Source: a virus
Direction: 5' to 3' (one strand)
Length of the DNA: 32,116 bases
Virus record (IMG/VR): IMGVR_UViG_3300047557_000706
Span: 1-32,116 of that record
Of this stretch, positions 1 through 32,116 are shown one piece after another. Positions within the stretch are counted from its first letter, which is position 1; every line of letters begins with the position of its first letter. The translations under genes were made by a program, and so were the position numbers. The notes below the pieces were generated by a model that worked only from the letters and a program-made list of their open reading frames with translations, was not told the DNA's origin and searched no databases.

Positions 1-193
1 CCCCTCGACTGAGCCGGCCCCGTGTTCAAAAACGTACACCCCACAAAAATTTTCAGCACCCCCGAACCCGTAAGTCATTGAACCAATCTATCCCATCAAC
101 CTCGCCGGAATCCTTGAACCAATCCATTCCCTTCTTCCACCAACCCCACCTCGTACACCCCCGAGCCCTACCCCCTCGTGCTACACTCGTCGC
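1..193. promoter_or_regulatory. non-coding leader upstream of the late operon
   Basis: About 190 bases with no convincing gene, directly upstream of the small terminase gene. It is C-rich and contains three pairs of short direct repeats (listed separately). A TACACT hexamer at 182-187 resembles a -10 box but has no matching -35 box at normal spacing and is too close to the start codon for a normal leader. Late-operon leaders next to terS often hold promoters or packaging (pac) signals; that role here is inference. Confidence 0.4.
33..168. repeat. three interleaved pairs of short direct repeats
   Basis: CGTACACCCC occurs at 33-42 and 152-161. CACCCCCGARCCC (one mismatch) occurs at 57-69 and 156-168. 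TTGAACCAATC occurs at 78-88 and 114-124, extended loosely to about 17 bases. All lie in the non-coding stretch before terS. They could be sites for a regulator or for terminase; the sequence alone does not decide. Confidence 0.55.
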
Positions 194-784
194 ATGGAGC
201 AGAATCCGCCAGTCGCTCAGGCGATTCCCACGTGGCTTGATGCCACCTCGTCGCCTAGTCACAGCGTCACACCGCACATCTCGCAGGCCAAAGCGGCCAG
301 GATGACCCGGGAGGGTCAGGAGGCGGTATTCCTCGCCATGTTCGAGCGAGTCCTTGGCGAGATGGTGCGCGGACGCACCCTCAAGAACGTCATCGAGCAC
401 GACGTTCGCCAGATTGACTACGAAGCCTTCTTCCGCTGGATCAAACGCAACCCCGCTCGTCATGAACGGTACAAGGAGGCCAAGGAGCTACGCACCGAGT
501 GGTGGGCTGGTCGCCTCGTCGAGATCGCCGATGCCGATGACAGCACCGAGGACGTGGCACGCTCTCGTCTGCGCGTGGACACCCTGAAGTGGCTCATGGG
601 TGCCGACAACCGGAAGACCTACGGAGACACGAAGCAGGTCGAGATCAACCAGTCCATCAGCATCACCGCAGCCCTTGAACAGGCTCGGGCACGGGTGCAG
701 ATGATCCACCCCATCGAAGAAGTCGTTGATGTGGACACCATGGGGCTGATCGAGCACCGGCAAGAACAGCAGACTGAGGACTGA
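194..784 (+). CDS. terminase small subunit
   Basis: A 196-residue protein with the features of phage small terminase subunits, which recognise the packaging site and deliver concatemeric DNA to the large subunit. A helix-turn-helix-like part covers roughly residues 55-85, followed by a long charged helical stretch (around KEAKELRTEWWAGRLVEIAD) and a typical segment in which 'LKWLMGADNRKTYGD' can be read. The Gln/Glu-rich tail may contact the large subunit. It is somewhat longer than P22 gp3 (162 residues). The ATG at 194 has no clear ribosome binding site; a start at 302 (MTREGQ) would remove 36 low-complexity residues and is a real alternative. It is the first gene of the late operon and lies two genes before the large terminase. 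Confidence 0.8.
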   Translation: MEQNPPVAQAIPTWLDATSSPSHSVTPHISQAKAARMTREGQEAVFLAMFERVLGEMVRGRTLKNVIEHDVRQIDYEAFFRWIKRNPARHERYKEAKELRTEWWAGRLVEIADADDSTEDVARSRLRVDTLKWLMGADNRKTYGDTKQVEINQSISITAALEQARARVQMIHPIEEVVDVDTMGLIEHRQEQQTED

Positions 785-787
785 CAC

Positions 788-1171
788 ATGGCGAAAATCA
801 AATGGTTGGATCGGCGGATTGCTCGTCCTGGTCCATACCTTACTCTTTGCATATCTGAGTCCGAATTCGACTCTGCGCTTCGTCATTGCAAAGTTAAAGA
901 TCGTCCAAAATGGGTGAACGATAATGCAGACGCGACGGCGCACCATTTGATAAACGAAACTGGTGATACTGTTGTAGTGATTTGCATACGTGATACATTG
1001 AACAGAACACCAGTTGAAATCGCAGGGTTGCTGGTTCATGAGTCGGTTCATGTATGGCAGGTGTATTGTGAAATGATCGGAGAAACATCCCCGGGTCGAG
1101 AACAAGAAGCCTACGCAATACAAGCAATTTCCCAGGAACTGATGACTGAGTTTTCTCGAAAGACGAATTGA
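788..1171 (+). CDS. HExxH metallopeptidase-like protein
   Basis: A 127-residue protein of unknown role with a clear zincin signature: H84-E85-S-V-H88 in a predicted helix, followed about 19 residues later by E107 in REQEAYAIQ, a plausible third zinc ligand as in gluzincin-type peptidases. No signal peptide or membrane segment is visible, so it would act in the cytoplasm or virion. It sits between the two terminase genes, three bases after terS and one base before terL, where P22 has nothing. Its bases are clearly richer in A/T than both neighbours, which suggests recent acquisition. It could be a peptidase, or a zinc-binding fold without catalysis. The motif is certain; the function is not. 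Confidence 0.65.
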   Translation: MAKIKWLDRRIARPGPYLTLCISESEFDSALRHCKVKDRPKWVNDNADATAHHLINETGDTVVVICIRDTLNRTPVEIAGLLVHESVHVWQVYCEMIGETSPGREQEAYAIQAISQELMTEFSRKTN

Positions 1172-1172
1172 C

Positions 1173-2720
1173 ATGCCAGCGCAGCGCCAACGCTACAGCG
1201 CCGAGGAGGAGCAGCTACTCATGTCGCAGATGTGGTCGCCCCACGTCGCCGACGACCCCGAGACGTTCGTGATGTTCACGTTCCCCTGGGGGCAGAAGAA
1301 CACTCCCCTCGAACACTTCAGCGGACCGCGTACCTGGCAGCGGGAGGTGCTGCGCTCAATCACTCGTCACATCCGCACGAACCGCAGCCCCGGGGCCGTG
1401 CTCCAGGCGATGCGTAGCGCCATCGCATCGGGCCGGGGGATCGGGAAGAGCGCACTCGTGTCGTGGCTCATCTTGTGGATGCTGTCGACGCGGATCGGTT
1501 CTTCCGTGATCGTCAGTGCCAACAGCGAACCGCAGTTGAGGTCGGTCACCTGGGGCGAACTGACGAAGTGGGCCACGATGGCGATCAACGCGCACTGGTG
1601 GGAGCCGTCGGCGACCAAGTTGGTGCCTGCGGCGTGGCTCACTACCCTTGTCGAGCGGGATCTGAGCAAGGGCACGCGGTACTGGGGTGCCGAGGGGAAA
1701 CTGTGGAGCGAGGAGAACCCGGATGCGTATGCGGGTGTCCACAATCACGACGGCATGATGGTGATTTTCGACGAGGCCAGCGGCATCCCGGACACCATCT
1801 GGTCCGTGGCTGCGGGCTTCTTCACCGAGCCCATCGTTGACAGGTACTGGCTCGCGTTCAGCAACCCTCGCCGACCCAGCGGGTACTTCTACGAGTGCTT
1901 CACGTCGAGGCGGGGCTTCTGGCAGACGCGGCAGATCGACGCTCGCACGGTCGAGGGCACCGACAAGGCGGTGTACGACCAGATCATCGCGGAGCACGGT
2001 GAGGACAGCCGGGAGGCGCGCATCGAGGTGTATGGTCAGTTCCCGAGCACCGGGGACGACCAGTTCATCGACCTGCAGCGGGTCGAGGAGGCGATGAAGC
2101 GCGAGGCTGTGCCCGACCCCAGTGCGCCCGTCGTCATCGGCGTGGACCCGGCGCGCAGCGGGGCGGACAGCACGGTGATCGCGGTGCGGCAGGGGCGGAC
2201 GATCCTGACGCTGCGGCGGTACAAGGGCGAGGACACCATGACCGTCGTCGGGCACGTCATTCGCGCCATCGAGGAGTTCCGCCCGACGTTGACGGTGGTG
2301 GACGAGGGTGGCCTGGGCGCCGGGGTGCTTGACAGGCTCAAGGAGCAGCGGTACAAGGTGCGCGGGGTCAACTTCGGATGGAAGTCGAGCAGGCCGGCGA
2401 TGTACGGCAACAAGCGTGCTGAAATCTGGGGTGCGCTCAAGGAGTGGCTGTCCACAGCGTCGATCCCCAACGACAAGCACCTGCGCGACGACCTCACGGG
2501 GCCACGGGTCAAGCCAAACAGCGCCGGGGCCATCTTCCTGGAGTCGAAGAAGGAGATGAAAGCCCGAGGACTCGCCTCTCCCGACGCTGCCGATGCCATC
2601 GCCGTCACCTTCGCGTTCCCCATCGGCACCGACGACCCGGTGCTCAACCAGCGAGGCGCATCGCACTCGCGTATTGTGGTTCCAACGGTAAACTACTGGA
2701 ACGCGACACAGAGAGCATGA
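1173..2720 (+). CDS. terminase large subunit (packaging ATPase/nuclease)
   Basis: A 515-residue large terminase, the motor that pumps DNA into the prohead and cuts it. The ATPase half shows a Walker A variant SGRGIGKS at 86-93 and Walker B MVIFDE ending in D200-E201. The RNase H-like nuclease half shows GVDPARSGAD at 323-332 (D325 as first metal ligand), VVDEGG at 375-380 and SPDAADA at 469-475 with D471/D474. Length is close to P22 gp2 (499). It starts one base after the previous stop (TGACATG) and the portal gene follows with the same spacing, so translation is probably coupled. The TerL type plus P22-like portal suggests headful packaging, which is inference. Confidence 0.95.
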   Translation: MPAQRQRYSAEEEQLLMSQMWSPHVADDPETFVMFTFPWGQKNTPLEHFSGPRTWQREVLRSITRHIRTNRSPGAVLQAMRSAIASGRGIGKSALVSWLILWMLSTRIGSSVIVSANSEPQLRSVTWGELTKWATMAINAHWWEPSATKLVPAAWLTTLVERDLSKGTRYWGAEGKLWSEENPDAYAGVHNHDGMMVIFDEASGIPDTIWSVAAGFFTEPIVDRYWLAFSNPRRPSGYFYECFTSRRGFWQTRQIDARTVEGTDKAVYDQIIAEHGEDSREARIEVYGQFPSTGDDQFIDLQRVEEAMKREAVPDPSAPVVIGVDPARSGADSTVIAVRQGRTILTLRRYKGEDTMTVVGHVIRAIEEFRPTLTVVDEGGLGAGVLDRLKEQRYKVRGVNFGWKSSRPAMYGNKRAEIWGALKEWLSTASIPNDKHLRDDLTGPRVKPNSAGAIFLESKKEMKARGLASPDAADAIAVTFAFPIGTDDPVLNQRGASHSRIVVPTVNYWNATQRA

Positions 2721-2721
2721 C

Positions 2722-4746
2722 ATGGCACGCCCCTCGAACGAACAGCGCATGAACGACATCCACCAGGAGGCCATGGCGGAGTTCGACAAGATCCAGACTG
2801 CGCTGGGCGACGAGCGTCTGCAGTGTCTGCAGGACCGCCGGTTCTACTCCATCGCGGGTGCGCAGTGGGAAGGCCCACTGTTCCAGCAGTACGAGAACAA
2901 GCCTCGACTGGAGGTCAACAAGATCGCGCTGGCCGTGCAGCGGATCTTCAGCGAGTACCGGAACAACCGCATCACCGTCAACTTCATCTCGAAGGACGGG
3001 TCGAAGAACCGGAACCTCGCGGACATCTGCGACAAGCTCTACCGCGCCGACGAGCAGGACTCGTGCGCCGAGGAGGCGTATGACAACGCCTTCGAGGAGG
3101 GCGTGGCCGGCGGGTTCGGGGCGTGGCGTCTGCGGGCCGAGTACGAGGACGAGGAAGACCCGGACAACGAGTACCAGCGTATCAGGATCGAGCCGATCTT
3201 CGACGCTGACGCCTCGGTGTTCTTCGACCTCAACGCCAAGCGGCAGGACAAGTCGGACGCCAGGCACTGCTTCGTGCTGACGTCCATGACCCGTTCTTCC
3301 TACATGCGGGAGTGGAACGACGACCCGGCGACGTGGCCGAAAATCGTCCATCAGAGCGAGTTCGACTGGCAGACGCCCGACGTGGTGTACATCGCCGAGT
3401 TCTACCGGGTCGAGAACGTGCGCGAGACGCTGCACATCTTCGAGGCCATCGACGGCACCGAGGAGAAGTACCTCGAAAGCGAACTGGACGACGAGACTCG
3501 TGCGACGCTGGATGCCGTGGGCACCATCGAGGTGAGGCAGCGCAAGATCACGCGCAAGCGGGTCCACAAGTACATCATGTCCGGTGGCCGGGTGCTGGAG
3601 GACGTGGGTTTCCTGGCTGGGAAGTACATCCCCATCGTGCCGTTCTACGGCAAGCGGTGGTTCATCGACAACGTGGAGCGGTGTTCCGGTCACGTCCGCA
3701 CGGCGAAGGATGCCCAGCGGCTGAAGAATATGCAGCTCTCCAAGCTCGCAGAGATCAGCGCGCTGTCGAGCATCGAGAAGCCGATCATGACCCCGGAGCA
3801 GGTGGCGGGGCACCAGGTGATGTGGTCTGAGGACAACATCAAGAACTACCCGTATCTGCTGATCAACCCCGTCACGGGGCCGGACGGGAACACGCAGGTC
3901 GGTGGGCCGGTGGCCTACACGAAGTCGGCATCGGTGCCCCCGGCGCTGGCGGGCCTGCTACAGATCACTGAGCAGGACATCCGTGACCTGCTGGGTAACC
4001 AGGAGCAGGGCGACAAGATCGTCAGCAACATCTCGGGCAAGGCGCTGGAGACCGTCCAGCAGCGGCTCGATATGCAGAGTTACATCTACCTGTCGAACAT
4101 GGCGAAGGCCATTCGGCGGTGCGGTGAAATCTGGCTGTCAATGGCGAAGGAACTCTACATCGAGCCCAAGCGTAAGATGAAGGGCCTGGGCCTGCAGAAC
4201 ACCGTCGAGAGCATCGAACTCATGAAGCCGATGATCGACGAGCAGGGCGAGTTGCGCTACGAAGGCGACCTGAGCACTGCAGACTTTGACGTCAGCGTGG
4301 ATGTTGGCCCGTCGTTCCGTTCGCAGCGCGAAGCCATCGTCCAGTCGCTCACGAACCTCGCCGCGGTGACGCAAGACCCGCAGACGCAGGCCGTGCTCCA
4401 AGCCATGATCATCATGAACATGGAAGGCGAGGGTCTGTCCGACGCGCGGGAGTTCTTCCGCAAGAAGCTCGTAGACATGGGTGTCGTCAAGCCGACTGAT
4501 GAGGACATCAAGGCGGCCGAGGCGGCAGCGGCCAACGCGCAGCCTGATCCGAACGCTGTCTTCGTCCAAGCTGCTGCCGAGAAGGCGATGGCCGAGGCCG
4601 AGAAGGCCCGCGCCGATGCTGCCAAAACGGTCGCCGAAACCGAATTGACTCGGGTGAAAACGATGGAGACCATCGAACGCCTGCAACTCGACGCCGATCA
4701 ACAAGTGATTGATGTTGTGCAGAACCGACAATCTGTGCAACAATGA
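2722..4746 (+). CDS. portal protein, P22-like
   Basis: A 674-residue P22-type portal protein, which forms the dodecameric ring at the packaging vertex that docks the terminase and later the tail factors. The acidic N-terminal third and the long middle domain match the family, including a stretch near QSYIYLSNMAKAIRRCGEIW. From about residue 590 the protein becomes an Ala/Glu/Lys-rich helical tail (AEKAMAEAEKARADAAKT) to the end. In P22 (725 residues) the C-terminal part forms a coiled-coil barrel inside the head, and this tail probably does the same. The gene lies one base after terL. Later tail genes related to gp4 and gp10 support a P22-like neck. Confidence 0.92.
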   Translation: MARPSNEQRMNDIHQEAMAEFDKIQTALGDERLQCLQDRRFYSIAGAQWEGPLFQQYENKPRLEVNKIALAVQRIFSEYRNNRITVNFISKDGSKNRNLADICDKLYRADEQDSCAEEAYDNAFEEGVAGGFGAWRLRAEYEDEEDPDNEYQRIRIEPIFDADASVFFDLNAKRQDKSDARHCFVLTSMTRSSYMREWNDDPATWPKIVHQSEFDWQTPDVVYIAEFYRVENVRETLHIFEAIDGTEEKYLESELDDETRATLDAVGTIEVRQRKITRKRVHKYIMSGGRVLEDVGFLAGKYIPIVPFYGKRWFIDNVERCSGHVRTAKDAQRLKNMQLSKLAEISALSSIEKPIMTPEQVAGHQVMWSEDNIKNYPYLLINPVTGPDGNTQVGGPVAYTKSASVPPALAGLLQITEQDIRDLLGNQEQGDKIVSNISGKALETVQQRLDMQSYIYLSNMAKAIRRCGEIWLSMAKELYIEPKRKMKGLGLQNTVESIELMKPMIDEQGELRYEGDLSTADFDVSVDVGPSFRSQREAIVQSLTNLAAVTQDPQTQAVLQAMIIMNMEGEGLSDAREFFRKKLVDMGVVKPTDEDIKAAEAAAANAQPDPNAVFVQAAAEKAMAEAEKARADAAKTVAETELTRVKTMETIERLQLDADQQVIDVVQNRQSVQQ

Positions 4747-4793
4747 TTTGACGTGGCTTCCGTCCGGCCCCTAACGGATGAGATGAGGAACAC

Positions 4794-5663
4794 ATGACTG
4801 ACAAGGCAGACAAGGACGACACCGACCACGAAGACGTAGCGGTTCTGGACGAGCCCGAGGCAATCAACGACGAGAACTCCTCCGTCGAAGATCAACCGAC
4901 GAGCGAATCCGAGCAGCAAGAGTCTGACGAGGTTGTTGTCTCCATCGGGGAGGAAGCGCCGCCTCCCGAAGAGAGCACTCCTGCGCCGGAATGGGTGCGC
5001 GAGTTGCGCAAGTCTCACCGCGAGGCTCAGAGGAAGATTCGAGAGTACGAGACCAAGCTGCAGGCCATGCAGGGCGCCGAGAACAAGCCGGCACCCCTGA
5101 GCGCCAAGCCGAAGCTCGAAGACTTCGACTACGACTCCGAGCGGTACGAGAAGGCACTGGAGCAGTGGTACGACCACAAGCGCCAAGTGTCTGAAGCAGA
5201 AGCCAAGGCCCGAGCCGCCGAAGAGGAACAGGCGAAGGCGTGGCAGTCCAAGCTGGATGCCTACGGGAAGGCGAAAGCCGACCTAAAGGTCAAGGACTAC
5301 GACGATGCCGAAGAAGTTGCGCAGCAAGTCTTCAGCACGGTCCAGCAAGGCGTGATTCTGCAAGGTGCCGAAAACCCCGCGTTGCTGATTTACGCACTCG
5401 GCAAGAACCCGAAGAAGGCGAAGGAACTGGCGTCTCTGAGTGACCCGGTGAAATTCGCGTTTGCGGTTGCGAAACTGGAAAAGGAACTGAAAGTGACGCC
5501 ACGCAAACCCACCCCCGCACCCGAACGAGTCGTCAATGGTGATGGCCCGAAGTCGGGTACGGTAGACTCTCAACTGGAACGGTTGCGCGCCGAGGCCGAG
5601 AAGACCGGAAACTATTCCAAGGTCTTCGCGTACAAGCAGCAACTGAAGCGTTCACCCCGATAG
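4794..5663 (+). CDS. scaffolding protein
   Basis: A 289-residue protein in the scaffold position between portal and coat. The first 65 residues are strongly acidic, the middle (about 65-160) is charged and helical with coiled-coil character, and the C-terminus is basic (ending KQQLKRSPR). This acidic-to-basic layout is typical of phage scaffolds, whose basic C-terminal helix binds coat subunits during prohead assembly and which then leave the head. The length is close to P22 gp8 (303). GAGG upstream of ATG 4794 gives a good ribosome binding site. It is assigned by position and composition, not by motif. Confidence 0.85.
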   Translation: MTDKADKDDTDHEDVAVLDEPEAINDENSSVEDQPTSESEQQESDEVVVSIGEEAPPPEESTPAPEWVRELRKSHREAQRKIREYETKLQAMQGAENKPAPLSAKPKLEDFDYDSERYEKALEQWYDHKRQVSEAEAKARAAEEEQAKAWQSKLDAYGKAKADLKVKDYDDAEEVAQQVFSTVQQGVILQGAENPALLIYALGKNPKKAKELASLSDPVKFAFAVAKLEKELKVTPRKPTPAPERVVNGDGPKSGTVDSQLERLRAEAEKTGNYSKVFAYKQQLKRSPR

Positions 5664-5672
5664 GAGCTTTTC

Positions 5673-6953
5673 ATGTCCAACTCTTTCGTCAAGGAAGAAC
5701 GAGTCGCCTTCGAGAACATGCTCGAAGGCTTCAACGACGCCCTGGTGCTGTCGCGCAACGTGTCCATCTACCGCACCAGCGGCGAGATGATGGAGCGCAC
5801 GAACAACATCATCTGGCGTCCGCAGCCCTTCATCGCCCAGTCGTTCAGCGGCATGGACCAGACGCTGAACTTCCAGAACATGACCCAACTGTCGGTGCCG
5901 GCCACGCTCGGCTTCCAGCGGTCGGTGCCGTGGATCATGGACGCGCTGGAACTGCGTGACGCGATGGACGAGGGTCGCCTGGGCGACGCTGCCAAGCAGA
6001 AGCTCGCCAGCGACATCAACCTCGCCATCATGGGCGCTGCTGCCAACTTCGGCTCGGTCGCCGTCTGCGTCACGGGTGCTGCCGGTGACTACGACGACGT
6101 GGCGCTGTGCGACACGGCGTTCAACGAGATCGGCGTTCAGAACTTCGACCGTTACCTCGCCCTGTCGAGCCGCGACTACAACGGCATGGCCGGCAACCTT
6201 GCCATCGCCACCCGTTCGTTCGGCAACCGCATGTCCGAGGATGCGTACCGCCGCGGCTTCGTTGGCACGGTCGCCGGGTTCGAGACGTACAAGTTCGACT
6301 ACGCCAACCGCATCCGTGCAGTGACCGGCTCGAACACGACCATCGACACCCGTGCGACGGCCAGCAACTACTACGTGCCCGAGGCGACGACCGTTGCGGT
6401 GACTGGCGAAACGTCCAACAAGGACAACCGCTTCCAGACCATCACGGTCACGAGCAACGCCGACCTGCGCGCAGGCGACGTCATCCGCATCGACGGTGTG
6501 GAGTCGGTCCATCACATCACGAAGGCTTCGACCGGCGTGCTGAAGACCTTCCGCGTCGTCAGCGTCGGTGGCGGCAACACCGTGGTGATCACCCCGCCGA
6601 TGATCTCGGCCCAGGGTGGTACGGACGCCGAGAAGCAGTACCAGAACTGCTCGATCACCGCCAATGCCTCGGCCACCGTCACGCGCCTGAACACCGCTGC
6701 CGCGCCGATCAACTGCTTCTGGCAGAAGGACGCGCTGGAAATTCTGCCGGGCAGCTACGCTCCCCCGACGAATGCTGGTGCGGCGATCATGCGCGCTTCG
6801 ACCGACCAAGGCATCGAACTGGTGATGCAGAAGCAGTACGACATCAACACGATGAAGACCAAGTACCGCCTCGACTGCCTGTTCGGCGTGGTGAACAAGC
6901 AGCCCGAGATGTCGGGCATCCTGCTGTTCGGTCAGTCCACGGCTCAACCCTGA
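5673..6953 (+). CDS. major capsid protein, P22 coat family
   Basis: A 426-residue coat protein, nearly the length of P22 gp5 (430). The N-terminus (MSNSFVKEERVAFENMLEGF, then IIWRPQPFIAQS) is characteristic of the P22 coat family. These are HK97-fold proteins with an extra inserted beta-barrel domain. A beta-rich segment around residues 245-320 (VTVTSNADLRAGDVIRIDG and following) fits a barrel in the second half of the protein. There is a strong ribosome binding site (TAGGAG) nine bases after the scaffold stop. Codon use is very uniform and GC-rich, as expected for the most abundant product. A strong hairpin follows the stop codon. Confidence 0.95.
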   Translation: MSNSFVKEERVAFENMLEGFNDALVLSRNVSIYRTSGEMMERTNNIIWRPQPFIAQSFSGMDQTLNFQNMTQLSVPATLGFQRSVPWIMDALELRDAMDEGRLGDAAKQKLASDINLAIMGAAANFGSVAVCVTGAAGDYDDVALCDTAFNEIGVQNFDRYLALSSRDYNGMAGNLAIATRSFGNRMSEDAYRRGFVGTVAGFETYKFDYANRIRAVTGSNTTIDTRATASNYYVPEATTVAVTGETSNKDNRFQTITVTSNADLRAGDVIRIDGVESVHHITKASTGVLKTFRVVSVGGGNTVVITPPMISAQGGTDAEKQYQNCSITANASATVTRLNTAAAPINCFWQKDALEILPGSYAPPTNAGAAIMRASTDQGIELVMQKQYDINTMKTKYRLDCLFGVVNKQPEMSGILLFGQSTAQP

Positions 6954-6960
6954 TGACGTA

Positions 6961-6983
6961 GCGGGCCGGTGACCCCGGCCCGC
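6961..6983 (+). terminator. GC-rich hairpin after the coat gene
   Basis: A perfect 9-bp stem (GCGGGCCGG with CCGGCCCGC) and five-base loop begins seven bases after the coat stop codon. There is no T-run after it, so it may be a partial terminator or an mRNA 3'-end stabiliser rather than a full stop. Confidence 0.6.
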
Positions 6984-7012
6984 ATCGCAACCGCATCTCA
7001 AGGAGTTCACAC

Positions 7013-7627
7013 ATGTCCTACCAGACCATCGCGGCGCAAGGCACCGCTGTCGTCACGCTGACCGCTAACCAGAAGATCGTCGTCCAGACCCAAGGCGAGG
7101 CCGAGATTCTGCAGCAAGTTGGCTACCCCAACTACCCGTCGCAGTTGGACCTGCTGAGTGCCCTGACCAACGGCACTTACACCTCGTCCGCCTTCACCAA
7201 CGGCGCTACCATCGAGATTCGCGCAGGCGCGTTCCCGGTGCTGTACGACGTTGGCACCGATCCTGTCGTCGGTGACAACGGCAACTGGCAACCCCAGGGC
7301 GATCCCGTCGCGCTGAACGCCACCGGCAACCTGACCGCTGCGGCGATGCTGAACGGCCTGGTGACGTCCACGACCGCCGCCGCCGTGACCGCCACTCCGC
7401 CGACCGGCACCGTGCTCGACGCTGCTGCCACCCTGGCCGTGAACGAGAGCTTCGACTTCTCGGTCATCAACACGGGTGCGAGCAACGCCTTCACGATCTC
7501 GGTCGGTGGTGGTGTCGCCGGCTGCACGCTGGTCGGCAACATGGTCGTCGCGCTGAGCTCGTCGGGCCGGTTCCGCGTGCGCAAAACCGCTGCGGCGACC
7601 TACACGATCTATCGCATCGGCAGCTAA
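7013..7627 (+). CDS. putative capsid decoration or structural protein
   Basis: A 204-residue protein directly after the coat gene, with ribosome binding site AAGGAG. It is rich in Thr, Ala, Val and Gly with few charged residues and predicted all-beta, with no membrane segment, as in virion surface proteins. The region up to about residue 110 (with IVVQTQGEAEILQQVGYPNYP) looks like a small beta domain. A TTAAAVTATPPTG linker leads to a C-terminal beta domain ending RKTAAATYTIYRIGS. The YRIG ending is shared with the 150-residue fibre-type protein at 12037. It has no P22 counterpart. Its position between two hairpins suggests a separate expression level. The decoration role is inferred from position and composition. 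Confidence 0.55.
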   Translation: MSYQTIAAQGTAVVTLTANQKIVVQTQGEAEILQQVGYPNYPSQLDLLSALTNGTYTSSAFTNGATIEIRAGAFPVLYDVGTDPVVGDNGNWQPQGDPVALNATGNLTAAAMLNGLVTSTTAAAVTATPPTGTVLDAAATLAVNESFDFSVINTGASNAFTISVGGGVAGCTLVGNMVVALSSSGRFRVRKTAAATYTIYRIGS

Positions 7628-7643
7628 CGCCACCGGCAGTCTG

Positions 7644-7681
7644 AAACGCGGGTGGTGGTTACAAGCTGCCACCCGCGTTTT
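7644..7681 (+). terminator. rho-independent terminator
   Basis: A perfect 12-bp stem (AAACGCGGGTGG with CCACCCGCGTTT), loop of 13 bases, then a run of four T. It lies 16 bases after the preceding stop codon. It probably reduces transcription from the coat/decoration genes into the less abundant tail genes, since no promoter is obvious immediately after it. Confidence 0.85.
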
Positions 7682-7698
7682 CACATGAGGAGCGCACT

Positions 7699-7863
7699 AT
7701 GCCGTTGAAGAAGGGCTACTCCCAAAAGTCGATCAGCGAGAACATCTCGAAAGAGGTGAAGCGTGGCAAGCCGCAGAAGCAGGCTGTCGCCATCGCGCTG
7801 AACACCGCCCGCACCGCTGCCACCAAGGCCGGGATGCCGAGCAAAGCGCCGAGGAAGCGATGA
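7699..7863 (+). CDS. small basic phage protein (DUF6496-like)
   Basis: A 54-residue basic protein beginning [20 protein letters not shown] and ending in a Lys/Arg-rich tail. The first 40 residues match a small phage protein family of unknown function (pattern MPLKKG-S-K-I[20 protein letters not shown]). GAGGAG seven bases before ATG 7699 is a strong ribosome binding site. Its stop overlaps the next start codon (ATGA at 7860-7863). Related small proteins often lie among phage structural genes; a nucleic-acid or head-associated role is possible but not shown. Confidence 0.85.
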
Positions 7864-8282
7864 ACTACCCCACCTTCGTCTACAAGTCCCCCGGCTCGTT
7901 TGGCGGTCTGCTGGGCGGCTCGTATCAGTACCGCAGCGTAGCCGATGCGGCAGAGCACGAGGCCGCGCTGGCGGACGGCTGGCATGCCACCGCTGACGAC
8001 GCCATCGTGGCGGCTGGGAAAGAAGCGTTTACTCATGGGGTGAACAAGCGCCAACTCGCCCGGGTGCTCAAGAACAAGCCTTGGGAACGTCTGCCGAAGC
8101 CAGCGAAGCCTGCTGAAGTGGTTCCTGTGGTCGAACCTGTCGCGCAGGCGCCAGCAGATGACGCCCCGCCGACTCGCGCAGAGATCGAAGAACAGGCTAC
8201 ACTTCTGGGTATCAAGTTCGACGGGCGCACTTCCGACAAGCGCCTGCTCGACCGCATCGCAGAGGCGATGAAAGGGGCCTGA
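7860..8282 (+). CDS. phage protein with C-terminal HeH/LEM-like helical motif
   Basis: A 140-residue protein of two parts. The N-terminal part (about 1-50) includes [20 protein letters not shown] followed by HATADDAI, a pattern I recognise from unrelated phage structural proteins but without a known function. A Pro/Ala/Val-rich linker (about 80-103) leads to a small helical motif, [20 protein letters not shown] to the end, resembling the HeH/LEM or SAP-like motifs seen at the ends of many phage head proteins. It is translationally coupled to the preceding small gene (ATGA) and three bases before the gp4-like gene. A head-completion or DNA-contact role is inference. Confidence 0.6.
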
Positions 8283-8284
8283 TC

Positions 8285-8767
8285 GTGGGCTACAGCAAGC
8301 GCCAGTTCCTGACCGCCGCCTTCACCGAAATCGGAATGGCGTCTTACGTCTTCGACCTTCAACCCGAAGACCTGGAATCGGCACTTCGTCGCCTTGATTC
8401 GATGATGGCCGACTGGAACGGCAAGGGTATCCGCCTGGCCTACCCGCTTCCGGGTTCACCGGAAAGCAGCGATCTTGATGGCGAGTCCGAAGTGCCTGAC
8501 AGCGCCAACGAGGCGATCATCGCCAATCTGGCGACGCGATTGGCTCCGAGCTACGGCAAGCAGGTGTCGCCGCTGACCCTTGTCGCGGCGAAGACTGGTT
8601 ACAACACCCTTCTGTCGCGTGCCACGATGCCCTACGAGCAGCAGTTCCCCGGAACGCTGCCATCTGGTGCTGGCAACAAGCCGTGGCGCGTCTACGACGA
8701 TCCCTTTGCCCGTCCGCCGGTCGATCCGGTGTTGACTGGTCCTGAAGGACCGTTGGAGTACAACTGA
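8285..8767 (+). CDS. tail accessory factor, P22 gp4-like
   Basis: A 160-residue protein close in size to P22 gp4 (166), the head-closure protein that binds under the portal and stabilises packaged DNA. The N-terminus (GYSKRQFLTAAFTEIGMAS, then LQPEDLESALRRLDSMMADW) and middle (NLATRLAPSYGKQVSP) match the gp4 family. It starts with GTG at 8285 just after the preceding stop, and its own stop shares a base with the fibre start (TGATG). In P22, gp4 also has peptidoglycan hydrolase activity; whether this one does cannot be read from the sequence. Confidence 0.88.
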   Translation: MGYSKRQFLTAAFTEIGMASYVFDLQPEDLESALRRLDSMMADWNGKGIRLAYPLPGSPESSDLDGESEVPDSANEAIIANLATRLAPSYGKQVSPLTLVAAKTGYNTLLSRATMPYEQQFPGTLPSGAGNKPWRVYDDPFARPPVDPVLTGPEGPLEYN

Positions 8768-11514
8768 TGCCGACCATTAATCAACTACCACTGCGCTCGC
8801 CGGTCAGTCTAGGCGATCAAATCCCTATCTACTCGCCTAACAACGGCGATGCGCGGCGCACTCCGGTTTCAGCGGTTGTTGATCTGGTTGTCAACGGTCT
8901 TGATCTGCCGAATACGGCTGTTCTGTTGACGGGTGATCAGACAGTCGGTGGGACCAAGACGTTCTCCAACGCGATTGTCGGGAGCATCACTGGAAACGCC
9001 GGGACCGTCACGAACGGTGTCTATACCACCGGTAACCAGACAATCGGCGGAACGAAGACCTTCTCGTCCGCGATTGTCGGGGACATCACTGGAAACGCCG
9101 GGACCGTCACGAACGGCGTCTATACCACCGGCAACCAGACTATTGGTGGGACGAAGACGTTCTCCAGCACAATCGTCGGGGACATCAGCGGGAATGCTGG
9201 CAGCGTCACCAATGGTGTGTACACCACCGGCAACCAGACAATCGGTGGCACCAAGACCTTCTCGTCCGCGATTGTCGGGGATATTACTGGCAACGCTGCT
9301 ACCGCAACGACCGCGACAACCGCGACAACCGCAAGCAGCGTCACGAACGGTGTCTACACGGTCGGTGATCAGACAATCGGTGGGACCAAGACGTTCTCCG
9401 TTAACCCCATCCTGTCGGCTGGTACTGTTAACGCCATCTTGACCCTTGACGGCAGCAAGCAGATCAGCGCGGTTTCGGGGCTCACTTGGAATAGTGTTAC
9501 CTCAAACCTATCTCTCAATGGTATTACCGTTGGTCGCGGTGGCGGTGATAATACGAATGCCGTACTCGGTTGGCAAGCTCTACCCACTACAAGCGCGGCA
9601 GATTACAATGTAGCCATTGGTTTTCAGGCTATGTTTAGTGCCAATGCTAGTGCTGAAAACAATACAGCTATTGGATCAGAGGCGTTACGCGGTAATACAT
9701 CGGGACAAGCGAACGTTGGGGTAGGTGTTAATGCACTAGAAAGTAACCAAACCGGTGATCAAAATGTGGCAGTAGGCGCTAGTGCATTGCAAGCCAACAC
9801 CGTTACAGGTAATGTTGCGGTTGGCGCTAATGCTTTGACCAAAAATACTACCGGCACGTTCAATACAGCGATCGGTACTGCGGCATTGCAAGACCCGATA
9901 ACCGGTAGTAACAACACAGCAATCGGTGATAGAGCACTAGAACAATTTGGAGGCGCTAGTTCGTCAAATACTGCGGTTGGATGCAACGCGCTACGGGGAT
10001 CGTTCGTTTTAGGATCAAACGCATCTAATAATACCGCAGTAGGTCACAATGCCGGTAGGTTTATTACCACTGGCGGCTTCAATACTATCCTCGGCTCTTT
10101 CGACGGCAACCAGAACTCTCTGGATATCCGCACCACCAGCAACAACATCGTCCTGTCTGACGGTGTTGGCAACCCCCGCTGCTACTACGACGGCCCCAAC
10201 AACGCCTGGATTTGGCGCACGGGTGCGTCGGAGCGGTTGCGGCTTGATTCGTCGGGCAACGTTGCGTTCTCCGCCGGCACCGCCGCCGCCCCCGCACTGA
10301 CCACGACCGGCGACACAGATACGGGGGTGTTTTTCCCTGCCGCGAACACGTGGTCGGTGGCGACAGGTGCGTTTGAGCGCATGCGGATCAGCAGTGCTGG
10401 GAATGTGGGAATTGGGACGACGAGTCCGAATTTCCCGTTGCACGTTGCGGCCGCAGGCAATAATCGCTTGGTCGTGGAATCGACGACAAGCGGCGCGGCA
10501 TTGATAGGCCTATACGCTCCGACAGGTGCGCTGGCAGCATTTAACCAAATTCAGTCGATAGTCGGAGCCACAGAACACTGGGCAATTGGCGGTAACGGGT
10601 GGGAAAACACGCTTACGTTTAGGACCGCCGGCAGCGAGCGCATGCGGATCGCGAGCGGCGGAAATGTTGGTATCGGAACCACGAACCCCCAGGCCACGCT
10701 GCATGTTGCCGGGACTATTCTGTCTGCAAGTCCCTTCGGTAATCTGGCAACTCTGCAAGCAGTTGGCGGTACAGGCTTCAGGTGGACGCTGAATAACGAC
10801 GGCACATATCGCCTACAGCGCACCACTGACGGGTTTGCATCAGTCGCTGCGACTCCGATGCTGTTTGACGCCTCGGGCAACGTCGGTATTGGCATGACAC
10901 CGGGCACGAAGCTCGATGTCCAGGGTGATATCACCGCTCGCGGCGCAAGCATCTCCTCGACCGCGTACATCAACATGGGTGCTGCGTACACAGCCGCGTA
11001 CCTTGAATGGGTTCCAGGATCGAGTCAGCTAACGATCATGAACTCCCAAGCTGGCCCGCTGCGGTTTGCCACCAACAATGGCGAGCGCATGCGGATCACG
11101 AGCGGTGGTAGGGTCGGTATTGGGACGACGGACCCGGGATACGCCCTCACCGTCGCAAACGGCGATATTGGCGTAAAGCGCTCCGCAACCAATGACGGCG
11201 CTATTTTCTTCGGCTCAAACACCGACAACTACATCTATGGCGGCAACGCCAGCAACATCCTTACGCTTGCGACCAACAACTCCGAGCGCATGCGGATCAC
11301 AAGCGGCGGTGATGTTGGTATTGGGACGAACAACCCTGCTGTCAAACTCGAAGTCGCCGGACAAATCCGCACCGAAGCCCCGACAGGCGGCACTGCTGCC
11401 AACTGGCGGCTCGGCACCGTTCACACGGTCAGCCCAACGTCGCCCAACCGCACCATCGAAGTCGATATTGGCGGAACGATCTACTACCTGCACGCCAAGA
11501 CCACCAACAACTGA
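8767..11514 (+). CDS. large repeat tail fibre with YadA-like head domain
   Basis: A 915-residue fibre built from modules. Residues 1-45 (MPTINQLPLR, GDQIPIYSPNNGD) form a short domain shared with the protein at 12037, probably the virion anchor. Residues 55-198 are four repeats of TGNQTIGGTKTFSSAIVGDI type. Residues 280-450 carry about ten NTAIG/NVAVG-type repeats like the left-handed beta-roll heads of trimeric autotransporters. From 489 on, SERMRI-S-GNVGIGT-P motifs recur at about 537, 625, 773 and 840. Such fibres commonly end in an S74 self-cleaving chaperone, but this one ends in a short beta segment (IGGTIYYLHAKTTNN) without it. Bases at about 9480-10080 are A/T-richer than the rest, suggesting module transfer. 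It probably binds a host surface receptor. Confidence 0.85.
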   Translation: MPTINQLPLRSPVSLGDQIPIYSPNNGDARRTPVSAVVDLVVNGLDLPNTAVLLTGDQTVGGTKTFSNAIVGSITGNAGTVTNGVYTTGNQTIGGTKTFSSAIVGDITGNAGTVTNGVYTTGNQTIGGTKTFSSTIVGDISGNAGSVTNGVYTTGNQTIGGTKTFSSAIVGDITGNAATATTATTATTASSVTNGVYTVGDQTIGGTKTFSVNPILSAGTVNAILTLDGSKQISAVSGLTWNSVTSNLSLNGITVGRGGGDNTNAVLGWQALPTTSAADYNVAIGFQAMFSANASAENNTAIGSEALRGNTSGQANVGVGVNALESNQTGDQNVAVGASALQANTVTGNVAVGANALTKNTTGTFNTAIGTAALQDPITGSNNTAIGDRALEQFGGASSSNTAVGCNALRGSFVLGSNASNNTAVGHNAGRFITTGGFNTILGSFDGNQNSLDIRTTSNNIVLSDGVGNPRCYYDGPNNAWIWRTGASERLRLDSSGNVAFSAGTAAAPALTTTGDTDTGVFFPAANTWSVATGAFERMRISSAGNVGIGTTSPNFPLHVAAAGNNRLVVESTTSGAALIGLYAPTGALAAFNQIQSIVGATEHWAIGGNGWENTLTFRTAGSERMRIASGGNVGIGTTNPQATLHVAGTILSASPFGNLATLQAVGGTGFRWTLNNDGTYRLQRTTDGFASVAATPMLFDASGNVGIGMTPGTKLDVQGDITARGASISSTAYINMGAAYTAAYLEWVPGSSQLTIMNSQAGPLRFATNNGERMRITSGGRVGIGTTDPGYALTVANGDIGVKRSATNDGAIFFGSNTDNYIYGGNASNILTLATNNSERMRITSGGDVGIGTNNPAVKLEVAGQIRTEAPTGGTAANWRLGTVHTVSPTSPNRTIEVDIGGTIYYLHAKTTNN
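8929..9396 (+). repeat. 99-bp coding repeats in the fibre
   Basis: Units start at 8929, 9028, 9127 and 9226, each encoding a 33-residue block beginning TG(D/N)QT(V/I)GGTKTFS. The fourth unit is extended by 12 residues through a short GCGACAACC tandem repeat (about 9304-9336, encoding Thr/Ala). A partial fifth copy is at 9361-9396. Copy number could change by recombination and alter fibre length. Confidence 0.9.
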
Positions 11515-11525
11515 AAGGCAACATC

Positions 11526-11855
11526 ATGAACATCATGAACTGGAAAATCGAGTGGATGCGCAAGATGCCGCAGGCCGGCGACGCCACCGACGTCGTGGTC
11601 GAGGTCGGCTGGCGGCTCACCGGCACCGAGGGCGAGCACACCGCGTCGGCCTACGGGTCGGTCACCTTCCAGGTGCCCGAGTCCCCGGGCGAGGGCTTCA
11701 CCCCCTTCGACAAGTTGACCGAGCAGCAGGTGCTCGGCTGGGTCTGGTCGTCCGGCGTCGACCGTGAGGCCACCGCGGCCGCTGTCGCCGCGCAACTCGA
11801 CGCACTCGTCAATCCCCCCACCATCATGGCCCAACTGCCCTGGAGCGCCCAGTGA
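11526..11855 (+). CDS. phage protein of unknown function (fibre block)
   Basis: A 109-residue protein beginning MNIMNWKIEWMRKM, with a beta-rich middle (DVVVEVGWRLTG, YGSVTFQVPESPG) and a C-terminal helix. I recognise the general pattern from small proteins found next to phage fibre genes (W-I--M---P, VV--V-WRLTG, G---F-), but no function is established. It begins 11 bases after the fibre stop with AAGG as ribosome binding site; ATG 11535 in the same frame is an alternative start. Its stop overlaps the next start (GTGA). A role in fibre assembly is possible by position only. Confidence 0.65.
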   Translation: MNIMNWKIEWMRKMPQAGDATDVVVEVGWRLTGTEGEHTASAYGSVTFQVPESPGEGFTPFDKLTEQQVLGWVWSSGVDREATAAAVAAQLDALVNPPTIMAQLPWSAQ

Positions 11856-12025
11856 CCCAACCCCAACTGACCGCCGCCACACCGGTAACCCTGACCCTCG
11901 GCCTCGTCGACGCTATCCTGCGCTACTGCGGCCAGCAGCCTCACGCCCAGGTCGACCCGCTCGTGCAGGCCATCCGCGCCGAGCTGGCGCCGCAGGTACA
12001 GGCGCCGAAGGTCGAACAGAACTAA
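11852..12025 (+). CDS. small phage protein, helical (fibre block)
   Basis: A 57-residue protein starting with GTG at 11852, overlapping the preceding stop by four bases. It reads LTLGLVDAILRYCGQQPHAQ and then a helix VDPLVQAIRAELAPQ. This resembles small phage proteins of the pattern L-L-VN-IL--L---PY--V--LI--I, common next to fibre and structural genes, function unknown. Codon use and the coupled start make it a believable gene despite its size. Confidence 0.65.
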   Translation: MTQPQLTAATPVTLTLGLVDAILRYCGQQPHAQVDPLVQAIRAELAPQVQAPKVEQN

Positions 12026-12036
12026 CAGCAACGATC

Positions 12037-12489
12037 ATGCCGACAATCAATCAACTACCGCTGCTGACGGAAGCGTCGTCGGGTGATCAATTGCCCGTCT
12101 ACACGCCGCAAAACGGCGACACTCGTCGACTGCCGCTGAACACGCTTCTGCAGTTCTTCACCGACAACTTCACGTCGCCGGTACTGGTGCCGAACCTGTA
12201 CGCGCCCCTTGCGGGGTTCAGCCTCGACGTCCCGCAGCCTATCGCGTCGCAGTGGATGATCCTGCAGCCCGTGAGCACGTTGGCATCGGGTACGATCACG
12301 CTGCCGCTGAACACCACAACGCCCGATGGCACCGAGGTGCTGATCACCAGCACGCAGATCATCACGACCCTGACCATCGGACCGAATGGTGCCGCCAATG
12401 TGTTTGGCGCACCTACCACTCTGGCGGCAAACGGGTTCGCTCGTCTGCGCTACGTCGCCGCGACGAACTCGTGGTATCGCATCGGTTGA
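12037..12489 (+). CDS. short fibre-type structural protein sharing the fibre's N-terminal domain
   Basis: A 150-residue protein whose first 43 residues (MPTINQLPLLTEASSGDQLP, then VYTPQNGDTRRLPL) clearly match the start of the large fibre at 8767, at both protein and DNA level. The rest is a predicted all-beta domain rich in Thr and Leu (ITLPLNTTTPDGTEVLITST) ending SWYRIG, an ending like that of the decoration-type protein at 7013. I chose ATG 12037 because the homology with the fibre begins there, although the same frame is open further upstream, antisense-like and out of family. It may be a second adsorption protein or an adaptor occupying the same docking site. Confidence 0.8.
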   Translation: MPTINQLPLLTEASSGDQLPVYTPQNGDTRRLPLNTLLQFFTDNFTSPVLVPNLYAPLAGFSLDVPQPIASQWMILQPVSTLASGTITLPLNTTTPDGTEVLITSTQIITTLTIGPNGAANVFGAPTTLAANGFARLRYVAATNSWYRIG

Positions 12490-12491
12490 CC

Positions 12492-12752
12492 ATGCCCAAA
12501 ACCCCCGCTTGGCAGCGCAAAGAGGGCCAGAACCCCAAGGGTGGCCTCAACGCCAAGGGTCGCGCATCGGCCAAGGCGGAAGGCATGAACCTCAAGCCTC
12601 CGGCACCCAATCCGAAGACGGAGAAGGACGCGGCACGACGCAAGAGCTTCTGCGCGAGAATGGAGGGCATGAAGGCGAAGAACACCAGCGCCAAGACTGC
12701 CAAAGACCCCAACTCGCGCATCAACAAGTCGCTGAAAGCCTGGAACTGCTGA
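12492..12752 (+). CDS. small basic phage protein (DUF6321-like)
   Basis: An 86-residue, very basic protein starting PAWQRKEGQNPKGGLNAKGR and ending SRINKSLKAWNC. It matches a small phage family of unknown function with conserved 'NPKGGLNAKGR', 'SFCARM-GMK' and 'TAKDP-SRIN-KSL--W' segments. The two conserved cysteines (in SFCARM and the final residue) could form a metal site or disulfide. It begins two bases after the preceding stop, with GTG 12754 of the gp10-like gene one base beyond its own stop. Its place among tail genes suggests a virion or assembly role, unproven. Confidence 0.85.
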   Translation: MPKTPAWQRKEGQNPKGGLNAKGRASAKAEGMNLKPPAPNPKTEKDAARRKSFCARMEGMKAKNTSAKTAKDPNSRINKSLKAWNC

Positions 12753-12753
12753 C

Positions 12754-14163
12754 GTGACAACCATCCCCGTCGTCTCCGGCATCTACACCGACAACGGCCC
12801 CGACCTCCGGGTGTCGTACCCGGTCAACATGGTGCCGACGCCGATCAACAGCGGTGCCGGGAACCTGTTCCTGCGGCCCGGGGATGGCCTTGTCCAGTCT
12901 GTCACCGGCCCTGGTCCTGATCGCGGCGGGATCAACTGGAACGGCGTCCACTACCGGGTAATGGGCAGCAAGCTCGTCAGCATCTCCTCGAACAACGTCG
13001 TCACGGTGCTCGGGGATGTTGGTGGTGCAGACGACCAACTCGTCGTGATGGACTACAGCTTCGACCTGCTCGGCATCGTGTCGAACAACGCGCTGTGGTA
13101 CTGGAACGCGACAACCGGCACCCTGACCCGCAACACCGCACTTGGTCGGGTCATTGACGCCTGCTGGATCGAGGGCTACTGGATGGCGACGGATGGGCAG
13201 TTCCTGTTCGTCACCGACATCCTTAACCCGCTCGCCACGCTGCCGTTCTCCTACGACGCATCGGAGCGTGACCCGGACCCAATCAACGCGGTGTTGCGCC
13301 TGCGCAATGAGGTCTACGCGATCAACCGCAACACCATCGAGGTGTTCGACAACGTGGGCGGCGGCTTCTTCCCGTTCGCCCCCATCGAAGGTGCGCAGAT
13401 TCAAAAAGGGTGCATCGGCACCCATGCGTCCTGCGTCTTCCTCGAATCAGTTGCCTTCCTCGGCGGTGGGCGCAACGAGGCGCCAAGCATCTACCTCGGG
13501 GCCAACGCCACCGCCACAAAGATCAGCACGCAGGAGATCGACAACCTGCTGCTGAACTACACCGAGGCGCAACTCGCCCAGGTCAAGCTCGAAGCACGCA
13601 ACGACCGTAACCATCAACTGCTGTACGTCCATCTGCCCGACCGCACGGTGGTCTACGATGCAGCCTCATCCCAAGCACTTCAGCAGTCTGTCTGGTACAC
13701 CCTCACCAGCAGCGTCATGGGGTTCTCTCAGTACCGGGCGAAGAACTTCGTCTGGTGCTTCGACAAGTGGTTCGCGGGCGATCCGCAGTCAAACGCCGTC
13801 GGCTACGTCGACCGCGACATCAGCACGCACTGGGGTCAGAAGGTGCGCTGGGAGTTCGGCACGCCCATCGTCTACAACAAGACGAACGGTGCGATCTTCC
13901 ACGAACTCGAACTGACGGCACTCCCCGGACGAGTGGCCATTGGTGTCGATCCGCAGATCAGCACGTCGTACAGTCTCAACGGTCTCTCGTGGTCGCAGCC
14001 GAAGTACATCCGCATCGGCAGTACAGGCAACCGTGAGAAGCGCCTGGTTTGGCGTCAGCAGGGCTTCATGCGCAACTGGCGCGTCCAGCGGTTCCAAGGT
14101 GATTCCGACTCTCACTTGTCGGCCATGAACCTTGAGATTCGCGTCGAACCTCTGGTGTACTGA
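12754..14163 (+). CDS. tail factor / packaged DNA stabilization protein, P22 gp10-like
   Basis: A 469-residue protein almost equal in length to P22 gp10 (472), the second head-closure factor, which forms a hexamer on gp4 and holds the tailspikes. The N-terminus (VVSGIYTDNGPDLRVSYPVN, then MVPTPINSGAG) and the repeated beta-strand segments typical of a propeller-like fold (WNATTGTLTRN, EVYAINRNTIEVFDN) match the family. It starts with GTG at 12754. The next gene overlaps it by one base (TGATG), as gp26 follows gp10 in P22. Confidence 0.9.
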   Translation: MTTIPVVSGIYTDNGPDLRVSYPVNMVPTPINSGAGNLFLRPGDGLVQSVTGPGPDRGGINWNGVHYRVMGSKLVSISSNNVVTVLGDVGGADDQLVVMDYSFDLLGIVSNNALWYWNATTGTLTRNTALGRVIDACWIEGYWMATDGQFLFVTDILNPLATLPFSYDASERDPDPINAVLRLRNEVYAINRNTIEVFDNVGGGFFPFAPIEGAQIQKGCIGTHASCVFLESVAFLGGGRNEAPSIYLGANATATKISTQEIDNLLLNYTEAQLAQVKLEARNDRNHQLLYVHLPDRTVVYDAASSQALQQSVWYTLTSSVMGFSQYRAKNFVWCFDKWFAGDPQSNAVGYVDRDISTHWGQKVRWEFGTPIVYNKTNGAIFHELELTALPGRVAIGVDPQISTSYSLNGLSWSQPKYIRIGSTGNREKRLVWRQQGFMRNWRVQRFQGDSDSHLSAMNLEIRVEPLVY

Positions 14164-15017
14164 TGGCTACCGGACGGCTCAGGATCGGTCGAGATCAACT
14201 TGCGTCCTTCCTCAAGGACCACGAGGCAATCCGCCAGTTCGAGCGTCTGTTCACGGACGTCGAGCAACTGGAGCCAACCACCCTCGCCGACATCATCCTC
14301 ACTCTCGCCACCGCCGAGAACAAGGCCGGTGAGGCACTGGATGCGGTGGAGAAGCTGCGCCGGGAGATCGAACTCAGCGTCCCGCGAGTCGAGCAGCCGG
14401 TCGATGCGCTCGACGACCCGCGCATCGTGCAACTCGTCACGCAGCCGGTTGATGCGCTCGACGACCCGCGCATCGTACAACTCGTCACGCAGATTGACGA
14501 TCTGCGCAAACAGGTCGATGCGCTGCAGTCGGCACCCCCGCCCCGCGAGTTCAAGCGGGCGCGCTACGGCTCGTTCTACGACACCACCACGCAGACGGCA
14601 ACCGCCATCAACACGGCCAAGGCGATCACGTTCAACACGACCGACCTGAGCAGCGGCGTGCGCATTGGCACGACGACCTCGCAGGTCATTGTGGACACCG
14701 AGGGCGTCTACAACTTCCAGACCTCGATCCAGCTCGACAGCACTGTTTCCGTGGCCCACGAGTTCTACCTCTGGTTCAGGCTCAACGGGGTCGATGTGAC
14801 AAACTCGGCCTCTCAGGTGCGCATCCAAGGCAACAACGCCGAAGTGTTCCTCGCTCTGAACTACTTCTTCAACCTCAAGGCGAATGATTACGTCGAACTC
14901 ATGTTCTCGGTAACCGACCTCGGCGTGCGACTAGAGGCAACTGCGGCAAGTGCGCCGCATCCTGGCATCCCGAGCGTGATCTTGACCGTGAGCAACAACA
15001 TTCAAGGAGTCCAGTAA
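14163..15017 (+). CDS. candidate tail needle / trimeric fibre with C1q/TNF-like knob
   Basis: A 284-residue protein in the gp26 (tail needle) position right after the gp10 homologue. Residues 1-40 include GRLRIGRDQLASFLKDHEAI, a motif seen at the start of several phage virion proteins. Residues 40-122 are helical with heptad-like spacing and contain an exact-in-protein tandem repeat of 16 residues (QPVDALDDPRIVQLVT at 78-93 and 94-109). From 133 on, a beta-rich domain (YGSFYDTTTQTATAINTAK, then FYLWFRLNGVDVTNS, ending VILTVSNNI) has the pattern of C1q/TNF-like jelly-roll trimers. The layout matches needles such as that of Sf6 (coiled coil plus knob). Needle identity is inference from order and architecture; a separate short fibre is the alternative. 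Confidence 0.5.
   Translation: MATGRLRIGRDQLASFLKDHEAIRQFERLFTDVEQLEPTTLADIILTLATAENKAGEALDAVEKLRREIELSVPRVEQPVDALDDPRIVQLVTQPVDALDDPRIVQLVTQIDDLRKQVDALQSAPPPREFKRARYGSFYDTTTQTATAINTAKAITFNTTDLSSGVRIGTTTSQVIVDTEGVYNFQTSIQLDSTVSVAHEFYLWFRLNGVDVTNSASQVRIQGNNAEVFLALNYFFNLKANDYVELMFSVTDLGVRLEATAASAPHPGIPSVILTVSNNIQGVQ
14394..14489 (+). repeat. 48-bp tandem duplication in the needle-like gene
   Basis: Two copies, 14394-14441 and 14442-14489, differ at only two bases (C/T and G/A). Each encodes the same 16 residues. The near-identity implies a recent in-frame duplication that lengthens the helical shaft. Confidence 0.95.
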
Positions 15018-15355
15018 TGACCGTCACCGTCAAAGTCCTCGTCGCGCCTCTCCAGATGGCGAACACGCAGACGACTCAGTACACCGCTCCCGCGAGCACC
15101 AAGACCATCATCGACAAGGCCACCGTGGTGAACACGGACACCGTGAACCGCACGTTCAGCGTCAACCTCGTCACGAGTGGCGGGTCGCCGGGGAACGCGA
15201 ACCTGATGATCGACAACCGCGCCGTGGTGCCCGGGGAGACCTACAACTGTCCCGAACTGGTCGGCCAGGTGCTCGAACCCGGTGGCATCATCAGCACCAT
15301 CGCCAGCGCCGCATCGGCGTTGACGCTGCGGGTGTCTGGTCGAGAGATCACTTGA
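15017..15355 (+). CDS. phage virion-associated protein, beta-rich, unknown function
   Basis: A 112-residue, almost entirely beta-strand protein (TVKVLVAPLQM, YTAPASTKTIIDKATVVNTD, FSVNLVTSGG). It resembles small phage proteins of the type 'tttytaPaatrtiIdkat-tN' that usually accompany fibre or tail genes. The pattern suggests a jelly-roll or immunoglobulin-like domain on the virion. Its start shares a base with the preceding stop (TAATG). No P22 counterpart is known to me. Confidence 0.65.
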   Translation: MTVTVKVLVAPLQMANTQTTQYTAPASTKTIIDKATVVNTDTVNRTFSVNLVTSGGSPGNANLMIDNRAVVPGETYNCPELVGQVLEPGGIISTIASAASALTLRVSGREIT

Positions 15356-15363
15356 GGCATACA

Positions 15364-15849
15364 ATGACGCCGCCGAGTTCGTGGCTTCCGGCTGCCTCTG
15401 AGGACGTCATGGTCGACTCGCTACGGTCTCACTTCGCGTCGCTGATGTTGCCGCCTGCCGCGCAGGAGTGGCTGCTCATGCTATGGCAAGCGATCCAGAC
15501 GTTCGACGACTACGCTGACAACGATGCCGTCAAGCGCGACGATCTGGATGCGACGATCTGGAACACCCTGGTCGCCATGCCGCAGAACCCGTTCTTCGCG
15601 CAACATGCGGCGGCGCTGCTTTCGGCCTTGTCGGTTGCGATCCTCAAGTGGCAGGCAAGTGACCGACAAGAGCGTGCCGGTGCTGCTGATGCAAGGTCGT
15701 TTGTCTGGCGAGCCGGGTACTACGACGTCGTGCTGCTGACGGTGCAACTTGTCCATGGTCCTGCTGCTGCAACGGCGGTATCAAACAAGGTACTAGGGTT
15801 GTATGGGGAGTCGCTGGACGACTATATGAAGGAGTTCGGCAATGCCTGA
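15364..15849 (+). CDS. phage protein in the P22 gp14 position
   Basis: A 161-residue helical protein (SFASLMLPPAAQEW-like start, WLLMLWQAIQTFDDYADNDA in the middle). I recognise it as a widespread phage protein without an assigned role. In P22 the gene between the needle and gp7 is gene 14, which helps incorporate ejection proteins and encodes 172 residues; the position and size match but I see no clear sequence evidence. I chose ATG 15364, which has GAGG six bases upstream; a TTG at 15352 is in frame but overlaps the previous gene. It ends eight bases inside the next gene. Confidence 0.6.
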   Translation: MTPPSSWLPAASEDVMVDSLRSHFASLMLPPAAQEWLLMLWQAIQTFDDYADNDAVKRDDLDATIWNTLVAMPQNPFFAQHAAALLSALSVAILKWQASDRQERAGAADARSFVWRAGYYDVVLLTVQLVHGPAAATAVSNKVLGLYGESLDDYMKEFGNA

Positions 15850-16789
15850 TCCAGTTACCGGCACTCTCGCTGGTTCGTCACTCATCGGTGGCGCGATGCA
15901 GTCGCGGTCCGCGAGCAAGGCCGCAGACGCACAATCGCAAGCCGCTCAAGCGGGCATCGAAGAACAGCGCCGCCAGTTCGACGAGATTCGCAGGCTGCTC
16001 GCCCCGTATGTCGAGGTCGGCACGCCTGCGCTCGAAGCGCAGCGGGCGCTGTTGGGCCTCGGTGGCGCAGGCGCGCAACAGCAGGCGATTCGGCAGATCG
16101 AGCGCAGCCCGTTCTTCCAAAGCCAGATCGAACAGGGCGAGCGAGCCATGCTGCAGCGTGCCGGTGCGACGGGTGGCCTTCGCGGTGGCAACTTGCAGGC
16201 GGGGCTCGCCCAGTTCCGTCCCGCGCTGCTTCAGCAAGCCATCGAACAGCAGTACGCCCGCCTCGGGGGCATGACGTCGCTGGGCCAGCAGTCCGCTGTC
16301 GGCGTTGGTACGGCGAGTCAGGCGATGGGTGGCAACATCAGCAATTTGCTCCAGCAGCAGGGTGCTGCACAGGCTGGCGGCATTCTCGGGGCCACTGCAC
16401 CATTTGTGCAGATGGCGCAGTTGCCGATGCAGATGGCGGGCTTGAATTACGCCCGCACGGGGCAGTTCGGCATCCCGGGCCTGTTCGGTGGAACTCCGAT
16501 CACGCAAGCGGCCAATACTTACGGCACCATTCCGGGATCCGAGCAGACCCTAATGCTTGCACAGCAAGACTTCGGTATGCCCACGTACAGTGACCGCCGA
16601 CTCAAGCGCGATGTCCGACGCATCAGCACTCGAAAAGACGGCCTCGGGGTGTACTCGTTCGAGTACGTGTGGGGCGGTGGTCGACACATTGGGCTGATGG
16701 CGCAGGAAGTCGTCAACGTCTACCCCGAAGCAGTCGGGTCCATTGGCGACTTTATGACGGTGAACTACTCCATGATTCCGGAGGCGTGA
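15842..16789 (+). CDS. ejection protein (gp7 position) with C-terminal S74 self-cleaving chaperone
   Basis: A 315-residue protein in the P22 gp7 position. Residues 1-245 are Gln/Ala/Gly-rich and helical (SQAAQAGIEEQRRQFDEIRR; FRPALLQQAIEQQYARLGGM), as in DNA-ejection proteins, which enter the host cell ahead of DNA. Residues 250-315 are a peptidase S74 intramolecular chaperone: S250-D-R-R-L-K255, then RHIGLMAQEVVNVYPEAV and a VNYS ending. In endosialidase-type chaperones the serine and the lysine five positions later form the self-cleavage dyad, and both are present. Cleavage would release a 66-residue fragment after folding. It overlaps the preceding gene by eight bases. Confidence 0.8.
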   Translation: MPDPVTGTLAGSSLIGGAMQSRSASKAADAQSQAAQAGIEEQRRQFDEIRRLLAPYVEVGTPALEAQRALLGLGGAGAQQQAIRQIERSPFFQSQIEQGERAMLQRAGATGGLRGGNLQAGLAQFRPALLQQAIEQQYARLGGMTSLGQQSAVGVGTASQAMGGNISNLLQQQGAAQAGGILGATAPFVQMAQLPMQMAGLNYARTGQFGIPGLFGGTPITQAANTYGTIPGSEQTLMLAQQDFGMPTYSDRRLKRDVRRISTRKDGLGVYSFEYVWGGGRHIGLMAQEVVNVYPEAVGSIGDFMTVNYSMIPEA

Positions 16790-16790
16790 C

Positions 16791-18239
16791 ATGGTTCAGC
16801 CGATCAACTACACCATCCCCGTCGCCGATCCCTTCGAGAGTCTGACGAGGGGGATGAAGCTGGGCCTGCAGATGGAGCAGGTGCAGGCTGCGCGGCAGCA
16901 GCGGGCCATGGAGGCGCAGCAGATGCAGGCTGAGATGGCTGCGGCGCGGCAGAAGGCCGAGCAAGATGCTGCCAAGGCTGCGGAACTCGTACGTCTCCAA
17001 GAAGTTCCGCTGGAGGACATGACCCAAGCGCAGCGGTTCCGACTGATGGAACTCACGCAGAGTGAGGCCACCCGGGCGCACATGGCTCGTGCCTATGAGA
17101 GTCTGAGCACCGAGCAGCGCGCAAACCAGGCTCGTAACTCGGGCAGTCTGATTGTTGCGCTGGGGTCCAACCCTCAAGTCGGCATTCGACGCCTGCAGAC
17201 GATGATTGAGGCGGAGAAAGACCCCGCTCAGAAGCAAGCACTCCAGGTCGCACTTCAGATCGCCGAGATCAATCCCCTTGAGGCGGCGAAGATGATCGAC
17301 GGCACGCTTTCAATGGCGGGGCCTGAGTTCAGCAAGGTCGCGGAGTCGGCGCGCAACTACCTCAAGAACACGGGTAAGCCGCTGTACCCGGAGCAAGAGA
17401 AACCCATCGTGGTTGGGCGTGAAAGCTCGGTGTTCATGCCCGGAACCCGTGAATTCTTGACCCCTCCCGCACCACCCACACCCCCTGTTTCGGTTGGCCG
17501 CGGTGGTGGCGCACCCACTGCTGAAAAACCTGCCAAGCCCGGCAAGGCTGTCAAGGTGGTCGACCCCGATACGGGCAAGATCGTCATGGTTTCGGAGCAG
17601 GAAGCTATTGAGCGACGTATGACTCCAGTCGAAGGGTTGGAAGGGTTGTCGCCCAAAGAGATCCAGCGCCGCGAAGCGACGTTCCCGCAAGCCAGACAAT
17701 CTGTGCGATCTGTTACGTCCACGATGTCGACCATTGAGGAGACCATTGACCGACTTCTCAAGAACAAGAGTGGTTTGAACCAGGCCACTGGTTTCATCCT
17801 TGGTCGAGAGATGGTTCCCGCTGTGACAGACGAGGCTCGCCTCGCAGTGGCCGACATCAACCAACTGAAGAACCTCGCATTCGTTCAGGGGTTGACTGAA
17901 CTTCGTCAAGCATCCACCACTGGGGCCGGCGTCGGTAACGTGTCGAACAAGGAAGGCGATCGCTTTGAGAACCTGAAGGCTTCGCTTGATCGGGTGCAGT
18001 CTTACGACGATCTTGTAGCTGCACTGAGGCGACTCAAAGCACAGGCTACGAATACGAAGTCGTCGATGCAAACGGCGTTCGACGACACTTACGATTATCG
18101 TCAGCAGCAAGCACGACCGCCCGCACCCTCGGGTGCTCCGCAACCACCCGCACCCCCGGGTGCCCCGCAACCTCCGAGTCAAGACCAATACCGAAATTTG
18201 TCGAATGATGAGATTCTTCGACGTCTCAGGGGTCAGTGA
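16791..18239 (+). CDS. ejection protein, P22 gp20-like position
   Basis: A 482-residue protein, close to P22 gp20 (471) and in the same place in the order. After a short N-terminus comes a Gln/Ala/Glu helical stretch (about 25-65; QQRAMEAQQMQAEMAAARQK), further helices, a Pro-rich linker (PPAPPTPPVSVGRGGG at about 225), another helical domain (about 290-415), and a Pro/Ala tail with a 9-residue tandem repeat. There is no signal peptide or clear membrane segment. By analogy it is carried inside the capsid and helps form the DNA path through the periplasm. It begins one base after the preceding stop (TGACATG). Confidence 0.7.
   Translation: MVQPINYTIPVADPFESLTRGMKLGLQMEQVQAARQQRAMEAQQMQAEMAAARQKAEQDAAKAAELVRLQEVPLEDMTQAQRFRLMELTQSEATRAHMARAYESLSTEQRANQARNSGSLIVALGSNPQVGIRRLQTMIEAEKDPAQKQALQVALQIAEINPLEAAKMIDGTLSMAGPEFSKVAESARNYLKNTGKPLYPEQEKPIVVGRESSVFMPGTREFLTPPAPPTPPVSVGRGGGAPTAEKPAKPGKAVKVVDPDTGKIVMVSEQEAIERRMTPVEGLEGLSPKEIQRREATFPQARQSVRSVTSTMSTIEETIDRLLKNKSGLNQATGFILGREMVPAVTDEARLAVADINQLKNLAFVQGLTELRQASTTGAGVGNVSNKEGDRFENLKASLDRVQSYDDLVAALRRLKAQATNTKSSMQTAFDDTYDYRQQQARPPAPSGAPQPPAPPGAPQPPSQDQYRNLSNDEILRRLRGQ
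18120..18173 (+). repeat. 27-bp tandem repeat encoding a Pro-rich tail
   Basis: Two copies, 18120-18146 and 18147-18173, encode PAPSGAPQP and PAPPGAPQP. They form a flexible linker near the C-terminus of the gp20-like protein. Confidence 0.85.
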
Positions 18240-20497
18240 TGGACTTTGAACTGATTCTGGAAGCGGAACGTCGCGGAATCCTGCCTCCCGACAAAGCGGG
18301 TCTGTTGGCCGAAGCGCGTCGCCGTGGTCTGGTGCCAGCACAGCCTGAAGCACAACCTGTCACCCCACCCGGTCAGATCCCCGGCGCCCCTGCCAGCCTC
18401 GTCGCGCCGCCCAGCGTTCCCGCACGCGAAGTTCCTTCTATTACGTCCAAATTGCTTGGCGGTCGAGGTCCAGCGATTGGAAATATCCTAGCTGGTGGTA
18501 TTCGCGGCGCTGGTTCCATTGGTGCAACACTTCTTCGACCATTTGAGACTGCTGAAGAAAATATTTCCCGCCGTCGTGCGATAACCGACGCATTGACATC
18601 TATGGGGGCACAGCCGGAATCGGCAGCGTTCAGTCTTGGCAAAATCGCAACCGAAGTTGCCGGAACGGCTGGAATTGGTGGTGCTATTGCCGCACCGGTA
18701 CAACTCGCGGCAAAAACATTTCCCGCTTTGGCACCCGTGGTCACTGCTCTTCAGACAGGCGGAACTGGCGCCCAAACAATATTAGGACGAGCAACCGCCG
18801 GTGCTACCGTTGGTGGTGCTGGCGCCACTTTGATTGAACCAAGCGCCGCAGAAACAGGCGCCGCTATTGGCGCCGCTGTACCGTTTGTTGCGCCGGCTGT
18901 GGGTGCGGTGATCGGCAAGATTGCCGATCTCAAGCAACTGCCGACCCAACGAGCCGCACGAATCGCCCGAGACGCCATTGGTCGAGACATTGACGAAGTG
19001 TTGCCGATTCTGCGCAACGCTCGTCCCGGTGCCAGTGTCGCGGAGATTACCGCCGACTTGGACAACCCAGCTTGGCAGGCTCTGATTGACAAGGCTCTGA
19101 CACGCGATCCGCAGTTCCTTCGCAAGATGCAGGTTATGGGCGACCGTCAGGTCCGCACTACTCTTGCAGACCTAGCTCGTGGAGCCACCGCAACCGACGT
19201 TCGAGCGAGTCTTGAGATTGCGAAGAAGAACCTGAACGCGCTGCAAGGACCGGCGCGTGAGGCGGCGCTCTCTCGTGCAAATCTGGGTCAGAGTGTTGCG
19301 GATTACGAGGCGCGTGCTGGTCAACTCAGCAAAGAAGCCGCATCTGCGGTGCAGGAAGTTCGTGATCTGATCAGCAGAGGTGAGGCTGCTGAAGCATGGG
19401 CTCGTCTTGATCTCATCAAGCGCGGATTGCCGGTAGGTGCGACCAAGTACACCTACTTTGGAGAGTTGTCTGAAAAGGCTTTCAACGAATGGGCCGACAA
19501 AGCCGCGAACGCATCGCTCGATCTCGGTCAAGGCGCACGATTCGCACAAGGGGCGGCAGATGCGTTGCGTGCTCAAGGGATTAAACCACTTGAAACAAAA
19601 CAACTGTTGCGCGGAATTCGTGGATTGACTCGACAGCCCGAATACGCCGGTAACGATCTTCTATCCGGGGCGGCTAACAATCTGATCCGCGATATCAAGC
19701 AGTTTGCTCGCAACGGTGTCATTGACGCTCGTGCCCTTGAGGCCATTCGGAAGAATTCCGTCAATGCGGCAATTCAGCAACTTCGTCCGGGTGTTGATGC
19801 TACAACGCAGCGCAATCTAGCATCCAGTGTACTGTCCGATATCAAGCCTCTCATCGACAACGCAATCGAGGGCGCGGGTGGTCGCGGTTGGGTTCAGTAC
19901 CTTGACGACTATAGCCAAGGTATGAGAAAGATCGCCGAGAGAGAACTCGTCGGTGATTTGGCGCAACTGTGGAAGAACGACAAGACCGCGTTTGCCGATG
20001 TCGTGATGCGAGAGTCTCCGGAGACCATCGAGAAAGTTCTGGGTCCGGGGAAGTACGACATCGCAAGAGAACTCGCGGACGATGTTGTGAATCAACTGCG
20101 AACGATTGCTACGCAGCGTCTACGACAAGTCTCCGCATCCGAACAAGCCACGCAAGGGCAAGTCGCACTAACCGAAATACTCAACCAGAACTCGGGACTC
20201 ATGCGAATCCCGAATCGAATGCAAGCGTGGATTGCAAACACGAACCTCGCACTGGCGCAGGTCGAGCGTGCCGTTGGTCAGAAGACAATGATGATCCTGA
20301 CCAATGCAATGAAAGATCCTCAGAAGGCTGCTAATCTACTTAGCGTTCTGCCAGGAAAAGAGCGCAGCCGCGTCGCCGCAATCCTGGCAAATCCGCCAAT
20401 CGCACCAGCAGCCGCCGCCCGTGGTGCTCTCGTCGCCACGATGGCACCAGAAGAACAGCAACCTCAAGGCATCATGTCCCCCGAGGAGCAACAATGA
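18239..20497 (+). CDS. ejection protein, P22 gp16-like position
   Basis: A 752-residue protein in the gp16 position, longer than P22 gp16 (609). Residues 1-35 are helical, followed by a Pro/Ala linker. Residues about 75-235 are rich in Gly, Ala and hydrophobic residues (GNILAGGIRGAGSIGATLL; AATVGGAGATLIEP; AIGAAVPFVAPAVGAVIGKI), as expected of segments that insert in a membrane. The rest (240-720) is charged and helical. The family crosses the envelope and lets DNA enter. ATG 18239 with AGGGG six bases upstream is preferred over GTG 18236. Bases in about 18430-18850 are A/T-richer than the remainder. The stop overlaps the tailspike start (ATGA). Confidence 0.7.
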   Translation: MDFELILEAERRGILPPDKAGLLAEARRRGLVPAQPEAQPVTPPGQIPGAPASLVAPPSVPAREVPSITSKLLGGRGPAIGNILAGGIRGAGSIGATLLRPFETAEENISRRRAITDALTSMGAQPESAAFSLGKIATEVAGTAGIGGAIAAPVQLAAKTFPALAPVVTALQTGGTGAQTILGRATAGATVGGAGATLIEPSAAETGAAIGAAVPFVAPAVGAVIGKIADLKQLPTQRAARIARDAIGRDIDEVLPILRNARPGASVAEITADLDNPAWQALIDKALTRDPQFLRKMQVMGDRQVRTTLADLARGATATDVRASLEIAKKNLNALQGPAREAALSRANLGQSVADYEARAGQLSKEAASAVQEVRDLISRGEAAEAWARLDLIKRGLPVGATKYTYFGELSEKAFNEWADKAANASLDLGQGARFAQGAADALRAQGIKPLETKQLLRGIRGLTRQPEYAGNDLLSGAANNLIRDIKQFARNGVIDARALEAIRKNSVNAAIQQLRPGVDATTQRNLASSVLSDIKPLIDNAIEGAGGRGWVQYLDDYSQGMRKIAERELVGDLAQLWKNDKTAFADVVMRESPETIEKVLGPGKYDIARELADDVVNQLRTIATQRLRQVSASEQATQGQVALTEILNQNSGLMRIPNRMQAWIANTNLALAQVERAVGQKTMMILTNAMKDPQKAANLLSVLPGKERSRVAAILANPPIAPAAAARGALVATMAPEEQQPQGIMSPEEQQ

Positions 20498-22647
20498 CCG
20501 CACTCAGCATCCAACCCGCCTACCCGCTGTTCACCGACAAGGATGGGGCACCACTACGCAACGGGTACGTCTGGATCGGTGCGGCCAACCTGCCCCCGCA
20601 GACCAACCCCATCGGCGTCTTCTGGGATGCGGCGCTGACCATCCCCGCTGCGCAGCCCGTCCGCACGATCAACGGCTACCCGTCGAACAACGGCACCCCG
20701 GGGCGTCTGTACGTCAACAGCGACTACTCGATCCTCGTGCAAGATCGTGCGGGTACGCTGGTCTACAGCGCCCCGGCTGCTGGCGAGCGGTTCAGCGAGG
20801 TCGTCATCACCGGCATCGACTCGTCGAAGGTGCAGTACCTGCCCAGTGGCCCCGGTGCTGACCCCACCAACGTCCAGACGGTGCTGCGTCGCACCATCCA
20901 CGTTGACGACTTCGGTGCCATCGGTGACGGCATCGCCAACGACAGCGCCGCGTTCCAGGCTGCGGTGGACTACGCTGAGTCGCTTGTCGGCACCTCGGCC
21001 TTCGACGCCGTAGGCGTAGAGATCCAACTCGGCCCGAAGAAGTACCTCCTCGGGTCCACCATCACCGTGACCAACGGAGGCATCGGCTTCCGTGGGCCGC
21101 TGGGTCGTGGAGCGATGGTCGAGGGCAACGTGCTGCTGTTCGACGTTGGCGATCCGACCAACACGCAGCGTATCCGATTCGTCAGCTTCGAGAACATCCA
21201 CTTCTTCTGCAACGTCGCTGCGGGCACCACGACGGCGGTGCGCCTCTACCGCACGATCCAGACGCAGTTCCAGTTGTGCTACTTCAGCAACTGGAACATC
21301 GGCATCGACTCGGTGCGCGGCAGCACGACCCACTTCGACCGCTGCTACTGGGCAAACAGCCTACGCAACGTGCAAGGCCAGGCGTTCATCAAGCTCAGCG
21401 GGCTGGACGAATCGCTGTTCCCCTCGCCTCCCGCAACCGGGGCGCCGGGTGGTGGTGTCCATCTCACCGACTGCGAGTTCGACGGTGGGCCGGCAGAGAT
21501 GCTGTACGGCATCCAGGTGCGCTCGGTTGATGGTCTCTACATCACCCAGTGCCACTGGACCGACTGCGTTTACACCCTCGGCATCGTGCCAGAGGGTGTG
21601 CCCGACAGCCACGTCATCCTTGACATCCACGTCACCAACTGCTATTTCGACGGGCCGGCAACCGTCACCCCCGACCCGGTGAATGTGCTCATCGGCGGCA
21701 CGGTGCGCGAGACGGTGACGATGGCCTCCGGTGCCACCCGGACGAGCAGCTACGAGAAGATCAAGTTCACCGGCTGCACGTTCCGTGGCGATGCTCGGGC
21801 CGAGAACTCGGTCAGCGTGCGCGTCACCGATGGCGACTCGTGGTGGGACAACACTACTCGGCGGCTAGAGAACATCATCTTCAGCGCGTGCATGTTCGGC
21901 CAGGTCAAGCGATCTGGTCTTTTCATCGCTGGCGCCGCCACCAATCCGACTGACACATTCATCGAGCCGTTCGGCGTCGTGGTCGATGGTTGCACCTTCT
22001 ACGACTGTGCGCTGACCAACCCGACCGGTATCGGCTCGGGTATCAACGCCCAGGCCGAGAGCATCGTCATCTCGAACTGCGCGTTCCTGCCCAACAACGG
22101 CACGTCGGACTTCATCGTCAACCTGATTCCGTCCGATGCTGGCGATGACGCCGGCCCGGGATGCATCGTTGTCACGGGCAACGACTTCAGCAAGGCCGAT
22201 GGTGCGACGGTGCGGGTGCTGAACGTCTCGCCCGCTCAGATCGGCGTCAGCATCGAGCAGTCGAACAACCTGTTCCCCGGCTCGGGCACCCGCATCAGCG
22301 AGGTCTACCGGCTCACCACGACCAATGCCACCACAACGAATTTGTGGAGTTACACGGTGCCCCAGGGTGCCGCTGGACACGTTCGTGCCCGGGTGGTCGG
22401 ATCGACGGCCACCGGCAACTACCGCGTCGTCTATGAGTTCGAGGTGGGCTTCGGGCGAAACGCGGTGGGTACGAACCTGTCCACCGGCACCGGGAACTGG
22501 GCCAGCGTGATGAGTTGGAACCCCGATTCGCTCGCCACTCCGCCGACTGCCACCATGAGCGCGAACGTGCTGAACGTGGACGTGACTGGTGTTGCAGCTA
22601 CCAGCATTGACTGGGATGTTCACATCGACCTGGTGCGCTCGCGCTAA
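20494..22647 (+). CDS. tailspike with P22-type head-binding domain
   Basis: A 717-residue tailspike. Residues 1-110 match the P22 tailspike head-binding domain (IQPAYPLFTDKDGAPLRNGY, YVWIGAANLPPQTNPIGVFW, GYPSNNGTPGRLYVNSDYSI), which docks on the gp10 ring. From about 134 comes the pectate-lyase-type beginning TIHVDDFGAIGDGIANDSAA, then a long run of short strands with conserved turns, typical of a right-handed beta-helix trimer. Such spikes bind or cut surface polysaccharide; the substrate cannot be read. The last 100 residues form a beta-rich cap. P22 gp9 is 667 residues. Its last place in the morphogenetic block, before lysis genes, differs little from P22. Confidence 0.9.
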   Translation: MTALSIQPAYPLFTDKDGAPLRNGYVWIGAANLPPQTNPIGVFWDAALTIPAAQPVRTINGYPSNNGTPGRLYVNSDYSILVQDRAGTLVYSAPAAGERFSEVVITGIDSSKVQYLPSGPGADPTNVQTVLRRTIHVDDFGAIGDGIANDSAAFQAAVDYAESLVGTSAFDAVGVEIQLGPKKYLLGSTITVTNGGIGFRGPLGRGAMVEGNVLLFDVGDPTNTQRIRFVSFENIHFFCNVAAGTTTAVRLYRTIQTQFQLCYFSNWNIGIDSVRGSTTHFDRCYWANSLRNVQGQAFIKLSGLDESLFPSPPATGAPGGGVHLTDCEFDGGPAEMLYGIQVRSVDGLYITQCHWTDCVYTLGIVPEGVPDSHVILDIHVTNCYFDGPATVTPDPVNVLIGGTVRETVTMASGATRTSSYEKIKFTGCTFRGDARAENSVSVRVTDGDSWWDNTTRRLENIIFSACMFGQVKRSGLFIAGAATNPTDTFIEPFGVVVDGCTFYDCALTNPTGIGSGINAQAESIVISNCAFLPNNGTSDFIVNLIPSDAGDDAGPGCIVVTGNDFSKADGATVRVLNVSPAQIGVSIEQSNNLFPGSGTRISEVYRLTTTNATTTNLWSYTVPQGAAGHVRARVVGSTATGNYRVVYEFEVGFGRNAVGTNLSTGTGNWASVMSWNPDSLATPPTATMSANVLNVDVTGVAATSIDWDVHIDLVRSR

Positions 22648-22664
22648 CATCTGCGAGTGCAGCA

Positions 22665-22937
22665 ATGGCTTCCGACAACACAGTCCAGACCCAAGTGGAA
22701 TATCTAGCTCAAGTCATCACAGAGATCGAGGACAAAATGATCGACCCCATCGACTACGGATTGCTCAAGGGCAAGGTGGAAGCCTTGGAGCAGAAAATCG
22801 ACAACCTGAACGGCAAGGTAGACCAACTGGTTCACCTCGCCAGCGAGGGCAAGGGCGGCATTCGCGCCCTGTGGTTCGCCGGCAGCATCGTCGCCGGCAT
22901 CATCGGTTGGGTTGGCGCAGACAGGTTATTCAAGTGA
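22665..22937 (+). CDS. coiled-coil membrane protein of the lysis cassette (XhlA-like)
   Basis: A 90-residue protein: residues 1-65 form a charged helix with coiled-coil spacing (YGLLKGKVEALEQKIDNLNG, KVDQLVHLAS), and residues 68-85 (LWFAGSIVAGIIGWVGADRL) are one transmembrane segment. This is the layout of XhlA-type proteins that accompany holins, and its next neighbours are a holin and an endolysin. It could modulate the timing of lysis or serve as a holin itself. The ATG at 22665 has only a weak ribosome binding site. Its stop overlaps the holin start (GTGA). Confidence 0.7.
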   Translation: MASDNTVQTQVEYLAQVITEIEDKMIDPIDYGLLKGKVEALEQKIDNLNGKVDQLVHLASEGKGGIRALWFAGSIVAGIIGWVGADRLFK

Positions 22938-23329
22938 CACCCATCGACCCCATCAGCGCAGTTCTCGGCATCGGCGGTAAGCTGATTGACCGTCTGTGGC
23001 CTGACCCTGAACAGAGGGCGCAGGCTCAGATCGCACTGATGGAGCTCGCGCAGAAGGGCGAACTGTCTGAACTGGTGGAGCGAGCCTCCATCATCAAGGC
23101 CGAAGCGCAATCTGAGCACTGGCTTGCTGCGACATGGCGACCCGTGCTGATGCTCACATTCGGCGCGTTGATCGTGGCTCGATGGCTCGGGTACTCGGCA
23201 CCGAATCTGAGTCCAGACGAAGTGCTCAAACTGTGGGACATCGTTGAGCTCGGCATTGGCGGTTACGTGATCGGAAGAAGCGCCGAGAAAATCGTTCCGA
23301 GTATTGCCGACGCCATGAGGAAGAAGTGA
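22934..23329 (+). CDS. holin of the 3TM (HP1-like) family
   Basis: A 131-residue protein starting with GTG at 22934, overlapping the preceding stop. Its order of motifs matches the Holin_3TMs family: an amphipathic charged N-terminal half (EQRAQAQIALMELAQKGELS), then the hallmark SEHWLAATWRPVLMLTFGAL running into a hydrophobic segment, and a second hydrophobic segment LWDIVELGIGGYVIGRSAEK. It probably forms the inner-membrane holes or lets the endolysin out. The same frame is open further upstream, but that part lies inside the previous gene, so I prefer GTG 22934. Confidence 0.85.
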   Translation: MTPIDPISAVLGIGGKLIDRLWPDPEQRAQAQIALMELAQKGELSELVERASIIKAEAQSEHWLAATWRPVLMLTFGALIVARWLGYSAPNLSPDEVLKLWDIVELGIGGYVIGRSAEKIVPSIADAMRKK

Positions 23330-23691
23330 TGGACTGGTCGGATTACCCGAACTTCGACGAGCGGGAGTTCCGCTGCCGGCATTGCGGGCGGCAGGAAATG
23401 AAGCCCGAGTTCATGGCGAAGCTGCAGGCGCTGCGAACGGCCTACGGCAAGCCCATGAGCATCTCGTCAGGGTATAGGTGCGCCGACCACCCCATCGAGA
23501 AGGCGAAGCCCTCGCCCGGGATGCACGCTACCGGGCGCGCGGCAGACATTGCGGTGCAGGGTGCTGAAGCCGTCCGCGTGCTCCAACTGGCCCTCGAACA
23601 CGGGTTCACCGGGATCGGGGTGCAGCAGAAGGGCACCGGACGCTTCATCCACGTCGATCTGCGGGAGCAGCCGACGATCTGGTCGTACTAG
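23329..23691 (+). CDS. endolysin, peptidase M15 family
   Basis: A 120-residue peptidoglycan peptidase of the M15 (DD-/LD-carboxypeptidase-like) type. It opens with the common N-terminal motif FDEREFRCRHCGRQEM. The zinc site reads H66-A-T-G-R-A-A-D73 followed by H108 in RFIHVDLR, with SSGYRCADH at 47-54. There is no signal peptide, so it needs the holin to reach the wall. ATG 23329 shares a base with the holin stop and has GAGG upstream; GTG 23326 is an in-frame alternative. Its TAG overlaps the stop of a leftward 21-residue peptide. I find no convincing spanin (Rz/Rz1) gene nearby. Confidence 0.9.
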   Translation: MDWSDYPNFDEREFRCRHCGRQEMKPEFMAKLQALRTAYGKPMSISSGYRCADHPIEKAKPSPGMHATGRAADIAVQGAEAVRVLQLALEHGFTGIGVQQKGTGRFIHVDLREQPTIWSY

Positions 23692-23753
23692 GCCAGAGCC
23701 GCGAACGCTGCCACCAGCGCCACGATGGCGACGGCGCAGATCAGCGTCTGCAT
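23688..23753 (-). CDS. 21-residue single-span membrane peptide
   Basis: A very short reading frame, MQTLICAVAIVALVAAFAALA, that is nearly all hydrophobic and would span a membrane once. Its ATG overlaps the stop of the zinc-ribbon gene upstream (TGATG), the same coupling used across this genome, which is the main reason to believe it. It ends at the end of the leftward operon and its stop overlaps the endolysin stop. It may be a small lysis or membrane-modulating peptide, or a chance frame. It has no ribosome binding site of its own. Confidence 0.4.
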   Translation of the reverse strand: MQTLICAVAIVALVAAFAALA

Positions 23754-23959
23754 CACTTGTGCAAACGCGAAATCAGCAAAGCGGTCTTCTTCGTCAGTGG
23801 CACCGAGTTCGGATGCTGCCTCGGCCGCTTCGCTGTAACCACCACTTCCTTGGTCGTGAATCGGTGCATGTTGGCGCACTGGTATCTCCTTCGCATGTAG
23901 TCAGACTGTTTCCGTGTTTCGAGGACTTGCGTCCACGTTCCGCACTCGGGGCACTGCAT
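23753..23959 (-). CDS. zinc-ribbon protein (NrdR zinc-ribbon-like)
   Basis: A 68-residue protein starting MQCPECGTWTQVLETRKQSD, followed by a basic stretch and YQCANMHRFTTKEVV. The C-x2-C pair, the later Cys and the His with 'RFTT-E' match the zinc-ribbon at the start of NrdR-type regulators, and similar stand-alone versions occur in phages. It may bind nucleic acid. The C-terminal third is basic without a fold I recognise. It is near the distal end of the leftward operon and overlaps the 21-residue frame by one base. Confidence 0.75.
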   Translation of the reverse strand: MQCPECGTWTQVLETRKQSDYMRRRYQCANMHRFTTKEVVVTAKRPRQHPNSVPLTKKTALLISRLHK

Positions 23960-23982
23960 GTTGGTCTATTTCGCGTTCGGCT

Positions 23983-24348
23983 TCACAACCCCAGCAGCCG
24001 GCGCTCGGCGGGCGTCAGCTTTGCCAGTGCGGCTTCGCGCTCGGCGTCTGTCTTGGTCTGCGCCAGTTCGCGCTCGCAGCGCGCCTTGTCAGCGGCTTGG
24101 TGGTCGCGCCACCAAATCTGCATCTCCAGGCTGTACTGCGTCACGTCGAGGCTTTGCAGCGCGGCGCACAGCTCGCGCACCATATGGTCGCCGGTAGCGC
24201 GGTCGGCCTTGCAGTACACGCGAGGGTGGTAACCATCCCACCAGCCGCGTTCCGCCTTCTGGCCAGCCAATTCGTCCAGCAGGCAAGCCACCCGCGAAAT
24301 CTCTCGTTCGTAGCCGCTGGCGGCCATGTGGTCACTGTTGCAAGGCAT
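23983..24348 (-). CDS. accessory phage protein of unknown function
   Basis: A 121-residue protein beginning PCNSDHMAASGYEREISRVA with a helical body (LEMQIWWRDHQAADKARCER) and ending LTPAERRLLGL. I know this family pattern (MPC-SDH/Y start, WWxxHQxAD motif) from phages, without a function. I chose ATG 24348 because GGAGA lies nine bases upstream; the in-frame GTG at 24381 has none. The start lies about 40 bases from an attC-like element. Confidence 0.75.
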   Translation of the reverse strand: MPCNSDHMAASGYEREISRVACLLDELAGQKAERGWWDGYHPRVYCKADRATGDHMVRELCAALQSLDVTQYSLEMQIWWRDHQAADKARCERELAQTKTDAEREAALAKLTPAERRLLGL

Positions 24349-24388
24349 CTTCAGTTCTCCAAGTGGTTTGGCTTCGTTCACCAGTGAA

Positions 24389-24447
24389 GCCGAACTGTCG
24401 GTTCAAGCGGACGCCGTGCGGGCGGCCCGTTTAACTCCGCGTTAGGC
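24389..24447 (+). other. attC-like (59-base element) recombination site
   Basis: Exactly 59 bases, flanked by GCCGAAC (24389-24395) and GTTAGGC (24441-24447), which pair in six of seven positions. Inside are two unpaired 5-base spacers (24396-24400, 24436-24440), then GTTCAAGCGG (24401-24410) pairing with CCGTTTAAC (24427-24435) with one unpaired extra C and a G-T wobble, and a variable centre. This is the R-box, unpaired spacer, L-box-with-extrahelical-base layout of integron attC sites, and GTTAGGC fits the GTTRRRY crossover box. The R'' box has one mismatch from RYYYAAC. The stop codon TAA of the neighbouring leftward gene lies within GTTAGGC read from the other strand. Polarity of the unpaired base suggests the rightward orientation. 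Confidence 0.6.
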
Positions 24448-24741
24448 CGCTGGCGGCAGCAGTGCGCGGATACGGCGCACGGCGTCAGCCTTGGCCTTGA
24501 ACCACTCGTCTTGGTAGCTGTCGTCGGGTTGCGCGGCTTGCGCGGCGGCTTGCAGCCCGATTTCGCGCCCCACTTCAACGCCGAGCGCAAACGCGGTCAG
24601 GTCGCGCTCAGTCGGCACAACGCCCGGCAGCTTCTTGCACCATGCGTCTGTCAGTTCGGCATTGGTCAGCCCACCTTGCACTGGCGGCCTAACAGGTCCG
24701 TCAAGCGGACCCGCCACGGCGTGTTGCGTCGTCTCGTTCAT
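24442..24741 (-). CDS. accessory protein next to an attC-like site
   Basis: A 99-residue protein with no known function. After a variable start (MNETTQHAVAGPLDGPVRPP) comes a helical domain (AELTDAWCKKLPGVVPTERD; FALGVEVGREIGLQAAAQAA) and a basic C-terminus ending RALLPPAA. The stop lies within the GTTAGGC box of the attC-like element and a half-site lies inside its first 20 codons, so its first residues appear to be encoded by recombination-site sequence. ATG 24741 overlaps the preceding gene's stop and has AGGAG five bases upstream, which supports translation from there. Its gene looks like a cassette; this is inference. Confidence 0.7.
   Translation of the reverse strand: MNETTQHAVAGPLDGPVRPPVQGGLTNAELTDAWCKKLPGVVPTERDLTAFALGVEVGREIGLQAAAQAAQPDDSYQDEWFKAKADAVRRIRALLPPAA
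24687..24711. other. attC half-site-like sequence
   Basis: GCCTAAC at 24687-24693 (perfect RYYYAAC box) is followed by AGGTCCGTCAAGCGGACC, which shares CAAGCGGAC with the attC-like element 250 bases to the left. GGTCCG and CGGACC form a perfect 6-bp hairpin here. The partner GTTRRRY box is poor (GTTGCGT at 24723-24729), so it could be a decayed site or a coincidence. Confidence 0.35.
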
Positions 24742-25109
24742 CGTTGCTCCTGTTGCGCCCGCGTGGCGGGCCGGTTACCAATGGCGATTGCACGCTGCGT
24801 CGCCTTCACTCGATCCCGCATCCGCTGACTGCGCTGTGTCGGCGTCAGTCCCGGCGGTCGCTTGACGTCCTTGCCCTCACCCCATGCGTAGGCTGCGATT
24901 GTCCAGCGACCGATGCTGTCCTGTTCCCAGGCCGCGATACGCACGAGCCTGCGCCGGTACAGTGTCGCAACGAACTTGCGACAGGCGTTGTACGCCAGTC
25001 CCGACTCCTCGCTCAGACCGCGCACCGTTGTCGACCCTGCGATAAGGACCGAGATGGCCTCCGCGTAGCACGACACACTGGCGAGGTGGCGTCGTAGTGA
25101 TCCGCTCAT
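24738..25109 (-). CDS. helix-turn-helix DNA-binding protein
   Basis: A 123-residue protein whose region of about residues 15-65 (AISVLIAGSTTVRGLSEESG, then LAYNACRKFVATLYRRRLVR) reads as a winged-helix domain, with VRIAAWEQDSIGRW forming the wing. The basic C-terminus (PTQRSQRMRDRVKATQRA) could add DNA contact. Similar phage proteins are known as HTH proteins of unknown target. ATG 25109 overlaps the SNF2 stop (TGATG) and its own stop overlaps the next start (ATGA), so it is translated as part of the leftward operon. A role as a middle or late regulator is possible. Confidence 0.75.
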   Translation of the reverse strand: MSGSLRRHLASVSCYAEAISVLIAGSTTVRGLSEESGLAYNACRKFVATLYRRRLVRIAAWEQDSIGRWTIAAYAWGEGKDVKRPPGLTPTQRSQRMRDRVKATQRAIAIGNRPATRAQQEQR

Positions 25110-26515
25110 CAAACCCCCTTCTGTTGTCGGTACTTCTTCACGGCGCTGCGCAGTGCGTTCTGCGTCGTCGCCTTCTCGTCGAGCGCGATGGCCTGCGCCT
25201 GGTCAAGCGTATCGCGGCACATGATCCGGTGGCAAACCACCGGGGCACCCTGACCCTGCCGGCGCACCCGGGCGTTCATCTGGTCGTACAGATCGAGTGA
25301 CCAGTTGAGCCCAAACCACACCACCGTGCGTCCACGCTTCTGCAGGCCGTCGATGCCATGTCCCATGCTGGCCGGATGACCAATCATGAGTTGACAGTCC
25401 CCCTTCATCCACCTGTCCATTGCCGCTGTGAGTGACCCCTCGGTCTTGCACTCGGTCAGGTTGATCGGACGCAGATCCTTGAACCGCGCCATGATCCTCT
25501 CAGCATCGCTCCGGTAGGCATAGGAGCACAAGACGGGAGAACCCTGAGCCTCGTCGATGATCTCCTCCAGCGCGTCGAGCTTGAGGTCGTGGATCGGCTC
25601 CCACAGGGGCATCCCCGCCACCGGGTACACGGCACCGTTGCTGAACTGCAACGCCTTGTTGGTCAACGAGCCTTGGTTGAACACCTCGACCGTGGTGCCG
25701 CTGTCGAGCTGCGTGAAGAACTCCTTCTCCAACTGCTCATACTTCGCTCGGACCTCGCCCTCCATCTCGACCTCGATGTTGTTGACGATGAGGTCGGGCA
25801 GGGGGTTGTAGTCCTCGGCTGACATCTCCAGCGTGATGTCGCCGATGAGGTTCTTGATCGTGTCCTCGGCGTCGTCGTAAAGCACCTCCTTGTACGTGCC
25901 CACCTTGCGATAGAAGCGCGTCTTGAAGGCGGTCTTGGACGTGCCCAGGCGCACCCCTCGGTCCACCACGAGGAACTGGCCGTGGAGATCCTTGTAGCCG
26001 TTGCTGGCCGGGGTGCCGGTAAGGCCCGTCGTCCAGGTAAACTGATCGAGCACCTTGCGCACCGCCTTCACGCGATCCGTGGCGCTGTTCTTCATCTTGC
26101 TGATCTCGTCCCACACCACCCCGTTGAACGGCAGCGGCTTGTCCTTGGCGACGTAGTACGTCTGCAGGGTCTCAGCGAGCCAGCGCAGGTTCTCGTAGTT
26201 GATGAGGTAGATGTCAGCGGGGCGCATCAGTGCCCGGGTGCGCTGGTCCTTGGTGCCCGTGACCATGCTGAAGCGCAAGTGCTTGGTGTGCTCCCACTTC
26301 GCAGCCTCCTGTCGCCACACGAGTCGGATGACGCGGATCGGGGCGACGATGACTACGCTGCGCAGGTAGCCGGTGGACAACAGGTGGACTATCGAAGTCA
26401 GGGTGACGATAGTCTTTCCCAATCCCATGTCTTTCCAAAGCATTGACTGCGGATGAGTACATTGAAAGTTGATAGCTTTCTTCTGGTAGTCGTGGAGCAG
26501 GTTGGGGGTTAGCAT
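25109..26515 (-). CDS. SNF2-family helicase
   Basis: A 468-residue superfamily 2 ATPase of the SNF2 type found in phage replication modules. Helicase motifs: DMGLGKT (29-35, Walker A), VVWDEIS with D136-E137 (motif II), LTGTPASN (165-172, motif III). The C-terminal lobe has GHPASMGHGIDGLQ and ARVRRQGQ (motif VI with arginine finger). It is compact for SNF2 and lacks extra domains. It could remodel protein-DNA complexes or move along DNA during replication or recombination. It overlaps VRR-NUC by seven bases, a pairing common in phages. Confidence 0.92.
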   Translation of the reverse strand: MLTPNLLHDYQKKAINFQCTHPQSMLWKDMGLGKTIVTLTSIVHLLSTGYLRSVVIVAPIRVIRLVWRQEAAKWEHTKHLRFSMVTGTKDQRTRALMRPADIYLINYENLRWLAETLQTYYVAKDKPLPFNGVVWDEISKMKNSATDRVKAVRKVLDQFTWTTGLTGTPASNGYKDLHGQFLVVDRGVRLGTSKTAFKTRFYRKVGTYKEVLYDDAEDTIKNLIGDITLEMSAEDYNPLPDLIVNNIEVEMEGEVRAKYEQLEKEFFTQLDSGTTVEVFNQGSLTNKALQFSNGAVYPVAGMPLWEPIHDLKLDALEEIIDEAQGSPVLCSYAYRSDAERIMARFKDLRPINLTECKTEGSLTAAMDRWMKGDCQLMIGHPASMGHGIDGLQKRGRTVVWFGLNWSLDLYDQMNARVRRQGQGAPVVCHRIMCRDTLDQAQAIALDEKATTQNALRSAVKKYRQQKGV

Positions 26516-26793
26516 AGCCCCACCATCTCGTCGATCATCGCCACCCCCGCCTCCACGTTGTCAACGATGAACACGTTGACCTTGTGCCCCCGCAGCCGGT
26601 TGTGCTCGCGCTGCTGCGGGATCGTGGGCTTCTGCCCCTGTCGCTTGAACTCGCAGAAAAACATGCGCCCGTTGGGCAGCACGAACAGGCGGTCAGGCAC
26701 CGCAGCGCGCGCTGGCGACGTGAACTTGTAGACCAGCAGGCCGCGCTGCTTGGCGTAGTCGCACACCTTGGTTTCAATCTGCTTTTCGAGCAT
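26509..26793 (-). CDS. VRR-NUC domain nuclease
   Basis: A 94-residue stand-alone nuclease domain of the PD-(D/E)XK fold. E3/E7 lie in the first helix, P33-D34 in ARAAVPDRLFVL, E48-x-K50 in FFCEFKRQG, and Q60-Q61 in TIPQQREHN, which together are the full VRR-NUC active-site set. Such phage proteins are structure-specific nucleases, for example on Holliday-like or flap DNA. It overlaps DUF3310 upstream by 20 bases and the SNF2 gene downstream by seven, so all three are translated together. Confidence 0.92.
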   Translation of the reverse strand: MLEKQIETKVCDYAKQRGLLVYKFTSPARAAVPDRLFVLPNGRMFFCEFKRQGQKPTIPQQREHNRLRGHKVNVFIVDNVEAGVAMIDEMVGLC

Positions 26794-27004
26794 TGCGCGT
26801 CTCCAGTTCGATCAACAATTCGATGTAGTGCTTGGCCTTTTCCAAGTCGGCAATACCGTTTTTCTTGCGCCATCGACTGATGTACTTGATGACGTTACCC
26901 TCCATGTACCCGATGTTGTTGACATGGATGTATTCGACTGGCTGAATCGGCAGATCCTTGTAGTGATCGCCAGCAACCTGTTTGCTCAAGCTAGACTCAG
27001 ACAT
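26774..27004 (-). CDS. DUF3310 protein
   Basis: A 76-residue protein containing the compact DUF3310 pattern: DHYKDLPIQPVEYIHVNNIG followed by YMEGNVIKYISRWRKKNGIA and DLEKAKHYIELLIEL. The same domain occurs in T7 gp1.7, a nucleotide kinase, but usually stands alone with unknown activity. I chose ATG 27004, with GGAGA five bases upstream, over an earlier in-frame start that lies inside the polymerase gene. It overlaps the polymerase by 19 bases and VRR-NUC by 20. Confidence 0.9.
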   Translation of the reverse strand: MSESSLSKQVAGDHYKDLPIQPVEYIHVNNIGYMEGNVIKYISRWRKKNGIADLEKAKHYIELLIELETRNARKAD

Positions 27005-28824
27005 AGCTTCTCCACTTCCTCGACGTAGTAACCAAAGTCCACCGGCAGCACGGCATCCTCGATGCGGTTGCACACTTGGACGTTCCATCCAGACTCAACC
27101 CCGATGCGCCGCCACTCGGTCTTACCCTTGAGGGGCGGCATCACCTTCGTCAGCGGCCTACCACCCCGGGCGATGTAGTACCTGCAGGTGTTCTGCACCT
27201 GCTCCTCGCCCCACAGCAGCCTGCTCGACCGGGGCACCTTGACGCGCAGCATGAAGTCCATCTTGTCGGGCCAGTTCTCCACGGTCTCGCGGATCGGTGC
27301 GCCTTCGAGTAGCACCTTCTCGGCCACCTTCGGGATCACCAGTCCACCCGCGTTCTGGTGCCAGCCAACCTTCCACTCGTAGGCACCCTTGCGCTTGACC
27401 GACCCGTCCTCGTACTCACCGATGTAGTTGTTGACGTCGCGCAGGAACATACGCCGGTAGCGCACTTGTTCGAGGTTGAGCTTGGTCAGCCGCATCCACC
27501 AAGCGCACGCCTCGTCCACCGCTGCCACCTGGCTGCGCGGCACGCGCACCGTGACACCATCGGTGTTGACCTGCACGATGCTCAACCCCGGCACCTTCAG
27601 CATGTTCTCGGCCAGCAGGCACAGCAGAAGCTGCCCGTTGAGCGTGATCGACATGGTGAACAGCGGGTCATAGAAGACGCTGAATCGGTTGTTGCTGTCG
27701 CCGTAGACCCCGTTCAGCGCGAGCTTGAGCATGGCGCTCTCAGCCGACTTCTTGGGGTACTGCTTGCGCTGCTCGAACAGGTTGCCGTAGATGCTCGTGA
27801 ACTCGCGCCCCAGGTGCGCCGGGGCGAACCCGTTCGTGATGGCGAGGTTCGGGTAGTAGCTGGTGACGTCTAGGTCGATGATGACGTGCTCGTCGTCGGA
27901 CTCGACCACCACGTTCTCAAGCGAGCCATGGATGCCACCCAGGCCGAAGACGAACGTGAACCCGTCCACCGTCGCCGTGAGGTCGGTGAAGACCCCCTTG
28001 GTCTCGGTGATCGTCTGCGCCTTGAGCCAGTCCAGCACCCGCTGGAACTCGGACCGCTCGAACGTGATCCACGGCAGGATGGCGTCGCGCAGCGCGATGC
28101 TCGGGCGCGGGGTCTGTCTGGGCTTGCGACCATCGGGGCCGAAGTCGTAGCACTGGACACCGGCCTCCTCCAGCTTCATCACGAAGAAGTCCTTGCCGAT
28201 CTTCGTGTCGTTGTGGTTCAGGAAGTCGCGCCCGTACTTGACCGTCAGTTCCTCACGGAACCGGATCATGTCGAGCGTGTGGTGGTAGAACCGCTTCGTC
28301 TCGGCGACGTCGTGGCGGTTGTACCGCTTGAGCACTTCGACCTGCTCCCGGGTCAGTACCGTCCCCACCGGGAACGGCAAATCCTCGATGCTGTCGGAGC
28401 GCATGTTGAACTCCAGCGCCTTGAGGCTGGTGCTGCGGGCCTTGTTGTCGAAGTGGTGGATCTTGAACAGGTCGATCTGCTCGACCACCCGGTCGCTCGG
28501 ACGTACCTGGTGCAGCCAGCGGTCGTCACCCTCATCGGTCTGCGAGTCGATGATGGCCTGCGCCTTGGCGTACAGGATGCCCGCGTTGCACGAGCCCATC
28601 ATCAGCAGTTGGTGCAGCACCGGGTAGTCGAACCCGATGCTGTTGAACCCCACCATGCGGGCCTTTCGGTCAGCGAGCCAGCGCACGAACTCGACGATCT
28701 CTCGGGAGTCGTTGCGCCAGTCGCTGATCTCGAACATCCAGCAGATCGGCGCAATGGCGTGCTCGACGGACATTGTGAAGACGTTCGGATACGTCTCGAC
28801 GTCCCAGATGAAGTCATTGGTCAT
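26986..28824 (-). CDS. family B DNA polymerase
   Basis: A 612-residue DNA polymerase. Proofreading exonuclease motifs: D8-x-E10 in WDVETYPN, FNSIGFD with D66, and YNRHD (Y168, D172). Polymerase motifs: A at D319-V-T-S-Y-Y-P325, B at K367-L-A-L-N371-G-V-Y-G375, and C at V-N420-T-D422-G. Motif C has N in place of the usual first D of DTD, while the second (catalytic) D is kept. GGIHGS just before motif A matches the family too. It is shorter than T4-like enzymes and has no extra protein-priming insertion that I can place. It presumably copies the phage genome. Its ATG at 28824 has only a weak ribosome binding site after a strong hairpin. Confidence 0.92.
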   Translation of the reverse strand: MTNDFIWDVETYPNVFTMSVEHAIAPICWMFEISDWRNDSREIVEFVRWLADRKARMVGFNSIGFDYPVLHQLLMMGSCNAGILYAKAQAIIDSQTDEGDDRWLHQVRPSDRVVEQIDLFKIHHFDNKARSTSLKALEFNMRSDSIEDLPFPVGTVLTREQVEVLKRYNRHDVAETKRFYHHTLDMIRFREELTVKYGRDFLNHNDTKIGKDFFVMKLEEAGVQCYDFGPDGRKPRQTPRPSIALRDAILPWITFERSEFQRVLDWLKAQTITETKGVFTDLTATVDGFTFVFGLGGIHGSLENVVVESDDEHVIIDLDVTSYYPNLAITNGFAPAHLGREFTSIYGNLFEQRKQYPKKSAESAMLKLALNGVYGDSNNRFSVFYDPLFTMSITLNGQLLLCLLAENMLKVPGLSIVQVNTDGVTVRVPRSQVAAVDEACAWWMRLTKLNLEQVRYRRMFLRDVNNYIGEYEDGSVKRKGAYEWKVGWHQNAGGLVIPKVAEKVLLEGAPIRETVENWPDKMDFMLRVKVPRSSRLLWGEEQVQNTCRYYIARGGRPLTKVMPPLKGKTEWRRIGVESGWNVQVCNRIEDAVLPVDFGYYVEEVEKLCLSLA

Positions 28825-28853
28825 TACGCTTACCGCTTACGTTGAGACAGGGG

Positions 28854-28869
28854 GGGGGCCGAAGCCCCC
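28854..28869 (-). terminator. GC hairpin with UUCG loop before the polymerase
   Basis: Read leftward, a 6-bp GC stem (GGGGGC with GCCCCC) with a TTCG tetraloop lies between the DUF2815 gene and the polymerase. The stem is within a run of nine G on the + strand (28850-28858). No T-run follows, so it may be an attenuator or an mRNA processing or stability element. It could lower polymerase expression relative to the single-strand-binding protein. Confidence 0.55.
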
Positions 28870-28875
28870 ACCCGA

Positions 28876-29532
28876 TCACTGCTGCATGAACGGCGGCACG
28901 GGCATCGCCGGCTGCATGAACGCCGGGGCCGGTGCGGCAGCGGGTGCGGCCTGCACCGCGCCGAACATGCCCGAGGCGTCCACGCGGCCCTCACCGAACG
29001 CCTGATCGTCGCCCGCGAACTGGACGGCCACGAGGTCGGCACGCACGCCACGCCCGTGCCTGTTATCTTGCAGCCACGGTTTCACAGCCACGTTGACCCT
29101 GCAGCCGCCGTACATCGCCCGGGTCAGTTGCTGGTAGGCCATCGTGTTGTTCGGGTCAATGGGCGAGCCGTCCGACTGGATGATCTGCGGCGGAGTGTCG
29201 ACACCTGCGGTGAGATACATCTGGCCGGCGTAGCCGTCGTAGATCTGGAAGGTCTTACCGTTGACCTTCTGGTTGCCGTCGCCGTAGCAGCGCAGCTTGC
29301 GGTCATTCTGGATCATGCCCATGACGGTCTGGGCGTGTTCCTTCCACTTCACCAGCGCCATCTCGTTCACTCGGCGCATGAACTGCGCGAAGCCCGGGTG
29401 GTCGGGCGGCATGATGAAGTCGGCACTGTAGGACACGCGCTCCTTGCCGGTCTCGGGCGACACCTTGCGCTGCGGCTCGACGAGGTGCGGGAACGACAGG
29501 CGCACGTTGGATAGGAAGATTACGTCAGACAT
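28876..29532 (-). CDS. DUF2815 single-strand DNA-binding protein
   Basis: A 218-residue protein of the DUF2815 family, regarded as phage single-strand DNA-binding proteins. The family start (DVIFLSNVRLSFPHLVEPQR) and segments YSADFIMPPDHPGF and GGCRVNVAVKPWLQDN are recognisable. The last 35 residues (QAAPAAAPAPAFMQPAMPVP and PPFMQQ) form a low-complexity tail, like the flexible tails through which such proteins recruit partners. It is encoded between the DUF2800 nuclease and the polymerase, as in other phage replication modules. GAGG upstream of the start is not obvious. Confidence 0.88.
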   Translation of the reverse strand: MSDVIFLSNVRLSFPHLVEPQRKVSPETGKERVSYSADFIMPPDHPGFAQFMRRVNEMALVKWKEHAQTVMGMIQNDRKLRCYGDGNQKVNGKTFQIYDGYAGQMYLTAGVDTPPQIIQSDGSPIDPNNTMAYQQLTRAMYGGCRVNVAVKPWLQDNRHGRGVRADLVAVQFAGDDQAFGEGRVDASGMFGAVQAAPAAAPAPAFMQPAMPVPPFMQQ

Positions 29533-29547
29533 GATTACCTCACAGGG

Positions 29548-30819
29548 TTACGAAAGCCACGCCGGCAGTTCAGCCGGCTTCTCGACGGCGCTAAACATCG
29601 GCGCCGCATTCAGTTGGACGGCGGTACGAGAGTCAGCAGCCAGCGCAACGACAGGCTTGCCCATCGTCTTGACCACATACTCGCGCTCCATCGTCTCCAG
29701 TTGCCTCTTGGTCAGTTGGACGTCGGTGCCGTCCCGCTTCTTCCAGGTCAGTTTCTCGGCCTTGGCGGGGCTGACGAGCTTCGTCTCGTAGATCGCGGTC
29801 TTGGGGATGCCGAGCTTGACGAGCTTCTCGGCCATCTCCTCCTCGGACAGCTTCCACGAGCGGGTGCCCTTGCCGTTGACCATCTTGAGCCCAGGCATGT
29901 CGATGCCGGCCTTGAGCCTGCGCTCCGCCTCCTTCTCGACAGCCTCCAGCAGTTGCCGCATCAGCGGTGCAGCCTCCATGATCTGCACGATCTGTTGGTC
30001 GGGCATCGTGGTTGGGTCTTTGCTCGCAGCACTCGACGCGATGTCCATACGATCCACCACCTCCAGCGCCTTGTTCGCCAGGGCACTGCAGCCACCACGG
30101 TGGGCACAGTACCGGCACTGCTTTTCACCAGGCACCAATGGCGCATCGGGCCGGTCGGTCGCTGCGGCCTGCACCACGATGTCGCGGGCCACGACGTCGA
30201 CCACCTCGTCGATGGTGTAGTCCTTCGAGCGGATCGCCTCGCCACCCTTGAGCGCGAGCTTCGGCTGGATGACGGTCAGGCGCACCGTGTCGAAAGGATA
30301 GCGATAGGGCTTCGCCACCCGCAGCGCAGACAGTGCGCCGACAGCGTACTGCTCCATCTGCAGGATGGCCGAGTCCCATGCGTCGTTCATCCCGTCCTTG
30401 TAGTCGATGACCTCCAGCACACCGTTCAGTTCGTCGTGGATCTGTACGTCCACCGTGCCGCTGAGATCGTTGCGACTGGTCAGGAACGAGGGATCGACGC
30501 GCTGCTCGGCGATCACCTTCGCCATGCCCATCGTCGGCGCGACTCGGCTGCGGATATAGGTGAGCGCCGTACCGACGCGCAGAGCACGCTCCGCGTCCAC
30601 GACGAACTGGCCTTCGTGGTCCTTCAGAGTCACGTCGACCAGCGTCAACGGATTCCAGATCTCGTTGACGATGCAGTGCTCCAGCAGCGTGTGCGTGTGC
30701 GTACCATCGACAGCAGCCGATCCTCCCGGCTGCTCGGGATAGGCGCGCTCCTCGCGCACGCTGCCAGGGCAGACGGACCAGCGGTGCCGTTTGCTCGGTG
30801 ACAGCGTGGCGCGGCTCAT
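29548..30819 (-). CDS. PD-(D/E)XK nuclease with Fe-S-type cysteines (DUF2800, Cas4/RecB-like)
   Basis: A 423-residue protein of the DUF2800 family. Nuclease motifs: GTHTHTLLE (39-47; H43), SGTVD with D124, E136-V-I-D139-Y-K141, and QMEQYA with Q154/Y158. Cys17 near the start and C235-x2-C238-x5-C244 near the end of the nuclease domain form the four-cysteine pattern of 4Fe-4S clusters in Cas4 and AddB. The C-terminal 170 residues are helical. A RecB/Cas4-type exonuclease role in recombination with the DUF2815 protein is inferred. The start ATG 30819 overlaps the preceding stop (ATGA); an upstream start would lie inside that gene. Confidence 0.88.
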   Translation of the reverse strand: MSRATLSPSKRHRWSVCPGSVREERAYPEQPGGSAAVDGTHTHTLLEHCIVNEIWNPLTLVDVTLKDHEGQFVVDAERALRVGTALTYIRSRVAPTMGMAKVIAEQRVDPSFLTSRNDLSGTVDVQIHDELNGVLEVIDYKDGMNDAWDSAILQMEQYAVGALSALRVAKPYRYPFDTVRLTVIQPKLALKGGEAIRSKDYTIDEVVDVVARDIVVQAAATDRPDAPLVPGEKQCRYCAHRGGCSALANKALEVVDRMDIASSAASKDPTTMPDQQIVQIMEAAPLMRQLLEAVEKEAERRLKAGIDMPGLKMVNGKGTRSWKLSEEEMAEKLVKLGIPKTAIYETKLVSPAKAEKLTWKKRDGTDVQLTKRQLETMEREYVVKTMGKPVVALAADSRTAVQLNAAPMFSAVEKPAELPAWLS

Positions 30820-31238
30820 GCTGCCGCCTTGAGGGCCTCGACACCCGCGTACAGGGCAGCGTATTGCTCGGGCTTCACTTCGTTGATCGACTGGCACCCC
30901 ATCTGCAGCAGCACCTGCTGGATCTGAGCACCCTTCTGCGGACCCATCGACTGATAGGCACCCATGACGTAGGTGACGAGGCCCTTCTGATCGCCGAACG
31001 GCACACCGGACGCCACGGGTGCGGGCGCCGGGGCGTTGAACGTCGGCGGGGCGGGCATCGCGGGCGCGGGAGGTGCCACGACAGCCACAGGCGCAGGGGC
31101 CGGGGGGATGACGGGCGCCGGGGCAGGCGCTACCATCGGGGCGGCAACGGGCGCCGGGGCATGGGCTGCTTTTGCGTTCAGCGCGGCCGCCAGGGCGTTG
31201 ATCGCCGTGACCAGTTCATCAAGCTTCTGTTCGAGCAT
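30816..31238 (-). CDS. Ala/Pro-rich protein of the replication operon
   Basis: A 140-residue protein with three parts: a short helix (MLEQKLDELVTAINALAAAL), a long Pro/Ala/Val linker of about 55 residues (APVAAPMVAPAPAPVIPPAP), and a conserved-looking helical C-terminal domain of about 55 residues (LVTYVMGAYQSMGPQKGAQI, ending YAALYAGVEALKAA). The C-terminal pattern is familiar from phages that carry the DUF2800/DUF2815 pair, but its function is unknown; it may be an adaptor. ATG 31238 with AAGGAG six bases upstream is the only well-placed start. It overlaps the upstream RHH gene by 20 bases and the nuclease gene by four. Confidence 0.75.
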   Translation of the reverse strand: MLEQKLDELVTAINALAAALNAKAAHAPAPVAAPMVAPAPAPVIPPAPAPVAVVAPPAPAMPAPPTFNAPAPAPVASGVPFGDQKGLVTYVMGAYQSMGPQKGAQIQQVLLQMGCQSINEVKPEQYAALYAGVEALKAAA

Positions 31239-31416
31239 AGAGACTCTCCTTTTTCGGGGTTGCGGGGGGTTGAATGACGAGTCGGTCGTCGAGGAATGCT
31301 TCGACCAACTCGCGTATGACCTCGGCGACACCACCGAACCGCGCCGCCTTGTCGCGGAATCGTTTGTGTGTCCCCGGGTGCATGCGCACGGTGAGGAAGG
31401 TAGATCGCTGTGTCAT
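31219..31416 (-). CDS. ribbon-helix-helix regulator
   Basis: A 65-residue Arc/MetJ-type protein. MTQRSTFLTVRMHPGTHKRF gives the beta strand and start of helix one; RFGGVAEVIRELVEAFLDDR gives the second helix with the turn between. It ends in a short charged tail. Homodimers of this type bind inverted repeats with their strand pair. It is the first gene of the leftward operon, with its start codon beside an inverted repeat that overlaps the promoters, so it probably represses its own promoter and the facing one. ATG 31416 is preferred over an ATG 45 bases upstream because that would start within the promoter/operator. Confidence 0.85.
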   Translation of the reverse strand: MTQRSTFLTVRMHPGTHKRFRDKAARFGGVAEVIRELVEAFLDDRLVIQPPATPKKESLYARTEA

Positions 31417-31417
31417 G

Positions 31418-31447
31418 TTGCGCACTGTACCACAACGGTGATACGAT
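31418..31447 (+). promoter_or_regulatory. candidate rightward promoter
   Basis: TTGCGC (31418-31423) and TACGAT (31442-31447), separated by 18 bases, with TG one base before the -10 box (extended -10, TGATACGAT). It points to the gene at 31478, about 30 bases away. Confidence 0.5.
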
Positions 31448-31451
31448 GCAA
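31424..31451 (-). promoter_or_regulatory. candidate leftward promoter
   Basis: On the - strand, TTGCAT (31451-31446) and TACAGT (31429-31424) are separated by 16 bases. The -10 match is fair and the -35 match weak (three of six). Transcription would begin about seven bases before the RHH start codon, giving a leaderless or near-leaderless mRNA. Confidence 0.45.
31427..31444. promoter_or_regulatory. inverted repeat, probable operator
   Basis: GTACCAC (31427-31433) and GTGATAC (31438-31444), four bases apart, are an inverted repeat with one mismatch. It overlaps both candidate -10 boxes and lies 11 bases from the RHH start codon, so binding of a regulator would block both directions. Confidence 0.5.
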
Positions 31452-31477
31452 GCACGTTCAACGACAGGAGAGAAGCG

Positions 31478-31852
31478 ATGACACAACCCGAAGCCCTGCG
31501 GCTGGCTGATGCGCTGCAGCAGCAAACAGTGTGGGAGGGTCATTACGGCCCGAGCTACTTGCGCGACTTGTTGCCAGAAGCCGCCGCCGAACTGCGCCGC
31601 TTGCACGCGGAGAATGAAGCACTGCGCGAAGCCAACGAGGCTTTCGGCAAGCGGCAAGAATGGTGGAACGAGCGGATGGTTGCCCTTGAGCAGCAGCGCG
31701 ATGCGCTGCTGGAGGCGTTGAAAAGCACGGGGCTGTTTTTGCACCACTGCTGGTGCGATGTGCAGATGAACGACTACTCGTTCGAGAAGCTGAATCAGCA
31801 GATGCAGATCGTTGACGCCGCCATCGCCAAAGCAGAAGGAGAGGAAGCATGA
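31478..31852 (+). CDS. accessory coiled-coil protein of unknown function
   Basis: A 124-residue helical protein beginning MTQPEALRLADALQQQTVWE, with LPEAAAELRRLHAENEALRE and EQQRDALLEALKSTGLF in the middle, and ending MQIVDAAIAKAEGEEA. I recognise the start and the coiled-coil pattern (AAAELRRLHAEN) from accessory genes in phages and prophages of Burkholderiales; function unknown. AGGAGA seven bases upstream is a strong ribosome binding site. It is the first gene right of the divergent promoters, and its stop overlaps the next start (ATGA). Confidence 0.75.
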   Translation: MTQPEALRLADALQQQTVWEGHYGPSYLRDLLPEAAAELRRLHAENEALREANEAFGKRQEWWNERMVALEQQRDALLEALKSTGLFLHHCWCDVQMNDYSFEKLNQQMQIVDAAIAKAEGEEA

Positions 31853-32116
31853 CCACCCTACGCGAAGCCGCCCAGCAGGCGCTGGATGCGTTGGAGAAAG
31901 CCGTTGTTGCCTTCGGTCCTGGGTTGACGTTGCAGCAAAACGCCATCACAGCCCTCCGCTCCGCCCTGGCGCAGCAGGCCGAGGGAGGGTGCAATTTGCC
32001 ACCCCCCTTGCAAGTCCCATCCGAAGTCGCAGCAACCCTGACCACAACAGACATCGCATGGCTGGAGACGCGCCGCCTGACGAAGCTCTGGCAAGAACTC
32101 GGCCAGATGCGGTGGG
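31849..32116 (+). CDS. accessory protein, cut off by window end
   Basis: An open frame starting ATG 31849 and running 89 codons to the window end without a stop. It reads TTLREAAQQALDALEKAVVA, then NAITALRSALAQQAEGG, a pattern common in accessory proteins of Burkholderiales phages, followed by a Pro/Thr-rich stretch and DIAWLETRRLTKLWQELG. It overlaps the preceding gene (ATGA) and so belongs to the same rightward operon. The function is unknown and the C-terminus is missing. Confidence 0.7.
   Translation, partial: MTTLREAAQQALDALEKAVVAFGPGLTLQQNAITALRSALAQQAEGGCNLPPPLQVPSEVAATLTTTDIAWLETRRLTKLWQELGQMRW

Follow-up and report, generated by a model that had tools for sequence, protein, structure and literature searches.

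The DNA analyzed here (the window) is the whole of an IMG/VR virus record of 32,116 bases, in which the terminase, portal and tail genes lie on the + strand and the helicase, DNA polymerase and exonuclease are encoded on the - strand. A cassette array of two cassettes, C1 and C2, occupies positions 23976-24779, between the helicase operon and a gene for a zinc-ribbon-like protein (Table 1). The helicase is of the SNF2 type, according to the annotation of a relative in phage DSL-LC05. Elsewhere in the window, a second variable block (26793-26986) precedes the DNA polymerase gene, with a length of ~0.2 kb in the window versus ~1.4-1.5 kb in the related sequences L303, L304 and L305, and no attC match was reported there by the covariance model described below. 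Repeat-like matches at a 99-base offset were also seen in the 915-aa tail fibre gene (8929-9400).

Table 1. Features of the cassette array and its surroundings in the window, together with full-length integron integrases (IntI) on other viral contigs.
Feature	Position	Strand	Remarks
68-aa gene	23753..23959	-	Backbone on the far side of the array; zinc-ribbon-like by its cysteines (judged by eye)
GTTCGGC box	23975..23981	+	Left end of the array; attI-like target junction G/TT
Cassette C1	23976..24441	+	From TTCGGC through attC1 to the G of R'; its first bases, GTTCGGC, are exactly complementary to R'' GCCGAAC (24389) of the same cassette
C1 gene, 132 aa as listed	23983..24381	-	phrog_11759, function unknown; opposite to attC
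attC1, complete	24389..24447	+	R'' 24389-24395, L'' from 24401, L' to 24435, R' 24441-24447
Cassette C2	24442..24779	+	From TTAGGC to the truncated attC2; the start GTTAGGC complements R'' GCCTAAC at 24687
C2 gene, 99 aa	24442..24741	-	Function unknown; starts inside attC2; stop TAA is the TTA of the GTTAGGC box
attC2, truncated	24687..24779	+	Retains R'' and L'' as well as a long loop that holds a ribosome-binding site and a start codon
Backbone gene, 124 aa as listed	24738..25112	-	Adjoins the array, upstream of the C2 gene; last codons inside attC2; stop overlaps the C2 gene start (ATGA)
Helicase	25109..26515	-	phrog_62, E 5e-129; operon reads into the array
IntI of G066	L325:6713-7693		Contig with terminase, portal, head, tape-measure and tail-fibre genes and a second, ordinary integrase
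IntI of G045	L328:16878-17918		Contig with tape measure and a second integrase
IntI of G052	L326:1-1035		Contig with tape measure and tail fibre

The complete site, attC1, spans 59 bp and consists of R'' GCCGAAC, a 5-nt spacer, L'' GTTCAAGCGG, L' CCCGTTTAAC, another 5-nt spacer and R' GTTAGGC, where L'' has one extra base relative to L'. A sequence-only reading of this DNA had described a full attC layout with a GTTAGGC crossover box at this place, and the boxes are indeed as described. The covariance search that it had proposed, here carried out with our own model from bacterial loci and not with that of IntegronFinder, yielded a significant match of 37.8 bits (E 4.2e-8) on the + strand when the whole 32-kb window was scanned with filters off. 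The same model gave 15.4 bits on the - strand, and one other match in the window, at 10.6 bits, is ascribed to chance. Given these scores on the two strands, the standard orientation of attC1 is + and the recombining bottom strand is thus the - strand, on which the leftward genes are also encoded. By the measure of a model trained on bacterial integrons only, 24389-24447 is a genuine attC. The strict RYYYAAC...GTTRRRY pattern misses attC1 because its R'' reads GCCGAAC, and the only match to that pattern in the window is a palindromic place at 27580. An Rfam scan of the window gave no match at gathering score; a mir-995 match over the attC2 hairpin (E 0.03, far under its gathering score) was dropped.

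Folding of the bottom strand, also proposed earlier, gave a divided answer. As single-stranded DNA, attC1 has a minimum free energy of -10.6 kcal/mol (z +0.45) and an R-box pairing probability of 0.22, as compared to -17.2 to -22.1 across five sister-phage and six bacterial attCs, and its minimum-energy structure leaves the R boxes unpaired. The five sister-phage sites fold as well as the six bacterial ones. Single-strand folding by itself did not pick out attC1 within the window.

The model rests on 80 bacterial integron-integrase loci gathered through an IntI alignment. A simple attC finder returned 55 matches in these loci and none in one shuffle each of the first 20 loci; in 54 of the 55, the L'' side held the larger number of extra bases. 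The covariance model itself was trained on 32 attCs, all from bacterial integron loci, and its hand-written structure has 83.5% paired cells versus 67.4% in shuffles. At E <= 5e-4, 98 of 98 model matches in the bacterial loci were on the expected strand. In 73 phage loci without a known array (549 kb; 70 obtained through the helicase, two through the 99-aa protein, plus phage DSL-LC05), a single match was found, with 14.8 bits and E 0.97. When referring to these scores it should be noted that the model does not cover every attC, as the published phage CALIN TJE1 scored only 18 bits, and the integrons of Vibrio and Shewanella phages reached no more than 17.5 and 22.7 bits, respectively. No model match was found in the first 50,000 of the 131,903 bases of H101, nor any attC match in the parts scanned of two sequences that matched part of one cassette, Variovorax phage V45v66 and MW202489. 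The latter has a gene of 60 codons with stop (L311:17229-17408) annotated as the class D beta-lactamase OXA-58, a name that, judged by length, is most likely wrong.

The left box of the array, GTTCGGC, is one base off GTTRRRY, a variant that occurs in bacterial loci too. The likely start of the C1 gene is the ATG at 24348 (121 aa, with GGAG upstream; judged by eye), and its protein, with no Pfam match, is 50% identical to a protein of the Synechococcus phage (cyanophage) S-CRM01. For the C2 gene there were no Pfam, PHROG or NCBIfam matches, and a search of its protein (AVAGPLDGPVRPPV) against a phage database matched nothing; the residues GPLDGPVRP of this protein come from the L''-R'' half of attC2. 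The right edge of C2 lies at 24779/24780, where the backbone resumes in relatives. Site attC2 ends after L' (CCGGTTACC at 24771-24779), with the spacer and the R' box missing, and it gave no covariance-model match up to E 1; in stem and loop it can be aligned with an attC that scores 55.5 bits in another phage (L213:6808-6922). The half-site that had been noticed in the first codons of the 99-aa gene is thus attC sequence, as supposed, but since R'' at 24687 complements the start box of C2, it should be viewed as the R''-L'' half of a truncated second attC. Likewise, attC1 does border the leftward 99-aa gene, whose stop lies inside the box, and its actual position is between two cassettes.

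In an integron cassette, the fit of R'' to the start of the cassette can be compared with its fit to the R' of the same attC, and we made this comparison for 163 viral and 58 bacterial cassettes. R'' fitted the cassette start better in 89 of 106 informative viral cassettes, with 10 worse and 7 ties (p 5.5e-17), and in 33 of 36 informative cassettes of bacterial integrons, with 1 worse; both window cassettes also fit. Such a match of R'' to the start of its own cassette reads as the trace that integration of circular cassettes at the G/TT box would leave.

Relatives with a 96-99% identical helicase match the window up to the array edge and again beyond it, and among them five different arrays are found, each starting at a GTT(A/C)GGC box. 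The comparison of related phages that the sequence-only reading had proposed also came out in its favour, as the sequences differ between the box at 23975 and 24779. The relatives L002 and L003 (the latter also represented by L009) match the window throughout the block. In L008 and L013 the match ends at 24684, inside attC2, whereas only short, weaker stretches over attC sequence are seen in L011 and L012; on the left side, the alignment breaks near 23981-24004. The left junction, GGGCACTGCATGTTGG(T/C)CTATTT(C/G)GC-GTT(C/A)GGC, is common to all seven array-bearing sequences examined, with five different sequences following the box. The right junction reads GTTRGGC-CCCRC-AATGGCG in three arrays and is shortened to CCGGTTACC-AATGGCG in the window, its sister, L303 and L013. 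Array and spacer together take up 320 to 860 bases, where L015, L017 and L176 have 13 bases instead; L018 resembles L017, bringing the empty sites to four. It should be considered that the empty-site phages L015, L017 and L018 stand further from the window (helicase 88% identical). One full and one truncated attC are found in the window, and two each in L304 and L305.

The sister record G001 (38,029 bases; 97.5-99.6% identical to the window over the five longest matching stretches) carries the same block and, in addition, a second array, located in a stretch missing from the window, with four attCs of 62.4, 52.7, 50.8 and 47.8 bits. This second array looks intact. The window copy, in which attC1 folds poorly and attC2 has no R' box, may be frozen and no longer mobile. 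A promoter-like TTGCAT-N17-TACATT was seen by eye in G001 (L301:3757-3856), just past the end of the second array as the genes are read, ahead of the next gene. A 318-bp cassette of the second array (78-aa gene; L233:9522-9840) is 99.7% identical, over 318 of 318 bases, to one in the first array of L011 (L304), with no similarity of the flanks on either side; one and the same cassette thus occupies two different loci in two sister phages. A 515-bp cassette of L011 (L304; 140-aa gene) is 97.9% identical over 515 of 515 bases in L184, where the left flank is partly similar (78.8% over 236 bases) and the right flank is unrelated. The window and L008 (window 24687-24779 versus L303 12678-12800) have the terminal truncated attC half in common and differ in the gene body beyond R'', a break at R'' that is not explained by simple whole-cassette exchange.

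The last ~36 residues of the 99-aa protein (about EDSYQDEWFKAKADAVRRI) recur at 78% identity in two other sequences, L004:3001-3108 and L005:3001-3108, in a protein with a different N-terminal part. No attC was found in these two sequences by the model, and a loose finder gave only a place in a coding region, far from the shared stretch; part of the 99-aa gene thus also exists outside cassettes. The likeness is best taken as a shared domain and not as the same gene. The sequence-only reading had named, as evidence against itself, relatives carrying the same gene with no breakpoint at the box; what L004 and L005 share is confined to the C-terminal ~36 residues.

To place these arrays among viruses, metagenomic viral contigs were scanned with a DNA pattern for the L''-R'' half of attC, which gave at least 120 stretches, with 80 loci among the matches listed. 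As the survey was seeded by an attC-like pattern, it is not a census, is silent on frequency and may favour some site types, and this should be considered for the viral counts drawn from it. Among the 80 loci listed, model matches (E <= 5e-4) numbered one or more in 67, two or more in 51 and five or more in 22; in the first viral set, 150 of 152 matches entered the alignment used for counts. The polarity of a cassette was defined by its better-scoring gene under a simple open-reading-frame score, with the bacterial set as control. The 186 distinct viral cassettes among the loci listed comprised 121 with the gene against attC, 32 with the gene along attC and 33 ambiguous ones, as opposed to 5, 51 and 6, respectively, among 62 bacterial cassettes (Fisher p 6.9e-21, ambiguous cassettes left out). 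A re-run with other margins yielded similar numbers (viral: 123 reverse, 23 forward; bacterial: 6 reverse, 50 forward). By locus majority, 38 of the listed viral loci were reverse, 4 forward and 7 tied, and the bacterial loci were 18 forward, 1 reverse and 1 tied. On contigs with a phrog_2 terminase, 34 cassettes were reverse, 11 forward and 13 ambiguous. The new aspect of these arrays is this polarity: viral cassette genes run against attC, the reverse of bacterial integrons. The sequence-only reading had foreseen neither this polarity, nor that the entire block forms an array, nor the recurrence of such arrays in many viral contigs. The median cassette is also shorter, with 398 bases in the viral versus 619 in the bacterial set.

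Starts inside attC were counted for 34 of the reverse viral genes at first and for 38 of 123 in the re-run; in 78 of the 123 the start lies at R'' or up to 60 bases after it in the reading direction, and in 7 further away. Stops fall in the R' box in 51 of 123, with 50 of these being a TAA within its TTA, and otherwise inside attC beyond the R' box (34), up to 30 bases before it (27) or further away (11). Both a start inside attC and a stop in the TTA of the R' box are found in 20 genes. The 38 attC-started genes read L''-R'' in two frames only (21 and 17 genes), the third being unused because GTTAGGC holds a TAG in it, and recurring N-termini result (such as GPVERGVRP, GQVERPVRP or LGLGLSEGLGP). 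The 99-aa protein of the window is of this attC-started kind and has its stop in the TTA of the GTTAGGC box.

A tyrosine recombinase (PF00589) was not found in the window, nor in 23 related IMG/VR records, for which completeness is not stated; four of the 23 belong to the array clade, namely G001 (38 kb), G002 (31 kb) and the fragments G003 and G004 (~10 kb). There were also no matches to an integron-integrase model in the window, and its makeup differs from that of a complete integron, with no intI in cis and both genes running toward the fixed junction, against attC. As no tyrosine recombinase was found in the window or in these relatives, IntI would be supplied in trans: the array clade is integrase-less as far as seen, and we infer that IntI must act in this way. 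The missing integrase further suggests that the window phage is virulent.

For other array-bearing viruses, 66 viral loci were named for recombinase and terminase searches and 50 of them, from 49 records, were searched, revealing a tyrosine recombinase in 10 and a terminase (phrog_2 alone) in 16 of the 49 records. At least three of the ten recombinase records (G066, G045 and G052) have full-length integron integrases, 53-54% identical to IntI1 and with TIGR02249 scores of 390-428 bits versus a cut-off of 265; as IntI was sought in the locus stretches of the ten contigs, three is a minimum. Partial IntI-like matches were found besides in L198 and L253. In G066 and G045, IntI adjoins the ordinary integrase, with attC sites on its other side. 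Phages that encode IntI, like these three, are one possible source of the enzyme.

With regard to cargo, 121 of the 123 re-run reverse genes (>=60 aa) were scanned for families. Few match Pfam, with ten families in all. Five of the matches are to DNA methyltransferases (N6_N4 methylase with 3 members, C5 methylase and D12 methylase), and RNA ligase, MazG and Lar restriction alleviation are represented too. Through PHROGs, an HNH endonuclease and a Mom-like modification protein were found in addition. Against a phage database, nothing matched the second array of G001, and for two other viral arrays the matches were short and partial at best, with several falling on HNH endonucleases. We also looked for a host through the cassette genes in 399 genomes of one bacterial order, that of a Rhodoferax genome, which from the name we take to be Burkholderiales, and no host was found in this set: the C1 gene was present in 0 of 399 (a search without a positive control), and the 140-aa cassette gene had only distant relatives, in 12 of 399, the best being 39% identical. 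With C1 not found and the 140-aa gene only distantly represented in these genomes, a phage-side pool is favoured, and of the two alternatives that the sequence-only reading had offered, exchange of small accessory genes by the phage through such sites agrees better with the data than arrival from a bacterial integron. The attC type resembles that of Burkholderiales integrons, which hints at such a host.

Clusters of two or more neighbouring attC sites without an integrase (CALINs) have been published for phages, with 17 listed by Qi et al. 2023 (PMC9892861), where five of six phage CALIN attCs tested were recombined with attI1 by IntI1 in E. coli. The window, with its one full and one truncated attC, is like these in its small cassettes and in that no intI was found. 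One of them, MW202573, gave four model matches (49.0, 41.5, 39.5 and 23.4 bits), all four on the - strand, with its annotated genes at 1860-3675 on the + strand and hence opposite to attC, as in the arrays described here. The part of PMC9892861 consulted contains no comparison of near-identical phages for swapping and no description of genes against attC or starting inside it, and our literature search, which covered few subscription papers and no preprints, revealed neither antisense phage cassette arrays nor start codons in attC loops. An attC cluster in a phage is thus known already, and the antisense array is new. Bacterial chromosomal integrons (IntI loci L109-L170, mostly Burkholderiales) share the attC type and the rule relating R'' to the cassette start, but differ in having intI in cis, forward genes (51/62, with 5 reverse) and longer cassettes. 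Complete integrons, in which intI, attC and cassettes are all in the phage, are described in the same source for temperate phages (Vibrio, Shewanella and P1), and G066, G045 and G052 look like further cases. The Vibrio phage integron is given there as a captured piece of a host integron (PMC9892861); unlike it, the window clade has no intI found and its C1 gene occurs in 0 of 399 genomes of the one order.

Taken together, we read 23976-24779, with a probability of roughly 0.87, as a short array of integron-type cassettes lacking an integrase of its own (a CALIN), placed at a fixed site in the phage replication operon and exchanged via IntI in trans. We regard the site, its boundaries, the swapping, the shared cassettes and the polarity as demonstrated at the level of sequence comparison. 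In the mechanism that we propose, IntI from a host chromosomal integron or from a co-resident IntI-encoding phage would cut and join cassette circles through the folded - strand, with insertion either into resident attCs or into the box that neighbours the zinc-ribbon-like gene. Recombination of the bottom strand is reported to put cassettes in the correct orientation to the integron promoter Pc (PMC8876359). As the cassette genes here are opposite to attC, they would instead be read by the phage operon rather than from Pc, and selection would retain those inserts whose gene runs along the operon and hence against attC. The attC hairpin would serve as a leader that gives many genes their ribosome site and start, and many cassettes would be self-contained translation units, with ribosome site and start in or just after attC and the stop in the TTA of the crossover box. 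Two further points weigh against a CALIN exchanged in this way and should be kept in mind: 10 of the 106 informative viral cassettes fit their own R' better, and the four array-clade records in which a recombinase was sought include just two long ones, G001 and G002.

Homologous mosaicism is common in phages, and the cassettes may have been caught once from a bacterial chromosomal integron and then kept as passive cargo, with homologous recombination generating the variation and the attCs being mere shared patches. The decayed look of attC1 and attC2 in the window and the break between the window and L008 at R'' rather than R' would agree with this, but we consider it unlikely, as five array types have the GTT(A/C)GGC left box in common, R'' matches the cassette start, the same cassette lies at two loci with no similarity of the flanks, and two cassette genes are absent or only distant in the 399 genomes of one bacterial order. 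Still less probable is that an IntI gene of the phage itself or of its close kin lies in genome regions beyond those that the records cover; the system would then be a complete phage integron instead of a CALIN. A full-length IntI is indeed encoded on at least three other viral contigs with arrays (G066, G045 and G052), whereas no tyrosine recombinase was found in the window or the 23 related records, including the 38-kb G001, with the reservation that the completeness of these records is not stated.

The hairpins might also be RNA or DNA regulatory elements of the phage operon, leaders or terminators, that came to resemble attC by convergence. In favour of this, the hairpin would be part of the mRNA, given that coding and bottom strand are the same, the start lies inside attC in 38 of 123 reverse viral genes, and attC sites are said to influence how downstream genes are translated (PMC8876359). 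However, the spacers and the unpaired extra base fit the integron model, and the swapping of whole units at the crossover box is unexpected for a plain regulatory hairpin, so that convergence seems very improbable; the hairpins may have a regulatory role on top of recombination.

Beyond the integrase-less array itself, we lean slightly toward a wider interpretation, in which phages keep their own pool of antisense cassettes, attC acts as both recombination site and leader, and accessory genes, those for anti-restriction among them, are reshuffled by integrase-less phages through a borrowed integrase. In such a pool, and with odds again a little better than even, the attC loop would hold the ribosome site and start, L''-R'' would encode a recurring N-terminal peptide (such as GPVERxVRP) and the TTA would provide the stop. 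Any cassette entering a phage operon would then arrive ready for translation, and the integrase would come from the host or from IntI-encoding temperate phages.

Phage genomes are mosaic, and the precise exchange of small genes is mostly ascribed to homologous or illegitimate recombination. In the arrays described here, a named site-specific system appears to exchange small accessory genes between close phages, with junctions that can be read. The reversed polarity predicts expression by the phage operon, with the coding strand being the recombining strand, and, given the methyltransferase, Lar and Mom-like cargo, the arrays may be an exchange market for counter-defence genes.

Follow-up and report, generated by a model that had tools for sequence, protein, structure and literature searches.

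An RHH-like open reading frame on the minus strand and a rightward open reading frame on the plus strand are separated by only 61 bp (31417–31477) in the genome of an uncultured phage. This arrangement raises the question of whether so short a gap could hold a single switch for both transcription units and, if so, which genes such a switch would control. The window analyzed here is the complete virus record of 32,116 bp.

Two extended −10 promoters run in opposite directions across the gap (Table 1). Their −10 boxes start 18 bp apart, each with a TG one base before it, and both promoters share nearly the same 34 bp. A strict scan for sigma-70 hexamers detected neither promoter, because each has only 7 of the 12 hexamer bases and is rescued by the extended −10 motif. 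When this motif is credited, using approximate E. coli matrix weights, which may not suit the host, the pair ranks first among the divergent pairs at that spacing in the window, with a minimum score of 9.1 versus 5.3 for the next-best divergent pair. The facing promoters of the original prediction, packed into about 60 bases, are thus the best of their kind in the window by a wide margin. The predicted transcription starts, near 31416 and 31454, lie about 38 bp apart.

Table 1. Features of the divergent promoter region and its flanking genes.
Feature	Position	Strand	Remarks
Leftward −10 box	31424..31429	-	TACAGT, extended (TGG before)
Leftward −35 box	31446..31451	-	TTGCAT, spacer 16
Rightward −10 box	31442..31447	+	TACGAT, extended (TGA before)
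Rightward −35 box	31418..31423	+	TTGCGC, spacer 18
Operator core (predicted)	31427..31444		GTACCAC-AACG-GTGATAC; half-site centres 11 bp apart
Leftward start region (predicted)	31414..31419	-	Start expected on the A of the ATG (31416) or no more than 3 nt upstream
Rightward leader (predicted)	31454..31477	+	Start near 31454; Shine-Dalgarno AGGAGA 31466–31471
RHH-like gene, 65 codons	31222..31416	-	ATG 31416–31414; stop codon 31219–31221
Second leftward gene, 141 aa	30816..31241	-	Shine-Dalgarno and ATG overlap 3' end of RHH gene
DUF2800 / PD-(D/E)XK nuclease	29548..30819	-	Leftward operon
Enc34-type ssDNA-binding protein	28876..29532	-	Leftward operon
Family-B-like DNA polymerase	26986..28824	-	Leftward operon
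First rightward gene, 124 aa	31478..31852	+	Accessory
Second rightward gene	31849..32116	+	Cut by contig end; PrimPol primase follows in relative L080

The near-perfect 7-4-7 inverted repeat described earlier is present, with arms at 31427–31433 and 31438–31444 and one mismatched pair, and overlaps both −10 boxes. Chance alone could account for this repeat, as the 32-kb window contains 72 of the same form with no more than one mismatch; with loops of 3–8 allowed, about 0.9 repeats are expected per 61 bp. Each arm is itself an extended −10 element (TGnTACrmT), and the operator and the promoters are therefore the same bases. Half-sites 11 bp apart are separated by one helical turn, a spacing that would let two RHH dimers sit on the same face of the DNA, as in Arc.

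To place the element in context, relatives of the locus were collected. A search with the RHH protein gave 42 loci in viral contigs, after which 80 were kept with a profile; one phage record (DSL-LC05) and one metagenome-assembled contig were added, and the set was thinned to 40 non-redundant loci. The sole match in a genome collection is a 5.3-kb contig (LJOT01000260.1) from a metagenome-assembled genome labelled Anabaena sp. CRKS33; it has the same phage gene order and is probably a phage contig binned with a cyanobacterium. The best divergent pair falls at a −10 offset of 17–19 bp in 39 of the 40 loci, which share ancestry and are not independent counts, compared to 11.7% of shuffles. The mean minimum score is 9.2 in the relatives and 5.1 (sd 1.9) in the shuffles. 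The relatives also conserve the outer elements, the two −35 boxes, within the equivalent of 31418–31451, in agreement with the footprint span first suggested. A one-base offset between the outer arms meant that an ungapped 38-bp palindrome score overlooked the site in many loci. Rightward strength varies, since the reverse −35 box is often 19–20 bp away.

The site is close to unique. A search of the window with the core returned one site only with fewer than 3 mismatches. In another 15 phage records, exact matches to the core, where there are any, are confined to the RHH locus, and core matches with one or two mismatches elsewhere are near the control level. The RHH protein would therefore regulate locally, with about one target in each genome. 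Conservation across the 40 non-redundant relatives backs the proposal of a shared operator next to the gene for its probable regulator, with binding predicted from sequence comparison.

We describe the protein as RHH-like because its profile matches lie below the curated cut-off: RHH_10 scores 16.6 bits against a cut-off of 27, and no RHH family exceeds its own. Its relatives have sub-threshold matches to HicB, NikA-like, RHH_10, RelB and ParG (best E 0.0015). The AlphaFold2 monomer model places high-confidence helices at residues 14–25 and 30–42, after an extended segment; the strand of the strand-helix-helix fold requires a dimer, which a monomer model does not contain. Searches with this model by Foldseek and VIA found one RHH antitoxin only, DinJ, as a weak match (Foldseek E 9.6, VIA Z 5.2), and sequence searches for solved homologues gave no RHH match. 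In 46 relatives Arg11 never varies; it is part of the segment predicted to insert into the DNA groove. Taken together, these data indicate with good but not complete confidence that the protein belongs to the RHH superfamily and has a divergent sequence. Its gene is predicted to encode an autorepressor and to be the first gene of a leftward replication operon. The DNA encoding the conserved C-terminal KKESLY (31222–31250) also supplies the Shine-Dalgarno sequence and start codon (ATG) of the next gene, and a translation-start constraint therefore accounts at least partly for the conservation of this motif.

The leftward genes follow the order RHH, small gene, DUF2800 nuclease, Enc34-like SSB, polymerase and helicase. 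The polymerase is named after the annotation of the same-position gene in DSL-LC05, with Pfam DNA_pol_B_exo2 below its cut-off. The small gene is syntenic in all relatives examined, and the order RHH, small gene, DUF2800 is kept in every relative with enough flank. Rightward, a relative 98.6% identical to the window (L080) has two accessory genes followed by an 834-aa PrimPol-PriCT_2-DUF3987 primase. Where PrimPol is found, it is always on the strand opposite to RHH and often directly adjoins the operator; nearly all relatives with enough flank have the primase, an exception being L091, where PrimPol was not found within 6 kb. Because the primase lies on that strand in L080 and nearly all other relatives, the rightward arm appears to serve replication, with the accessory genes as its cargo. 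Thus, the assignment of a replication operon to the left holds, that of an accessory operon to the right needs refining, and both halves of the replication machinery would be under the switch.

The near-identity of the window to L080 ends at 31958, inside the second rightward gene (31958–32116 differs), so the accessory arm is mosaic. In two other loci (L113 and L136), the first rightward gene next to the operator looks HNH-type (HIDHINGIKSDNR motif), resembling a mobile gene placed in the rightward arm. Elsewhere in the window, a 915-aa open reading frame (8767–11514) with repeated peptide units (TTGNQTIGGTKTFSSAIVGDITGNAGTVTNGVY) is probably a tail fibre or adhesin.

Several further elements were observed around the operator in subsets of relatives. 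In L107, L108, L111, L121, L144 and others, a GC-rich hairpin with a T run after it points toward RHH. It lies between the operator and the primase start, about 75–165 nt from the RHH ATG, and could be either a terminator directed against the RHH promoter or a structural element in the leader of the primase mRNA. A co-directional gene upstream in these loci was considered and rejected: the reverse open reading frame is the divergent PrimPol, and a test of an operator without a divergent gene therefore fell away. In L033, L108, L121, L002 and others, a conserved short leader frame (e.g. MRRLLATAITNEASV*) lies just before the primase start, its stop overlapping the primase ATG (ATGA). This frame looks like a leader peptide or a conserved RNA element. 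Loci L107–L150 carry a conserved AAAATATTTTT stretch just upstream of the RHH −35 box, resembling an UP element for the RHH promoter; it is absent in the clade of the window.

The leftward mRNA was proposed to be nearly leaderless, and the sequence agrees: the ATG lies 8 nt after the −10 box, without a Shine-Dalgarno sequence. The same short distance (7–8 nt) recurs in 11 of the 40 loci, the window and ten others, with no Shine-Dalgarno sequence outside the −10 box itself. Of the remaining 29, most have the ATG 23–32 nt away and 22 carry a Shine-Dalgarno-like motif. Because of this recurrence, a leaderless or nearly leaderless RHH mRNA is likely to be a clade trait, not an accident of one sequence. 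A leaderless repressor mRNA beside a divergent promoter is familiar from lambda cI transcribed from PRM. As predicted here, the cI gene begins at its own transcription start and faces a divergent partner promoter. However, the lambda repressor is an HTH rather than an RHH protein, acts at three operators in lysogeny control, and its promoters overlap less.

The nearest known system is immI (arc/mnt) of phage P22, which matches in both geometry and logic, so the design itself is already known. In P22, the palindrome between Pant and Pmnt is the Arc operator (mnt-arc-ant). The same scan applied to the P22 record AF217253 finds Pant as TTGACA-17-TATATT (−10 at 38291) and Pmnt as TTGAGA-17-TATCAT (−10 at 38273, minus strand). 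Arc inhibits mnt and moderates ant (PMC11016777). As in the window, the genes diverge from sigma-70 promoters that overlap fully, their −10 boxes starting 18 bp apart, a palindromic operator overlaps both boxes, and an RHH gene is adjacent. The portal and coat proteins of the window phage are P22-like as well. In P22, however, two RHH proteins (Arc and Mnt) control an antirepressor in a temperate phage, whereas in the window one RHH-like protein precedes replication operons and no integrase was found. The operator sequences differ, and some clades of the present lineage are predicted to make an RHH mRNA with no leader. Alignment of the RHH-like protein with Arc and Mnt by hhalign gave no significant similarity (probability 0.9% and 4.1%).

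Two other comparisons are informative. The bidirectional promoters based on sequence symmetry described by Warman, Grainger and colleagues (PMC10268837, PMC12825309) likewise consist of a short symmetric sequence that polymerase can occupy facing either way, though not both ways at once. They have one shared −10 element and starts 7–25 bp apart, usually 18 bp (PMC10268837), whereas the window has two separate, non-overlapping −10 boxes with more distant predicted starts; they are of a different kind. Phage DSL-LC05 (OR003940), of the proposed 'Luchaoviridae' (PMC10611076), has the same gene order and the same operator-promoter element before its RHH gene, which is annotated only as hypothetical protein WJZ48135.1, with no regulatory annotation. 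Its RHH mRNA differs in having a leader with a Shine-Dalgarno sequence, and no long accessory genes intervene between operator and primase.

We consider it probable that the RHH protein is an autorepressor which, when it covers the two −10 boxes, turns off the early replication operons on either side, a model that builds on the observed anatomy, conservation, synteny and near-uniqueness of the site. Host sigma-70 RNA polymerase would take one orientation or the other, never both simultaneously, because the promoters occupy nearly the same DNA. The leftward orientation would transcribe RHH, the small gene, nuclease, SSB and polymerase; the rightward, the PrimPol primase together with the accessory genes. 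Dimers of the RHH protein made from the left arm would accumulate, bind the two half-sites on the same DNA face and cover both −10 boxes, closing both operons together. The RHH protein as binder, repression as its effect, the start sites, and the timing and purpose are the steps that we infer. Integrase (PF00589) was absent from the window and 15 relatives of 33–39 kb, records that may be incomplete, while a control matched in 14 of 14 genomes. A further search, for a T7-type RNA polymerase (PF00940), matched neither its target nor its control. With no integrase in these 16 records, lysogeny control is unlikely, and we favor early shut-off or replication dosage control as the purpose.

The protein might instead be a directional switch, repressing one promoter while leaving the other untouched or activating it, in the manner of P22 Mnt. 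P22 immI holds RHH proteins of both behaviours, overlapping promoters are mutually exclusive, and the arms are unequal, the right one (RHH promoter) being better conserved than the left. The rough symmetry of the operator about the two −10 boxes, however, means that binding there should block both promoters, and we regard a directional role as rather unlikely. A possible link between residue 7 (Phe/His) and decay of the left half-site was seen, confounded with one clade.

Another explanation is that the palindrome is a by-product of two overlapping extended −10 promoters and that RHH acts or regulates elsewhere. Most of the half-site, which reads TGTGnTACrmT on both strands, is indeed sigma-70 preference (TGnTAnnnT). 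Positions A2 and T6 of the −10 box do not vary on either strand (40/40 each), and the TRTG motif is an established −10 extension. The left-arm GTG is degenerate in some clades (e.g. L019 and L044), and promoter constraint alone may explain part of the symmetry. Against this explanation, −10 position 3 is C in 39/40 and 33/40 loci for the two arms. Sigma-70 prefers T at this position and our matrix penalises C, which points to a second reader of the DNA, protein recognition, as the best explanation. The G at −4, unscored by the matrix, is also conserved (27/40 and 36/40), and the RHH gene always adjoins the site, which seems to have no second copy. A mere by-product is therefore improbable. A replication or partition element (an origin, or a ParG/NikA-like binding site) rather than a transcription operator is very improbable: the site does lie between the primase and polymerase genes and the weak profile matches include ParG and NikA-like, but there is a single palindrome only, and its sequence constraint tracks the promoter positions exactly.

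With autorepression as the preferred reading, a broader proposal can be made, about which we are slightly more doubtful than confident. One 8-base word (TGTGnTAC) may be both repressor half-site and extended −10 element, present as two mirror-image copies, so that initiation and shut-off would be hard to separate by mutation. The element would then be the early replication valve of a large uncultured phage lineage, which would repeatedly have put accessory genes rightward and lost or gained the RHH leader. The results suggest that the P22 immI geometry, an RHH operator overlapping two −10 boxes that start 18 bp apart, is found again before replication genes, whether by descent or convergence. 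For a widespread uncultured lineage of P22-capsid phages, whose regulator has so far been annotated as hypothetical, they provide a testable regulatory model, assigning both a regulator and a site at which it can be tested.
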